Assembly (NCBI GenBank): GCA_930980855.1
Contig: CAKNIZ010000001.1
Coordinates: 151,198-215,197 of the forward strand
Direction of reading: 5' to 3'
DNA: 64,000 bases
Source: an uncultured Clostridium sp.
GTDB lineage: Bacteria > Bacillota > Clostridia > TANB77 > CAG-508
The notes below the pieces were generated by a model. The model was not told where the DNA came from, did not search any database, and saw only the letters and a list, made by a program, of their open reading frames with translations. Below are positions 1 through 64,000 of the stretch, in pieces (the stretch's first letter is position 1; each line of letters starts with the position of its first letter). Both the position numbers and the translations under genes were made by a program.

Positions 1-61
1 TATTTTTTTATATATTTGACATGAAAAAAGAGTAATATCGTTATAATATTACCCTTGCATT

Positions 62-394
62 TTATATTTCAATATCATCTAAGTTTGATAAATCATCTTC
101 ATTATATGGTTTATTTATCGTGTCTAGTAACGAGTGTTGCTTACCTATATTAGTTACATCTATTTCTTTCACACAAAATCTTAACCACTTTAAAGTTAAA
201 GTCATATTTGTAATAATAGCCGTAATTCTTAAATCATCTAAACTATTTATAGAAACATAACCAGATCCTTGCCTATGTTCAAATCCATTTTTCTTTAAGA
301 ATTTTTTTACTTCTGCATACGCTGTTGGAGCTTTTTTTCCTGTATATTCTTCATATTTTTTTGTGTCAATATCAAAATTTATTGCTTTTCTCAT
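62..394 (-). CDS. VapD-like (Cas2-fold) endoribonuclease toxin family protein
   Basis: N-terminus MRKAINFDIDTK, AYAEVKKFLKKNGFEHRQGSGYVS and FCVKEIDVTNI resemble the VapD family. Confidence 0.8.
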   Translation of the reverse strand: MRKAINFDIDTKKYEEYTGKKAPTAYAEVKKFLKKNGFEHRQGSGYVSINSLDDLRITAIITNMTLTLKWLRFCVKEIDVTNIGKQHSLLDTINKPYNEDDLSNLDDIEI

Positions 395-404
395 ATATTA
401 CCTC

Positions 405-719
405 TTAACCATTTACTGCTTTTACTTCATAATATGCCTCTAAACAATCTCCTTTTTTCTCTCCTTGCCCATCTCCTTCATCTACATACCAATACCATTC
501 TTTAATTACTTTTAAAAACCAACTTGTATATGGAAATCTTGCAGTAGATCCAAAGGCATTCCAGTCATCATCAGTTCCTTCAAATATTCCCTTTGCAATT
601 TCTTTTATTGTCTTACTTTTATAACTGTTAAAGTGTTTTCTAATTGCATTTAGACATTGTTCTTCTTGATAGCCTGCTTTTTTCAATTTTTCTTTATCAA
701 ATATAAATTCCATTTTCAT
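405..719 (-). CDS. Small protein immediately upstream of VapD-like gene; unknown function
   Basis: 104 aa ORF 10 bp upstream of the VapD-like ORF, same strand. Confidence 0.6.
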   Translation of the reverse strand: MKMEFIFDKEKLKKAGYQEEQCLNAIRKHFNSYKSKTIKEIAKGIFEGTDDDWNAFGSTARFPYTSWFLKVIKEWYWYVDEGDGQGEKKGDCLEAYYEVKAVNG

Positions 720-861
720 AGATTTTATCTTCCTTTCTCAACATACTATTATTATACCATTAAAGAGGTTAAAATACTACTATTTTTTTAATAAAATACA
801 ATTTCTATGATTATATAAATGTTTTTAAGAACACATTTAATTATAAATTTATCAAATAATT

Positions 862-2451
862 TTATTTTTTTATTATTATTTTATTTTCATCAATTCCTAA
901 ATAAACGCATATTGCTATTGCATTCCATACATACGGTCTCGATTTTCCATTAAGCCAATTTCTGATTGTATTTTCACTAACATCAATATTATTAGAAAGT
1001 TCTTGAGTAGTAATTTTATTTGTTTGTATATATTTTTTTAAGTATGTATAATTAAAATCTTCCGAATTTTTAAAAGCCAGACATCCTAATGACCACTTGT
1101 TTCCTTTCTCATTAAAATATTTTCCTACTTTTTCAGCAATTTTTCTTTCCAACTCTTTTTTACCTGATTTTACTTTTAAATTTTTTTCTGATGTTCTTAC
1201 AATTTTATCATTTTCAAAAATATTAACTTTATATAAATTAAAGATAAGTCCTTGTTTAAGTTCTCTATTCCATTCTGTCTGTAACATATAAATATCTCTA
1301 CCATTAGCTTCATAATATAATTGGTATTTTATTTTATCAATATTTGGAATGAAGGTTTTAATTTCTAATATTTTGTCTTTCGATGATAAATCACACTTTG
1401 CTAAAACATTATCTTTTTTATTAACAACCAATTCTTGTGATAGAATCTGTTCATTACCAAATATATCTTCTTTTATATATTTTATTAAAGGTTTTATTTT
1501 TTCTTTTATTATTTCAGTTACTTTATTAATTTCATCAACTTTTTTTTCATCTTCTTTATTTAATGCTGTTATTGTTCCATCTCTGTTAAATAGAATAGGT
1601 ATTTCATGAACTATTGATGGTAATTTTCCTAGTCTCTTTAATTTCTTCTTGTTTTCTAATTGAAATAAGTATGTTTCATTATTCATATCTTTTACATTTA
1701 ATAAAGTGTTTATCAAATGTTCTATTGTAATTCCACTTATATTAGTTTCAAATTTTTTTATTTCTGATGAATTAATTCGTATTTTTTTTATTTGATTAAT
1801 TTCTGCATTTATTTTTGGAAAATCTTTTATGCAATACTTAAAATTCGTATATGTTGTTAAGTAACTTACAGGAATGATATATTCATTATTAAATTCAAAC
1901 ACTTCGTTATTTATAATTATCAATTTATTTCCATTCATACTCTTAAAAAGATTCCATTCTAAAATACAATCATTTAATCCACTATGTACTTCTTGTATAT
2001 TATCAATTCCATAAATCTTACATAAATTATCTTTAGTAATATTCCCTTCTGAAAATCTACTAGAGATAATATCATGTTTAAAATTATAAAATTTAAGTTT
2101 ATCAAATCCTTTCAATTTTTTCCTTTTTAAATAGTTTTTGATAAATTTTTCATCAATATTTCCATATACTAATATTGTCCTCTTTTCTAATTCAAAACTA
2201 CTAATAACTTCATCTAATTCATTTTGGGTTAATGGGCTTTTGTCTTTTAACATATCTTTTGTGATTCCATTAATATATGTTGTTTCTACTTCATCTGATA
2301 ATTCAAGTGGTAAAAACCTATCATATATTTTGCCATCGTCTGGCTTATATATTGAAATTGATAAAAGATCATCTTTAATAGATGACAGTCCATTAGTTTC
2401 AACATCTAATACAACATACTTTTTCTCTAATTGTTTTTCCATTAGTCTCAC
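862..2451 (-). CDS. DnaQ-like (DEDDh) 3'-5' exonuclease with central PD-(D/E)XK-like motif and C-terminal HTH
   Basis: VLDVETNG, YGNIDEKFI and HSGLNDCILEW (Exo I-III-like); central KCDLSSKDKILEIKT...KYQLYYEANGRDIY; C-terminal TTQELSNNIDVSENTIRNWLNGKSRP HTH. Confidence 0.65.
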   Translation of the reverse strand: MRLMEKQLEKKYVVLDVETNGLSSIKDDLLSISIYKPDDGKIYDRFLPLELSDEVETTYINGITKDMLKDKSPLTQNELDEVISSFELEKRTILVYGNIDEKFIKNYLKRKKLKGFDKLKFYNFKHDIISSRFSEGNITKDNLCKIYGIDNIQEVHSGLNDCILEWNLFKSMNGNKLIIINNEVFEFNNEYIIPVSYLTTYTNFKYCIKDFPKINAEINQIKKIRINSSEIKKFETNISGITIEHLINTLLNVKDMNNETYLFQLENKKKLKRLGKLPSIVHEIPILFNRDGTITALNKEDEKKVDEINKVTEIIKEKIKPLIKYIKEDIFGNEQILSQELVVNKKDNVLAKCDLSSKDKILEIKTFIPNIDKIKYQLYYEANGRDIYMLQTEWNRELKQGLIFNLYKVNIFENDKIVRTSEKNLKVKSGKKELERKIAEKVGKYFNEKGNKWSLGCLAFKNSEDFNYTYLKKYIQTNKITTQELSNNIDVSENTIRNWLNGKSRPYVWNAIAICVYLGIDENKIIIKK

Positions 2452-2461
2452 CCTTACTAAA

Positions 2462-2767
2462 TTATTTTAAAGTTTCATATATTTTAAGTAGCCTCAAAAT
2501 CAAATAGTCCATCTGTTCTGTATCATTTCCTTTAGCAAGTTCATTTTTTCTTTTTCTGTCTAATGAATTTATTATAACCCCAAGATCATATCTATCAGCT
2601 TTCATTTTATTTTTTAATTTTCCTATGGCTTCATTAACAACATCTGTGTATTTATTCTTTTGTATTAATTCTGTTCTTAATTCGTTTAACGCATATAAAA
2701 TTATTCTTTGTTCTTCATCGGATAATTCAATTTTTGCTTTCTTTCTAACCATTATAATTTTCTCCAT
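2462..2767 (-). CDS. Hypothetical protein (mobile-element cargo)
   Basis: 101 aa ORF next to the exonuclease gene. Confidence 0.5.
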   Translation of the reverse strand: MEKIIMVRKKAKIELSDEEQRIILYALNELRTELIQKNKYTDVVNEAIGKLKNKMKADRYDLGVIINSLDRKRKNELAKGNDTEQMDYLILRLLKIYETLK

Positions 2768-2813
2768 AACTTATTTTTATATTTCAAGAAAATTATATCA
2801 TAAGAACTTTAAA

Positions 2814-4385
2814 TTAACAACGCTCTGGAGATTTTTTATTAGTCTGTTTTTCTTCTTTTTCTTCTTGCTCATCTCCTAACATTTCATGATCATTATCATT
2901 TATTTTTAGTTCTGCATTTATTTTGTCTAGTCTTTGTATTTTTTCTTTTAATTCTTGTTCTTTTGGAAATTCCTTTTGTATTTCTTTCTTTGCATTTTCT
3001 AATTGAAACATTGTATTATCTAGCTTTTCTCTTTCTGTTGGTATATCTTTAGCTATATTTTCTAAACAATTATTTATTCTAGTTATATTACCATTTATAT
3101 CAGTTCCTAAATCTATGGAATAACTAAATTTATTTTTTAATCTAAGCTTAATATTTTTTGAAAAAGAATCAAAACTAACAGTCATATTAAATCCTCTATA
3201 TTCTCCAATATCTTTTTCTTCCATACTTTTTAGATTTTGTACACACTCTAATAATTTTTTACCTGCATCTTGCTTTTCAGAATATATAATACCCTCTAAT
3301 TTCATAGGAGAGAATCCATCTTTATTAGGTTTGGTATATTCTTCTAATTTTACTGTATCTTCTTCCATTGCAGCTATTTTATTATTTAGTCTTGCTATTT
3401 CCTCTGGAAAATATTTTATAACTTTATCTTGCAAAGAATATCTTTGATTCATAAATTCTTGTTTCAATAATTTTAGTTTTGAAACTTCTGTGTCTAGTGT
3501 TGTTTTTTCCAAAATTAATGGATTTCCTGTGGCTAGTGCCTTGATTTCACCATAAGTTAGAGCCTTATCGTCAATATCTTCCATTGTTCTTGCTGGAGTC
3601 TTTGATGTCATTATTTGAGATATAAACTTTTGCTTTTGTTCTACTAATTGGTACATATAACTATCAAATGTTTTCTCTGTTACATAGTAATAAACATATA
3701 CATTTTTATTATCATTATGCTGTCTAATCATTCTACCATTTCGTTGCGTTAAGTCTGATGGTTTCCATGCACAATCTAAATGATGAGTCGCAATTAATTT
3801 ATTTTGAACATTAGTACCTGCTCCCATCTTTTGTGTTGATCCCATAAGCACTCTTACTGTTCCTTGTCTTACTTTACTAAATAATTCTTTCTTTTTTACT
3901 TCTGTATCTGCCTCATGAATAAAAGCTATTTCATTAGATGGTATTCCCTTTTGAATTAGCTTTTTCTTTAATTCATTATATACATCTGTAAATTCTTCTT
4001 TTTCATAGCCTTTTAAATCTTTAGGAGTAGATAAATCGCAAAATACTAACTGAGTAGATTTTTTATCTTGATTTTCATTCCATATTTTATATATATTATC
4101 TGCACAAGAATTAACTTTACTACTTTCCTCATCTGGTAATAAAGGATTCATAAGTCTTTGGTCTAAAGCGAGTTTTCTTCCTTCATTAGTAATTTTCAGC
4201 ATATTATCTTGTGTTGCATCTACTGCTCCATTTCTAATATTTTCTGCTCTTTCTCCTAATTGTTGCACCATCTCTTGTTGTATTTCACTTGGTTTTACTA
4301 CTACATTTATATTTTCAAAAGCTGGTGTTGGTAAGTTTAAAGTGTCAGCTGTTTGAATATCAGCTATTTCCTTAAACATTGACAT
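2814..4385 (-). CDS. C-terminal fragment of ICE-type SNF2/DEAD helicase-methylase (3' part of frameshifted gene)
   Basis: MGSTQKMGAGTNVQNKLIATHHLDCAWKPSDLTQRNGRMIRQ helicase C-terminal motifs; continues the 1759 aa ORF in another frame. Confidence 0.85.
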   Translation of the reverse strand: MSMFKEIADIQTADTLNLPTPAFENINVVVKPSEIQQEMVQQLGERAENIRNGAVDATQDNMLKITNEGRKLALDQRLMNPLLPDEESSKVNSCADNIYKIWNENQDKKSTQLVFCDLSTPKDLKGYEKEEFTDVYNELKKKLIQKGIPSNEIAFIHEADTEVKKKELFSKVRQGTVRVLMGSTQKMGAGTNVQNKLIATHHLDCAWKPSDLTQRNGRMIRQHNDNKNVYVYYYVTEKTFDSYMYQLVEQKQKFISQIMTSKTPARTMEDIDDKALTYGEIKALATGNPLILEKTTLDTEVSKLKLLKQEFMNQRYSLQDKVIKYFPEEIARLNNKIAAMEEDTVKLEEYTKPNKDGFSPMKLEGIIYSEKQDAGKKLLECVQNLKSMEEKDIGEYRGFNMTVSFDSFSKNIKLRLKNKFSYSIDLGTDINGNITRINNCLENIAKDIPTEREKLDNTMFQLENAKKEIQKEFPKEQELKEKIQRLDKINAELKINDNDHEMLGDEQEEKEEKQTNKKSPERC

Positions 4386-4428
4386 TAACTCTGGTAAATT
4401 ATAAAATTTAACAAATCTAGTTTTTGCT

Positions 4429-7400
4429 CTATATCCAGTTCCGCTCTGGTGCTAATTCTATCGCTGTTACTGTTTCTCCAAATGTACTAGCCCAATTATC
4501 AAAATGGTCAAGTCCGTTCTTCTTTAATTCATCATATTGCAAATATCTTTGCATAGTGTACAACTCTGCCATACTGTTTGAAACTGGTGTTCCTGTCGCA
4601 AATACTATCCCTTTTCCATTTGTAATCTCATCTAAATATCTACATTTCATAAATAAATCAGTAGATTTTTGAGCCTCTGTTTGAGCAATACCACCTACAT
4701 TACGCATTTTAGTATATAAAAATAAGTTTTTGTAGTTATGAGCCTCATCTACGAATAGCTTGTCAACTCCTAATTCTTCAAAGGTTACTACATCATCTTT
4801 TCTATCTTGTTTATTTAACTTTTCAAGTCTTGTTTCTAAAGATCTTTTTGTTTTTTCTAATTGCTTAATTGTATAGTATTCTCCTTTATTAGCTTTTTCT
4901 TCAGCAATTCCATTAGTTATATCATTTATTTGTTCTTGTAATATAGTTTTTTGCCTTTCTACTGACATAGGTATTTTTTCAAATTGACTATGTCCAATGA
5001 TAATTGCATCATATCCACCTGTGGAAATTCGACTACAAAATTTCTTTCTATTTTTTGTTTCAAAGTCCTTTTTAGTAGCAACTAAAATATTTGCACTTGG
5101 GTATAAATCTAAAAATTCTGATGCAAATTGCTCTATTATATGGTTAGGAACTACAAAAAGAGATTTATTACATAACCCTAATCTTTTTGACTCCATTGCA
5201 CTTGCCACCATTTCGTAAGTTTTTCCTGCTCCAACTTCATGAGCTAACAAGACATTTTTTCCATAAAGTACATGAGCGACAGCATTTAATTGATGAGGTC
5301 TTAGTTTCTTTTCTGGATTCATTCCTACAAAATCTATATGTGATCCATCATATTCACGAGGTCTTATTGAGTTAAATTTATCATTATAAAGTCTTACTAA
5401 TTTATTTCTTCTATCTGGATCTTCCCATATCCAATTTAAAAAGGCTTCTTTTATTGCGTCTTGCTTACTTGAGGCAATAGCTGTTTCTTTTTTGTTTAAT
5501 ACTCTTTGCTTTCTTCCCTCATCATCTATAATAGTGTCAAATACTTTAACATCTTTTAAATTAAGTGTTTGCTCTATAATTTTATATGCATTTATTCTTG
5601 TTGTACCATAAGTAGAATATGCTTTTACATTATCTCTATCTTCACTTTTTCCTTCTATGTACCATTCAGAAGTTATATTTGAATATTTAACATGAATGTC
5701 CCATCTATTATATCTTGGTGTTTCAAGTAATTCAAAGATAAATTGTCTAATTATCTCTGGTGGAATCCATGTAGAACCTAATTTTACACCTATTTCACTT
5801 GCCCCTAAATCTTTAGGAATAACTTCTTTTAGTTTTTCTACATTTATATTGAAACTAGAATCTTCTTTTGCAAATTCTTCTGCTATTTTTAGCTTTTCTC
5901 TAACATTACCAGACAAATATTCATCAGCTGTTACCCAATTATTAGGATTACCTCTATCTGGAACTCTAAATATAACTCCTTGTAAATTTTCTACAATTTT
6001 GTCTATATCTATTCCACATAGATTATGCATATAATCTAAATCAACTTTTGCTTTTTCTTTTATAGATATAATAAGTGCTTCATCTGCTGTATCTACCTTT
6101 GTTATTTGTCTTTTAGCTTTTATTGTTCTTTTACTGAACATATCTGCTTTTCCAACAAATTTACCTTCTCCGTCTAATTTTTCAAGAGAACATAATAAAA
6201 AGAAACTACTATCATTTGAAAAAGCATTTTCATTAGCTCGTGAATTAATTAGTCCATACTCTTTAGTAAATCTATCATATAGTTCATTTAACTTGTTTTG
6301 AGCAATATGTATATATTCATCTGATCTATCTTCTAATTGAAAATCTATTAATTTTCTAACTTGTTCTCTTAAAGCAATTAATCCTTTTATTCTATTTTGA
6401 TTAGTTAATGGTAAATTATCTTGCAAATACATTCTCGAGTTTTCTCTAAAGTAAATCTTATCATCAATAACTGTATATGAGAAATTTTTTACATTTGGTC
6501 TTGCAGGAATTGAAGTATCTTCCTGTTCTACTTCATTTTCAATAATATAATCTTGTAACTCTCCATGAATATTAGTAATAGCATAATTTAATTGTTCTTC
6601 TAAAGATATAGTATTATCAGCTTTGCAAGTTGAATCATATCCATAAGCAGTAGAAACAATTTCCATATTTCCTAATATCATTTCTGGATTATCTACAAAA
6701 TACTTATTCATTGTAATGTCATTTTCATTTTTATCAAGATATACCCAATCTGGCATTATATCTGTTAGACTTTCCCTTTTTTGTAGGAATATAATATCTG
6801 ATGTTACTTTAGTTCCTGCATTTTTTGTAAATGTATTGTCTGGCAATCTTATAGCTCCTAACAAATCTGCTCTTTGTGCAATATATTTTCTTACTTCTAT
6901 ATTTTCCTTATCCATAGTACCTTTAGAAGTTATAAAGGCAATAATTCCTCCAGGTCTAACTTTATCAAGAGTTTTAGCAAAGAAATAATCATGGATTAAA
7001 AAATTATTTTTATCATATCTACTATCATTTACTTTAAAATCCCCAAAAGGAACATTCCCTATTGCAACATCAAAAAATGAGTCTGGTAAATCTGTTTTTT
7101 CATATCCTTCCACTCTTATATCTGCTTTTTGATATAACTGTTTTGCAATTCTTCCACTTATAGAGTCCAGTTCTATACCATATAAGTTAGAATTTTGTAA
7201 TGCTTTTGGCAACATGCCTAAAAAATTGCCTGTACCACAACTTGGCTCTAAAATGTTTGCTTGTTCTAGTCCCATATTTTGTAATGCTTGATATATTGCA
7301 CTAATAACTACTGGTGGAGTATAGAAAGCTGTTAGTGTAGATGCTCTTGCAGATTCATATTCTTCTGTTGAGAGTAATCCTTTTAGTGTGTTATATTCTT

Positions 7401-9708
7401 CACTCCAACTAGTTTTCTTTTCATCAAAAACATCTGGTAGTCCACCCCAACCCACATAATTCGACAATATTTTTTGTTCATTTTCATTTGCTAGTCTTTT
7501 TTCCTCTTCTAACTTCTTTAGTAATCTTATAGCTTCAATATTTCTTGCTACTTTTTCTTTTGGAGTACCTTCCCCTAAAGAATTATCATCAATATGGTAA
7601 TTTATTTTTTCTTGTGTTTTATAATATTCTTCTCTATCTAGTGGTTTCCCCTTTTCTTCTCTTGCTTTAAATAAATTTATTACATTTTGTGCTTGCTCAA
7701 TGTAACTTTCTTTTGTTTCATCTTTTGTTTTTTCATGATTCTCTAAATTATCAATAAATTCTCGACTAACTTCTTCTAAATCTTTATTTATAAGTTCTTT
7801 AATATCTGTAAATTCTGCTAATCTTTTTCTAATATCTGATAAAGTTTGATTTTCTTCATTATCAGAATATTCTAGTAATCCACCATCTTGTTCTACACCG
7901 TATTTATCATATATAGAATAGTAATAGCCTTCTTCGTTTGTATGAAAATGAAAATAATTGCCATTAGGTAATTTATAATTTTTTTCAATATTCTCTGTAT
8001 TTATCTCTGTTTGATAATTTTCCATTTCTTTATTTAAAACTTTATCAAACATCCATTTTTCATCTTCATATTCATTTTGTAACCAGTTTTGATAATCTTC
8101 TTTTTCTTCTTTGGTAAAATATTGATCTGATAAAATAATTTCTCCAATTCTTTTTTCTATTGTGTTCCAATTTACTTGAAGATTATTTTCAAAACCACTT
8201 TTAGAAAGTTTTAACCCTTTGCCTGGTGTATATTCTACCCATATTCCTTCAAGTCCTTTAAATCCATTTGTACCAAAATAATTAAATTCTGCTTTTAAAA
8301 AGTCTATTCTTTCTTTGGAAGAAAATGTTTCTTGATATAACCTATATACTCTAAATTTTCCATTTTCATGTCCTGTCCCATCTTTTAATGTTGTATCTAC
8401 CATCTCTTGCGTAAAAGTAAAAGCAGGAGTATTTTCTACTTCTGCTTGTGTTTGTATAGTATTTCTTTGTTCATCTACACTAGGTAAATCTTTGATTGGT
8501 GGTATATAAGAATCTGTAAATAAGTTTAATTGTAAATCAATTCCTGTATCACTATTTCTTCTGCTTGATTTTTTATTGCGTTCATTTCTTGTACCCAAAG
8601 CATTTGATTTTGTGCTTTCAAATTCTCGTCTATCTTGTTCTTCTCTGCTAGGCTCTTGATTATCTCTTTCAACATTTTCTGTGCTGTCATTTCTGTTTCT
8701 CCTAAATGTTCCTCCATTTTGCCATCTAGCATTAATTCCTCGTATAGTCCTTTTTTGTATTCTTTTAGGTATTTCTCCCTCATTCTCGAGAATCTGCCTT
8801 GTGGCATTTTCCTTACTTTTGGTAAGGCTACTTGTGGTATCTGGTAATCTCCCATTTGTTTGTATTCTATCTTCATCATAATCATTTCTCCCTTCATTAT
8901 TTTTATTTTCATTATTATGATAATTAATTTTTTGATTATTTACAAATGTACGATTTATATTTTTTTCAAAATTTCTAACACTTGAAGCAATTTCTCTTAT
9001 AATTTGTTCTGATATATCGCTCGTGGCTGCACCTAATCTTGATATAACACTTTTAGTATCAAATTGTTTTATTAGTTCAAAATCATTATAACTAAAATGC
9101 TCTAAAGGATCTATTCCACATCTATTTAAAGTCATATATGAAATAGAATTTATCAATATACCTTTAAACAATGATTCTAATTCATTTTCACTTAAATTTT
9201 GTAAGGAACTATTTTCTAAAACATCTCTTAAATCTACTAAATAATCTTGATAATTATCTTCTACTAAGTTCATTGAGCTTGAATAAATAGCTTCAGCCAG
9301 ATTACTTTTTATCTCTAAATTGCCAAAACTATTTTCTAATGTTTCTATTAGTCCATTTTCATAAGAAGATTTTACTTCCCACAATTTTAGGTTTCTATTT
9401 ATACCACTATGTGTATCTGAAATATCAAATACATGCCTTAAGACACTTCTACCATCTTCAATAGAAATTAGAGCTATACCTTTAGCACCTTTGTTAACCC
9501 ACCTTTTTAGTTTGTTATTCCATGTTTCTATATCTGCACAAGCAGTTGCATTTGGTTTTTGAGCATAAATTAGCACTTGTTCATTAAAAGAATATTTATA
9601 ATTATTACTTGCCGTATTTAAGAATTTTGTCCAGTCTTCACCATTTTGTGTGATTTCTTTTAATGTTTCATTTGCCATTTCATTAACTAACTGATATTTA
9701 TTAGGCAT
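4429..9708 (-). CDS. ArdC N-terminal / N6-DNA methylase / SNF2-helicase large ICE protein (5' part of frameshifted gene)
   Basis: ArdC-like N-terminus (YSFNEQVLIYAQKPNAT); methylase motifs ILEPSCGTGNFLGMLP and AIGNVPFG; helicase motifs LLAHEVGAGKTYEM and VDEAHNYKN. Confidence 0.9.
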   Translation of the reverse strand: MPNKYQLVNEMANETLKEITQNGEDWTKFLNTASNNYKYSFNEQVLIYAQKPNATACADIETWNNKLKRWVNKGAKGIALISIEDGRSVLRHVFDISDTHSGINRNLKLWEVKSSYENGLIETLENSFGNLEIKSNLAEAIYSSSMNLVEDNYQDYLVDLRDVLENSSLQNLSENELESLFKGILINSISYMTLNRCGIDPLEHFSYNDFELIKQFDTKSVISRLGAATSDISEQIIREIASSVRNFEKNINRTFVNNQKINYHNNENKNNEGRNDYDEDRIQTNGRLPDTTSSLTKSKENATRQILENEGEIPKRIQKRTIRGINARWQNGGTFRRNRNDSTENVERDNQEPSREEQDRREFESTKSNALGTRNERNKKSSRRNSDTGIDLQLNLFTDSYIPPIKDLPSVDEQRNTIQTQAEVENTPAFTFTQEMVDTTLKDGTGHENGKFRVYRLYQETFSSKERIDFLKAEFNYFGTNGFKGLEGIWVEYTPGKGLKLSKSGFENNLQVNWNTIEKRIGEIILSDQYFTKEEKEDYQNWLQNEYEDEKWMFDKVLNKEMENYQTEINTENIEKNYKLPNGNYFHFHTNEEGYYYSIYDKYGVEQDGGLLEYSDNEENQTLSDIRKRLAEFTDIKELINKDLEEVSREFIDNLENHEKTKDETKESYIEQAQNVINLFKAREEKGKPLDREEYYKTQEKINYHIDDNSLGEGTPKEKVARNIEAIRLLKKLEEEKRLANENEQKILSNYVGWGGLPDVFDEKKTSWSEEYNTLKGLLSTEEYESARASTLTAFYTPPVVISAIYQALQNMGLEQANILEPSCGTGNFLGMLPKALQNSNLYGIELDSISGRIAKQLYQKADIRVEGYEKTDLPDSFFDVAIGNVPFGDFKVNDSRYDKNNFLIHDYFFAKTLDKVRPGGIIAFITSKGTMDKENIEVRKYIAQRADLLGAIRLPDNTFTKNAGTKVTSDIIFLQKRESLTDIMPDWVYLDKNENDITMNKYFVDNPEMILGNMEIVSTAYGYDSTCKADNTISLEEQLNYAITNIHGELQDYIIENEVEQEDTSIPARPNVKNFSYTVIDDKIYFRENSRMYLQDNLPLTNQNRIKGLIALREQVRKLIDFQLEDRSDEYIHIAQNKLNELYDRFTKEYGLINSRANENAFSNDSSFFLLCSLEKLDGEGKFVGKADMFSKRTIKAKRQITKVDTADEALIISIKEKAKVDLDYMHNLCGIDIDKIVENLQGVIFRVPDRGNPNNWVTADEYLSGNVREKLKIAEEFAKEDSSFNINVEKLKEVIPKDLGASEIGVKLGSTWIPPEIIRQFIFELLETPRYNRWDIHVKYSNITSEWYIEGKSEDRDNVKAYSTYGTTRINAYKIIEQTLNLKDVKVFDTIIDDEGRKQRVLNKKETAIASSKQDAIKEAFLNWIWEDPDRRNKLVRLYNDKFNSIRPREYDGSHIDFVGMNPEKKLRPHQLNAVAHVLYGKNVLLAHEVGAGKTYEMVASAMESKRLGLCNKSLFVVPNHIIEQFASEFLDLYPSANILVATKKDFETKNRKKFCSRISTGGYDAIIIGHSQFEKIPMSVERQKTILQEQINDITNGIAEEKANKGEYYTIKQLEKTKRSLETRLEKLNKQDRKDDVVTFEELGVDKLFVDEAHNYKNLFLYTKMRNVGGIAQTEAQKSTDLFMKCRYLDEITNGKGIVFATGTPVSNSMAELYTMQRYLQYDELKKNGLDHFDNWASTFGETVTAIELAPERNWI
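8526..8879 (-). CDS. TnpV-like transposon-encoded protein, nested out of frame in the helicase/methylase gene
   Basis: IEYKQMGDYQIPQVALP...REKYLKEYKKGLYEELMLDGKMEEHL...LKAQNQMLWVQEMNAIKNQAEEIVIQELIYN resembles TnpV. SD AAGGGAG (8888-8894) lies 8 nt before the ATG at 8879. Confidence 0.75.
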   Translation of the reverse strand: MMKIEYKQMGDYQIPQVALPKVRKMPQGRFSRMREKYLKEYKKGLYEELMLDGKMEEHLGETEMTAQKMLKEIIKSLAEKNKIDENLKAQNQMLWVQEMNAIKNQAEEIVIQELIYN

Positions 9709-9935
9709 TAGGTTTCCTCCTTTCTTTCTACTTTTGATTTATAATTGAAATACTCTAATGTATTATGATTTTTTATACATTCTCTGAGTGCTATTATATT
9801 TAAAACATGTGGATCATTTGTTATGTCTTTTAAATCTTCAATTTTTAAATTCGAAATAGCTTTTTCACTTGCTTTTCCTATATTAATTAATTTATCATAT
9901 GTTGCATTTCTTGTTATTTCTTTTTTTCTTGGCAT
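9708..9935 (-). CDS. Small hypothetical ICE protein
   Basis: 75 aa ORF, abuts the start of the helicase gene, overlapping stop/start. Confidence 0.6.
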   Translation of the reverse strand: MPRKKEITRNATYDKLINIGKASEKAISNLKIEDLKDITNDPHVLNIIALRECIKNHNTLEYFNYKSKVERKEET

Positions 9936-9963
9936 TTTACCACCTCACTTTAAGTAAAAGTAA

Positions 9964-9999
9964 AGAGAGATTAACTTTTAATAATAAGTTAATCCCTCT
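9964..9999 (-). terminator. Rho-independent terminator after the CnaB adhesin
   Basis: Minus strand AGAGGGATTAACTT-ATTATTA-AAGTTAATCTCTCT then TTTACTTTT; about 9 nt after the adhesin stop. Confidence 0.75.
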
Positions 10000-10007
10000 A
10001 GTTTTAA

Positions 10008-13000
10008 TTACTCATCTTTATTTTTCTTGTGGTTATGTATTATTATATATGTAATACCTAATAAAGAAAGTAAGCCTAATCCTGCAAATAGTTTCATGTT
10101 ACTGTCATCTCCAGTTTTAGGAACTTCTATTTTTTTATTCTCAAATGAAAACTCTATTGTTCCATCTTTTTCTTCTACTTGCTTGTCATCTACAAATATT
10201 CCTTTGTCATTTATTTCTACTTTTACAACTCTATTAGATAATTCATAATCTGTTGGTGCTTTTGTCTCTTTTATATAATATGTACCATATCTTAAATCTT
10301 CAAAAATTGCTGTACCATCTTTTTTATTAGATTGAACTTCTTTTATTAATTTAGTGCATTCAGGATCTTCATATATTGCAAAAGTAAATTTATCTTTGAT
10401 AGTTTCTTTTGTTTCAGAATCCACTTTAATGACTTTTACATTTTTTAAGATAGGCATATCTTTCATTTCTATTTTTTGAGTATCTTTATCTGTTGTAATA
10501 GTAAATTCTATTTCTTCAGTAATTTCGTAACCATAAGGAGCTATTGTTTCTTTTAGTATGTAAGTTTTTCCCTCTTCAAGACCTTTTACTTGATGAGGCT
10601 CTTTAGTAGAAGTCCATTTATCTATTACATTTCCTTCTTTATCTGTAACTTCTAGTTCTGCTCCTTCAAGTTCTTCCCCTGTTGTTAAATCTGTTTTAGT
10701 TACTTCAACTAATTTATCTATCATAACAATTCTTTGTGTTTCTTTACTTTCAGTAACTGTAAACTCAATATCAGATGCTTTTACATAGTTTCCAACTGCT
10801 AATTCTTCATGCAATATATAAGTTTCATTTTCTTTTAGTCCTTTTACTTTATGTGCTTCTTTTTCTGAAATCCACTCATCTATTATATTGCCCTCTTTGT
10901 CTAATACTTGTAATTTTGCCCCCTCTATTTCTTTACCAGAAATATCTTCTTTTGAAACTTCTACTATTTTATCTTTCATTGTAACTTTTTGAATTTCACT
11001 TGTATCTTCTACCTTAAACTTTATTTCAGTTGCAATAACATAGCCATCTGGGGCAATTTCTTCTTTTAGTGTGTACTCTTTTCCAACTGTTAGTCCCTCT
11101 ATTTTATGAGTTTCTTCAGTAGAAGTCCATGTATCTATAATATTACCTTCACTATCTAAAACAGTTAATTTTGCACCTGGCAATTCTTTATCTCCTGTGA
11201 TATCAGTTTTAGAAAACTCTATTAATGTAGTATCATTTTCTACATTTAATTTTTGTTCATACACTTTAGTTATTGTGTCTTTTTGTTCAAATTCAACTTC
11301 ATATTTTGTTGTATTTAAAACTAATCCATCTAAAGTTTTTATTTCTTCTATTTCATAAGTTCCTATTGGTAAATCAGTAATTGTAAGTTTACCATCTTTA
11401 GTTAGATTATATATCTTTATTTCTTGACCTTGCTCATATATAATACTGCCGTCTGCTTTATCAATTATATCTTCTTTTGCTGTTAGCTTAAATTCAATTC
11501 CAGATAAGTCTGATAAATCAATTAACGAAGTATCTACATTTTCTCTTATAGCAATAGTTTTGTCTAATTTTATAGTTCCTGTTGGTTGTTCATTTTTTAT
11601 AACTATTTCTTTTATAAAATCTCCGTCTTTGTCTGTGTCATAATCTTTAATGTTCTTGATTTCAAAAGTTACAGGTTTATCTAATTGTAAAAAGCCCTCA
11701 GGAATTTTTATTTCTGTTATTTCATAACTTCCAACTGGTAATTTTAAAGGTGTTGTAACTTCTGCCTTATTATCATTTTCAGAATTATATGAATAATCTG
11801 GAATCACAATATTGTCTGCATTTGTTGTAAATGAAGTATATGTTGTGTTTCCGACTTTTTGAGATATTGTTTCTCCTTTTTTGTATAAAATTTCTTTAGT
11901 TGCTCTATCGTATATATCTTCAGTCGCTTTAATTTCAAATGTTGTAGAATTTAAAGTTACTGGTTTATTTGTTTTTAAATCTTTCTTTATAAGTTTGATA
12001 TAAGTTTCTAACTGTTCATTATTTACTACTATATGCTTTGTTCTCTTTGCTATTTCTACAACTTCAGACTCATCTTCTGTAATAGAAAATGTAAAATCAA
12101 CTGATGTTTCATAATCTGCTGGAGTCTTTGTTTCTTTTACAATATACTTGCCAAAAGGTAATTTATTTTGAGTATACGCATCTCCATTTTCATCTGTTGT
12201 TATAATTTCATAAGTTGGAGCTATTTTTTGAGCTTCTGCAACTCTTTTTTCTTCTACTGTTACTAGATTTCCATCTTCATCAATTCCATTCCATACTTCT
12301 TCATAAGTGTAACCTTGATCATAAACTTTTTCTACATCTGCATTTAATTTTATTGTAAATTCTGCACCTGCTAATCCAGGAGTTACTCCAGAATTTTCTT
12401 TAATTCCAGATTTGAAAATATGAAGTCCCATTTCTTTTACTTTTTCTAGACTTGTTGTAGTATTAGAAATTATTTCTTCATGTTGATTTTTATAAGTTAA
12501 ATTAATTTCATATTCTTTTGTATCTAACATATATCCTTTAGGTGCGACTTCTTCTTTCACTAGATATTTGCCCAACGGTAAGTTTGTTATATCTTCTGTT
12601 GTTCCTTTTTCATTCATAGTTCTTGTTGCAACTAAATCTCCTTTAGAATAGAATTTTTTTGTTTTAGCTTTATTGTATATATCTTCTTTAGCATATACTT
12701 TATATACTGCACCCTCAAAAACTGCATCTCCTTGTGTTACTGAGCCAGTTTTAATATCTTTTTTAATTATAGATATACTTCCAGTTGGCTCTTTGTCAGT
12801 TCTTTCTGCTGATGCAAACACAACTGCTGTATTTTGATCTTTATATTTAAGTTCGAATGAATATACCGTATCATCTAATAAGTAACCTTCTGGTGCTTTT
12901 GTTTCTTGATAATTATATTTTCCTAATTTTAGTCCTTCTACTTTTATTTCTCCATTATCATCTGTTGTGAATCTATTATCATAATTATCATTCCATATTC

Positions 13001-14207
13001 TATATTCTGCACCTTTTAAATTTGCTGATTTATCTTCATTTTTCTTAACTAATGTAAATGTTCCAGTTGGTTCAATATTTACAACTGCTTGAGTTGCTGT
13101 TTGATTTACTTTTACCTCTACATTGTAAGATTTATTATCTAAAAGATAACCATAAGGAGCAGATATTTCTTTTATTGTATAAGTTCCTTTTTTTAGTTTG
13201 TCTAAAGTTATTTTTCCATTTGTTACAGTTACTTCTCTGCTATAATTGTTCGGACCTGTAACTTTGAACACAGCTCCTGGAATTAAATCGCCTTCTTTGT
13301 TTAATTTTGAAAGTTCCAATTTACCAAAGCTTTCAATTTTCAAGCTTACACTTAATGTTATTGGATCATTATAAGACAACGAATATAATTGATTTTGAAC
13401 TCCATCTTGGAACTCAAAAAATACCATTGTATCTTTATCTTCTGTTCCATCTTTAATCATTCCCCATGATTTAAATTGTGCATCAGTTATTGTGTAATTC
13501 TCCAAAGTAGTATTTTCATCTACTAATATAGTCATTGAATTACTTCCTTTTGAGTGTGTAATTCTAATTCCATTAGTAGTTTTATCTATACTAGGATAAC
13601 TTGCTAAAACACCATTTGTATCAGTTATTGTTTTACTTTCTCCTGCTTGAACATTTATTGTTGTTCCATCAAAACTTGGTCTAGTTTCTATTTTAGCAAT
13701 TTCTCTATTTATTTCAGATTTAAAAGCTTCATATTCTGCTTGAATACCACTATCTATAAATCTTGCATTGCTTTGACCAAGTATTTCCCATATATATTGT
13801 TGTACTAAGGCATATTTCTTTTTATCAGCATTTGATATTCCACCATCCACAACATAATCGCCTTTATCACGATACCATCCTAAGTATGCAATTTTACATG
13901 CTTTTCTTACATCTGCTTTAACTGGTGTATAATAACTTCCGTTATATACTACATCAGTTTTAAAATCAACTCCATGTTCTGCACAGAATACAGTTCTTTT
14001 TTCGCCTGTATTGTAATTAATTAATTTTCTTATTATAATTCCATACTCTGTATCTGCATTATCTGTAGTTTTAATATAAGAGGCATATTGCCCTCCAACC
14101 CATTCGCCTGTTCCAGATGCTGCAAATATAGGCTGTGCTACACTTAACATTGTAACTAATAATAAAATACTAGCTAAAATTCTTTTATATTTTAATTTTT
14201 TCATCAT
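10008..14207 (-). CDS. Cell-wall-anchored thioester-domain, multi-CnaB (SpaA-like) adhesin
   Basis: Signal peptide; TED-like Cys (VFCAEHG) and Gln (ALVQQYIWE); about 10 CnaB-like repeats; C-terminal VPKTGDDSN, TM and KNKDE. Confidence 0.9.
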   Translation of the reverse strand: MMKKLKYKRILASILLLVTMLSVAQPIFAASGTGEWVGGQYASYIKTTDNADTEYGIIIRKLINYNTGEKRTVFCAEHGVDFKTDVVYNGSYYTPVKADVRKACKIAYLGWYRDKGDYVVDGGISNADKKKYALVQQYIWEILGQSNARFIDSGIQAEYEAFKSEINREIAKIETRPSFDGTTINVQAGESKTITDTNGVLASYPSIDKTTNGIRITHSKGSNSMTILVDENTTLENYTITDAQFKSWGMIKDGTEDKDTMVFFEFQDGVQNQLYSLSYNDPITLSVSLKIESFGKLELSKLNKEGDLIPGAVFKVTGPNNYSREVTVTNGKITLDKLKKGTYTIKEISAPYGYLLDNKSYNVEVKVNQTATQAVVNIEPTGTFTLVKKNEDKSANLKGAEYRIWNDNYDNRFTTDDNGEIKVEGLKLGKYNYQETKAPEGYLLDDTVYSFELKYKDQNTAVVFASAERTDKEPTGSISIIKKDIKTGSVTQGDAVFEGAVYKVYAKEDIYNKAKTKKFYSKGDLVATRTMNEKGTTEDITNLPLGKYLVKEEVAPKGYMLDTKEYEINLTYKNQHEEIISNTTTSLEKVKEMGLHIFKSGIKENSGVTPGLAGAEFTIKLNADVEKVYDQGYTYEEVWNGIDEDGNLVTVEEKRVAEAQKIAPTYEIITTDENGDAYTQNKLPFGKYIVKETKTPADYETSVDFTFSITEDESEVVEIAKRTKHIVVNNEQLETYIKLIKKDLKTNKPVTLNSTTFEIKATEDIYDRATKEILYKKGETISQKVGNTTYTSFTTNADNIVIPDYSYNSENDNKAEVTTPLKLPVGSYEITEIKIPEGFLQLDKPVTFEIKNIKDYDTDKDGDFIKEIVIKNEQPTGTIKLDKTIAIRENVDTSLIDLSDLSGIEFKLTAKEDIIDKADGSIIYEQGQEIKIYNLTKDGKLTITDLPIGTYEIEEIKTLDGLVLNTTKYEVEFEQKDTITKVYEQKLNVENDTTLIEFSKTDITGDKELPGAKLTVLDSEGNIIDTWTSTEETHKIEGLTVGKEYTLKEEIAPDGYVIATEIKFKVEDTSEIQKVTMKDKIVEVSKEDISGKEIEGAKLQVLDKEGNIIDEWISEKEAHKVKGLKENETYILHEELAVGNYVKASDIEFTVTESKETQRIVMIDKLVEVTKTDLTTGEELEGAELEVTDKEGNVIDKWTSTKEPHQVKGLEEGKTYILKETIAPYGYEITEEIEFTITTDKDTQKIEMKDMPILKNVKVIKVDSETKETIKDKFTFAIYEDPECTKLIKEVQSNKKDGTAIFEDLRYGTYYIKETKAPTDYELSNRVVKVEINDKGIFVDDKQVEEKDGTIEFSFENKKIEVPKTGDDSNMKLFAGLGLLSLLGITYIIIHNHKKNKDE

Positions 14208-14236
14208 ATAAAATCCTCCTTTTTTGCATAAAAAAA

Positions 14237-14257
14237 GAACAAGTTTTATACTTGCTC
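14237..14257 (-). terminator. Rho-independent terminator after the 230 aa gene
   Basis: Minus strand GAGCAAG-TATAAAA-CTTGTTC-TTTTTTT. Confidence 0.7.
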
Positions 14258-14275
14258 CTCAAAAATATTTATTTT

Positions 14276-14968
14276 TTATCTTTTATAGTAATTTAAAGTC
14301 CATTTACCACAATATGGACAACTCCATGTTTCATAGCCATAAGGACATAATTTGTAATATTCATCTGATGATATTTCTCCATTATGTACTTGATCACTAT
14401 AACCATTTATTAAATTATCATAATATGCAACTGCTTCATCGTAACTATTAAACCATAAATTAGAATTGCCTGCACTAACTCCATGTTTTGTATCAGTACA
14501 TTTAGGCTTTTCTTGTACTTTATCATCATTCTTATTTTCTTGAATATTCTCTTTAGGCTTTTCTCCTTTCTGTGTATTATTTTTAGGTGTGTCTACTTTG
14601 TTGGTAACTTGAGTTGGCTTTTCTGTTTGTTTTGGACTTTCAACTACTTTTTCCTGTGTGCTTTTAGTACTTTCTGTTTGTTTCTCATTTTTATTTTCTT
14701 GAGTTTCTGTCTTTGTATTTGCATTAGTGTCTTCTTGTATCAATTCTTCTTTGGTATCTTGATTTATACTTGTATTTTCTACAACATTTGCTTCCGTTTC
14801 TTGAATTTCATTAGTTGAATTTATTTCATTTACAACCTTATTTTCAAATTCAATACTACTTTTATCATATTTATCTATAACTTGATTAACTATTAAAGCT
14901 GTTATAATTAATGCTATAACTAGAGCTAAAATCACAATTATTATTTTCTTTTTCTTCATACTTATCAT
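14276..14968 (-). CDS. Membrane-anchored/secreted protein with E/T/K/Q-rich stalk and C-terminal zinc-ribbon-like CPYG..CPYC domain
   Basis: N-terminal TM, low-complexity stalk, C-terminal CPYGYETWSCPYCGKW. Confidence 0.6.
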   Translation of the reverse strand: MISMKKKKIIIVILALVIALIITALIVNQVIDKYDKSSIEFENKVVNEINSTNEIQETEANVVENTSINQDTKEELIQEDTNANTKTETQENKNEKQTESTKSTQEKVVESPKQTEKPTQVTNKVDTPKNNTQKGEKPKENIQENKNDDKVQEKPKCTDTKHGVSAGNSNLWFNSYDEAVAYYDNLINGYSDQVHNGEISSDEYYKLCPYGYETWSCPYCGKWTLNYYKR

Positions 14969-15160
14969 CTCCTTATGCTTTAATTATACTGCTTAAAAGA
15001 CTAAGTTCAAGTTTATAAATAAATATAAATAAAATTAATTAAAAAAATTATTATTCTTTTAGTTTGTAATATAGTATGTTTTTGAAAGGGTTTGTAAGGG
15101 AAAACTTTGTAATGTGTTCACACATAAAGGTAGTATCTTTATTAAATATGTTCACACACA

Positions 15161-16114
15161 TTATCTAGCATTTCTTTCTTGTTTTAGTCTTTCTCTCTTG
15201 TTATGTTCTTCCACACATTGAATAATAAAATCTTCTACTTTGCCAGATTCTTTTATTTTTTGTGGTATATATTTATCTATTCTTTCATTGTGTATTTTTA
15301 TAAATTCTTTTTGATTAGGTTTTTCCTGACCTAAAATTTCTTCTATTTTTTCTTCTGTTAATTTTCCCTCTTGTTCAAGTTTTTTTAGTCTTATTGCTTG
15401 ACTCAATGATGGTGTAACTTCATCAAACTCAAATATATTTTGTACTACATATTGATTTTCTTCACTTAAATAAGAAAGCTCTACTGCTGGTCTAAAAGCA
15501 ATTCTTTTTAAATCTACTTGTTCTAAAAGCTCTGGAATAAGATGTGTTAGACGAATATATCTTCTAATATTAGTCATACTTTCGCCTACTTCTTTTCCTA
15601 ACTTATTAGCACTTTCTAACTTCCAACCCATTGGGTCGGAAGTTTCGTCCTCCAGTAAATCTACTCTTTTCCCTTGGTGTCGCATTGCTTCAAGTTTCAT
15701 TTTGTATGCAAATGCTTTCTCTGATGGCAATATTTCTTGTCTTTGATTAAGATTTGTATCAACCATTAAAATTGTAGCTTCATCATCAGTTAAATTTTTT
15801 ATAATACATGGCATTTCTTTTTTATTTGCTTTTTGAAAAGCTCTTTTTCTTCTATGTCCTGCTACCATTTCATATTTTCCATTTTCTTTTGGTCTAACAA
15901 TCGCTGGGGGTATAAATTTATTACTGTTAATGCTTCTTACTATATTATCCATAAGTTCATCATCATTTACAGAAAAAGGATGATTTGGAAAATTATCAAT
16001 ATCTTTTATTGAGATATATTCTATATAGTCTTTTTGTCTATTATCTCGTTCTTCTTGCGTTGTAAAAAGGTCATCTATACTTGGTAGTTTCATTTTTTGT
16101 TCTTGCTCTTTCAT
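15161..16114 (-). CDS. parB: ParB/RepB-family partition protein
   Basis: FPNHPFSVNDDELMDNIVRSI, PAIVRPKENGKYEMVAGHRRKRAF. Start set at MKEQEQ with SD AAAGGAGG upstream. Confidence 0.9.
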   Translation of the reverse strand: MKEQEQKMKLPSIDDLFTTQEERDNRQKDYIEYISIKDIDNFPNHPFSVNDDELMDNIVRSINSNKFIPPAIVRPKENGKYEMVAGHRRKRAFQKANKKEMPCIIKNLTDDEATILMVDTNLNQRQEILPSEKAFAYKMKLEAMRHQGKRVDLLEDETSDPMGWKLESANKLGKEVGESMTNIRRYIRLTHLIPELLEQVDLKRIAFRPAVELSYLSEENQYVVQNIFEFDEVTPSLSQAIRLKKLEQEGKLTEEKIEEILGQEKPNQKEFIKIHNERIDKYIPQKIKESGKVEDFIIQCVEEHNKRERLKQERNAR

Positions 16115-16889
16115 GTTCAACGACCTCCTTTGCAAATTCTTTATATGCTATTGCAACAGGACTATTCTTATCATAAGCAAATATACTTTTACCACTAGAA
16201 GTAGATTTTGCTGTATTTATTGCTTTTGGAATTTCCGTATTATATATTTTTATAAACTGTCCATAGTTTTCAACAATAGTATTTCTCACTTGTTTAGATA
16301 ATTTAGTTCTTTTATCTACAAGTGTTAATAATACTCCTTCTATCTTTAAGTTAGGATTTATTTGTTTATGAATTCTATTTACAGTTTTTAATAAATGTCC
16401 CATTCCTTTTGCTGCTAAATATTCTCCTTGTACAGGAATTATTACTTTATCACTACAAGCCAATGCATTTATAGTAATCATTCCTAAACTAGGCATGCAG
16501 TCAATTAAAATATAGTCATAATTATCTTTTATGTCCCTTATTGAATTCTTAAGTGTGAACTCTCTACTCATTGCATTTACAAGTGAAAACTCTATTGCTG
16601 ATAAATCTAAATTAGCTGGAATTAAATCTATTCCCTCTTTATGATGAAGAATAGCCTTTTCTGCATTCATTTCATTATCATATATTGTATCAGACATTAA
16701 AGTAGCAATAGTATTTTGCAATTTGTCTTGGTCATAGTATCCCATACAAGTAGTTAAATCTCCTTGAGGATCTGCGTCAATGAGTAGAACTTTATTGCCT
16801 TGCTTTCTTAAAGCAACACCTAAAGAAAAAGTGGTTGTAGTTTTTCCTACACCACCTTTCTGATTTGCTATTGCAATTATTTCACTCAT
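16071..16889 (-). CDS. parA: ParA/Soj-family ATPase
   Basis: MSEIIAIANQKGGVGKTTTTFSLGVAL, LIDADPQGDLT, DYILIDCMPSLG. Confidence 0.93.
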   Translation of the reverse strand: MSEIIAIANQKGGVGKTTTTFSLGVALRKQGNKVLLIDADPQGDLTTCMGYYDQDKLQNTIATLMSDTIYDNEMNAEKAILHHKEGIDLIPANLDLSAIEFSLVNAMSREFTLKNSIRDIKDNYDYILIDCMPSLGMITINALACSDKVIIPVQGEYLAAKGMGHLLKTVNRIHKQINPNLKIEGVLLTLVDKRTKLSKQVRNTIVENYGQFIKIYNTEIPKAINTAKSTSSGKSIFAYDKNSPVAIAYKEFAKEVVEHERARTKNETTKYR

Positions 16890-17499
16890 TGTCATTCTCC
16901 TTTTCTTCATTTTTTATACTCTTTCTAAAGCTAACAAACTGCTCATATAACTCGTGATTTTGTATATCTTCTACATATTCCTCTGCGTTTTCTACAAAAT
17001 CCTTAATATTTTCATTTATAGTAATGCAAATATCTTTATAGCTTGGTGCTTCATAAAGTTCTTCAAAAATCAATGTCAGAGTTTCTGCTATTTCTTCCTC
17101 TAAATCTACCATATAATACAAATTTCTACACATCTCTGGAATTTCTTGTTTAAAACAATGTTTTATTTCATCTGATGATAGCATTTGATATAGTAATGTA
17201 TATAGACTATCTTCAGAAATTTGAGCAAAATGTAAAGAGTTTCTTAATCTATCTTGTGCCATTTTTATTTTTCTCATATCTTCTTCTGTTTTATTTTCTT
17301 TAAATAGAAGATTTCTTATTGTATCCATATCAGGATCCATATAATTTTCATATTTAATACAATCCTTAATTGTATTTATTAACATTGCCTTTATTGTCTC
17401 ATGCAATGTCCTTTCATCTAATCCTTCTAAAGCTCCCTCATTTAAAAGTTCATCTTGAACTTCGTATTTTCTTTCAAAATCATAAATTGTTTTTTTCAT
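16882..17499 (-). CDS. Hypothetical acidic protein upstream of parA
   Basis: 205 aa ORF with SD AAGGAGG, overlapping the parA start. Confidence 0.6.
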   Translation of the reverse strand: MKKTIYDFERKYEVQDELLNEGALEGLDERTLHETIKAMLINTIKDCIKYENYMDPDMDTIRNLLFKENKTEEDMRKIKMAQDRLRNSLHFAQISEDSLYTLLYQMLSSDEIKHCFKQEIPEMCRNLYYMVDLEEEIAETLTLIFEELYEAPSYKDICITINENIKDFVENAEEYVEDIQNHELYEQFVSFRKSIKNEEKENDNE

Positions 17500-17530
17500 C
17501 TACTTTTACCTCCTTAAAATTATTTTTGAG

Positions 17531-17560
17531 GCAATAAAAAAGAAGCTAACTTATTTCTAA
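17531..17560 (-). terminator. Terminator/attenuator in the leader of the 205aa-parA-parB operon
   Basis: Minus strand AGAAGTTAA-N12-TTAGCTTCT followed by TTTTTT. Confidence 0.55.
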
Positions 17561-17648
17561 ATTAACTTCTATATGTTAGATATTATTTCAATAACTACAT
17601 TTTCTATTTTTATTTTGTATTTATTACAGTTATTAACTTATAAAAACT

Positions 17649-17698
17649 CTTTAAAAGCCTTTAAATCTCTTTAAATTTTTACAGCTATTTTACAGCTA
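17649..17698. repeat. Helically phased short repeats: 3x CTTTAAA (10 bp period) then 2x TTTTACAGCTA (11 bp tandem)
   Basis: CTTTAAA at 17649, 17659, 17669; TTTTACAGCTA at 17677 and 17688. Confidence 0.8.
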
Positions 17699-17833
17699 CT
17701 AGAATAAATTTATTAAAATTCATTAATTTTTATTAGATTTTCCTATTCTTTTTATATTGTCTATAACTCGCTATTTGCAACATATTAAGAGTTTTTAGTA
17801 TTTATTAAGATTTATTTTTAATTTGCTAATGTT

Positions 17834-19324
17834 CTATGCCAATGGTTTCATTGTTGGAAATAAAAGCACATCTCTTATTGAAGCTGAGTCTGTTAATAAC
17901 ATTATAAGTCTATCTAATCCTATACCTAAACCTCCTGTTGGTGGTAAACCAATTTCTAAGGCATTTACGAAATCTTCATCCATCATTCCCGCTTCTTCGT
18001 CCCCATTTGCTCTAGCTTCTGCCTGTTTTTTTAGTCTTTCATATTGGTCTATAGGATCATTTAATTCTGAATATGCATTTCCATATTCTCTTCCACCTAT
18101 GAATACTTCAAATCTTTCTGTTAAAGAAGGATCATCTTTCTTTCTCTTTGTAAGTGGAGATACTTCTACTGGATAATCCATTATAAATGTTGGTTGTATT
18201 AGTGTTTCTTCTACGAATGTTTCAAAGAATTCATTTATAATATGTCCTCTTGTTGTTTTTCCTTCTTCTAGTTCAACATTCTTTTCTTTTGCTATTTTCA
18301 TAGCTTCCTCATCAGTCTTTATTTCATTAAAGTCTATTCCTGTAACTTCTTTTATAGAATCTATCATTGTAATTCTTTTCCATGGAGTTGACAAATCTAA
18401 ATCTGTTCCTTGATAGTTTATTTTTAAAGTACCATTTACCTTCATGCAAAGTCTAGTAATAATTTCTTCTGTAATATTCATCATATCATTATAATCTTCA
18501 TATGCAGAATAAAGTTCTACATTTGTGAATTCTGGGTTATGTTTTATGTCCATTCCCTCATTTCTAAAGTTTTTACATATTTCATATACTTTTTCAAATC
18601 CACCAACAACTAATCTTTTTAAATTAAGCTCTGGTGCTATTCTTAAATACATATCAATATCTAATGTATTATGATGTGTTTCAAATGGTCTTGCTGCATC
18701 TCCTGTAATTAAATTGTTTAGTATTGGGGTCTCTACCTCTAAGTATCCCTTTTCGTCTAATATATTTCTTAATTCTTTTATTATTATACTTCTTTTTATA
18801 AAAGTATCTCTTACTTCTGTGTTTACTATCAAATCTAGATATCTTTGTCTATATCTTAAATCTGTATCTTTTAATCCATGGAATTTTTCTGGAAGTGGTT
18901 TTAAAGATTTTGTAAGTAATGTTACCTCTTTTGCATGTATAGAAATCTCTTCTGTTCTTGTTTTAAATACAAAACCAGTAATACCAATAATATCTCCAAT
19001 ATCATATTCTTTAAAATGTTTATAACTATCTTCTCCTAAATCATTTATACTAACATAACTTTGTACTTTTCCTTCTCCATCTTGGATATGACAAAAAGAA
19101 GCCTTCCCCATTATTCTTTTTGCAATAATTCTTCCAGCTACAGTTACATCTTTTCCTTCTAATTCTTCATAATTATCTTTTATCTCTTTACTTGTATGTG
19201 TTTTATTAAATTTAGTTATTTCAAAAGGATTTTTTCCTTCTTCTTTTAATTTTTCTAACTTTTCTCTTCTAACCGCCATAAGTTGGTTTATATCTAATTC
19301 TTGATTGTTATTTTCCTCCATCAT
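17834..19324 (-). CDS. lysS: Lysyl-tRNA synthetase (class II)
   Basis: [26 protein letters not shown] and [20 protein letters not shown]. Confidence 0.97.
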
Positions 19325-19430
19325 CTGCTCTCCTCCATAATTTATACATATACATTATTATATCTTATATACCACTTTTTGTAAACCGTTTTGCTTAACA
19401 TAATTTGATTTTTATAGATTTTCTAATGAT

Positions 19431-21050
19431 TTATGCAGTTTTTCTAAGCTCTAATGCATGTTTTCTAGCAATTTCTGTTACTTCACCATTTGCTATTCTT
19501 GCAACTTCATTAATTATTTCTTCTTCGCTTAGTTTTCTTACTTTTGTAAATGTTCTACCATCTTGTGATTCTTTATTTATATAGAAATTTACATCTCCTT
19601 TAGCTGCTATACTTGGTTGATGTGTTATACATAATACCTGATGACTTTGTCCTATTATTTTTAGTTTTTCACCAACAGATTTTGCTGCATTTCCACTTAT
19701 ACCAGTATCAATTTCATCAAATATTAGCACTGGTGTACTATCTGTATTAGCTAGTACTGTTTTTATTGCTAACATTATTCTTGACATTTCACCACCTGAT
19801 GCTATTTTAGCAAGAGGCTTTGAGTCTTCTCCAATATTAGTTAATATAAAGAACTCTATTTCATCTATACCATTTTTATTAAAATCTGTTTCGTTTATAT
19901 TTGTTATGAATCTAGCATTTGGCATTTCTAAATCTGCTAATTCTTTATTAATTTTTATATTTAGCTCATTTGCCACATTTACTCTGATTTCATGCATTTT
20001 TGATGCTAATTCTTGCATTTCTTTTTCTAACTTTTGTAATTCTGCTTTTAATTCTTCGTTATATGTTTCTAAATTATTAATTCTTTCTATTTCGTTTTCT
20101 ACATTTTCTTTATAATCTAATATTTCTTTTACGCTGTTTCCATATTTTCTTTTTAGAGAAAATATTAAGTCTAATCTTTCTTCAATTTCATTTCTTTCAT
20201 TTTCATCAAAATACATATCTGAATTAAGAGATGATATATCTCTTGACAATTCTTGTACTTCATAGTATACACCTTTTAATTGGCACAATGTATCTTCATA
20301 TTTTTTATCTAAATCACTTATTTTTTCTACTGCTTTTATTGCTTCATTTATTTTATCTATCGCTCCCTCTCCAAGGGACATATCTGCCTGATTTAGTGCT
20401 TTGCCTATTTTTTCTGAATTCATGAATATTTTTCTTTGTTCTTCTAATTCTTCTTCTTCGTTTTCTTTTAAGTTTGCACTGTCTATTTCATCAAATTGAT
20501 ATTGTAACAAGTCTAATTTTCTTTGCTTTTCCTTGTCATCTCCTAAGTTTGCTTTTAATTCTTTTTTTATTTCTATATGCTTTTTGTACAATGCTCTATA
20601 TTTTTCTTTTATATCTGCTATTCTATCCCCTATGAAATTATCTAAGTACTTTATATGATATTTTGAGTTTAAAATTTTCTGATTATCGTTTTGCCCATGA
20701 ATATCTATTATATTATTCATAAATTCTTTTAGTTCTGTTAGTGTTACTAATCTTCCATTTATTTTACATGAATTTCTTCCGTTTGTATGAATTTCTCTAC
20801 TTACAATTATGTTGTTTTCTATTGCTATTGGATTTTCTGGTAAGTATAAATTCATTTCTATAAATGAATAGTTTTCACCCTTTCTAATCATTTCTTTTGA
20901 AAATCTGCCACCTGAAATGACATTAATTGCATCTATAATAAGAGTTTTTCCTGCACCTGTTTCTCCTGTAAGTACATTAAAGCCTTCTCCTAGCTCTATA
21001 CTTAAATCATCTATAATTCCAATATTTTTAATATGTAAAGTTGTTATCAT
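19431..21050 (-). CDS. recN: DNA repair protein RecN
   Basis: LTGETGAGKTLIIDAI, ASGGEMSRIMLAIK, FDEIDTGISG. Start at MITTLHIKN with SD TAGGAGG. Confidence 0.95.
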   Translation of the reverse strand: MITTLHIKNIGIIDDLSIELGEGFNVLTGETGAGKTLIIDAINVISGGRFSKEMIRKGENYSFIEMNLYLPENPIAIENNIIVSREIHTNGRNSCKINGRLVTLTELKEFMNNIIDIHGQNDNQKILNSKYHIKYLDNFIGDRIADIKEKYRALYKKHIEIKKELKANLGDDKEKQRKLDLLQYQFDEIDSANLKENEEEELEEQRKIFMNSEKIGKALNQADMSLGEGAIDKINEAIKAVEKISDLDKKYEDTLCQLKGVYYEVQELSRDISSLNSDMYFDENERNEIEERLDLIFSLKRKYGNSVKEILDYKENVENEIERINNLETYNEELKAELQKLEKEMQELASKMHEIRVNVANELNIKINKELADLEMPNARFITNINETDFNKNGIDEIEFFILTNIGEDSKPLAKIASGGEMSRIMLAIKTVLANTDSTPVLIFDEIDTGISGNAAKSVGEKLKIIGQSHQVLCITHQPSIAAKGDVNFYINKESQDGRTFTKVRKLSEEEIINEVARIANGEVTEIARKHALELRKTA

Positions 21051-21193
21051 AAATAACCTCCTACAAAACTTTTGTTTGTGTATGGAGATATTATACATAC
21101 ATTTGTTTGGATTGTCAAGAGTTTTTTTATTTTTTTGATTAGGGACGGTCTTTAATCGTTACTATTCATAGCTTTTATTTATTTTTTAATTTT

Positions 21194-21290
21194 TATATAT
21201 GTTCCCACGCATTTCAAGTGGGTGTAGACAACGTAGGAGCGTAGTGCAACGTGCAAGCGAACCGCGAAGTGAAATGTGAAAGAATATATA
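21194..21290. repeat. Structured intergenic element with long imperfect terminal inverted repeat
   Basis: TATATGTTCCCACGCATTTCA ... TGAAATGTGAAAGAATATATA; flanked by inverted GGGACGGTC motifs. Confidence 0.55.
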
Positions 21291-21426
21291 TTAAAGTTTA
21301 AGTAGATTATTTAAGCTGCGAATTGTAACCTTTAATCATAAAAAAATAAGTATGCTCAATTGCATACCTATTTTTTTATAATAAATATTTGTAAATTTTC
21401 ATTTAAGGACCGTCCCTAATTGAAAA

Positions 21427-21957
21427 TTAAACTAATTTTAAGATAACAGTTTCTGCTGCGTCTCCTCTTCTTGGACCTTTTTTAATTATTTGTGTATATC
21501 CACCAACTCTACCTGTATATCTTGGTGCTATACTATTAAATAATTTATCTGTTAAGTCAATTGAAGTACCTTCTGTATCTTTAACTTTATTTATTTTTGT
21601 CATCATTTTTCTTCTAGCATTTAATCTTGATGGCATGTCTTTTTGTCTTTTTTCCATTTTTGTTTCTTTTACAACTTTTAAGAACTCTTTTCCATTTTTG
21701 CTCTTAACTAGTTCTGTTTCTTTATTTCCCTTGCTGTCAAGTTTTGCTTTAGTAACTTTTACTTCAACTTCTTCAAAGTTATCTTTTTCTTTTACTGCTA
21801 AGGAAATTAAGCTATCTACTATTGCTTTTACTTCTTTTGCTCTAGCTTCAGTTGTTTCTATTTGTTCATGCCAAATTAAATCTGTTGTTAAGTTTTTAAG
21901 CATTGCTAGTCTTATATCTGTTGTTCTACCTAATTTTCTATTTACCACTTTTTTCAC
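21427..21957 (-). CDS. rplQ: 50S ribosomal protein L17 (with internal insertion)
   Basis: RKLGRTTDIRLAMLKNLTTDLI and GGYTQIIKKGPRRGDAAETVILKLV. Confidence 0.95.
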   Translation of the reverse strand: MKKVVNRKLGRTTDIRLAMLKNLTTDLIWHEQIETTEARAKEVKAIVDSLISLAVKEKDNFEEVEVKVTKAKLDSKGNKETELVKSKNGKEFLKVVKETKMEKRQKDMPSRLNARRKMMTKINKVKDTEGTSIDLTDKLFNSIAPRYTGRVGGYTQIIKKGPRRGDAAETVILKLV

Positions 21958-21972
21958 CTTCCTTTTTATGAG

Positions 21973-22923
21973 TTATTCTTCTTCTTTTGCCAAATCCAAG
22001 CCTAAATCATGCAATTTTGCAATTACCTCATCTAATGATTTTTTACCTAAGTTTTTAACTTTCATCATATCATTTTCTGTTTTATTTGCTAAATCTTCAA
22101 CAGTTGAAATTCCTGATCTTTTTAAACAGTTAAATGATCTTACAGATAGTTCTAATTCTTCTATAGGCATTTCAAGAATTTTCTCTTTTTTGTTCTCTTC
22201 TTTTTCTATCATTATTTGAGTAGTTTTTGCAGTTTCAGATAAGTCTACAAATAATTTTAAATGTTCTGTTAAAACTTTTGCAGCTAAGCTTAGTGCTTCA
22301 TATGGTTCTAAGCTTCCATCTGTCCATAATTCTATTGTTAGTTTATCATAATCTACCATTTGACCAACTCTAGTATTTTCTACTGCATAATTTACTTTTT
22401 TAACTGGAGAATATATAGAGTCTATTGCTATTACTCCAATTGGTTGGTTTGGAACCTTATTCTTTTCAGCAGTATTGTATCCTCTTCCCATATCTGCTGT
22501 CATTTCTAAATGAAGTTTTCCTCCTTTAGAAACTGTTGCAATATGTAAATCTGGATTTAATACTTCTACTGTACCATCAGTAATGATATCTCCGGCTTTA
22601 ACTTCTCCTTCACCACCCTCGAAATCAATTCTTAATGTTTTTTCTTCATTTTTGTCCATTTTAATTCTTACCATTTTTAGGTTAAGAATTAATTCTGGAA
22701 CATCTTCAACTACATCTGGTATTGTAGTAAATTCGTGTTGAGCACCATCTATCTTAACACTTTTTATTGCACATCCTGGTAATGATGAAAGTAGTATTCT
22801 TCTTAAAGAATTTCCGATAGTTATACCATATCCACGCTCTAATGGTTCACATACAAATTTTGCGTAATTTTTCTCGTTGTCTATCTCCAAGCATTTAATA
22901 TTTGGCTTTTCAAATTCTATCAT
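21973..22923 (-). CDS. rpoA: RNA polymerase alpha subunit
   Basis: [15 protein letters not shown], alpha-[20 protein letters not shown]. Confidence 0.98.
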
Positions 22924-22977
22924 TTTTACCTCCTAATAATTATGAGATGATTCTCATTTATATAAATATTTTAATCA

Positions 22978-23604
22978 TTATTTAGAGTAAAGCTCTACTA
23001 TTAAATGTTCTTCTACTGGTAGATCAATATCTTCTCTACCTGCAAGTCTTACTACTTTACCACTTAATTTTTCAGTATCTTTTTCAAGCCATGTTGGAAC
23101 TGGTCTTGATGCATTTACTTCTAATGCATGTTTTATTGTTCCATTATCTTTCTTTATTTCTCTTACAGAAATTACATCTCCTGCTTTTATTATATATGAT
23201 GGAATATTTACTTTCTTTCCATTAACATCGAATGCACCATGTGTTACTAGCATTCTAGCTTGTGTTCTTGAACTAGCAAATCCTAATCTATATACAACAT
23301 TGTCTAATCTACTTTCTAATAATTGAAGTAAAACTTCACCTGTTTTACCACTTGTTTTAGAAGCCATATCAAAGTATTTTCTGAATTGTTTTTCTCCAAC
23401 ACCATAGAATGACTTTGTTTTTTGTTTTTCTCTTAATTGTGTACCATATTCAGAAAGTTTTGATTTTTTTTGTCCATTTTGTCCTGGAGCATAGTTTCTT
23501 CTGCTGATACTACATTTATCTGAATAGCATCTTTCGCCTTTTAAGAATAGTTTTTGTCCTTCTCTACGGCAGATGCGGCACTGTTCGTCCTTATATCTTG
23601 ACAT
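22978..23604 (-). CDS. rpsD: 30S ribosomal protein S4
   Basis: S4 RNA-binding domain [28 protein letters not shown]. Confidence 0.97.
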
Positions 23605-23627
23605 TTTCTTTCCTCCTTCTATTAGAA

Positions 23628-24026
23628 TTAAACTCTTCTTCTTTTTGGTGGTCTACAACCATTATGTGGGATTGGTGTTACATCTTTGATTGATGTAATT
23701 TCTAATCCTGCTGTTTGTAAAGCTCTTATTGCAGATTCACGTCCTGCTCCTGGGCCTTTAACAAATACTTCTACTGTTTTTAATCCATGTTCCATAGCTG
23801 CTTTTGCTGCTGTTTCAGCAACTTCTCCAGCTGCGAATGGTGTACTTTTTCTTGAACCTTTAAATCCTAGTCCTCCAGCACTTGCCCAAGATAATACGTT
23901 ACCTTGAACATCTGATATTGTAACTATTGTATTATTAAAACTAGAATGAATATGTGCTTTTCCACTTTCAATGTGTTTGCTTACTTTTCTTCTAGTTGTA
24001 GTTTTCTTTACAGACTTTGTAGCCAT
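23628..24026 (-). CDS. rpsK: 30S ribosomal protein S11
   Basis: [29 protein letters not shown]. Confidence 0.98.
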
Positions 24027-24050
24027 TTTTCTTCTCCTTCCTAAAATCTA

Positions 24051-24419
24051 CTATTTCTCTTTACTTTTGCTAACCAATTTTCTTGGTCCTTTTCTTGTTC
24101 TAGCATTTGTTTTTGTTCTTTGTCCTCTTACTGGAAGACCTTTTTTGTGTCTTAATCCTCTGTAGCATCCCATTTCAACTAATTGTTTAATGTTTAGAGC
24201 TACTTCTCTTCTTAAGTCACCTTCTACAGTATAGTCAGCCATAGCTTTTCTTATTGCTTGCTCTTGGTCTGCTGTTAGGTCTTTTACTCTAGTATCTGGA
24301 TTAACTCCAGCTTCTTTTAGAATTTTTTGAGAACTTTTTAAACCAATTCCATAAATGTATGTTAGTCCTACTTCTACTCTTTTTTCCTTAGGTAGATCTA
24401 CTCCTGCTATACGAGCCAT
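24051..24419 (-). CDS. rpsM: 30S ribosomal protein S13
   Basis: [51 protein letters not shown]. Confidence 0.98.
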
Positions 24420-24628
24420 ATTTGCACCTCTTTCTAAAATTTTATTAATATTTGTTTTCTATTTTTATTCTAAAGGTGAAATGCACTAAATAACTATAAA
24501 GTAATAACTTAGAAAGGTTTGTCATTATTACTTTATTTTTATTTAGTCTTTAGAAAAAAATTGAAATATATATAAACACAAATCTAAAATCAGCCGCTTG
24601 CTAGATTTGTGTTAATATCTAATTTAAA

Positions 24629-24742
24629 TTATCCTTGTCTTTGTTTATGCTTTGGATTTTCGCATATAACTCTTATTACACCTTTTCTTTTGATTACTTT
24701 GCACTTGTCGCACATTTTCTTTACAGATGGTCTTACCTTCAT
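24629..24742 (-). CDS. rpmJ: 50S ribosomal protein L36
   Basis: Absent from ORF track; minus strand translates to [37 protein letters not shown]. Confidence 0.95.
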
Positions 24743-24767
24743 CTTGATACACCTCCCTATTGCTATT

Positions 24768-24986
24768 TTATTTAGCTCTCCATGTGATTCTTCCTTTGGT
24801 TAAATCATATGGTGAAAGTTCTACTTTTACTTTATCGCCTGGTAGTATTTTTATATAGTTCATTCTTAACTTACCAGAAATATGTGCTAATACTTCATGT
24901 CCATTTTCTAATTTAACTTTAAAAAGTGTGTTAGGTAATGCTTCTGAAACAACACCTTCAACTTCAATTACATCCTCTTTAGACAT
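24768..24986 (-). CDS. infA: Translation initiation factor IF-1
   Basis: [45 protein letters not shown]. Confidence 0.97.
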
Positions 24987-25077
24987 ATTTTATTTTTCTT
25001 CCCTTCGAATAATTAGTTTACATATTGAAAAAACATAAGACATTTTTTCACAATAGCTATTATATTATATAATATTT

Positions 25078-25848
25078 TTATACTAATGTCAATATTTCTG
25101 GTTCTTTTTCTGTAATTAAAATAGTATTTTCATAATGAGCAGATAAACTTTCGTCAACTGTCCAAATAGACCAGCCATCATCACCTTCACAAATTTCGGC
25201 TGAACCTGCTACAACCATTGGTTCTATCGCTAAAGTCATACCTGGTTCTAGTCTTATTCCTCTTCCTGCTTTTCCATAGTTAGGAATTCCTGGATCTTCA
25301 TGCATTTCTCTACCGATTCCATGTCCTTGAAATTCCTTTATTACATCAAATCCATTTTCTTTAACATATGTACCTATTGCTGATGAAATATCTCCTAATC
25401 TATTTCCTTTTTTAGCATATTTTATTCCTTCAAAAAATGCTTGTTTTGTTACATCTATTAATCTTTTTGCCTCTTCTGACACTTCACCAACACAATATGT
25501 TCTTGCACAGTCGCCATTGAAGCCATCTTTATATGCAACTAAATCAACACTTATAATATCTCCTTCTCTTAATATACAATGTTTTGAAGGTATTCCATGA
25601 ATAATATTATCATTTACTGATGCACATATTGATCCTGGAAAATCTGGAACTCCTTTTACACCACTTGGATATCCTTTTTCTGCTGGAATTGCTCCGTTTT
25701 CTCTCATAGTTTCTTCCGCTATTTTGTCTAATTCCCATGTAGATACCCCTGGTTTTATTGCTCTTTCTATTGCTTTTTGTGTTAAGTTTGCAATCCTGCA
25801 GGCTTCTCTCATTTTTTCGATTTCATTCTTAGACTTAATATATACCAT
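25078..25848 (-). CDS. map: Type I methionine aminopeptidase
   Basis: ICASVNDNIIHGIP, GHGIGREMHEDPGIPNYG. Confidence 0.97.
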   Translation of the reverse strand: MVYIKSKNEIEKMREACRIANLTQKAIERAIKPGVSTWELDKIAEETMRENGAIPAEKGYPSGVKGVPDFPGSICASVNDNIIHGIPSKHCILREGDIISVDLVAYKDGFNGDCARTYCVGEVSEEAKRLIDVTKQAFFEGIKYAKKGNRLGDISSAIGTYVKENGFDVIKEFQGHGIGREMHEDPGIPNYGKAGRGIRLEPGMTLAIEPMVVAGSAEICEGDDGWSIWTVDESLSAHYENTILITEKEPEILTLV

Positions 25849-26510
25849 TATTTTGTCCTTTCATCTATAATTTTTACAGCAGCTGCTGTTGTTCTTTCTT
25901 TAGTATCTTCTAAGTATATATTTATATCTATTCCTTCTAATAGACCTGCTTTTGTATAGTACTCTATTAAAGGTTCTGTATTTTTATAATATACATTTAA
26001 TCTTTCTTTTATTGTTTCTGGTTCATCATCTTTTCTTTTTATAAGTTGTGAACCACATACATCGCAGATTCCTTCAACTTTTGGAGGCATAAATATTGTA
26101 TTAAATGATGCTCCACATTCCTTATTTGAACATATTACTCTACTTGATGTTCTCTTTATAATATCTTCATCTGGAACTTTTAAGTTAATAACTGCTGTAA
26201 TTTTTTTATCCTTTTCTTGCAAATATTTATCTAATGCTTCTGCTTGTGGTATTGTTCTTGGAAATCCATCTAATAACACATTTTCTAATTGATCTAACTT
26301 TCCTTCAACCATTGCAATTGTTATTTCATCAGGTACTAAGTTTCCTTTTGATATATATTCATTTGCTTTCTTTCCAAGCTCTGTTTCTCTTTTTATCTCA
26401 TCTCTAAAAATATCTCCTGTTGCCAAGTGAACTAGGTTGTATTTCTTACATAACTCATTCCCTATTGTTCCTTTTCCGGTTCCTGGAGGTCCTAACATTA
26501 TAATATACAT
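25848..26510 (-). CDS. adk: Adenylate kinase (Zn-binding lid)
   Basis: LGPPGTGKGTIGNEL, C-X2-C lid motifs, LLDGFPRTIPQAEAL. Confidence 0.97.
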   Translation of the reverse strand: MYIIMLGPPGTGKGTIGNELCKKYNLVHLATGDIFRDEIKRETELGKKANEYISKGNLVPDEITIAMVEGKLDQLENVLLDGFPRTIPQAEALDKYLQEKDKKITAVINLKVPDEDIIKRTSSRVICSNKECGASFNTIFMPPKVEGICDVCGSQLIKRKDDEPETIKERLNVYYKNTEPLIEYYTKAGLLEGIDINIYLEDTKERTTAAAVKIIDERTK

Positions 26511-26548
26511 TTTCTCTCTTCCTTTCTATAATTATCTTTGGCTATAAT

Positions 26549-26577
26549 ATTTTAGTATGTTTTTTCAATTTTGTCAA
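26549..26577 (-). promoter_or_regulatory. Sigma-A promoter for adk-map-infA-rpmJ
   Basis: Minus strand TTGACA-17 nt-TAAAAT. Confidence 0.65.
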
Positions 26578-26596
26578 ATAAAATTTTAATAAAAAG

Positions 26597-26624
26597 AACC
26601 TATCTATAGAGATAAGTTCTAATT
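26597..26624 (-). terminator. Terminator downstream of secY
   Basis: Minus strand AGAACTTATCTCTATAGATAGGTTCTTTTT. Confidence 0.65.
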
Positions 26625-26629
26625 TTATT

Positions 26630-27952
26630 TTATTCTAAAAAGCCTTTATAATGTCTCATTACAAGTTGAGATTGTAATTGTTGACTTAATTCTATTGCAA
26701 CACCTACAACAATTAGTATTGATGTTCCTCCAAATGCACTGTTTATTCCAGCGATACTTGTTAACATTGGAAGTATAGCAATTGCTGCTAAGAATAATCC
26801 ACCAAAAAGTACTACTTTTGATAATACTGATGATAAATAATCTGCTGTTGGTTTTCCAGCTCTTATACCTGGAATGAATCCACCATTTTGCTTAATGTTA
26901 TTTGCAACTTCTGCTGGTTGAAATGTTGCATATGTATAAAAGTAAGTAAATCCAACAATTAATAGTAGGTATATTATTGCACTAATAAGTACATATTGCC
27001 ATCCAACATTACCTGCTGATGTAGCAATTGATATATTATATAGGACTCTTAAAAATCCTGTTTGAGATTCTATATCTGCTGCAAATAATTGAATTATCAT
27101 TGCAGGGAATGTCATGAATGATGATGCGAATATTATAGGCATAACACTTGCCATTGCTGGCTTAATTGGAATATGCGTATTTTGTGCGCCCACCATTCTT
27201 CTTCCTACTACTTTTTTTGAATATTGTACAGGTATTCTTCTTTCTGCAAGTTGTACAAATACAACACCTGTAATTAATACTAATATTCCTATTACTACAC
27301 CTATTGCAGTAAGTAAACCAACTGTACTAAATTGTCCCTCTGGCATAACTAATTCTGTCACTGCAATTACAGCTGATGGGAAACTTGAAACTATACCTGC
27401 AAAAATTAGCATAGAAATTCCATTTCCAATACCTTTTGATGTAATTTTATCTCCTAACCACATTAATAATGATGTTCCTGCAACTAGAGAAATTACTATT
27501 ACTGCTCCAGTTAATACAGTATCATCAACAAATATTCCAGAAGTTCTATATGCAAGATAAATTCCTAATCCCTCTACTAAAGCTAATACTAAAGTAATTA
27601 TCTTAGTAATTCTATCTATTTTTCTTCTACCTGATTCTCCACCTTCTTTAGTTAATCTTTCTAAAGCTGGTATAATCATGCTTAGCAATTGAACCACAAT
27701 AGATGCTGTGATATATGGTGTTATTGACATAGCAAATATAGATAATCTTGAAAAAGCTCCACCAGAAATCATGTTTATCATTCCTGTTACGCTGTTTGAA
27801 TAAACATCCATAGTAGATTCTAATGTTACCATATCTACACCTGGTATTGTTATATAACAACCTAATCTAAAAATTACTAATAAAAGTAATGTAAATAATA
27901 TTTTTTTTCTGATTTCTGGAGTTTTTAAAGCATTTTTTATTGTTTTTAACAA
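26630..27952 (-). CDS. secY: Protein translocase subunit SecY
   Basis: Ten-TM SecY with GITPYITASIVVQLL-like region, NIKQNGGFIPGIRAGKPTADYL. Confidence 0.98.
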   Translation of the reverse strand: MLKTIKNALKTPEIRKKILFTLLLLVIFRLGCYITIPGVDMVTLESTMDVYSNSVTGMINMISGGAFSRLSIFAMSITPYITASIVVQLLSMIIPALERLTKEGGESGRRKIDRITKIITLVLALVEGLGIYLAYRTSGIFVDDTVLTGAVIVISLVAGTSLLMWLGDKITSKGIGNGISMLIFAGIVSSFPSAVIAVTELVMPEGQFSTVGLLTAIGVVIGILVLITGVVFVQLAERRIPVQYSKKVVGRRMVGAQNTHIPIKPAMASVMPIIFASSFMTFPAMIIQLFAADIESQTGFLRVLYNISIATSAGNVGWQYVLISAIIYLLLIVGFTYFYTYATFQPAEVANNIKQNGGFIPGIRAGKPTADYLSSVLSKVVLFGGLFLAAIAILPMLTSIAGINSAFGGTSILIVVGVAIELSQQLQSQLVMRHYKGFLE

Positions 27953-28387
27953 CTAAATCACCTCTGCCTTTCCGCCTAAAGCTTCGATTTTCTCTTTAGC
28001 AGATTTAGTGAATCTTACAGCTTTAACATTTAATTTCTTATCTAGCTTTCCAGTTGCTATTATTACTATTCCGTCGTTTTCTTTGCTTATTATTCTGTCT
28101 TTTATTAGGCTTTCTGCTGTAACATCAGAGACTGTTGACTTATTTAACATTGTTAATGTTACTTCTGTATAGTTTTTACCAAATTTATTTGTAAATCCTC
28201 TTTTTGGTAATCTTCTATATAATGGTGTTTGACCACCTTCAAATCCACGTCTAACTCCGCCGCCAGATCTTGCTTTTTGTCCTTTATGTCCTCTTCCTGA
28301 TGTTTTTCCTAAACCAGAACCTATTCCACGACCAACTCTTAGTTTTGTTTTATTTTTTTGTGCTGGTTTTAATTCATCTAATTTCAT
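27953..28387 (-). CDS. rplO: 50S ribosomal protein L15
   Basis: [49 protein letters not shown]. Confidence 0.98.
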
Positions 28388-28438
28388 ATGGATTACACCT
28401 CCTTAATATATTATCTTCGAAATCTAGTAGTTTAATTA

Positions 28439-28927
28439 TTATAATATATCTTCTACTTTCTTTCCTCTCTTTTTAGCTACTTGTTCAATAGTTTGCATAT
28501 TTTTTAATCCTTCAATTGTTGCATATACAACATTTCTTGGATTGTTTGTTCCTAGAACTTTAGTTCTAACATCTCTATATCCAGCAAGTTCTAATACTGG
28601 TCTTACACTTCCTCCTGTAATAAGTCCTGTACCTTCTTCTGCTGGTTTAAGCATAACACTTGCACTACCAAATTTTCCTATTAATTCATGAGGTACTGTT
28701 GTTCCTACGATTGGAACTTCTACTAAGTTTTTCTTAGCATCTTCAATAGCTTTCTTTATTGCATCTGGAACTTCTGCTGCTTTACCGTTTCCAACTCCTA
28801 CTTTTCCATGTCCATCTCCAACAACAACTACTGCACTAAATCTAAAAGTTCTACCACCTTTTAAAACTTTAGCTACTCTGCTAATAGAAACAACTTTTTC
28901 TTTTAATTCAGATTCGTTTTCTTGCAC
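28439..28927 (-). CDS. rpsE: 30S ribosomal protein S5
   Basis: [30 protein letters not shown]. Confidence 0.98.
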
Positions 28928-28945
28928 TTACTTTTCCTCCTTTTC

Positions 28946-29305
28946 TTAAAATTTTAATCCGCCTTCTCTTGCAGCCTCTGCTAATTCTTTTACGATTCCA
29001 TGATATACGTATCCACTTCTATCAAATACTACATCTGTTATTTTCTTTTCCTTAGCTCTTGCAGCAATTAGAGTTCCTACTTCCTTAGCTGCTTCTTTAT
29101 TTGCATGTTTTGTTTTTACTTCTTTATCTAAAGTAGAAGCGCTAACTAATGTATTTCCTTTAACATCATCTATAATTTGAGCATAGATTCCTGTATTGCT
29201 TCTATACATACAAAGTCTTGGACGTTCTGCTGTTCCACTTATTTTTGTACGTACTCTTGCATGTCTTCTATTTCTTTCAAATTTTCTATCTGTTTGTGAA
29301 ACCAT
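28946..29305 (-). CDS. rplR: 50S ribosomal protein L18
   Basis: [24 protein letters not shown]. Confidence 0.97.
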
Positions 29306-29328
29306 TTTCTTCTCCTTTCTTTTTCATA

Positions 29329-29862
29329 CTATTTCTTACCAGTTTTTCCTTCTTTACGTCTAATATGTTCTTCTACATATTTAATACCTTTTCCTCTATA
29401 TACTTCTGGTGGTCTCTTGCTTCTTACAACAGCAGCTGTTTGACCAACAACTTCTTTATTTATTCCTCTAACAATTATAGAGTTAGGATTTGGTACATCA
29501 AATGTAATTCCTTCTGGTGCTTCCATTTCTACTGGATGTGAATAACCTAAATTCATTACTAATTTTGTTCCTTGTTTTTGTGCTCTATATCCAACACCAT
29601 TTATTTCTAATTCTCTTGTGAATTCCTTTGTTACACCTTCAATCATATTAGCAATTAAAGTTCTTGTTAATCCATGTAAGTTTCCATCTTCAACAGATGC
29701 AACTTCAACATTTATTACTTTTCCTTCAACTTTTACTGTAACTTTACTATTTAATTCTCTTTCTAATGTTCCTTTTGGTCCTTTTACAGTAATATGATTT
29801 TCATTTACAGTAACTTCAACTCCGTCAGGTATTGTTATAGGCTTTTTTCCTATTCTTGACAT
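29329..29862 (-). CDS. rplF: 50S ribosomal protein L6
   Basis: [38 protein letters not shown]. Confidence 0.98.
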
Positions 29863-29910
29863 TTTGGATTTTCCTCCTTCTTTAATTCTTATATAAACGA
29901 TTCCTTTTTA

Positions 29911-30309
29911 TTACCATACATAGGCAATAACTTCTCCACCTAAGCCTTCTTTTCTTGCATTTTTATCTGTTTTTATTCCTTTAGATGTAGAAATTAATGC
30001 TATTCCTAATCCATTTAATACTTGTGGTAATTCGTCTTTTGACACATATATTCTTAAACCAGGTTTACTAATTCTCTTTAGTCCTGATATAACTCTTTTA
30101 CCATTTTCATCATACTTTAATGTTACTCTAATAACACCTTGTTTTTCATCTTTGATTTCTTCAAAAGATGCTATATATCCTTCATCAAATAAGATTTGTG
30201 CTATTGATTTTTTCATATTTGATGCTGGAATATCAACTGTTGTATGCTTTGCACTATTTGCATTTCTAATTCTTGTTAGCATATCTGCTATTGGGTCTGT
30301 TGTATTCAA
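29911..30309 (-). CDS. rpsH: 30S ribosomal protein S8
   Basis: [43 protein letters not shown]. Confidence 0.98.
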
Positions 30310-30346
30310 ATTTCTTCCCTCCTTCTTAATTTTTTGTAAGTTTAGA

Positions 30347-30532
30347 TTACCAGCTTGCCTTTTTAACTCCCGGAATTTCTCCCTTATGTGCTAATTCTCT
30401 AAAGCATATACGACAAATTCCATATTTTCTTATATAAGCATGTGGTCTTCCACAAATTTTACATCTGTTATATTCTCTTGTTTTATATTTTTGTGGTTTA
30501 GCTTGTTTTACTTTTAATGATTTCTTAGCCAT
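30347..30532 (-). CDS. rpsN: 30S ribosomal protein S14 type Z
   Basis: 61 aa, zinc-binding [25 protein letters not shown]. Confidence 0.97.
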
Positions 30533-30557
30533 TTGCTCTTAATTTCCTCCTTTTTTA

Positions 30558-31097
30558 TTATTTTTTGAAAGGCATTCCAAGAAGAGTTAATAGCTCTTTT
30601 GCCTCTTCATCAGTCTTCGCTGTTGTAACAAAAATTATATCCATTCCTCTAATTTTATCAACTTTATCATATTCTATTTCAGGGAATATTAATTGTTCTT
30701 TTACACCCATAGAGTAATTTCCTCTACCATCAAAAGAATTTTCAGATACTCCTCTAAAATCTCTAACTCTTGGAAGTGCTACATTAAATAATTTGTATGC
30801 AAAGTCATACATTTTTCCTTTTCTTAATGTAACTTTTACACCTACATTAACTCCTGCTCTTAATTTGAAAGCTGCTATTGACTTTTTAGATTTTGTAATT
30901 ATTGGTTTTTGACCAGTAATTGTTGTTATATCTTTTACAGCTCCTTCTAGTGATTTAGGATCTTCCTTTGTATCTCCTAAACCAATGTTTAATACTATTT
31001 TATCTAACTTTGGAACTTCCATTATTGATTTATATCCAAACTTTTTCATTAAAGCTGGAACTATTTCTTTTTCATATTGTTCTCTTAATATTTCCAT
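30558..31097 (-). CDS. rplE: 50S ribosomal protein L5
   Basis: [36 protein letters not shown]. Confidence 0.98.
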
Positions 31098-31125
31098 AAG
31101 TCTTAAATAGACCTCCTTTCTTCAA

Positions 31126-31443
31126 TTATTTACTATTCTTTAATTCTGCTCCGCAAGCTTTGCAAATACGCACTTTTCCATTTTCTGTTACTTTGTAACC
31201 TACTCTTACTGCTTTTCCGCATTTTGGGCAAACTACTGCAACTTTGCTAGAATTTATTGGATGTTCAGAAGCTATTATTCCTCCTTCTTCGCCTGCTTTT
31301 CTAGGTTTTGTTGCTCTTTTTCTTATATTAACATCTTTTACAACAATTTTATTTTTCTTAGGAATTACTTCTAATATTTCTCCAGTTTTTCCTTTATCGT
31401 TTCCAGATAATACTTTTACATTATCTCCTTTTCTCAATTTCAT
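31126..31443 (-). CDS. rplX: 50S ribosomal protein L24
   Basis: KGDNVKVLSGNDKGKTGEILEVIPKKNKIVVKDVN. Confidence 0.97.
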   Translation of the reverse strand: MKLRKGDNVKVLSGNDKGKTGEILEVIPKKNKIVVKDVNIRKRATKPRKAGEEGGIIASEHPINSSKVAVVCPKCGKAVRVGYKVTENGKVRICKACGAELKNSK

Positions 31444-31463
31444 ATATTTTTCACCTCTTTCTA

Positions 31464-31832
31464 TTATAAAACTTCTGGTGCTAGAGATAATATTTTCATG
31501 TAATCATTATCTCTTAATTCTCTTGCAACAGGTCCAAATATACGTGTTCCTCTTGGTGTTTTATCGTCTTTTATTATAACTGCTGCGTTTTCATCAAATC
31601 TAACCATTGTTCCGTCAGCTCTTCTTATAGGCTTTTTAGTTCTAACTACAACTGCTTTTACAACATCGCCTTTTTTTACAACGCCACCTGGTGTTGCACT
31701 TTTGACAGAAGCAACTATAACATCTCCAACAGATGCATATTTTCTATATGATCCACCTAGAGCTCTTATACACATTATTTCTTTAGCTCCAGTGTTATCT
31801 GCTACTTTTAGTATAGTTTGTTGCTGTACCAT
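31464..31832 (-). CDS. rplN: 50S ribosomal protein L14
   Basis: [27 protein letters not shown]. Confidence 0.98.
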
Positions 31833-31856
31833 AGCATGATTCCTCCTTTTTTACTA

Positions 31857-32120
31857 TTATTTTATTACTGCCTTTTCAACTATTTCCACAACTCTCCATC
31901 TTTTGTCTTTTGATAGAGGTCTTGTTTCCATAACTTTTACTGTATCTCCAATTTGGCATTTATTTTCTTCATCATGGGCTTTTAGTTTGTATGTTGATTT
32001 TTTTATTTTTCCATATGTCTTATCCATTTTTCTTGTTTCAACTGCAACTACTATTGTTTTGTCCATCTTGTCTGATACTACTTTGCCAATCATTGTTTTA
32101 CGAAGATTTCTTTCTACCAT
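31857..32120 (-). CDS. rpsQ: 30S ribosomal protein S17
   Basis: [22 protein letters not shown]. Confidence 0.97.
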
Positions 32121-32137
32121 TATGGTATCTCCTTTCT

Positions 32138-32353
32138 TTATTTTTTACTTTCTTCTAACTTTCTTTCTGTTAGAATTGTATTTATTCTTGCAATGTCTTT
32201 CTTTACTTCCTTGATTTTCATAGGATTATCTAATCCATTTGTTGCTAAACTAAATCTTAATTTGAATAATTCGGTCTTTAGTTCGCTTAATTCTTTTTCT
32301 AAATCAGGTGAAGACATTTCTCTTATTTTACTAATCTTCATCTTTATCACCAC
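32138..32353 (-). CDS. rpmC: 50S ribosomal protein L29
   Basis: [25 protein letters not shown]. Confidence 0.96.
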
Positions 32354-32762
32354 CTATTTCAGTTTCTTTTTTTACAAATTTAGCTTTAACAGATAGTTTG
32401 TTTCCAGCAAGACGTAATGCTTCTCTTGCAACATCTTCTGAAACTCCTCCCATTTCGAACATAATTCTTCCTGGTTTTACAGGAGCTACCCAATATTCAA
32501 CAGCACCTTTTCCTTTACCCATACGAGTACCTATTGGTTTACTTGTTATTGGTTTGTCTGGGAAGATTTTAATCCAAACTTTTCCGCCTCTTTTAATATA
32601 TCTTGTCATAGCAACACGGGCTGCTTCTATTTGGTTTGAAGTAATTAAACCAAGTTCTAAAGCTTCTAATCCATATTCTCCGTCTGTAACTTTATTTCCT
32701 CTTGTTGCTTTTCCTCTTATTCTACCTTTTTGTTGTTTTCTATATTTAGTCTTTTTTGGCAT
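32331..32762 (-). CDS. rplP: 50S ribosomal protein L16
   Basis: [25 protein letters not shown]. Confidence 0.97.
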
Positions 32763-32770
32763 TAATGGCA

Positions 32771-33433
32771 TTATTTTTCTCCTCCTTCCACTTTATCTTT
32801 TTTTGATGGAAGAACTTCTCCTTTATATATCCAAACTTTAATTCCTATTTTTCCATATGTTGTATTTGCTTCTGCAAATCCATAGTCAATGTCTGCTCTT
32901 AAAGTTTGAAGAGGAACTGTTCCTTCTTTATAAAATTCAGTTCTAGCCATGTCTGCTCCACCTAATCTACCAGATACTGAAGTTTTAATTCCTAAAGCAC
33001 CTGCTTTCATAGCTTTTTGCATACATTGTTTCATTGCTCTTCTGAATGAAATTCTTCTTTCTAGTTGGCCTGCGATATTTTCTGCAACTAGTTGAGCATT
33101 TGTATCAACATCTTTAACTTCTACTATGTTTAAGTTAACTTGTTTATTAATCATTTTTTCAATTTCTGCTTTTAAGCTTTCAGCTAAATTTCCACCTTTT
33201 CCTATTACTAGTCCAGGTTTTGCTGTATAAACATTTATTTTAACAAATTTTGGTGTTCTTTCTATTTCTACTTTTGAAATTCCACTTACATATAATTTTT
33301 TCTTAACATATTCACGGATTTTGTGGTCTTCTACTAGATAGTCGCCAAAATGTTTTGAATCTGCATACCATTTTGAGCTCCAATCATTGATAACGCCAAC
33401 TCTGTATCCACGTGGATCTACCTTTTGTCCCAT
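32771..33433 (-). CDS. rpsC: 30S ribosomal protein S3
   Basis: [26 protein letters not shown] domain VIGKGG. Confidence 0.98.
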
Positions 33434-33457
33434 ATGTTTAAGCCTCCTTCTTTCTTT

Positions 33458-34009
33458 CTATACACGTTCTTTTAATACTATTGTAGTATTACTTGTTCTT
33501 TTTCTAATTCTAACTGCTGAACCTTTTGCAGCTGGTCTTATTCTCTTTAATGTTGGACCTTGATTAGAATATATTTCAGCTATATATAATTTGCTATGAG
33601 CCATTTGATGGTTATTTTCAGCATTTGCAATAGCTGATTTTAATAATTTTTCTAATACTTCACTTCCTGCTTTTGGTGTGAATTTTAAAATTGCTAATGC
33701 TTCATCAACATTTTTTCCTCTTATTAAGTTTGCAACTATAGCAATTTTTCTACTAGAAATTCTTGCATATTTTACTGTAGCTTTTGCTACTAATTCATCA
33801 GCACTATTATTTTCTTTATTCTCTTTAACTTTTACAGTTTCTTTTACTGCTTCTACTTTCTTTTCAGCTGTTTTTGTTTCTGTTTTCTTTACATCTGATT
33901 TTTTTGCTGGTGCACTTTTCTTTTCAGCTGTCTTTGTAGTAGTTTTTGCTTTACTACTAGTTTCTTTCTTTGAAGCTGTATCTACTTTCTTTTCTTTTTC
34001 GTCTGCCAC
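33458..34009 (-). CDS. rplV: 50S ribosomal protein L22 with long Lys/Ala/Thr-rich N-terminal extension
   Basis: L22 core [34 protein letters not shown] after about 70 low-complexity residues. Confidence 0.95.
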
Positions 34010-34034
34010 TGTAATTACCTCCTTCTTTTATTTA

Positions 34035-34313
34035 TTATTTTGTTGTTGTTGTTTTATCTCCTGCATGACCTTTGAATGTTCTTGTAGGAGCAAATTCACC
34101 TAATTTATGTCCAATCATTTCTTCTGTAATATAAATTGGAACATGTTTTCTTCCATCATGAACAGCGATTGTATGACCAACCATTTGTGGATATATTGTA
34201 GAAGCTCTTGACCATGTCTTTAAAACTTCTTTATTTCCATTTTCATTCATAGCTTCGATTCTTTTTAAAAGTTTTTCTTCTACAAATGGTTTTTTCTTGC
34301 TTGATCTTGACAT
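34035..34313 (-). CDS. rpsS: 30S ribosomal protein S19
   Basis: [46 protein letters not shown]. Confidence 0.98.
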
Positions 34314-34362
34314 AATATTCTCCTTTCTTTTATGGGAAGGGGCTTTTAGCCCTTCCTATTTT

Positions 34363-35190
34363 TTATTTTCTTCTCTTTGTAATTAATCTATTTGATTTTT
34401 TATGTTTTGCTCTTGTCTTATATCCAAGTGCTGGTTTACCCCAAGGTGTCATTGGTCCAGAATGTCCTACTGGAGCTCTTCCTTCACCACCACCATGTGG
34501 GTGATCTACTGGGTTCATAACAGAACCTCTAACTGTTGGACGAATACCTAAATGTCTTGTTCTTCCTGCTTTTCCTAATTTGATGTTTTCGTGTTCTTCG
34601 TTTCCAATTTCTCCGATTGTAGCTTTACATCTAGCTAATACTAATCTCATTTCTCCTGATGGTAATCTTAGATGAGCATATTTTCCTTCTTTAGCCATTA
34701 ATTGTGCTGATTGTCCAGCTGCTCTTACTAGTTTTCCACCTTGGTTTGGATTAATTTCTATATTGTGAATTAATGTACCTACTGGTATATTTTCTAATTT
34801 TAAGCAGTTTCCTGGTTTTATATCTGCTGTTTCAGCTGATATAACCTTATCTCCATCTTTTAATCCTTTTGGTGCTAATATGTAAGCAAGTGTTCCATCT
34901 GTATATTTTATTAAAGCAATATTAGCACTTCTGTTTGGATCATATTCGATTCCGATAACTTCTGCTTCCATATCTGTTTTATTTCTTTTAAAATCAATTA
35001 TTCTGTATTTTTGTCTGTTTCCACCGCCTTGATGTCTAACTGTGATTTTTCCTTGAGCATTTCTTCCTGCATTCTTTTTCTTTACTGTAAGTAATGATTT
35101 TTCAGGAGTTTTCTTTGTTATTTCAGAAAAATCAGAAACAGTCATATTTCTAAGTGATGGAGTAATTGGTCTAAACTTTTTAGTTCCCAT
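34363..35190 (-). CDS. rplB: 50S ribosomal protein L2
   Basis: [29 protein letters not shown]. Confidence 0.98.
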
Positions 35191-35301
35191 TTTTATTTGT
35201 CTCCTTATTATTATATTTGTAGATTTTTTCCTGCTCTACATGCAGATATTTTTTTATTATCCTAGTTTAATCTAGATATTAAATTTAAGTTACTTAATTA
35301 A

Positions 35302-35462
35302 ACAAATCAAAATGCCGATTTTCATTTGTTTTTTAGGTTCCTAGAAATTAGAGCCGAGTATAGCAAGGCAACTGAATTCAAAAAGCTGAAACTGTATATA
35401 TTATACGTTGAAGTTTTTTGAATGAAAGTTAACGAAGCTAGACGAAGGCTATAATTTTTAGG
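35302..35462 (-). promoter_or_regulatory. Structured RNA in the rplW-rplB intergenic spacer
   Basis: Minus strand CCTAAAAATTATAGCC/GGCTCTAATTTCTAGG with nested arms, then hairpin ACAAATGAAAAT-CGGC-ATTTTGATTTGT. Confidence 0.6.
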
Positions 35463-35805
35463 CTCCCATGAATTCATCAATAGAATCCTTATATTTCTTA
35501 GAAACTTTTGTAACTTTTCCGCCTTTTGCCATATATGATACATCTCCTGGATTTGTATCTATAGTAACAATAGCCTTTTTCCAGTCAGAAGTTTTTCCTA
35601 CACTTCTTCCTACTCTTTTTTCTTTTCCTTTTACAGTCATTGTATTAACTTTTAATACTTTAACTTCAAATAATTTTTCTACTGCTCTTGCAATATCTAC
35701 CTTTGTAGCGTTCTTATTTACTTTAAAGGTATACTTACCAAGATTTATTCCATCATTGCTCTTTTCTGTAACTACAGGAGCAATTATTATATCTTCTGGT
35801 CTCAT
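35458..35805 (-). CDS. rplW: 50S ribosomal protein L23
   Basis: [45 protein letters not shown]. Confidence 0.97.
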
Positions 35806-36428
35806 TATGCGTACACCTCCTCTAATTTTTTAACAGTATCTTCTGTTACTACTAATTTACTATATTTTAATAAATCGTAAGCATTTATTGTATTTACTGT
35901 TAATGTTTTTACACCTTCTATATTTCTAGCTGATTTTTGTACATTTTCATTGTTTTCTGGTAATAATACTAATGCTTTTCCTTCAACTTTTAGGTTAGCA
36001 AATATTTTAACCATTTCAGCTGTTTTGATTTCTTTTAATTGTAGTTTATCTACAACTACTAATTCGTTTGAAGAAACTTTAGAACTTAATATAGATTTAA
36101 TTGCTAGTCTCTTCTCTTTTTTGTTTACTTTATATGTGTAAGAACGAGATCTTGGTCCTAATGCTATACCACCTTTTATCCATTGTGGAGCTCTTATAGA
36201 TCCTTGTCTTGCACGTCCTGTTCCTTTTTGTCTCCATGGCTTTCTTCCACCACCAGATACTTCTGCTCTTGTTTTTGTGTTTTGAGTTCCTTGTCTTTGA
36301 TTTGCTAAGTAATTTACAACTACACTATGAACTACATTTTCATTTGGTTCTATTCCAAATACATTTTCATTTAGTTCAAGTTCTTTAACTTTCTTTCCAT
36401 CTATACTTAATACGTCTACTTTAGGCAT
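35805..36428 (-). CDS. rplD: 50S ribosomal protein L4
   Basis: [22 protein letters not shown]. Confidence 0.98.
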
Positions 36429-36444
36429 CTTCTTTCCTCCTTCC

Positions 36445-37074
36445 TTAAGCTTTTACACTTGATTTTATTTTTAATATTGATCCTTTAGCTCCAGGAACAC
36501 TTCCTTTTACTAAAATTACGTTTTTATCTAAATCCACTTTTATAACTTCTAAGTTTTGGATTGTTACTGTTACAGTTCCCATATGTCCTGGTAATTTTTT
36601 ACCTGGGAATACTCTACCTGGTGTTGATGTTGGTCCCATTGAACCAGGTCTTCTATGATACATAGAACCATGTCCCATAGGTCCTCTTGATTGTCCATGA
36701 CGTTTGATAACACCTTGGAATCCTTTTCCTTTTGAAGTCCCTTGAATGTCTACTCTATCTCCAACTGAAAATACATCAGCTTTTAATTCATCTCCAACAT
36801 TCATTCCTTCTATTGAATCTAATCTAAATTCTCTTAAATATTTTTTTGGAGCTAATTTATTTTTGCTTAAATGTCCTAATCTTGGTTTATTAAGCTTACT
36901 TTCTTTAACATCTCCAAATCCTAATTGAACTGCTTGATATCCATCTTGTTCTACAGTTTTTATTTGTGTAACTGTACATGGAGTAGCTTCAATTACTGTT
37001 ACTGGAATAACTTTTCCTTCTTCATCAAATATTTGTGTCATTCCAACTTTTTTTCCTATTAATGCTTTCTTCAT
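36445..37074 (-). CDS. rplC: 50S ribosomal protein L3
   Basis: [46 protein letters not shown]. Confidence 0.98.
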
Positions 37075-37130
37075 ATTTTCCCTCCTATTGGCTGACTTTT
37101 ATAGCCAGCATAGCTATTTTAATTTTATTA

Positions 37131-37484
37131 TTATAATTTTATTTCTATATCAACACCTGCTGGTAATTCAATTTTCATTAAACTATCAACTGTTTTTTGT
37201 GTTGGATAAAGAATGTCGATAACTCTTTTATGAGTTCTTAATTCGAATTGTTCTCTTGAATCTTTGTGTTTGTGTGGAGAACGTATAACTGTTACAACTT
37301 CCTTTTCTGTTGGAAGTGGAATAGGTCCTGAAACTTTTGCTCCTGTCTTTTTAGCAGTATCTACTATTTTCTCAGCAGACTGTTCTAAAACTACATGATC
37401 ATAAGCCTTTAGTCTTATTCTGATTTTTTCGCTTTTTGCAGCATTTGTTTTTGTAACTGTTTTTTCTGCATCCTTCTTTGCCAT
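37131..37484 (-). CDS. rpsJ: 30S ribosomal protein S10 (N-terminal extension)
   Basis: [41 protein letters not shown]. Confidence 0.97.
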
Positions 37485-37509
37485 TGTTTTTCCCTCCTTA
37501 AAATTTTAA

Positions 37510-37719
37510 ATTTAAGCCGGAAGTTATAAACGCGCCCTTGTGTTTCTTTTTTCTTCAACACAAAATCCCAAGTTTGCATGAAAAATCTTGGGATAAGTGC
37601 TTAATTTTATAAAACTTACCGCCTTGGTCTTAGCCATGACATACTCCATAGAAGTTCCCTCCATCGCCTACTACTCTAGGCGTGTAGCCACATTCTACTT
37701 CAACGCATCTCTTTACATG
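37510..37719 (-). ncRNA. S10-operon leader RNA (putative cis-regulatory)
   Basis: About 235 nt leader between promoter and rpsJ; hairpins GCCTA-GAGTAG-TAGGC, TCCCAAG...CTTGGGA, TTGTGTT...AACACAA. Confidence 0.55.
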
Positions 37720-37726
37720 CTTTTTT

Positions 37727-37755
37727 ATTATATAACATAAAGCTAGTAAAGTCAA
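37727..37755 (-). promoter_or_regulatory. Sigma-A promoter of the S10 operon
   Basis: Minus strand TTGACT-17 nt-TATAAT. Confidence 0.8.
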
Positions 37756-37792
37756 TAGTTTTGGTGATTTTATTTTGTATGAATCTTAAAAG

Positions 37793-38740
37793 CTATCTTT
37801 CCTTTTCATCTTTATTCACTATTTTCTTCTTCTGTTTATTTTTCCAACCATTTTCGAAAAGTGCTTCTATGTCATCTTCAGAAGCTTGTTTCATTTCTTC
37901 ATCTGGAAGTTTTATATAATAAATTGATTGATTACCATCATCAATTTTTATGCAATTAGCAAACTCTACATTAAATTCATCAATAGTATTCCTAACTAAA
38001 TCGTATTGCTTTACATACATACTTTCTTCATTAGTTAAGCATTTGCCCAAAGCCTCCAATAATAAATTTCTACTTTCTACATATCCTAAATCAGAAGGCA
38101 ATACATGTTTTTGTAAGAAATTTATTTTTCTTGAGATTATTTCTGCCTGAGCAAAGCTTGAGCTTTCTTTTCCATTTAGCAAATATCTTTTTACTTTTTC
38201 TTCGTTTTTTAGCTCTCCTGATACAAAATCTATAAAATCATCTAAATATACACCTTTAAAAGTATAACCTAATTTATTGTCTATTTCTCTTAATTCTTTT
38301 CTTGATATTATGTCATAATCATCTCCAGGTGATGTATAAGCGAAATTTTGAGTTCTCATTCCTGTTTGTATTCTATATAAATCTAACGTTAAATCAGCAA
38401 ATGTAATTAATCCATCACTGAATTTTATTTTTGTTCCGACATGATTAAATTTATAATCTTTGCTAACTTCTACAAGTTCTGACTCTATTCCTAATTCATT
38501 AAGTAAATCAATATAAATTTCACTTATAGATTTGCAAACCAAATGACTACTTTCATAATCTCTAATATTTACTTTCTGATTATACTTCTTGCCCAATAGT
38601 TCGTCTCTTAAATAAAAAACATTCATATCATAGGTCATTGTTTTTCCAAGTTTTAAATATAACCATCTCGCTTTTTCTAGTTCACTTAATCCTTCTGGTA
38701 TTTCTTTTAATAAATCAATATATTTTATTTTACGCTCCAT
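37793..38740 (-). CDS. Hypothetical transglutaminase-like (papain-fold) protein
   Basis: Possible Cys-His-Asp series: SHLVCKSISEIYIDLLNELGI ... YKFNHVGTKI ... ITFADLTLD. Confidence 0.5.
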   Translation of the reverse strand: MERKIKYIDLLKEIPEGLSELEKARWLYLKLGKTMTYDMNVFYLRDELLGKKYNQKVNIRDYESSHLVCKSISEIYIDLLNELGIESELVEVSKDYKFNHVGTKIKFSDGLITFADLTLDLYRIQTGMRTQNFAYTSPGDDYDIISRKELREIDNKLGYTFKGVYLDDFIDFVSGELKNEEKVKRYLLNGKESSSFAQAEIISRKINFLQKHVLPSDLGYVESRNLLLEALGKCLTNEESMYVKQYDLVRNTIDEFNVEFANCIKIDDGNQSIYYIKLPDEEMKQASEDDIEALFENGWKNKQKKKIVNKDEKER

Positions 38741-38762
38741 TTTTTACTCCTTTTTTATTTTA

Positions 38763-38877
38763 ATTGTATATTTAAATTTTGCAGTTCCGTGCAAGCGTTC
38801 AAACAAGCTGGAAGGCTTCCAGCGAAGTGCGTTTGGAGCGCAGCTCCCGCAAGGAACAAGAAATTTAAATATACAAT
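38763..38877. repeat. TTGTATATT-ended structured intergenic element, subtype II (copy D)
   Basis: ATTGTATATTTAAATTT ... AAATTTAAATATACAAT perfect 17 bp ends; internal GTTCC/GGAAC, GCTGGAAG/CTTCCAGC, GGAGC/GCTCC. Confidence 0.85.
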
Positions 38878-38881
38878 TCTA

Positions 38882-40156
38882 TTATATAATAAAATTTAAT
38901 ATATCTTCTTCTATATTTAATAATCTATTATATTTTGCTACTCTATCTGTTCTGCATGGAGCTCCTGTTTTTATTTGCATCGCATTTACTCCAACGGCTA
39001 AATCTGCTATAAAAGTATCTTCCGTTTCTCCTGAGCGATGAGAAATTATTGTTTTATAATTATTTTTCTTCGCTAACCTGATTGTTTCTAAAGTTTCTGT
39101 TAGTGTTCCTATCTGATTTGGTTTTATCAAAATTGCATTTGCAACTTCTTCTTTAACTCCCTTTATTAGTCTTTCAGGATTAGTAACAAAAAGGTCATCT
39201 CCTACTAATTGTACTTTATTTCCTATTTTCTTCGTTAGTTCTTTCCATACTTTCCAATCTTCTTCTGCTAGTCCATCTTCAACAGAATAAATAGGATATT
39301 TGTTTACCAAATCAACTATATAATCTATCATTTCTGCTTTTGTTTTATATTCATCTGTTTTCCAGAAATAATATCCTTCTTTATTAATCTTCTTTGCTTC
39401 TAAATGCATTTCTGTACTAGCTACATCTAACGCTAATTCAAAATCCTTTTTTTCTTTAAATCCAGCTTTATTGATTGCTTCTAATAATAGTTCTATGGCT
39501 TCTTCATCATTTTCTAAATTAGGAGCAAATCCACCTTCATCTCCAACAGAAGTTACTAAATTTTTCTTCTTTAGTATTTCTTTCAGTACCTTATATACCT
39601 CTACTCCCATTTGCATTATTTCTCTATAATTCTTTCCACCAACTGGTACTATCATAAATTCTTGTATATTTAGATTGTTATTCGCATGTTTTCCACCATT
39701 TAATACATTCATCATTGGCATAGGCATTACTTTTCCATTAATTCCGCCTATATATTTATATAAAGGAATATTTAAACTATTAGCTGCTGCTCTAGCAACT
39801 GCTAATGATACTCCCAATATACTATTTGCGCCCAATTTAGATTTATTAACTGTTCCATCAAGTTTTATCATTTTTTCATCTATTTCTAATTGATTAAACA
39901 CATTACAACCTATTAAAGCTTTAGAAATCTTTTTGTTTACATTTTCAATAGCTTTATACACACTTAGCCCATTATATGACTGCATGTCTCCATCTCTTAG
40001 CTCAACAGCCTCAAAACTTCCTGTTGAAGCTCCAGATGGCACCATTGCCATTCCTTCTATTCCACTCTCCAATCTAACAGTTACTTGAACTGTTGGATTT
40101 CCTCTTGAGTCTAGCACCTGAATTGCATTTAAATCATCAATAATTTCTTTTTTCAT
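38882..40156 (-). CDS. eno: Enolase
   Basis: [63 protein letters not shown]. Confidence 0.98.
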
Positions 40157-40226
40157 TATATAGCCTCCTATAAAATCTTTTTATGAAATTATTGACATTT
40201 TAGAGCTTATTATTCACTATATGTAA

Positions 40227-41027
40227 TTATTTTTCTATTTGCAATGATATTCTTCCACTTTTAGTATTACCTAAAATTTTATCTATTCTAAATCTACCTT
40301 TTCCTCTTATTGTTATATAATCACCTTCATTTACTATCTTAGAAGCACGCATTTCTTCTTTAAAATTCACAAATACTCTTTCTTCTTCTAAGTATTTATT
40401 TGCATCATTTCTTGAACATCGTGCAAGTTCACCAACAATACAATCTAACCTCATTGATGGTATATTTATTTTAATATATTCTTTTTCATTAGGTACATAT
40501 ATTAGCTCACTGATTTCTTTAATAGATACTTTTGATTTTTGAAATCTAGTTAACCCTACAATATTTGAACTGATATAATTTGCAATTTCCTTTTTGACTA
40601 TAATATCTGCTCCGTCGTCTCTTACTATTATATCACCTATCTTTTCTCTTTTTATTCCTAGTTTCATCAGTCCACCTAAATAATTTCTATGTTCATATTT
40701 TTCTTTAAGTTCATTTGGTAATTTTATACTTATTATATTTAAAAATTGTTCTATTAATTTTTCTTTTACATATTCTTTATCTATATTATCTGGATAAAAT
40801 ATAACTATTTTTCTTTCTGCTTCTTCATATCCTCCAACAAATACGTTACAGTCATTCTTTCTTTTATCTAGAATTTCTTTTACTATTCCTTGCTGTCTTA
40901 AATCTAGAAAATCTGTAGATTCAAATCTATTTCTGCTTTCTACAAATTTTATTTTATCTATTACTTTTGCTATCAATATTTTATCCTCATCATTTTGCAT
41001 TTTTGTTAATTCTATTTGCTTATTCAT
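40227..41027 (-). CDS. YlmH-like S4-domain RNA-binding protein
   Basis: RLDCIVGELARCSRNDANKYLEEERVFVNF S4-like domain; YlmH-like N-terminus. Confidence 0.8.
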   Translation of the reverse strand: MNKQIELTKMQNDEDKILIAKVIDKIKFVESRNRFESTDFLDLRQQGIVKEILDKRKNDCNVFVGGYEEAERKIVIFYPDNIDKEYVKEKLIEQFLNIISIKLPNELKEKYEHRNYLGGLMKLGIKREKIGDIIVRDDGADIIVKKEIANYISSNIVGLTRFQKSKVSIKEISELIYVPNEKEYIKINIPSMRLDCIVGELARCSRNDANKYLEEERVFVNFKEEMRASKIVNEGDYITIRGKGRFRIDKILGNTKSGRISLQIEK

Positions 41028-41109
41028 AATTCTCCTTTATTTTTTATATAGTTAAAATTCTAAAGCATTTTATACGTTACAATTTACAGCCTATTATTAA
41101 ATTCATATA

Positions 41110-41196
41110 ATTGTATATTCAAAATTTTGCAGTTTCGCGCAGCTTGGAGGACTTTATGTCCGACAGCAAGAAACCAAAAATTTTTGAATATACAAT
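41110..41196. repeat. TTGTATATT-ended structured intergenic element, subtype I (copy C)
   Basis: ATTGTATATTCAAAATTTTGCAGTTTCGCGCAGCTTGGAGGACTTTATGTCCGACAGCAAGAAACCAAAAATTTTTGAATATACAAT. Confidence 0.85.
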
Positions 41197-41288
41197 TCTA
41201 AAGTATTTTATACCACTTGAATTGTAACTTATTAATTGCCCTATTGCATTTGCTATATTTTTGTGCTATATTATTTAAGTATTAACAT

Positions 41289-41363
41289 TGGGGTATCGCC
41301 AAGTGGTAAGGCATCGGACTCTGACTCCGACATTCCTAAGTTCGAATCTTAGTACCCCAACCA
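41289..41363 (+). tRNA. tRNA-Gln (anticodon CUG), CCA encoded
   Basis: TGGGGTA/TACCCCA acceptor, anticodon loop CTCTGAC, GTTCGAATC T-arm, ACCA end. Confidence 0.93.
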
Positions 41364-41431
41364 ATTAAGTATTATGCGAACTTTAACATTTTATATTTTA
41401 GTCTTTTTCTAAATTATACTAAAGTTACAAA

Positions 41432-41457
41432 GCGGAGGGATGTCCCTCCGCCTTTTT
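41432..41457 (+). terminator. Rho-independent terminator downstream of tRNA-Gln
   Basis: GCGGAGGGA-TG-TCCCTCCGC-CTTTTT. Confidence 0.75.
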
Positions 41458-41462
41458 AGAGT

Positions 41463-42128
41463 TTATTTGTTGTTGCACCTTGTATGAATCGGTCCGTCCT
41501 TAGACAATTCAAATTCCCACTTTACACATTCTTTAATAGAAAATTTTTCTCCGCATACCGGACATTTCCAGTACCTCAAAACAGTCGAGATATCCAGAGC
41601 TCTTATTGATTTAACATCCTTTTTAAAAACATCGTAACTTTTTAATTCTGCATATGGAGTTTTTGGATATTTTTCTAAGCCTTCAATTACTAAAAGCTTT
41701 GCGTCAGGAGTTATTACATAACGTTCCCATACGACAACCTCACGAGAATCTAATAACCAATAATATCCCCCTCTTTTCTCGTTGTAAGCATATTTCTGAT
41801 GCCAAAGAGCTAAATCTCGCAGTGAATAATTTTCCATGAACGTTTTGACGCTATTTTCCGTCAAGCTTGGAGGCGTTTCAATATTAGCCTCTTCGTACTG
41901 AACTATGATTTCAGGTCCCACTATATCAGAATAGTGTAAATAGTCCTCCAACATAGTTCCGTTGAGTATCGGCATTCCTAATGCCGAAAATTCCATAGGA
42001 GCAAAAACTTTCTTTCCGTGCTTGATTTTAATGCTTTCTTTGATTGGAATTTTTTCTAAGTTTATTAACCCCAATCTGTCTGTTCCGTCCTCAAGTACGT
42101 TTACCCGGTTCACCTGTGTTTTCAACAT
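41463..42128 (-). CDS. Orphan protein with C-terminal zinc-ribbon-like CPVCGEKF; compositionally atypical
   Basis: 221 aa ORF with SD GAGGAGG and upstream TTGCTT-17-TATAAT; visibly more GC-rich than flanks. Confidence 0.7.
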   Translation of the reverse strand: MLKTQVNRVNVLEDGTDRLGLINLEKIPIKESIKIKHGKKVFAPMEFSALGMPILNGTMLEDYLHYSDIVGPEIIVQYEEANIETPPSLTENSVKTFMENYSLRDLALWHQKYAYNEKRGGYYWLLDSREVVVWERYVITPDAKLLVIEGLEKYPKTPYAELKSYDVFKKDVKSIRALDISTVLRYWKCPVCGEKFSIKECVKWEFELSKDGPIHTRCNNK

Positions 42129-42230
42129 GCAAATTCCTCCTCTACTACAAAATTTTTAGTGCCATTGCACTAAATTAAAATATGGATTTTTGCATACATT
42201 ACATTATACACCATTTTACATAAAAAAGCA

Positions 42231-42271
42231 AATTGATTGCGAACAATTACTTTTTTTGTTCGCAATCAATT
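42231..42271 (-). terminator. Terminator downstream of ABC exporter
   Basis: AATTGATTGCGAACAA/TTGTTCGCAATCAATT perfect 16 bp stem, then TTGCTTTTTT on minus strand. Confidence 0.8.
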
Positions 42272-42274
42272 CAT

Positions 42275-44857
42275 TTATTCGGTTCTCAAGGCCCTAACTG
42301 GATCTCTTTTACTTGCCATCTTTGATGGAATTAATCCAGCAATTATTGTTAAGAACATACTTATTAATACTAATATTATTCCAGCTTGCCAAGGTAAGAA
42401 CGCTTTTACATTTACTCCTGTAACAGACATGATTATACTATTAATTGGTATAGTAAGAAGTACTGTTACCCCTATTCCTATTAATCCAGATACTAAGCCT
42501 GTTATAAATGTTTCTGCATTGAATACTCTTGAAATATCCCTTTTTGAAGCACCAATTGCTCTTAGAATTCCTATTTCTTTTGTTCTTTCTAATACAGATA
42601 TATATGTTATAATTCCTATCATTATAGATGAAACAATTAATGATATAGCAACAAATGCAATTAATACATAACTTATCGTATCTACAATTGTTGATACAGA
42701 ACTCATCATAATTCCTATTGTATCTGTATAATTTATTTTATCATTTTCTATTTCTTGATTGTTATTATATTCTGTTATGCTATTAGATATTGCTTCTTTT
42801 GAGTCAAAATCTTTTGGATAAATATTTATTGCACTTGGAGAATTTAAGTCAATAACTCCTAACTTTTCTAAGTTATTTTCATAAGAGGCCTCACTATTTT
42901 CTGCGTATGCTTCCATTAATTTACTTAAATCTTCAGCATTCATTGATGCTAGTGCCATTTTTTGTTCTGTAGACAGACTATCTAAACTAAAGTCCTCTTC
43001 TTCTCCATCCTTTGGAAATTCTAATCCTGTAAATACATTTATTTCTGGATTATCTTTCTGCTCTTTTACTATATCTGTTTCATTTGCTTTATTGGCTACA
43101 TATTCAACTAAAGATTTTGTATACCCTATACCGCCTTGAGTATTACTACTTACACTTTCTTCTTTTTGTTTTATTATTCCAACTACTTTTAATTCTTCTG
43201 CACTTTTTAATTTTTCCTTTAGATATTCTTCATTTTCACTTTTATCTACCCATGCACCATTTTCTTTATTGTATAATTCCGCATTTAGCAATATTTTAAA
43301 AGATAAATTCAATAAATCATCATAAGTATACGAACTTCCCTCATTTTCATCAACTTGTTCTCCGTTTTGTATTTTTGTCATTTTATCTTTTAATTCATCT
43401 TGATTTTTTAGTCCTAATGAATACAATGTGTAATCACTTATTTCATTATCTTTATCTACAATTACAACTACTTCATTATAATTTTCTGGCCATTTACCTT
43501 GTAATAGTTCATATTGCATATCTAACATATCCCTATTATCAAAAAGTTCACTAAATACATTTACATCACTCATCATCATAGTAGAGCCATACATTTGATT
43601 TCCCGCTTCTACCATGCTTTCCATTCCAATAGTATTCATTACTTGACTTGGATTAACTTTTACTACTCCATTTGATGTATCTGACTTATATATGTTTAAA
43701 TCTAAATCATAACTATATTTAATAGCATTTGCATAAGGCTTTATTTTATCAGTTGTTTCTATATATTCTTTAAACTTAGCAAGGTTATTAGTTTTTACTT
43801 CACTTGACATAGTGGTTAGCATTGAATCCATTATGTCTCTTGAATATATTTTATTTTCTTCTTTTGTCTCCTCTTGATTTCCTTCAGCTGTATCCATAAG
43901 ACCTGCCATCAAACCACCTAAATCAATTGTAGATTCCTGCAAAGTTACCGGATAAGAAGCAAGTGTATCTTCTTCTATACTTGATATATAATTTTGCACT
44001 CCTGCTGAAAGTGATAATATAAGAGCTATTCCTATAATACCAATACTTCCTGCAAATGCAGTAAGTATCGTTCTTCCTTTTTTGGTCATCAAGTTATTCA
44101 AGCTTAATGATAATGCAGTTAAGAAACTCATTGAAGGCTTCTTCTTTTTATTATCTTCTTTTTCTTCTTTTTCTTTTCCGTCATATGGATTACTATCATC
44201 TATAATATTTCCGTCAAGTATTTTGACTGTTCTTGTAGCATATTTTTCCGCTAAATCCGGATTATGTGTTACCATTATAATTAAATGTTCTTTTGATATT
44301 TCTTTTAAAATATCCATAACCTGGACACTAGTTTTTGTGTCCAATGCTCCAGTTGGTTCATCTGCAAGTATAATATCTGGGTTATTTACAATTGCTCTTG
44401 CAATAGCAACTCTTTGCATTTGTCCACCAGATAATTCGTTTGGCCTTTTATGTAGTTTATCTCCTAAACCAACTTTTTCTAATGCTTCTATTGCTCTTTT
44501 CTTTCTTTCTTTTTTTGAAACACCTGATATTGTAAGTGCAAGCTCAACATTTGACAATATACTTTGATGTGGTATTAAGTTATAACTTTGAAATACAAAT
44601 CCTATACTATGATTTCTATAAGTGTCCCAATCTTTGTCTTTAAATTCCTTTGTTGATTTTCCATTAATTATTAGATCCCCACTTGTATAATGATCCAACC
44701 CCCCTATTATGTTTAATAGAGTGGTTTTACCACATCCACTCTGACCTAAAATAGCCACAAATTCATTTTCTCTAAATTTTATACTTATTCCTTTTAATGC
44801 CTGGACAGTTTCATTTGATGTAATATAATCTTTTTTAATATTTTTTAATTCTAACAT
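42275..44857 (-). CDS. MacB-like ABC transporter, fused ATPase-permease
   Basis: GQSGCGKTTLLNIIGGLD, ELSGGQMQRVAIARAI, DEPTGALD; C-terminal FtsX-like permease. Confidence 0.93.
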   Translation of the reverse strand: MLELKNIKKDYITSNETVQALKGISIKFRENEFVAILGQSGCGKTTLLNIIGGLDHYTSGDLIINGKSTKEFKDKDWDTYRNHSIGFVFQSYNLIPHQSILSNVELALTISGVSKKERKKRAIEALEKVGLGDKLHKRPNELSGGQMQRVAIARAIVNNPDIILADEPTGALDTKTSVQVMDILKEISKEHLIIMVTHNPDLAEKYATRTVKILDGNIIDDSNPYDGKEKEEKEDNKKKKPSMSFLTALSLSLNNLMTKKGRTILTAFAGSIGIIGIALILSLSAGVQNYISSIEEDTLASYPVTLQESTIDLGGLMAGLMDTAEGNQEETKEENKIYSRDIMDSMLTTMSSEVKTNNLAKFKEYIETTDKIKPYANAIKYSYDLDLNIYKSDTSNGVVKVNPSQVMNTIGMESMVEAGNQMYGSTMMMSDVNVFSELFDNRDMLDMQYELLQGKWPENYNEVVVIVDKDNEISDYTLYSLGLKNQDELKDKMTKIQNGEQVDENEGSSYTYDDLLNLSFKILLNAELYNKENGAWVDKSENEEYLKEKLKSAEELKVVGIIKQKEESVSSNTQGGIGYTKSLVEYVANKANETDIVKEQKDNPEINVFTGLEFPKDGEEEDFSLDSLSTEQKMALASMNAEDLSKLMEAYAENSEASYENNLEKLGVIDLNSPSAINIYPKDFDSKEAISNSITEYNNNQEIENDKINYTDTIGIMMSSVSTIVDTISYVLIAFVAISLIVSSIMIGIITYISVLERTKEIGILRAIGASKRDISRVFNAETFITGLVSGLIGIGVTVLLTIPINSIIMSVTGVNVKAFLPWQAGIILVLISMFLTIIAGLIPSKMASKRDPVRALRTE

Positions 44858-44871
44858 ACTAACCTCCATTA

Positions 44872-45774
44872 CTATATTCCACTTAAGTCAAACTTTGGAA
44901 CATACTCTTCTTCATGTTTTCCCAAGTCTTGCATATATCCGTTCTCTATACCTAATATATATAAGTAATTTTCTACTTTTTTATACTCTTTTATATTAAT
45001 TTTTCTATTTATCTTTTCCATTTCTTTTGCCTTATATGCCGGAAAATATTGTGCCATTACACTTACATAAATACCTTCTGGCATATTTTCTTTTATCCAT
45101 TTTAGTATTCTTTTAGTATTTTGGACATAATTAGGAAGTATTAAGTGTCTAATGATTACTCCTTTTTTTATTATTCCATTTTCATCAAACTTGGGATTTC
45201 CGACTTGCCTATACATTTCCTTTATTGCCTCTGTAGCAATTTTAAAATAATTTGGAGCAGATGAGTATTTTATTGCTATTTCATCAGAATAATATTTCAA
45301 ATCTGGCAAATATACATCTATATAACCTTCTAGCATTTTTAGTGCTTCTACATTTTCATATCCATTTGAATTATATATTATTGGAATATTTAAACCTTTT
45401 CTTTTTGCTATTTCTATTGCTTGTATAATCTGAGGAATATACATTGTTGGAGTTACCAAATTAATATTATTTACTTTTCTATTTTGTTGTTCTATAAAAA
45501 TTTCTGCAAGTCTTTGAACTGTAATTTCCTTTCCTTTACCGCTACTGCTTATTTCATGGTTTTGGCAAAATACACATCTTAAATTACAATTACTAAAAAA
45601 TATAGTTCCAGATGATTTTGTATTTTTGCTAATCCCACTAATACAAGGTTCCTCAAAATCATGGCATGACACTAATGCTAACTTCACTTTATCTCCCGCA
45701 TTGCAAAAACCTTTTTCCCCATTTAATCTATTTACTTCACATTTTCTTGGACAAATTTCACATTTTTCTAACAT
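44872..45774 (-). CDS. Radical SAM protein, PflA-activase-like
   Basis: CEICPRKCEVNRLNGEKGFC and SNCNLRCVFCQNHEIS (CX3CX2C). Confidence 0.88.
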   Translation of the reverse strand: MLEKCEICPRKCEVNRLNGEKGFCNAGDKVKLALVSCHDFEEPCISGISKNTKSSGTIFFSNCNLRCVFCQNHEISSSGKGKEITVQRLAEIFIEQQNRKVNNINLVTPTMYIPQIIQAIEIAKRKGLNIPIIYNSNGYENVEALKMLEGYIDVYLPDLKYYSDEIAIKYSSAPNYFKIATEAIKEMYRQVGNPKFDENGIIKKGVIIRHLILPNYVQNTKRILKWIKENMPEGIYVSVMAQYFPAYKAKEMEKINRKINIKEYKKVENYLYILGIENGYMQDLGKHEEEYVPKFDLSGI

Positions 45775-45845
45775 AATAAAAATATTATAGCACATTTTTA
45801 TAATTTATGATATAATATTTTGTGTGAATTTTTTGCAACTATTTT

Positions 45846-46005
45846 AAGTATTTTTTATTGTATATTTGAATTCTTGTTCCTTGCGGTCGCTGCTAAAATT
45901 CTTCGAATTTTACAGCTCCAAACGCACTTCGCTTAAAATCCTTTTAAGCTCGTTTGAACGCTCACGCGGAACCGCGAATTTTCAAATATACAATAAAAAA
46001 TACTT
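45846..46005. repeat. TTGTATATT-ended structured intergenic element, subtype II (copy E, opposite orientation to D)
   Basis: Perfect 25 bp terminal IR AAGTATTTTTTATTGTATATTTGAA/TTCAAATATACAATAAAAAATACTT; interior reverse complement matches copy D. Confidence 0.85.
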
Positions 46006-46055
46006 TATATAGTATGCAAATATAACAAATACATAGCATTATAAAGGAGGAAATT

Positions 46056-46811
46056 ATGCTAAACGAACCTACATTAGATAACGGAATTTTTGAAGATATT
46101 TACAGGACCAGTTTTTCTCAAACTGGAATTCATGATGTACTTACTAATAAGTCTATATTGTCTATATTAGAAAATGTGGCAGGAGCTCATAGTGCTTATG
46201 TTCACTATACTTTCGAGGATTTAGCTAAGGAAAACTTAACTTGGGTACTTTTAAACTGGAAACTTAAAATTATAAAAAGAATTAAAGCTGACAAGAATAT
46301 AAAGGTTCAAACTTGGGGAAATTTCTCAAGTAAAATTTTTGTAATTAGAGATTTTAAAATATTTGATGAAGATGGAACTTTATGTGCTATTGCAACTTCT
46401 AAGTGGTGTTTAGTTGATACAATAAGGGGTAAGATTGCAAAAATGCCTGATAACATAAGTGAAATTTATCATGGATTTTACTATGAGTCAGTTTTTGGAA
46501 TTAATGATGTTCCTAAACTTTCTGAACCAAATTCTACCCCTATAAATGTAGATACTTATAAAATTCGTAGATTTGATTTAGATTTAAATAAACACGTTCA
46601 CAATTTGAATTATTTGAATATTGCTTATGAATTGCTACCAGATGAGGTATATGATGGCGATGAATTAAATAATGTTGAAATCTTATATAAAAGAGAACTA
46701 AAATATGGAGATACTGTAAAGTCTTATCTTTACAAAGAAGATAATTCTTATATTATTGTAATGAAAAGTGAAGATGATTCTATATTGCATGCTATTATCA
46801 AATTGTTTTAG
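46056..46811 (+). CDS. Acyl-ACP thioesterase
   Basis: Double hotdog fold family; RRFDLDLNKHVHNLNYLNIAYELLPDE. Confidence 0.85.
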   Translation: MLNEPTLDNGIFEDIYRTSFSQTGIHDVLTNKSILSILENVAGAHSAYVHYTFEDLAKENLTWVLLNWKLKIIKRIKADKNIKVQTWGNFSSKIFVIRDFKIFDEDGTLCAIATSKWCLVDTIRGKIAKMPDNISEIYHGFYYESVFGINDVPKLSEPNSTPINVDTYKIRRFDLDLNKHVHNLNYLNIAYELLPDEVYDGDELNNVEILYKRELKYGDTVKSYLYKEDNSYIIVMKSEDDSILHAIIKLF

Positions 46812-46819
46812 CTCTTAAT

Positions 46820-46848
46820 TTGACTCCTTCCTCCTTTTGTGGTATAAT
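46820..46848 (+). promoter_or_regulatory. Sigma-A promoter for 128 aa orphan
   Basis: TTGACT-17 nt-TATAAT. Confidence 0.8.
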
Positions 46849-46891
46849 GGAGTGTACTAACCACTTTATTGTGGAGTAAGAAAGGATTGAT

Positions 46892-47278
46892 TTGATGGGA
46901 ATGTTTATGAACACCCACGACGTTCAGGCTCACCTGACGTACAAGTTCAAGGACGGTAGTCAAAGTCTCATGATGTTTAGCGCATTGCGGACACCTCGCT
47001 TCAAAATGAGCGTTACACCATTTACACCTCTTTTGGACGAACAGTTTGAGGACGTGTATGATGAGTTGTCATCCTTCATCTTTGAAGACTCAGGAGTCAG
47101 GATTCCCCAATATTCCGACGAGAAAAAGGTATCCTTTTTCTTAAACACCTTTTACGGAAATCTTAAGATTTCGCTTTCACCCAGTGGCCTTCACATTGTT
47201 GGAGAACACTACAACGACAAGAATGAAGCACTTTTCTGGGAAGCCATCAAGATTTTCACCGAACTTGGTAGCGAATAA
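46892..47278 (+). CDS. Orphan 128 aa protein; compositionally atypical
   Basis: ORF with own promoter and terminator; GC-rich relative to flanks. ATG may be at 46895. Confidence 0.7.
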   Translation: MMGMFMNTHDVQAHLTYKFKDGSQSLMMFSALRTPRFKMSVTPFTPLLDEQFEDVYDELSSFIFEDSGVRIPQYSDEKKVSFFLNTFYGNLKISLSPSGLHIVGEHYNDKNEALFWEAIKIFTELGSE

Positions 47279-47283
47279 TCCTT

Positions 47284-47315
47284 ATCCCCCACCTGGCAAT
47301 AGCTAGGCGGGGGAT
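47284..47315 (+). terminator. Rho-independent terminator after 128 aa orphan
   Basis: ATCCCCCACCT-GGCAATAGCT-AGGCGGGGGAT then TTTATATT. Confidence 0.75.
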
Positions 47316-47363
47316 TTTATATTACACGGGAAAATCGAGTTTTTCCTATACGCTAAAAGTATT

Positions 47364-48107
47364 TCATTCTTTTTTAAATTTTTCTAATAATTGTTCTCTA
47401 CATTTTTCTTCAAATGTATCATCTAATTTTTCTAGTTCTATATTTTCTTTATATTTCCTTTGCAAACAGTATGAAATAATATGGTCTGCAATCACAGGAT
47501 TTTTTGAAAGTAATGGTCCATGTAAATATGTAGCTATTACATTTTCTTTCATAAATCCTTCTATACTATCTTCAAATTTATTACCATTTCCATAAACTAC
47601 TTTTCCAAAAGGACTATTTACATTGTATGTTTGTCCACCGTGGTTTTCAAATCCTATTACTTTAGTTTGAATATTTCCTATATTTACATCTATAACTATA
47701 TTTCCAATACATCTTTTCTTTCTATCTGGTTCAGCTTCTGTATAATAACCAAATACTTCTAATCCAGGAATGACATTTCCTTCTACACCTTTATAATATT
47801 TTCCAAATAACTGATATGCTCCACATATTAATAAAAAGAATGTTCCTGAATCTATAGCTTTTCTTATATTATCTTTATACTTTATTAAGTCATCAGATAA
47901 TATTGTTTGTTCATTATCTGCTCCACCACCTGCAAATATTATATCATAGGCAGAAAAGTCTGGCTCTTCATCTTCTATACTATATTTATCTACAATTAGT
48001 GCAATTCCTCTTTTCTCCATTCTATATTTTAGTACTTGAATATTTCCATAATCACCATATAATTCTAACATATCTGGATAAAGATATAATAATTTTAATT
48101 CCTTCAT
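47364..48107 (-). CDS. gatD: Lipid II isoglutaminyl synthase glutaminase subunit GatD
   Basis: Class I GATase motif LLICGAYQLFG; adjacent to murT. Confidence 0.9.
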   Translation of the reverse strand: MKELKLLYLYPDMLELYGDYGNIQVLKYRMEKRGIALIVDKYSIEDEEPDFSAYDIIFAGGGADNEQTILSDDLIKYKDNIRKAIDSGTFFLLICGAYQLFGKYYKGVEGNVIPGLEVFGYYTEAEPDRKKRCIGNIVIDVNIGNIQTKVIGFENHGGQTYNVNSPFGKVVYGNGNKFEDSIEGFMKENVIATYLHGPLLSKNPVIADHIISYCLQRKYKENIELEKLDDTFEEKCREQLLEKFKKE

Positions 48108-49438
48108 TTATTACCTTCCTTTGCATTAAATTCTTGTAATTCACGTCTAGTAGGCTGAAGTGCTGTGTAATTAGCAATCACATATTTTTTTATATTTGTT
48201 TTGTACAATGCCTCTATTGCATCTTTTAAATCTGGATATGCTTCTATTTTATTCTCATCTATTCCACTTGTTTTTATTCTTATTGCAATATCATAGGCTC
48301 TTTTTCCTGAAGTTACAATTCTTTTTACATTATTAAGTTCAAAATTTATATCCCATATCCAAGAAACATCTAATCCATCTGCTGGATTATCATTAAGAAC
48401 AAATAGAAGTTCTTTTTCCTCGTTATCTTCATTAAGCATTCTAAGTGTTACATTAGCCCCAGTTGGGTTTTTAGCTAAATTAATTAAAGTATCTACTCCT
48501 TTTATTTTTATATTTTCACTTCTACCATTGTTAAGTTCAAATGTTTTTAATGCTTGTTTAGGATTTATATTATATAATTTTGAAACAGCTATTACTGCTG
48601 CAAAATTGTATATTGTGTAGATATTATTAGCTTTTGTTTCATATGTGATATCATTTTCCTTAAAAGTTCTATTTTCTAAATCAATGTCTGTTATTTCAGC
48701 AAATATTTTTTCTTTTCCATATCCACACTTAGGACATTTAAATTTTCCAATATGAGAATACTGATAATATTCATATTCTAGTCTTGTTTTATCAAATGGG
48801 CAGAATTTTCCTTCTCCCGCTTCCTTTTGCTCATTACTTGCATATTTATACTTTTGAACACTAAAATAATATACATTTTCATTTTCTTTATTGGCTTTTC
48901 CAAGTCTTACTACATTTGGGTCATCACCATTTAATACTAAATTTCCTTTATATGTTTTTAAGAATTCATTTATTTTTAAAATTAATGTTTCTACTTCTCC
49001 ATTTCTGTCTAGTTGGTCTCTAAAGAAATTTAATATTACTAATGTATTTAATGGTATTTTCTTAAATACTATTGGCACATAACTTTCATCTACTTCTAAA
49101 GTTATATAATCTGCCTTAACTTTTCCTGTTATTGTGCAATTTTTTATTAAAGTGGTAATAATACCTGTTTCCATATTATTGCCTTCTTTATTGCTTACAA
49201 CTTTTTTTCCATTTTGCTCTAACACATATCTAATACAATTATTTGTTGTAGTTTTGCCATTTGTAGCAGTCACGGCAATTACTGGACAATTTATTTTTAA
49301 ATATTCTAATATATTAGGACTTAACTTTTTTACTATTCTTCCTAACATATTTCCATTATCTTTTTTTAGTATTCTGCACAATACTTTTGCTACTTGATTT
49401 AAAACTTTCGCTATTATAATTACAATTGAATTATACAT
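48104..49438 (-). CDS. murT: Lipid II isoglutaminyl synthase subunit MurT
   Basis: VTATNGKTTTNNCIRYVLE, Cys4 CPFDK..CPKCGYG, DUF1727-like C-terminus. Confidence 0.92.
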   Translation of the reverse strand: MYNSIVIIIAKVLNQVAKVLCRILKKDNGNMLGRIVKKLSPNILEYLKINCPVIAVTATNGKTTTNNCIRYVLEQNGKKVVSNKEGNNMETGIITTLIKNCTITGKVKADYITLEVDESYVPIVFKKIPLNTLVILNFFRDQLDRNGEVETLILKINEFLKTYKGNLVLNGDDPNVVRLGKANKENENVYYFSVQKYKYASNEQKEAGEGKFCPFDKTRLEYEYYQYSHIGKFKCPKCGYGKEKIFAEITDIDLENRTFKENDITYETKANNIYTIYNFAAVIAVSKLYNINPKQALKTFELNNGRSENIKIKGVDTLINLAKNPTGANVTLRMLNEDNEEKELLFVLNDNPADGLDVSWIWDINFELNNVKRIVTSGKRAYDIAIRIKTSGIDENKIEAYPDLKDAIEALYKTNIKKYVIANYTALQPTRRELQEFNAKEGNK

Positions 49439-49442
49439 TGAT

Positions 49443-50696
49443 TTATCCTTTCAAAATAGAAGTTATCGTATTAATATCTTCAAGATTTACTTCCTTTTCT
49501 TCTCCTGTTTTCATATTTTTCATCATGGCTTTTTTATTCTCTATTTCATTATCTCCAATTGTTAAAACAAATTTTGCTTGTTTTTTATCTGCATATTTGA
49601 ATTGAGCTTTTATACTTCTTTCCATAATGTCTTTTTCTGCAAATATTCCAATATCTCTTAAATTTCTAACTAATTTCGTTGCATAACTATTTGCATTCTC
49701 TCCAATATATGCAATAAATATATCCATGTTTTTTTGTAACTTTAAATCCTTATTATTTTCTTTGAAAATTTCAATTAGTCTTTCCATTCCAGATGCAAAG
49801 CCTATTGCAGGGGTTTTTGCTCCACCTAATTCTTCTATTAAGCCATCATATCTTCCACCACCTAAAACGGTTAATCCATCTATTTTTGAAACAAATTCAA
49901 AAACTGTTTTAGTATAATAGTCTAGCCCTCTTACTATATTGGCATCTATTTTATATGGAATTTCTAGTTCATTTAGCATTCTTTTTACATTTTCAAAATG
50001 TGTTTTACATTCATCACACAAATAATCCAATATTACTGGTGCATTTTTATTTAATTCTTTGCACTTTTCTTCTTTACAATCCAATATTCTCATAGGATTT
50101 TTTTCAAATCTGGATTTACATGTATCACAATATTTATCTAAATTTGGTTTTATATATTCTTTTAAAGCTTTTACGTAGTTTTTTCTACACTCCATGCAAC
50201 CTATACTATTTATATTTAACTCAATATCTTTTATATTTAATCTTTCAAATAATCTAAAGCACATTTCAATTGTTTCTACATCTGCCATATATGAGCCAGA
50301 GCCTAAAAGTTCAACTCCTAATTGATTAAATTCCCTTTGTCTTCCTTTTTGAACATTCTCATATCTATACATTGGCATTCTATACCAAAATTTCATTGGT
50401 GATGGCATACTTGAAAGTCCATTTTCTATATATGCTCTTACCACTCCCGCAGTTCCTTCTGGTCTTAAGGCAATTTTTCTTCCGCCCTTATCTTCAAAAG
50501 CATACATTTCTTTTTGAACAACATCTGTCTCTTCTCCTACACCTCTTTGAAATAGTTCTAAACTCTCTATTACAGGTACTCTTATTTCATTATATCCATA
50601 ATTTTCAAATATATCTTTCGCTACTTTTTCAATATACTGCCAAATTTCTATTTCATTTGGCAATATATCTCTTGTACCTTTTAATTTTTGTATCAT
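49443..50696 (-). CDS. hisS: Histidyl-tRNA synthetase
   Basis: KGTRDILPNEIEIW, ALRPEGTAGVVRAYIE, GLDYYTKTVFEFV, VLGGGRYDGL. Confidence 0.97.
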   Translation of the reverse strand: MIQKLKGTRDILPNEIEIWQYIEKVAKDIFENYGYNEIRVPVIESLELFQRGVGEETDVVQKEMYAFEDKGGRKIALRPEGTAGVVRAYIENGLSSMPSPMKFWYRMPMYRYENVQKGRQREFNQLGVELLGSGSYMADVETIEMCFRLFERLNIKDIELNINSIGCMECRKNYVKALKEYIKPNLDKYCDTCKSRFEKNPMRILDCKEEKCKELNKNAPVILDYLCDECKTHFENVKRMLNELEIPYKIDANIVRGLDYYTKTVFEFVSKIDGLTVLGGGRYDGLIEELGGAKTPAIGFASGMERLIEIFKENNKDLKLQKNMDIFIAYIGENANSYATKLVRNLRDIGIFAEKDIMERSIKAQFKYADKKQAKFVLTIGDNEIENKKAMMKNMKTGEEKEVNLEDINTITSILKG

Positions 50697-50746
50697 ATTT
50701 TCTCTCCTTTCGATTATATAGTGTAATAAATCCAAAAGTGTAATAT

Positions 50747-52939
50747 TTATTTATTACGCTTTACATCATATACACTGTCTATTTTTCCAAGCTCTCTTTG
50801 CGCCTTTATTAAATCGTTTACATCTTTTACTTCTAAAGTTAATTCAACTATCGCAATTTTTTCTTTACTTGCTTTTGCTGAAACAGCAATTAATTTTGCA
50901 TCAGTATTACCTATAACTCTAATAACATCTGCAAGTAAACCTTCTCTATCATTTGCAAAAATTGTAATTTCTACATTGTATGAACTTGATTTTTGTTCAT
51001 CCCAATAAACATCAATAATTCTTCCTTCATCTTGAAGTAAATCTTTTACATTTTTACAATCTTTTCTATGTATTGTAACGCCTCTACCTCTAGTGATATA
51101 TCCTATTATTTCATCTCCTGGAACGGGATTACAACATTTAGATATTCTTACTAGGCAATTATCTATTCCTTTTACTATAATTCCTGTTTTTGAATGTTTT
51201 ATTTTTGGTGCAGTTTGTAATTCTTCTATTTTCTTTTCAACATTTTCTTCATTATGGTATTTTCTATACTCTTCTAATGTTCTTGCAATTATTTTATTAG
51301 CAGTAATTGACCCAAATCCAACTGCTGCATACATATCATCCAAAGATTTAAATGCATATCTTTGAAGAGCTTGAGAATAGTACTTCTGAATAAAAAGCTC
51401 TTCTTCTGTCATTCCGATTCTTTTTATTTCTTTTTCAATTAATTCTTTTCCTCTTGAAATATTTTGTTGTTTTTCATTTTTCTTAAACCATTGCTGAATT
51501 TTTGTTTTTGCTGAAGTACTTTGTACAAATTTTAGCCAGTCCCTACTTGGACCTTTGCTATTATCATTTGTAATTATTTCTACAATATCTCCGCTTTTCA
51601 GTTTTGTGATAATTGGCATCATTTTACTGTTTATTTTACATCCAACCATTTTGTTTCCAACTTCTGCATGTATCATATATGCAAAGTCTATTGGAGTACT
51701 TCCTTTTGGTAATGTTTTTATTTCACCTTTTGGTGTAAACACATATACCTCATCTTCAAATAATTCTGTTTTAAGTGTTTTTAGGAATTCTTGAGGGTCT
51801 TGCATATCTTTTTGCCACTCCAAGCTTTCTCTAAGCCATGCAAGTTTATCTTCTGTAACTACAACATTTGCTTTTTTGCCTTTTAAAAAGCTGGATTCTT
51901 TATATGCCCAATGTGCTGCTATACCAAATTCCGCAACTCTATGCATATTATATGTTCTTATTTGTACTTCAAATGGAGTTCCATTTGGTCCAATTAATGT
52001 TGTATGTAATGATTGGTACATATTAGGTTTTGGTACTGAAATATAATCCTTAAATCTTCCCGGCATAGGTGTATATAATTCATGCACAACTCCTAATGCA
52101 GCATAGCAATCTTTAACTGAATTTACTAAAATTCTTAATGCAAAAAGGTCATATATTTGGTCAAGAGTTTTATTATCTCTTTGCATTTTTCTATAGATTG
52201 AATATAGGTGCTTTGCTCTTCCTGTTATTTCCCCTTCTATTCTTTCTTTTTTTAAATTTAGTTTTATTTCATCTTTTATTTCATCTATGAATTTTAATCT
52301 TTCTTCTCTTTTCTTATCTATTCCTTCTACTAATTCTCTAAACTCTTCTGGGTAAAGATATTTAAAAGCTAAATCTTCTAACTCCCATTTTAAAGAGTAC
52401 ACACCTAATCTGTTTGCAAGCGGTGCATAAAGTTCCATAGTTTCTTTTGCATTAGCAATTTGTCTATCTCTTGATAAAAACTTTAGTGTTCGCATATTAT
52501 GAAGTCTATCTGCTAATTTTATTAGTATTACTCTTATATCTTTTCCCATTGCAAGAAACATTTTTCTATAATTTTCTACTTGCTCTTCTTCTGCACTTAC
52601 ATAATTAATTTTTCCAAGCTTCGTAACCCCATTTACCATATCTGCAATTTCTGGGCTAAATTCTTTCGATATATCTTGAATTGTAACGTCTGTATCTTCT
52701 GCCAAATCATGCATTAACGCTGCACAAATTGTTGCATCATCTAGACCTAGTGTAGATAATATATATGCCACTTGTAATGGATGAATTATATATGGTTCCC
52801 CTGACTTACGTTTTTGATCTCCATGATGAGAAACAGCATAATTAAACGCTTTTGTAACAAGCTTTGTATCTGTTTTTCTATTATGCTTCTTCATTTCTGT
52901 TATAATATCTTTTATCGTCATTTCTTTTATTTCTGACAT
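50747..52939 (-). CDS. relA: Bifunctional (p)ppGpp synthetase/hydrolase RelA/SpoT
   Basis: HD, synthetase (YQSLHTTLIGPNGTPFEVQIRT), TGS and ACT domains. Confidence 0.97.
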   Translation of the reverse strand: MSEIKEMTIKDIITEMKKHNRKTDTKLVTKAFNYAVSHHGDQKRKSGEPYIIHPLQVAYILSTLGLDDATICAALMHDLAEDTDVTIQDISKEFSPEIADMVNGVTKLGKINYVSAEEEQVENYRKMFLAMGKDIRVILIKLADRLHNMRTLKFLSRDRQIANAKETMELYAPLANRLGVYSLKWELEDLAFKYLYPEEFRELVEGIDKKREERLKFIDEIKDEIKLNLKKERIEGEITGRAKHLYSIYRKMQRDNKTLDQIYDLFALRILVNSVKDCYAALGVVHELYTPMPGRFKDYISVPKPNMYQSLHTTLIGPNGTPFEVQIRTYNMHRVAEFGIAAHWAYKESSFLKGKKANVVVTEDKLAWLRESLEWQKDMQDPQEFLKTLKTELFEDEVYVFTPKGEIKTLPKGSTPIDFAYMIHAEVGNKMVGCKINSKMMPIITKLKSGDIVEIITNDNSKGPSRDWLKFVQSTSAKTKIQQWFKKNEKQQNISRGKELIEKEIKRIGMTEEELFIQKYYSQALQRYAFKSLDDMYAAVGFGSITANKIIARTLEEYRKYHNEENVEKKIEELQTAPKIKHSKTGIIVKGIDNCLVRISKCCNPVPGDEIIGYITRGRGVTIHRKDCKNVKDLLQDEGRIIDVYWDEQKSSSYNVEITIFANDREGLLADVIRVIGNTDAKLIAVSAKASKEKIAIVELTLEVKDVNDLIKAQRELGKIDSVYDVKRNK

Positions 52940-52969
52940 ATATATCCCCTCCTATTTTTTATATCTATA

Positions 52970-54655
52970 TCATATACTGCTCCTTATATCTTTTAAAGTT
53001 ATTTGTATATTTTCTATATTTCTAAATTGATTAATTCCAATATTTCCAACAATATCTACTCTATCTCCAATTTGATAAATTGATGTTAAATTTCCCATAT
53101 TGAAGCCAATTGCATCTACTAAAATATTCCCATCTGCTAATAATAATTTTAGATGCTTTCCATCTGATAATGCTCTTATTGAATCTATTTTAAGATTTTT
53201 ATATAGTACAACAGGTAATGTATTGCCTTCTCCAAATGGCTCTAACAACTCTATTTTTTTAATTTCATCTATATTCATGTCTTTTGAAGTAATTACAGTA
53301 TCTATCAATAATTCTGGAGCCAACTCTTCGATATTCTTCTCTTTTGCATATTCTTCAATTTTTTCCTTAAATTTAGAAAAGTTTTCTTTTTTTAAACTAA
53401 GGCCTATTGCCATGCTATGGCCCCCAGAAGCTGTTAAATATTCCTTGCAATTATATACTGCTTCATGTAAATCAAATCCTGGTATACTTCTTCCTGAACC
53501 TTTTCCATCTTCTCCTTCAAAACAGACTAAAATACTTGGTTTATATGTTAAATCCGTAATTTTCGATGCTACGATTCCTATAACTCCATGATGCCAGTTT
53601 TCTTTTCCTATAACAACACATGGGTCCTTCTCATTTTTGATAGCTATCTCTAAGGCTTCATTATATATATTCTTCTCTATTTCTTGCCTTTGCCTATTAT
53701 AGTCTTCTAAATTTTGTGCTAACTTCCTTGCTTCGATTGGATCATCTGTTAAAAAAAGATTCAAAGCGTCTTCCTGATGTCCCATTCTACCAGATGCATT
53801 TATTCTTGGAGATATTCCAAAAGAAATAGCTGTTGAATCTATTTTCCTTATTCCTGCCATTTCAATCAATGTTCTAAGTCCTATATTTCTAGTAACTTGG
53901 GTTAGTTTAAGCCCTAATTTAGCTATAACTCTATTTTCATCCATTAAAGTTACTATATCTGAAATAGTTCCAACACAAGCAATATCTATATATTTTAACC
54001 ATTCATTTTCTGGTAAATTGAGTTTTATACTTATTGCTTGAATCAGTTTAAAAGCCACTCCACAACCTGCAAGTTGTGTAAATGGATATTTGCTGTCCTT
54101 TCTTTTTGCATCAATTACCGCTATAGTATCAGGTATTTCCTCTGGTACTTCATGATGGTCAGTAACAATCACATCTATTCCTAAACTCTTTGCAAGTTCA
54201 ACCTCATTTTTCGCCGTAATTCCGCAATCTACTGTTATCATCAAATTATATCCTTCACTTGCTATTTCTCTAATAGCATCCTCATTTAGTCCATATCCTT
54301 CATCTAATCGATTCGGAATATATGTACCAACATTAATTCCTCTATCCTGCATAAATCTTTTAATAATTGTTGTGCTTGTTATACCATCAGCATCATAATC
54401 ACCATATACAACTATTTTTTCTTCATCTTGCATTGCTTTTAAGATTCTCTCTATAGCCTTGTCCATATCAGGTAAAAGGAATGGGTCATGAAAATTCTTT
54501 CTAGTAGGATTTAAAAAAATAGTTATCTCTTCATCATTCAAATCATATTCTGCTAATTTCTGTGCTACTAAATTACTTACATTGTATTTATTTTTTATTT
54601 CTTCTATTCTTTTAAAATCATTTTCTTTAATTCTCCATTTCTTATTCATACTCAT
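52970..54655 (-). CDS. recJ: Single-stranded-DNA exonuclease RecJ
   Basis: VVYGDYDADGITSTTI, VDCGITA, VTDHHEVPEEIP, ASGGHSMAIGLSL. Confidence 0.96.
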   Translation of the reverse strand: MSMNKKWRIKENDFKRIEEIKNKYNVSNLVAQKLAEYDLNDEEITIFLNPTRKNFHDPFLLPDMDKAIERILKAMQDEEKIVVYGDYDADGITSTTIIKRFMQDRGINVGTYIPNRLDEGYGLNEDAIREIASEGYNLMITVDCGITAKNEVELAKSLGIDVIVTDHHEVPEEIPDTIAVIDAKRKDSKYPFTQLAGCGVAFKLIQAISIKLNLPENEWLKYIDIACVGTISDIVTLMDENRVIAKLGLKLTQVTRNIGLRTLIEMAGIRKIDSTAISFGISPRINASGRMGHQEDALNLFLTDDPIEARKLAQNLEDYNRQRQEIEKNIYNEALEIAIKNEKDPCVVIGKENWHHGVIGIVASKITDLTYKPSILVCFEGEDGKGSGRSIPGFDLHEAVYNCKEYLTASGGHSMAIGLSLKKENFSKFKEKIEEYAKEKNIEELAPELLIDTVITSKDMNIDEIKKIELLEPFGEGNTLPVVLYKNLKIDSIRALSDGKHLKLLLADGNILVDAIGFNMGNLTSIYQIGDRVDIVGNIGINQFRNIENIQITLKDIRSSI

Positions 54656-54734
54656 ACTTTATTATACACTTCTCCTAATTTTACTTTGTACTATTTTATC
54701 TCATTTTAATAGTTTTTTCAATAGTTTTGTTTCA

Positions 54735-54792
54735 ACCAAAGGGTACGCCCCTTTTTGTCGATGTTCAATCAAAAAGAGGCGTACCCTTTGGT
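54735..54792. repeat. Long hairpin between recJ and recO
   Basis: ACCAAAGGGTACGCCCCTTTTTG-TCGATGTTCAAT-CAAAAAGAGGCGTACCCTTTGGT, 22/23 paired. Confidence 0.85.
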
Positions 54793-54798
54793 CTCCTT

Positions 54799-55509
54799 TT
54801 AATATTCTTTTTCTAAACACTCGTTTAAGTATATCTTGCTTACTAATTGAAGCTCTTTTTTATTTTCTTCTGACAATTCAAATGAATATATTTTTTTTGG
54901 ATCTGATAATATGATATATCTTATTGCTTTTATTGTTGTATCACTAATTTCCATTGCTCCTTTATCTTGTCTTCCACATGCTTCACATTTAAAGCCACTA
55001 TTCTTAAAACTAAAGTATCTTAGCTTTTCTTTTGTTTTACAGTTTACGCATTTATCTATTACTGGTCTAAATCCTAATATACTTAACAAACGTATTTTAA
55101 ATATTGATAGTATGAATTCCATGTCTTTTTCTGTTTCAGATAACATATATATTGTGTTTAATGTAAGTTGCAATATTCTATATGTGTTTTGGTTTTCGTC
55201 TGTTACATCATTTACTATTTTTGCAACTTTTGATGCATATGTTAGTTTATCTATATCTAGTCTTAAGTTATAAAATATTTCTATTGGTTCGCATGAGTTT
55301 ATATGATATGAGCTTGCTCCTTTATATATTAAAAAATCGCCGAAACATAAAAATTGAGTACCTGCCATCAGTGTACTCTTTGGTTTTCTTGCTCCCTTTG
55401 CACTACATCCTATTTTTCCCAAATCAGGAGTAAGAAGGGTGCACATTTTATCATAGTCACCCATATTATTTTGAGCTAGAATAATTCCTTTTGTTTTTAT
55501 AATTCCCAT
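54799..55509 (-). CDS. recO: DNA repair protein RecO
   Basis: KTKGIILAQNNMGDYDKMCTLLTPDLGKIGCSAKGARKPKS; C-X2-C motifs. Confidence 0.95.
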   Translation of the reverse strand: MGIIKTKGIILAQNNMGDYDKMCTLLTPDLGKIGCSAKGARKPKSTLMAGTQFLCFGDFLIYKGASSYHINSCEPIEIFYNLRLDIDKLTYASKVAKIVNDVTDENQNTYRILQLTLNTIYMLSETEKDMEFILSIFKIRLLSILGFRPVIDKCVNCKTKEKLRYFSFKNSGFKCEACGRQDKGAMEISDTTIKAIRYIILSDPKKIYSFELSEENKKELQLVSKIYLNECLEKEY

Positions 55510-55691
55510 TTTATATCTTCTTTTTCTACATCCTTTATACTTTTTTCATTATTTCCTATTATTTCATTTGTTACTTCGATGTTATTGGTATTTCCAATAT
55601 TTTTCATAGTTTTGTCTACTTCTAAAAGTTCTAACATTGTATTAATGTTTCCCGTTGTTTTAAAAGTATTCCAAGCAATTTGTTTTAACAT
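55497..55691 (-). CDS. YqzL-like small protein
   Basis: MLKQIAWNTFKTTGNINTMLELLEV; between era and recO as in Bacilli/Clostridia. Confidence 0.65.
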   Translation of the reverse strand: MLKQIAWNTFKTTGNINTMLELLEVDKTMKNIGNTNNIEVTNEIIGNNEKSIKDVEKEDIKWEL

Positions 55692-55700
55692 AGCACTCTC

Positions 55701-56600
55701 CTATTCTTCTGCTTTAAATTTTTTCACTATGCTCATATCATTAATCCAATCTTCTTTAACTTTTACCCAAAGTTTCAAATTTACTTTTGTATCTAGCATT
55801 TTTTCTAAATCTTCACGAGCATATGTACCTATCTTTTTAAGCATGTTTCCATTCTTCCCTATTATTATGCCCTTATGTGATTCTCTTAAACAGAAAATTG
55901 TTGCTTCTACATCGTAAATTTTTTCCATCTCTTTTGTTTTTCTTGTTTTCATTTTTGTAACTTCTACTAAAATGCCATGAGGAACTTCATCTTGCAATAG
56001 TTTTAAGGCTTTTTCCCTAATTGTTTCTTCTGCAATTTGTCTTAGAGTTTGATTTGTATATTCCTCTACACTATAATATGCTGGACCTTCTTTTAAGTTA
56101 CTTTCTATTTCATCAATAATTTCTTCTATATTTTTATCTTTTTTTACTGACACTGGTATTATTGCTACAAAGTCGTATAAATTTTTATACTTATCAATTA
56201 AATCTGCTATCTTTTTAGCATCTACTAAATCTATTTTGTTAATTATTAAAATAGTTTTCTTTTTACTTTCTTTTATTTTTTCCAATATTTTTTCATCTAT
56301 ACTTTTTTCTGTAGCTTCTATAACATAAAGTACAACATCTACATCTGGAATTGAACTTATCGCATTTTCATTCATCATATTTCCCAATTTTGATTTTGAT
56401 TTATGAAGACCAGGTGTATCCATTATTACTATTTGTGAATTGGGTCTATTTATTATTCCTCTAATTATGGTTCTTGTTGTTTGTGGTTTATTTGCTATAG
56501 CTGATATCTTTTCTCCTACTAATCTATTTATAATACTTGATTTTCCAACATTTGTTTTACCAACTACTGTTACAAAACCAGATTTAAAACAATCCATCAT
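55701..56600 (-). CDS. era: GTPase Era
   Basis: VGKTNVGKSSIINRLVGEKISAIANKPQTTRTIIRGI; KH domain KGIIIGKNGNMLKKIG. Confidence 0.97.
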   Translation of the reverse strand: MMDCFKSGFVTVVGKTNVGKSSIINRLVGEKISAIANKPQTTRTIIRGIINRPNSQIVIMDTPGLHKSKSKLGNMMNENAISSIPDVDVVLYVIEATEKSIDEKILEKIKESKKKTILIINKIDLVDAKKIADLIDKYKNLYDFVAIIPVSVKKDKNIEEIIDEIESNLKEGPAYYSVEEYTNQTLRQIAEETIREKALKLLQDEVPHGILVEVTKMKTRKTKEMEKIYDVEATIFCLRESHKGIIIGKNGNMLKKIGTYAREDLEKMLDTKVNLKLWVKVKEDWINDMSIVKKFKAEE

Positions 56601-56624
56601 TATATCCTTTCTAAATTATATTAT

Positions 56625-56711
56625 ATTGTATATTCAAGTTCTTGCAGTTTCTCGCAGCTTGGAGGACTTTACGTCCGACAGCAAGAAACAAAAGAACTTT
56701 GAATATACAAT
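56625..56711. repeat. TTGTATATT-ended structured intergenic element, subtype I (copy A)
   Basis: ATTGTATATTCAAGTTCTTGCAGTTTCTCGCAGCTTGGAGGACTTTACGTCCGACAGCAAGAAACAAAAGAACTTTGAATATACAAT. Confidence 0.9.
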
Positions 56712-56739
56712 TTTCAGCTTATTATAAAATTACTATAAA

Positions 56740-56824
56740 TGTATATTCAAGTTCTTGCAGTTTCGCGCAGCTTGGAGGACTTTATGTCCGACAGCAAGAA
56801 ACAAAAGAACTTTGAATATACAAT
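56740..56824. repeat. TTGTATATT-ended structured intergenic element, subtype I (copy B, tandem with A)
   Basis: Near-identical to copy A, same orientation, 28 bp spacer. Confidence 0.9.
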
Positions 56825-56868
56825 TTAAAATTATTTATAACTGCTATAAATTGTATCAACTCACATTA

Positions 56869-57927
56869 TTACGCATTTGCCTCAATCTTCACATTCGCAT
56901 TTATTGGACAAATTTGCATAAATGTATTTCCATCATTTACATCTATTTCATTCCCATCTAAATCTTTATATACTGTTTTTGAACTTCTTGAAACTTTTTC
57001 ACATTTTATTGGTATAGCCTTTCCATTTGTAATATAGTATCCATCTTTAGTTCCAGTTGTATTCATAGTTTGTCTACCTTTATTTTCTCCATCATTCAAT
57101 GTGCTATTTGCAATAAATTCTATTATTATATTTTTTGCTGTTACATCTTCTCCTGTTGTCCAATCTGTTTGTTTTTTGTTTCTTGAATATCTAGTATATC
57201 TTTTTGTTTCACTATTATATTCCCATTTAACTACATTTGATTGTGAATATGGAATTGTTACTGTGTCTGCTACAGTTCCATTTTCTAAATCCACTTCCTC
57301 TGTAACATAATTTAAAACACTTTCAGATGATGAAGTAGTTCTATATCCTTTATCATTTGCTATTTCTAAGATTTTTTCTGTTGAGGTTGCAACATTATGA
57401 GGAGATTTCTTTTCTTTTACTCTCCAAAATTCTTTTGTAGTTTCAGATATACCATTTATATTGTTTACACCTAAGGTTCTTATATCTGATTGAGCTTGAG
57501 GACTCCAACCATAGTGCACATATATAGCATCATTTTCTAAAGCATAATCCAGAAAATAATGTCTTGAACTTCTTACTGGCCCTATTCTTTCCAAATTAGC
57601 TCCTTTAAATAAAGCCATTAATCTAGATTCTCCACCTTCTACAATTATTTCATATACCATATATGCATCATTTAATCCTGCTTGTGGAAGTGCATCTATG
57701 TTATTGTCTATCATTACTGCTATAGGTCTTTGTTCCCCTTTATATATTTGAACAGTTGGCATTTCTGCAACAATTGTATTTTGATTTTGTTCTTCGTTTA
57801 CAACTTCTGTTCCTAAAAATGTTGGATTATTTCCTTCTATTCCTTTAATGTACAATATTGCACAGCAAACCGCTATTGCAATAACACATAATATAATAAC
57901 TATTGTTAAAATGACTTTTTTCTTCAT
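56869..57927 (-). CDS. DUF3048 (YerB-like) membrane-anchored protein
   Basis: RPIAVMIDNNIDALPQAGLNDAYMVYEIIVEGGESRLMALF; N-terminal TM. Confidence 0.88.
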   Translation of the reverse strand: MKKKVILTIVIILCVIAIAVCCAILYIKGIEGNNPTFLGTEVVNEEQNQNTIVAEMPTVQIYKGEQRPIAVMIDNNIDALPQAGLNDAYMVYEIIVEGGESRLMALFKGANLERIGPVRSSRHYFLDYALENDAIYVHYGWSPQAQSDIRTLGVNNINGISETTKEFWRVKEKKSPHNVATSTEKILEIANDKGYRTTSSSESVLNYVTEEVDLENGTVADTVTIPYSQSNVVKWEYNSETKRYTRYSRNKKQTDWTTGEDVTAKNIIIEFIANSTLNDGENKGRQTMNTTGTKDGYYITNGKAIPIKCEKVSRSSKTVYKDLDGNEIDVNDGNTFMQICPINANVKIEANA

Positions 57928-57941
57928 ACGTTTCTCCCATT

Positions 57942-58685
57942 TTATATTCTAAAAATTGTTAACCCATATATTAATATTACTATTAATGGTCCCATAAATG
58001 CTCCAAATACCACTTCACCTAAGTTTCTTGTATCATTTAATCTATTTCCTGCAATTAATATCGATAGTGCTAAACTTAAACAAAATACTACTGGGTCTTG
58101 AGTGTTTATCCAAATTGCAGTTAAAATTGCAAATGCAATAGCCGTTTGCCCACTTGGGATAAATACATCCTTATTTGGATTTTTTTGTTTTCTATAATTA
58201 GAAGCAGCTTTAACAGCAATTATTCCAATTACTGTTAGTATAATCCCTACGAATGCTAAATGTGTTGGTGAAGCAATCATTTGACTAAATAAGCTCTGTC
58301 CCATTTGTGTAAGTTCTGTTTCTCTAAAAAACAGAAAATATGCTACTACTATATCATTGCAAGCAGCAAGAACTACTGCTCCTGCTGCCACATCTTTTGC
58401 TATTTTAGCTTTAGGATGATATGTATCAACATACAAATCTACAACTGTTTCTATAGCAGTATTTATCATTTCAGCAAATATTACAAAAAATACAGCAAAA
58501 GTAAGGCATAGAAATTCGGCTGTAGTAAAATTATAAAATAGGCTTAGTATCATTACTATTACACCTATAATTAACTGCTTTTTAATATTACTTTGTGTTG
58601 TTGCAGCATATACTATACCATTTACTGCATTATTACATGCTTCTATAAAATTATGATTATAGAGTCTTTCATCCTTTTTTTTCAT
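57942..58685 (-). CDS. Diacylglycerol kinase fused to PAP2-like phosphatase domain
   Basis: EACNNAVNGIVYAATTQSNIKKQ, EMINTAIETVVDL; C-terminal PSGQTAIAFAI...NRLNDTRNLGEVVFGAFMG. Confidence 0.88.
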   Translation of the reverse strand: MKKKDERLYNHNFIEACNNAVNGIVYAATTQSNIKKQLIIGVIVMILSLFYNFTTAEFLCLTFAVFFVIFAEMINTAIETVVDLYVDTYHPKAKIAKDVAAGAVVLAACNDIVVAYFLFFRETELTQMGQSLFSQMIASPTHLAFVGIILTVIGIIAVKAASNYRKQKNPNKDVFIPSGQTAIAFAILTAIWINTQDPVVFCLSLALSILIAGNRLNDTRNLGEVVFGAFMGPLIVILIYGLTIFRI

Positions 58686-58689
58686 ATAC

Positions 58690-59175
58690 CTATTCTCCCC
58701 TTGTTATATGCAATTTATTTAGGATTTCGTCCTCCTTCTTTCTCATTTCTTTTTTTTCATTATCGCTTATATGGTCATATCCCATTAGATGATAAAATCC
58801 ATGTACAGTCATATATGCCAGCTCTCTTTCAAAACTATGTCCATATTCGGCTGCTTGTTCTTCTACTTTAGGAATTGAGATTATTATATCACCTAAAACA
58901 TCTTCTACAGGATAATCACTTTGCATTAATTTTTCTAATTCTTCTTTTTGGAACATAGGAAAAGATAATACATCTGTTGGCTTATCTATGTTTCTATATT
59001 GTTTATTAATTTTTTGTATTTCTTCTGGAACAGTTAAAGTTATACTTATGTATAACTTTAACTTTGTTAATCCTTCATTTTTGAAACATTCATTTAATAC
59101 TTTATTTATTATTTCTTCATATTCCTTATTTTCAGATATTCCATTATACTGAATCTCAGCATGCTGCTCCATCAA
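58690..59175 (-). CDS. ybeY: Endoribonuclease YbeY
   Basis: HGFYHLMGYDHISDNEKKEMRKKEDEIL. Confidence 0.95.
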   Translation of the reverse strand: MMEQHAEIQYNGISENKEYEEIINKVLNECFKNEGLTKLKLYISITLTVPEEIQKINKQYRNIDKPTDVLSFPMFQKEELEKLMQSDYPVEDVLGDIIISIPKVEEQAAEYGHSFERELAYMTVHGFYHLMGYDHISDNEKKEMRKKEDEILNKLHITRGE

Positions 59176-60382
59176 TTATTCCCTTCCTTACTCTATCTTT
59201 CATGACTTTATATTTTCCTGTTTTACATGAATTTTTTACAGCTCTCATGTCTCCTAAATTTACTAATCTATTTCTATAGTATTGTAATATTCTAAAATAT
59301 TTGTCATTATATTTTTCAAGTTTTCGCATATCTTCTCTAATGTAAAGAATTTGTTTATTTATTTCATAATTTTTAAGTCCATTTTCTCTAGTTGCTTCTA
59401 ATGCCTTACATTTTTCTGAGAATTTCATGTATTCATTCTTTTGTTCTGGCTTGTCCCAATATATTTTTACTGCTAAAAGCTTATTATTATATTGTTCAAA
59501 CATTCTTAATAATAATTGATATGCATTTTCTCTTTTTCTTGGAACTTTAGTGTCTACTATTAAGTTTCTAGTATCTTTTAATAATTTTATATAACATTTT
59601 TCTGCTACAATTAAAGGTAAGCTGTGAACAAATATTTTTCTGCTTATTCCTAAAAGAATCATTCTTTTATCTAACATATCTACTTGATCAAGTTTTCCCA
59701 CTTCATATGTTTCAAATAAGCTACATTGTTTTATAAGTTCTGGGTCTGTAACTTCTTTTAATGGTAAAATATTTGTTATGTAATCCTCTAATGTATCAAA
59801 TATTTTATCATACATTTCTTCTTTTTGAATTGGTGTTAATCTTTCAGATAACTTCATTGAATAATGTTTTAAAAGTCTTTTAAAGATTTGTTCCATTTCA
59901 TATAAATAAAGTTCATTATATGAATCTTGTAATTTTTGCTTTTTCATTTCTTTTACATTGTTGTAATCTAATTCTAACAAGTATTTTTGTTTTCTAAGTT
60001 TATATTCTAATTCATCATTTTCTTTTAAATGAATTACATTATAATATTTAGAAAGAGCATCTTTTTCAAAATCTGTTGCCGCATTTGATTTTACTCTTTT
60101 ATATATTGTATCTATTACTAGTTGATCTATTGATTCTAAATATAAAGAGTAACTTTCTTCAAACTTTTTATTAAATATTTCTTTTTTTTCTTCTTCCTTG
60201 CAATTTATACTTTGTGTATAACTTTTTAGCACAGAATTCCTTTTCATGCTTATTAATAAATTATTTATTCCTGCTTTTGTAGGAGTTAATATTTTTGTAA
60301 ATGTACTACTTAATTTTGAAAAAAATGTTCTTTTTGTATCATAAATTCTTAAACTTTTTTCTCTTGCTTCCATATATACCAC
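59156..60382 (-). CDS. Orphan 408 aa protein in the yqfC-yqfD-ybeY cluster
   Basis: Long ORF on cluster strand, overlapping the ybeY start; no recognised domain. Confidence 0.7.
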   Translation of the reverse strand: MVYMEAREKSLRIYDTKRTFFSKLSSTFTKILTPTKAGINNLLISMKRNSVLKSYTQSINCKEEEKKEIFNKKFEESYSLYLESIDQLVIDTIYKRVKSNAATDFEKDALSKYYNVIHLKENDELEYKLRKQKYLLELDYNNVKEMKKQKLQDSYNELYLYEMEQIFKRLLKHYSMKLSERLTPIQKEEMYDKIFDTLEDYITNILPLKEVTDPELIKQCSLFETYEVGKLDQVDMLDKRMILLGISRKIFVHSLPLIVAEKCYIKLLKDTRNLIVDTKVPRKRENAYQLLLRMFEQYNNKLLAVKIYWDKPEQKNEYMKFSEKCKALEATRENGLKNYEINKQILYIREDMRKLEKYNDKYFRILQYYRNRLVNLGDMRAVKNSCKTGKYKVMKDRVRKGIIDGAAC

Positions 60383-60385
60383 CTT

Positions 60386-61564
60386 TCAAAATCCTATTTT
60401 CTCTTTGGTTCCTATTTGCTCTATGACTTCGTAAGTAACTTTTACATCGTAATATGTTTCAAATTCTGTAATATTTACGTCTTTTTTAGAAATTTCTCCT
60501 TCTATTAGTTTGTTTAATTTTTCTTCTGCTCTTTTTTGTCCTTCGATTTTAGCTTCCTCTTTTCCGTAAGAAATTTCTGTTTCAGTTACTTCATAATTGG
60601 TATATTTTATCACTTCAATTGGTAAATAAAAATTAGAAAATAGTTTTATTTTTTTATTTGTATACATTGTATCATAAATTTCGTATTTTGAAAGAGTTTT
60701 ATAGAAATTTATTTTAAAATTATTAAATTTAATTGCATATTTATTTTCATTTTTTCCTGTTTGTTCCCTTTTTATTTCTTTTTTCCCTATTTTTTCACTT
60801 TGTGAGTATATAACTTTAGCTTTTACCTCTCCATTTGCATTTACATAATTTTTACCTGTATACTTTCCTTCCATCCACCCAGCAATTAAAACATCACCTT
60901 TTTTTACTGTATCTCCTTCTTTAACCATTAAAGTTCCATTCTGCGCGCTAATTTTTTCTATTACAGCATCTTTTGTTGCAACTATATTACAATAATCATT
61001 TTCATCTATAATTTCTGGCTTACTGTCGGCTTCTACTATTTTTACAATTGCATTAGTTCCATCTAGTTCAATACCTATCCATGCAATATCTTCCCTTTGA
61101 TAACGTATTTTGTTAATTATTTCATCTGTATCAACTTTACTTTTAAGCACACCAACTTTTAGTCCATCTTCTTCTAAAGCACTTAATATTTCATTAGAAT
61201 CCACTTTTGTATTTCCTGTAATTTCTATATTCCATACAAATTTTGAAAGAGTATAAATTCCAATTATAACTAGAAATAGTAAAATGAAAAATATTTTTCT
61301 TTTCTTATATTTTTTTATTATAAAAGGTAAGCCACTTTTGCTTTTTATCTTTATTCTGCAACCATGTTTTTTTGCTATTTTTACCGCTTGTTTAAAATCT
61401 CCTGCTCCTATGTTTGCAAATAATATTGTTGACTTCGTCCTCTTAATTCCCCATAAAAATATATTTTTACTAATACATGTATTAATAAATCTTTCTATGT
61501 AGTATCCTTCTAGTTCAATATTCAAATAGCCAAATAAAAAATTAATTAGTATTTTAAATAGCAC
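60386..61564 (-). CDS. yqfD: Sporulation protein YqfD
   Basis: YqfD architecture (SKFVWNIEITGNTKVDSNEILSALEEDGLKVGVLKSKVD); next to yqfC. Confidence 0.9.
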   Translation of the reverse strand: MLFKILINFLFGYLNIELEGYYIERFINTCISKNIFLWGIKRTKSTILFANIGAGDFKQAVKIAKKHGCRIKIKSKSGLPFIIKKYKKRKIFFILLFLVIIGIYTLSKFVWNIEITGNTKVDSNEILSALEEDGLKVGVLKSKVDTDEIINKIRYQREDIAWIGIELDGTNAIVKIVEADSKPEIIDENDYCNIVATKDAVIEKISAQNGTLMVKEGDTVKKGDVLIAGWMEGKYTGKNYVNANGEVKAKVIYSQSEKIGKKEIKREQTGKNENKYAIKFNNFKINFYKTLSKYEIYDTMYTNKKIKLFSNFYLPIEVIKYTNYEVTETEISYGKEEAKIEGQKRAEEKLNKLIEGEISKKDVNITEFETYYDVKVTYEVIEQIGTKEKIGF

Positions 61565-61578
61565 TTTAATTTTCCTTT

Positions 61579-61839
61579 CTATTCGTATTTTTCAAAATCT
61601 ACACTCTCTATATTTCCTGTAATTATTAAATCATCTTTTGTCATTTCATTCATAAGTAATTCAAATCCATTTATATTTATAAGTCCTGTGCTCATTTTTA
61701 TTCTTATAAAAAAATCTTGGTATTCTAAAACTGATTTATAATTTTCAATAAGCATTCTATTAAATCCTAAAATTGTTACCTTTGGAATGTCTGAAGTTAA
61801 TTCTTCTGGAATATCAAATAATTTATCGAACTTTCCCAT
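61579..61839 (-). CDS. yqfC: Sporulation protein YqfC
   Basis: ELTSDIPKVTILGFNRMLIENYKSVLEYQDFFIRI. Confidence 0.88.
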   Translation of the reverse strand: MGKFDKLFDIPEELTSDIPKVTILGFNRMLIENYKSVLEYQDFFIRIKMSTGLININGFELLMNEMTKDDLIITGNIESVDFEKYE

Positions 61840-61841
61840 AT

Positions 61842-62675
61842 CTACCTCTCAAATTCATCTAAACTTTTAAACTCATATCCCTGTTTTTTTATTTCCTTAA
61901 TCATTTCATCTAATATATTGCAATTGTCTTTTGAAGTTGCATGAAGTAGCATAATCTCTCCGCTATGAAGATTATCTAATATTTTTTTCTTTCCATATTC
62001 TTCTCTTCCCTGCTCTTCTTCTACCCAGTCATCATATGCAAATGACCACATAACTGTTGTATATCCTAATGTATTTGTATATGCGACTGACGCTTCACTG
62101 TATTCTCCTTTTGGGGGTCTTAAATACTTCATTTCGTAGTTAAATTGTTCATACAAATCTTTATGTAAACTCATAACTTCTTCTTTTATTACTTCATTAG
62201 AAGATTCAGGCATGCATATATGGTTAGTAGTGTGATTTCCTACTATATGTCCCTCATCTATCATTCTTTTTATTATATCTCCACTTGTTTTTACATATTG
62301 TCCTGTTATAAAGAATGTAGCTGGAACTTTATTTTCCTTTAATACATCTAGTATTTTTTCTGTATACCCTGCTTCGTAACCTAAATCAAATGTTAAATAT
62401 ATTTTCTTTGATTCTGCATTTCCCATTGCCATTCCATTAAATTCATTTATTATTCTTATATTCTCTGCTCCTAAGTCTGGCTGAGCATGATTTTTTCCTC
62501 TTTTTATTCCCCATTCAATCTTTTTCGTACTTAACGCTTCACTATTTGTAACTACAGTTTGAAAATTGTTACTAATTCCTGCTACGAAAATAACAAATAA
62601 CACAAACATTAACAATGCAATTACAATTATAATTTTAAGTATTGCATCATTACACCAAGAGCAAAAATTCCTCAT
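61842..62675 (-). CDS. PdaA-like polysaccharide deacetylase
   Basis: YLTFDLGYEAGYTEKILDVLKENKVPATFFITGQYV, GHIVGNHTTNH, LRPPKGEYSE. Confidence 0.9.
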   Translation of the reverse strand: MRNFCSWCNDAILKIIIVIALLMFVLFVIFVAGISNNFQTVVTNSEALSTKKIEWGIKRGKNHAQPDLGAENIRIINEFNGMAMGNAESKKIYLTFDLGYEAGYTEKILDVLKENKVPATFFITGQYVKTSGDIIKRMIDEGHIVGNHTTNHICMPESSNEVIKEEVMSLHKDLYEQFNYEMKYLRPPKGEYSEASVAYTNTLGYTTVMWSFAYDDWVEEEQGREEYGKKKILDNLHSGEIMLLHATSKDNCNILDEMIKEIKKQGYEFKSLDEFER

Positions 62676-62756
62676 ATATCTCTCCTCCTGTGTAATTATA
62701 TGATAAGTTTTTATTTATATGATTTTTTGTTTTGGGACGGACAATAATCAAAAAAA

Positions 62757-62792
62757 AATAACAAAAGTAGATATTCTACTCTTGTTATTTTG
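62757..62792 (-). terminator. Terminator downstream of DUF4160-like gene
   Basis: Minus strand AATAACAAGAGTAG-AATAT-CTACTTTTGTTATT then T-run. Confidence 0.75.
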
Positions 62793-62811
62793 TAATTATA
62801 ACTTTTCAATA

Positions 62812-63091
62812 TTAGCAATAAAATGTAATTTCTTGCTCTGGAAAATGTTTTTTCCATTCTGATATTATATAAAAATAATTATTAACTATTGTCTCTAATA
62901 ATTCTGTCAATTCTTTACTTGGAATTTGACTTTTATTATTTGCTAAAATACAACCTCCACTTTTAGTTAACCATACTTTTGTAGAATTCGGTGTTGGTTT
63001 TCCTTTTGAAATATGGATGTGAATTGGTTCATTATTTTCGTTTGACCAAAAATAGATTTTATATCCGCAATATCTCTAGTATATTAGGCAC
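62812..63091 (-). pseudogene. DUF4160-like protein, frameshifted near its N-terminus
   Basis: VPNILEI then, in another frame, GYKIYFWSNENNEPIHIHISKGKPTPNSTKVWL...; stop overlaps upstream 94 aa gene. Confidence 0.7.
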
Positions 63092-63368
63092 TAAGAATCC
63101 CTCCTTGTCTTGCCCATCTATAAAAAGATGGCAAACCTCTTTCCACTATTGTTCTAAATGTTTCTATTTCTTCATCTGTATAGTTTCCGTCTTTGTATAA
63201 TATTTTGCAACTTGGAAGTTCAAATCTCACACTATCAAATCCATTTTCAGTAGGTCTTTCAAAATGAACGTGTATTATTTCTTCTCCATCTTCATTTTTC
63301 ATAATATGTGAAAAAACAACTTCTGTTTCATCAGCATATTTACAATAAGGATACATCATTTTTATCAC
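63084..63368 (-). CDS. 94 aa partner of DUF4160-like gene; unknown
   Basis: ORF whose stop overlaps the GTG of the DUF4160-like gene. Confidence 0.6.
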   Translation of the reverse strand: MIKMMYPYCKYADETEVVFSHIMKNEDGEEIIHVHFERPTENGFDSVRFELPSCKILYKDGNYTDEEIETFRTIVERGLPSFYRWARQGGILSA

Positions 63369-63537
63369 TCTCCATTCTTTCTAACTTTATTATTAATTAG
63401 TCAAATTTATTTAAATTACTTGTCCGTTGTTTTATTAAAATCCATCTTTCTTATACGCTATTATTAGTATAGCATAATTTTCCTAAAATTACTACATTTT
63501 TATATCACTTTCAAATTTTTTACTGTTTTAGAAATTT

Positions 63538-63590
63538 TAAAGTGTCAATTAAAGTGTCAGTAAAGTGCCAATTAAAGTTCCATTTAAAGT
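63538..63590. repeat. Iteron-like array of five TAAAGT units
   Basis: TAAAGT at 63538, 63550, 63561, 63573, 63585 (spacing 12, 11, 12, 12). Confidence 0.75.
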
Positions 63591-63603
63591 ATTATTCTTA
63601 ATA

Positions 63604-64000
63604 TTATTTTTCAATATATTCCTGAATTTTCTCTGTTTCTATAGTTGCGATTTCAGTTTCTAAGCTTTCTAATTTGAATAATAAATCTCTTTCCTCTTTA
63701 TTAGTATTTGTTAATATTTGAAATAGCTCATTATGAATTTTTATTTTTTCTTTATATTCACTATCTTCTATAATTTTATTAAATTGCTCACTGTATTTAT
63801 CTACAGTGTCATTTTTTTTGCATTTATTCTTTTTATTTTTCTGTTTGTTCATTGTTTTATCCATAGAAATTTTAAATGCCATTTGAAATTCAATTTCTTT
63901 TATATCATTTCCTATTTTTTCGTATTCTTTTATTTGTTCCTTCTTCTTTTCATTTTCCTGTATAGTTATTAGATAATTTAATATTTGTTCCTTTCTAGTT
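63604..64000 (-). CDS. Lys/Glu-rich coiled-coil protein, 5'-truncated by window edge
   Basis: Reading frame stays open from the 92 aa ORF to 64000 (TRKEQILNYLITIQENEKKKEQIKEYEKIGNDIKEIEFQMAFKI...). Confidence 0.6.
   Translation of the reverse strand, partial: TRKEQILNYLITIQENEKKKEQIKEYEKIGNDIKEIEFQMAFKISMDKTMNKQKNKKNKCKKNDTVDKYSEQFNKIIEDSEYKEKIKIHNELFQILTNTNKEERDLLFKLESLETEIATIETEKIQEYIEK

Follow-up and report, generated by a model that had tools for sequence, protein, structure and literature searches.

A palindromic, mobile-type repeat of gut-type Clostridia whose complementarity is probably kept in part by template switching

How does a hairpin keep both halves of its stems complementary when its sequence changes from copy to copy? 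This question is raised by a 160-base hairpin with a GC-rich multi-hairpin core (copy E, 45846-46005) in a stretch of 64,000 nucleotides, here called the window, from an uncultured Clostridium sp. The draft genome to which the window belongs (G000, gut-type Clostridia) measures 1.55 Mb. A first-pass annotation, made from the letters alone, had taken the exchanged but self-complementary tips of copy E as strong evidence for structural conservation and had considered a role as insulator or terminator.

Copy E, its site and its relatives

The 25 bp perfect ends that had been noticed are exact inverted repeats (plus strand, 45846..45870 and 45981..46005; self-match and fold), and imperfect pairing goes on beyond them (33 nt, 94%, 45838-46013). 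Within the arms, on the minus strand, the inner stem P2 (covarying helix 2; 45876..45880, GTTCC on the plus strand) pairs with its partner at 45968..45972 (GGAAC on the plus strand). Stem P4, which is nearly invariant in this species group, is formed by 45919..45924 (CAAACG on the plus strand) and 45951..45956 (CGTTTG on the plus strand). Hairpin tip 2 reads GCTGTAAAATTC-GAA-GAATTTTAGCAGC on the minus strand (45889..45916); among the other copies it varies between long and short forms or has been replaced. Tip 1 reads GCTTAAAA-GGA-TTTTAAGC on the minus strand (45931..45949). The fold is exceptionally stable compared with shuffled sequences (z = -10.0 as DNA and -9.4 as RNA), none out of 200 shuffles being as stable. 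As had been proposed, the reverse complement of copy E aligns with copy D, with which it shares the core GCGTTCAAACGAGC..GCGAAGTGCGTTTGGAGC..CCGCAAGGAAC; its tips are unlike those of copy D in sequence and still pair with themselves. Copy D itself is of the long type with a short tip 2 (38755..38885, plus strand; 111.7 bits with the covariance model R1). The window also holds copy A, a short type within GTTACAATTTACAGC..GAATTGTAAC ends (41076..41228, plus strand), and copies B and C, a tandem of the short type (56620..56838, plus strand). Around this tandem pair (56600-56849) the alignment blocks of the sister genome G026 overlap, which suggests one copy there and not two.

Copy E indeed lies between divergent genes, a radical-SAM protein gene to its left (44872-45795, minus strand) and an acyl-ACP thioesterase gene (46056..46811, plus strand; PF01643, 4e-20; PF20791, 1e-14). 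When compared with the sister genomes G026 and G029, the flanking alignment blocks stop at 45821 and restart at 46039. Since only 6 bp of the sister genomes correspond to the 217 bp present here (45822..46038), copy E is, from these alignments, most simply regarded as an insertion in its own lineage. Sites without copy E could be read at three loci (L151, L152 and L153). They carry no palindrome of this kind, so that insertion of the core into a pre-existing palindrome was rejected for E. On the 3' side of the radical-SAM gene, what looked like a site without the element is not a clean empty site.

DNA searches and model R1 identified at least 92 related copies in G000 when the long and the short type are counted jointly. 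Among relatives the distribution is patchy, with 64 R1 matches in G026, 38 in G023, 28 in G021 and a single one in G029, the thioesterase of which is 90% identical. A second model, built from distant copies and searched across 117 genomes of the order, detected the element in 24 of them, representing 7 genera that all belong to one family (f1). All genomes are metagenome drafts, and comparisons between them are based on the stretches around the copies. A phage origin was rejected, as the core pattern has no match in viral contigs.

Covariation of arms and tips

The core region, which is non-coding and about 90-145 bp long, is cloverleaf-like, directional and conserved, and the flanking arms are free in sequence. 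Its invariant elements follow one another in the order GCG-N-GCG, stem with tip 1, GGAGC, tip 2 and GCGAC-N-CAAG. Already in the raw sequence it can be seen that the arms are unrelated between genomes and perfectly complementary inside each copy.

In an alignment of 30 copies, 96.7% of the cells pair and 17 of the 51 pairs have changed on both sides. The doubly changed cells number 94, compared with 26.3 (sd 5.4) in shuffled and 4-15 in slid controls. Double changes occur in every arm-helix pair among 28 matches, mostly distant copies, and 62 copies from other genera contain 517 doubly changed cells versus 163 in shuffles, although both of these alignments were fitted to the model and their percentages lean towards it. 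Tip 1 occurs in 27 variants among 61 copies, with 431 Watson-Crick cells, two G-T, no A-C and one other. In the orthologous pair L231/L229 it has been replaced on both sides, the remainder of the element being nearly identical. For the family of copy E, the claim of structural conservation thus stood up to computation and is backed more strongly than had been stated: the covariation is real and goes well beyond that of shuffles (94 against 26 and 517 against 163), tip exchange, which is seen even within an orthologous pair, keeps the two sides complementary, and no homolog with generally unpaired tips was encountered among those examined. Ectopic gene conversion between copies may contribute to the exchange of tips.

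In-place inversion and the vehicles of the core

Sixteen copy pairs of G000 and G026 were matched by their flanks (most 93-100% identical). One candidate for an inverted pair, L235/L223, was excluded because it represents independent insertions, which leaves 15. The core is inverted relative to the flanks in five of these and, in another genus, in two of 11 pairs of G085 and G137 (one ambiguous pair is left out of the inverted count), with the reservation that in draft metagenome genomes some inversions could reflect assembly choice or population polymorphism. Misassembly is unlikely as the source of the G000/G026 inversions, because the inner arms are short (about 17-25 bp), and possible for those of G137, because the frames there exceed 100 bp in places. 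In four of the five G000/G026 cases the swap took place inside the inner arms and the spacers are in place, whereas in L018/L210 the inversion reaches further out and the spacers are swapped, too. The breakpoints differ from locus to locus, which disfavours a site-specific inversion. In L448/L463 (G085/G137) an outer segment is located on the other side while the core is not flipped, and a few copies have TTTGTTCC inserted after GTTCC, an insert that matches the opposite arm when read as its reverse complement.

Template switching between the arms of an inverted repeat homogenises the arms and inverts the spacer (PMC8604942). It can yield multiple compensatory changes as well as loop inversions (PMC8794818), and in rRNA data the combination of loop inversions with compensatory changes is extremely rare (PMC8794818). 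Both arm homogenisation and spacer inversion are found in the element, and judging from this outcome the pattern fits well with that of a template-switch product. We consider it probable that copy E belongs to a MITE/REPIN-like palindromic mobile family, the complementarity of which is kept, at least in part, by template switching of the DNA polymerase at the hairpin. When one arm changes, the change would be copied to the other arm, and the spacer could be inverted in the process. The core would be conserved by selection, and a hairpin-DNA-binding protein probably needs it for spread. In G000, the short type travels within GTTACAATTCACAGC-ended elements with 8 bp target duplications, and in other genera the element is enclosed by frames that are likewise found on either side of a RAYT transposase gene. 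Template switching by itself does not account for a core that is conserved in several genera; for this, selection or recent amplification must be assumed as well. It should be borne in mind that the patterns expected from selection on structure overlap with those expected from template switching. More tentatively, the repeats could form a class of mobile palindromes spanning the whole family, in which the conserved cloverleaf core is a single-stranded DNA signal for fork stalling or transposase recognition that persists via self-templated repair, a possibility to which we attach low confidence. Template switching would then rewrite the arms continually, and each of the concentric palindromic frames could lengthen, shorten or flip without the others.

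At their two borders the short copies have GTTACAATTCACAGC and its complement, and such ends are also clear in several long copies. The ends of the short siblings measure 15 bp, and 14 of 28 show 8 bp target duplications, versus 3.4% by chance. The outer ends of copy E are at best strongly degenerate relative to the GTTACAATTCACAGC ends, and no clear target duplication was detected in its flanks. At 21158..21329 these outer ends enclose a third type of core, and the target duplication there, CTTTAATC, is an exact one of 8 bp; the region (21141-21345) adjoins a GGGACGGTC..GACCGTCCC hairpin. Related core types are present in G011, within the leader of the thioesterase gene (L157), and in G023, 3' of the radical-SAM gene (L153). 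Locus L129 (1501-1558) harbours a 58 bp GTTAC-ended element without core, which is probably a deletion derivative. Just outside the GTTAC ends of L043, L017 and L022 there are inverted, not direct, repeats (e.g. AAATAATC / GATTATTT), which gives the impression that one of the flanks was overwritten with a copy of the other. No autonomous partner with GTTAC ends was found around the IS256- or Y1-type transposases in the genus, and the IS256-type transposase was discarded as a partner since no GTTAC-type ends were found at it.

A different situation is met in G137 and G085, where concentric frames of the GGGGTCGGTCC type surround the elements and likewise flank the RAYT gene. In G137, GGGGTCGG-like or GGTGCCGG-like frames are present at 18 of the 18 listed loci. 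At L445-L477 (G085 and G137), the concentric palindromic frames are built of GGGGTCGGTCC units, and some frames exceed 100 bp per arm. Orthologs do not have equal numbers of them, and they can be flipped where the core is not, or the reverse. Because GTTACAATTCACAGC ends are used in G000 and RAYT-flanking GGGGTCGGTCC frames in G137/G085, the core appears to ride in different vehicles.

The shared frames in G137 and G085 also speak for a purely selected DNA hairpin, in which the folded single strand is required by a transposase (an HUH enzyme such as RAYT, for instance). Unpaired variants would then fail to spread, and inversion would mean re-insertion. In line with this, RAYT-type genes are present in G000 and relatives, and REPIN hairpins likewise show compensatory changes (PMC3116915). 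The single RAYT-like tyrosine transposase gene of G000 (L289, G000:C1:248089-248418) is flanked by GGGACGGTCC.. / ..GGTCCGTCCC, and the GGGACGGTCC repeats are not shared with copy E. The L289-type motif was also seen around a few copies (L010, L106 and L183) and near window position 62735. However, the GGGACGG motif, which is present in some copies (L010, L106 and L183), is absent from the flanks of copy E, so that E lacks a GGGACGG frame. Moreover, a Y1 search gave no match in G021 and G112 although both are rich in copies, and the breakpoints vary by locus, unlike what a fixed cleavage site would produce. Selection on the folded strand as the sole cause is thus a reading that we regard as unlikely.

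RNA and regulatory readings, and known systems

Covariation is the standard proof of functional RNA. A structured non-coding or cis-regulatory RNA family, in which folding of the transcript forces arms and tips to covary, would agree with the conserved core and the very strong covariation, with the CGC-GNRA-GCG-like hairpin of most long copies, and with the more frequent antisense orientation of tandem-setting copies relative to genes (24 vs 11). Yet selection on RNA from one strand would leave G-U in excess of A-C. All four Watson-Crick pairs occur in the arms, G-U pairs amount to about 1% there, and neither strand is favoured; fast-changing stems contain almost no G-U. Isolated stem mismatches are about equally often G-T and A-C (7 vs 8 in the inner arms and 11 vs 15 in the outer arms); G-T counts from model-fitted alignments lean towards G-U and were kept out of the strand test. 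Owing to the rarity of G-U in the arms and the lack of strand bias, the covariation signal points to DNA rather than RNA. The sole hint against this is one core T-G pair that is conserved on one strand in 27 of 30 copies. Frequent inversion would place the wrong strand in the transcript, and the copies have no consistent gene association. An Rfam search returned no family above the gathering score for the element, and a known RNA family was dismissed as the matches are sub-threshold hairpin look-alikes. Altogether, we consider an RNA family improbable. The first-pass interpretation therefore holds for conservation of the structure, but covariation as a sign of selection alone does not fit the rare G-U, the missing strand bias and the in-place inversion, which point to a mutational mechanism (template switching), at least partly. 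Since the strong covariation of the element is at least partly mutational in origin, such repeats can mislead RNA discovery.

A putative -10 box of the thioesterase gene, TGATATAAT (45811..45816 within 45808-45816, plus strand; from sequence comparison), is located to the left of E and is conserved ahead of the thioesterase gene in near orthologs without E. Because of the position of this box, copy E would be transcribed within the thioesterase 5' leader, where it is predicted to form a large hairpin in the mRNA. The proposed function as an intrinsic terminator or as a transcriptional insulator between the divergent genes, for which a stable hairpin between two genes and the many other copies directly downstream of a stop codon could be adduced, is very improbable: a search of 45650-46150 yielded no intrinsic terminator and no T-tract, E sits between two gene starts with both putative promoters to its left and is missing there in the related genomes examined, the copies are spread over tandem, convergent and divergent settings (35, 9 and 5 long copies in G000), and no insulator role follows from the divergent setting of E because this setting is the minority.

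The element resembles MITEs as a short, non-coding, multi-copy sequence with terminal inverted repeats, which are clear in the short copies, and its short siblings also share the 15 bp ends and the 8 bp target duplications. Unlike MITEs, the long copies have covarying, free-sequence arms, a conserved directional multi-hairpin core and in-place inversion, copy E lacks a clear target duplication, and no autonomous partner of the IS256 or Y1 type was found. With REPIN/REP sequences, which are mobilised by RAYTs, the element has in common that it is a palindromic, multi-copy, extragenic hairpin with compensatory changes (PMC3116915, PMC3733652, PMC2817692). RAYT genes are present, too, and in G137/G085 they are flanked by the frames that surround the elements. 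However, REPINs combine conserved ends with a variable spacer, whereas the present element has variable arms around a conserved core, and copy E has no REP ends. The bcr1 repeats of the Bacillus cereus group are dispersed, about 155 bp long and conserved in secondary structure; by description they are similar in size and conserved structure, and we know of no inversion or free-sequence arms in bcr1. Fungal mitochondrial double-hairpin elements are mobile hairpins, the structure of which is said to be kept by compensatory change. They can be likened to the element by description, but are organellar and of other sequence, and a literature search on double-hairpin elements brought up nothing relevant within the collection of papers that was searched. 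Finally, the element shares with template-switch hairpin evolution the arm homogenisation, several paired changes and spacer inversion; unlike in the rRNA cases, inversion affects roughly one in three of the orthologous copies that were compared, with a unit of about 100 bp. The element is thus of an already known kind, the palindromic mobile repeats (MITE/REPIN-like), and is notable for a conserved core that lies between complementary arms of free sequence and for its frequent in-place inversion. With a conserved core and free ends, this small element is the reverse of ordinary transposons. Its copies are replicate natural experiments on bacterial template switching, complete with orthologous before-and-after pairs, and make the element a natural test bed for palindrome evolution.
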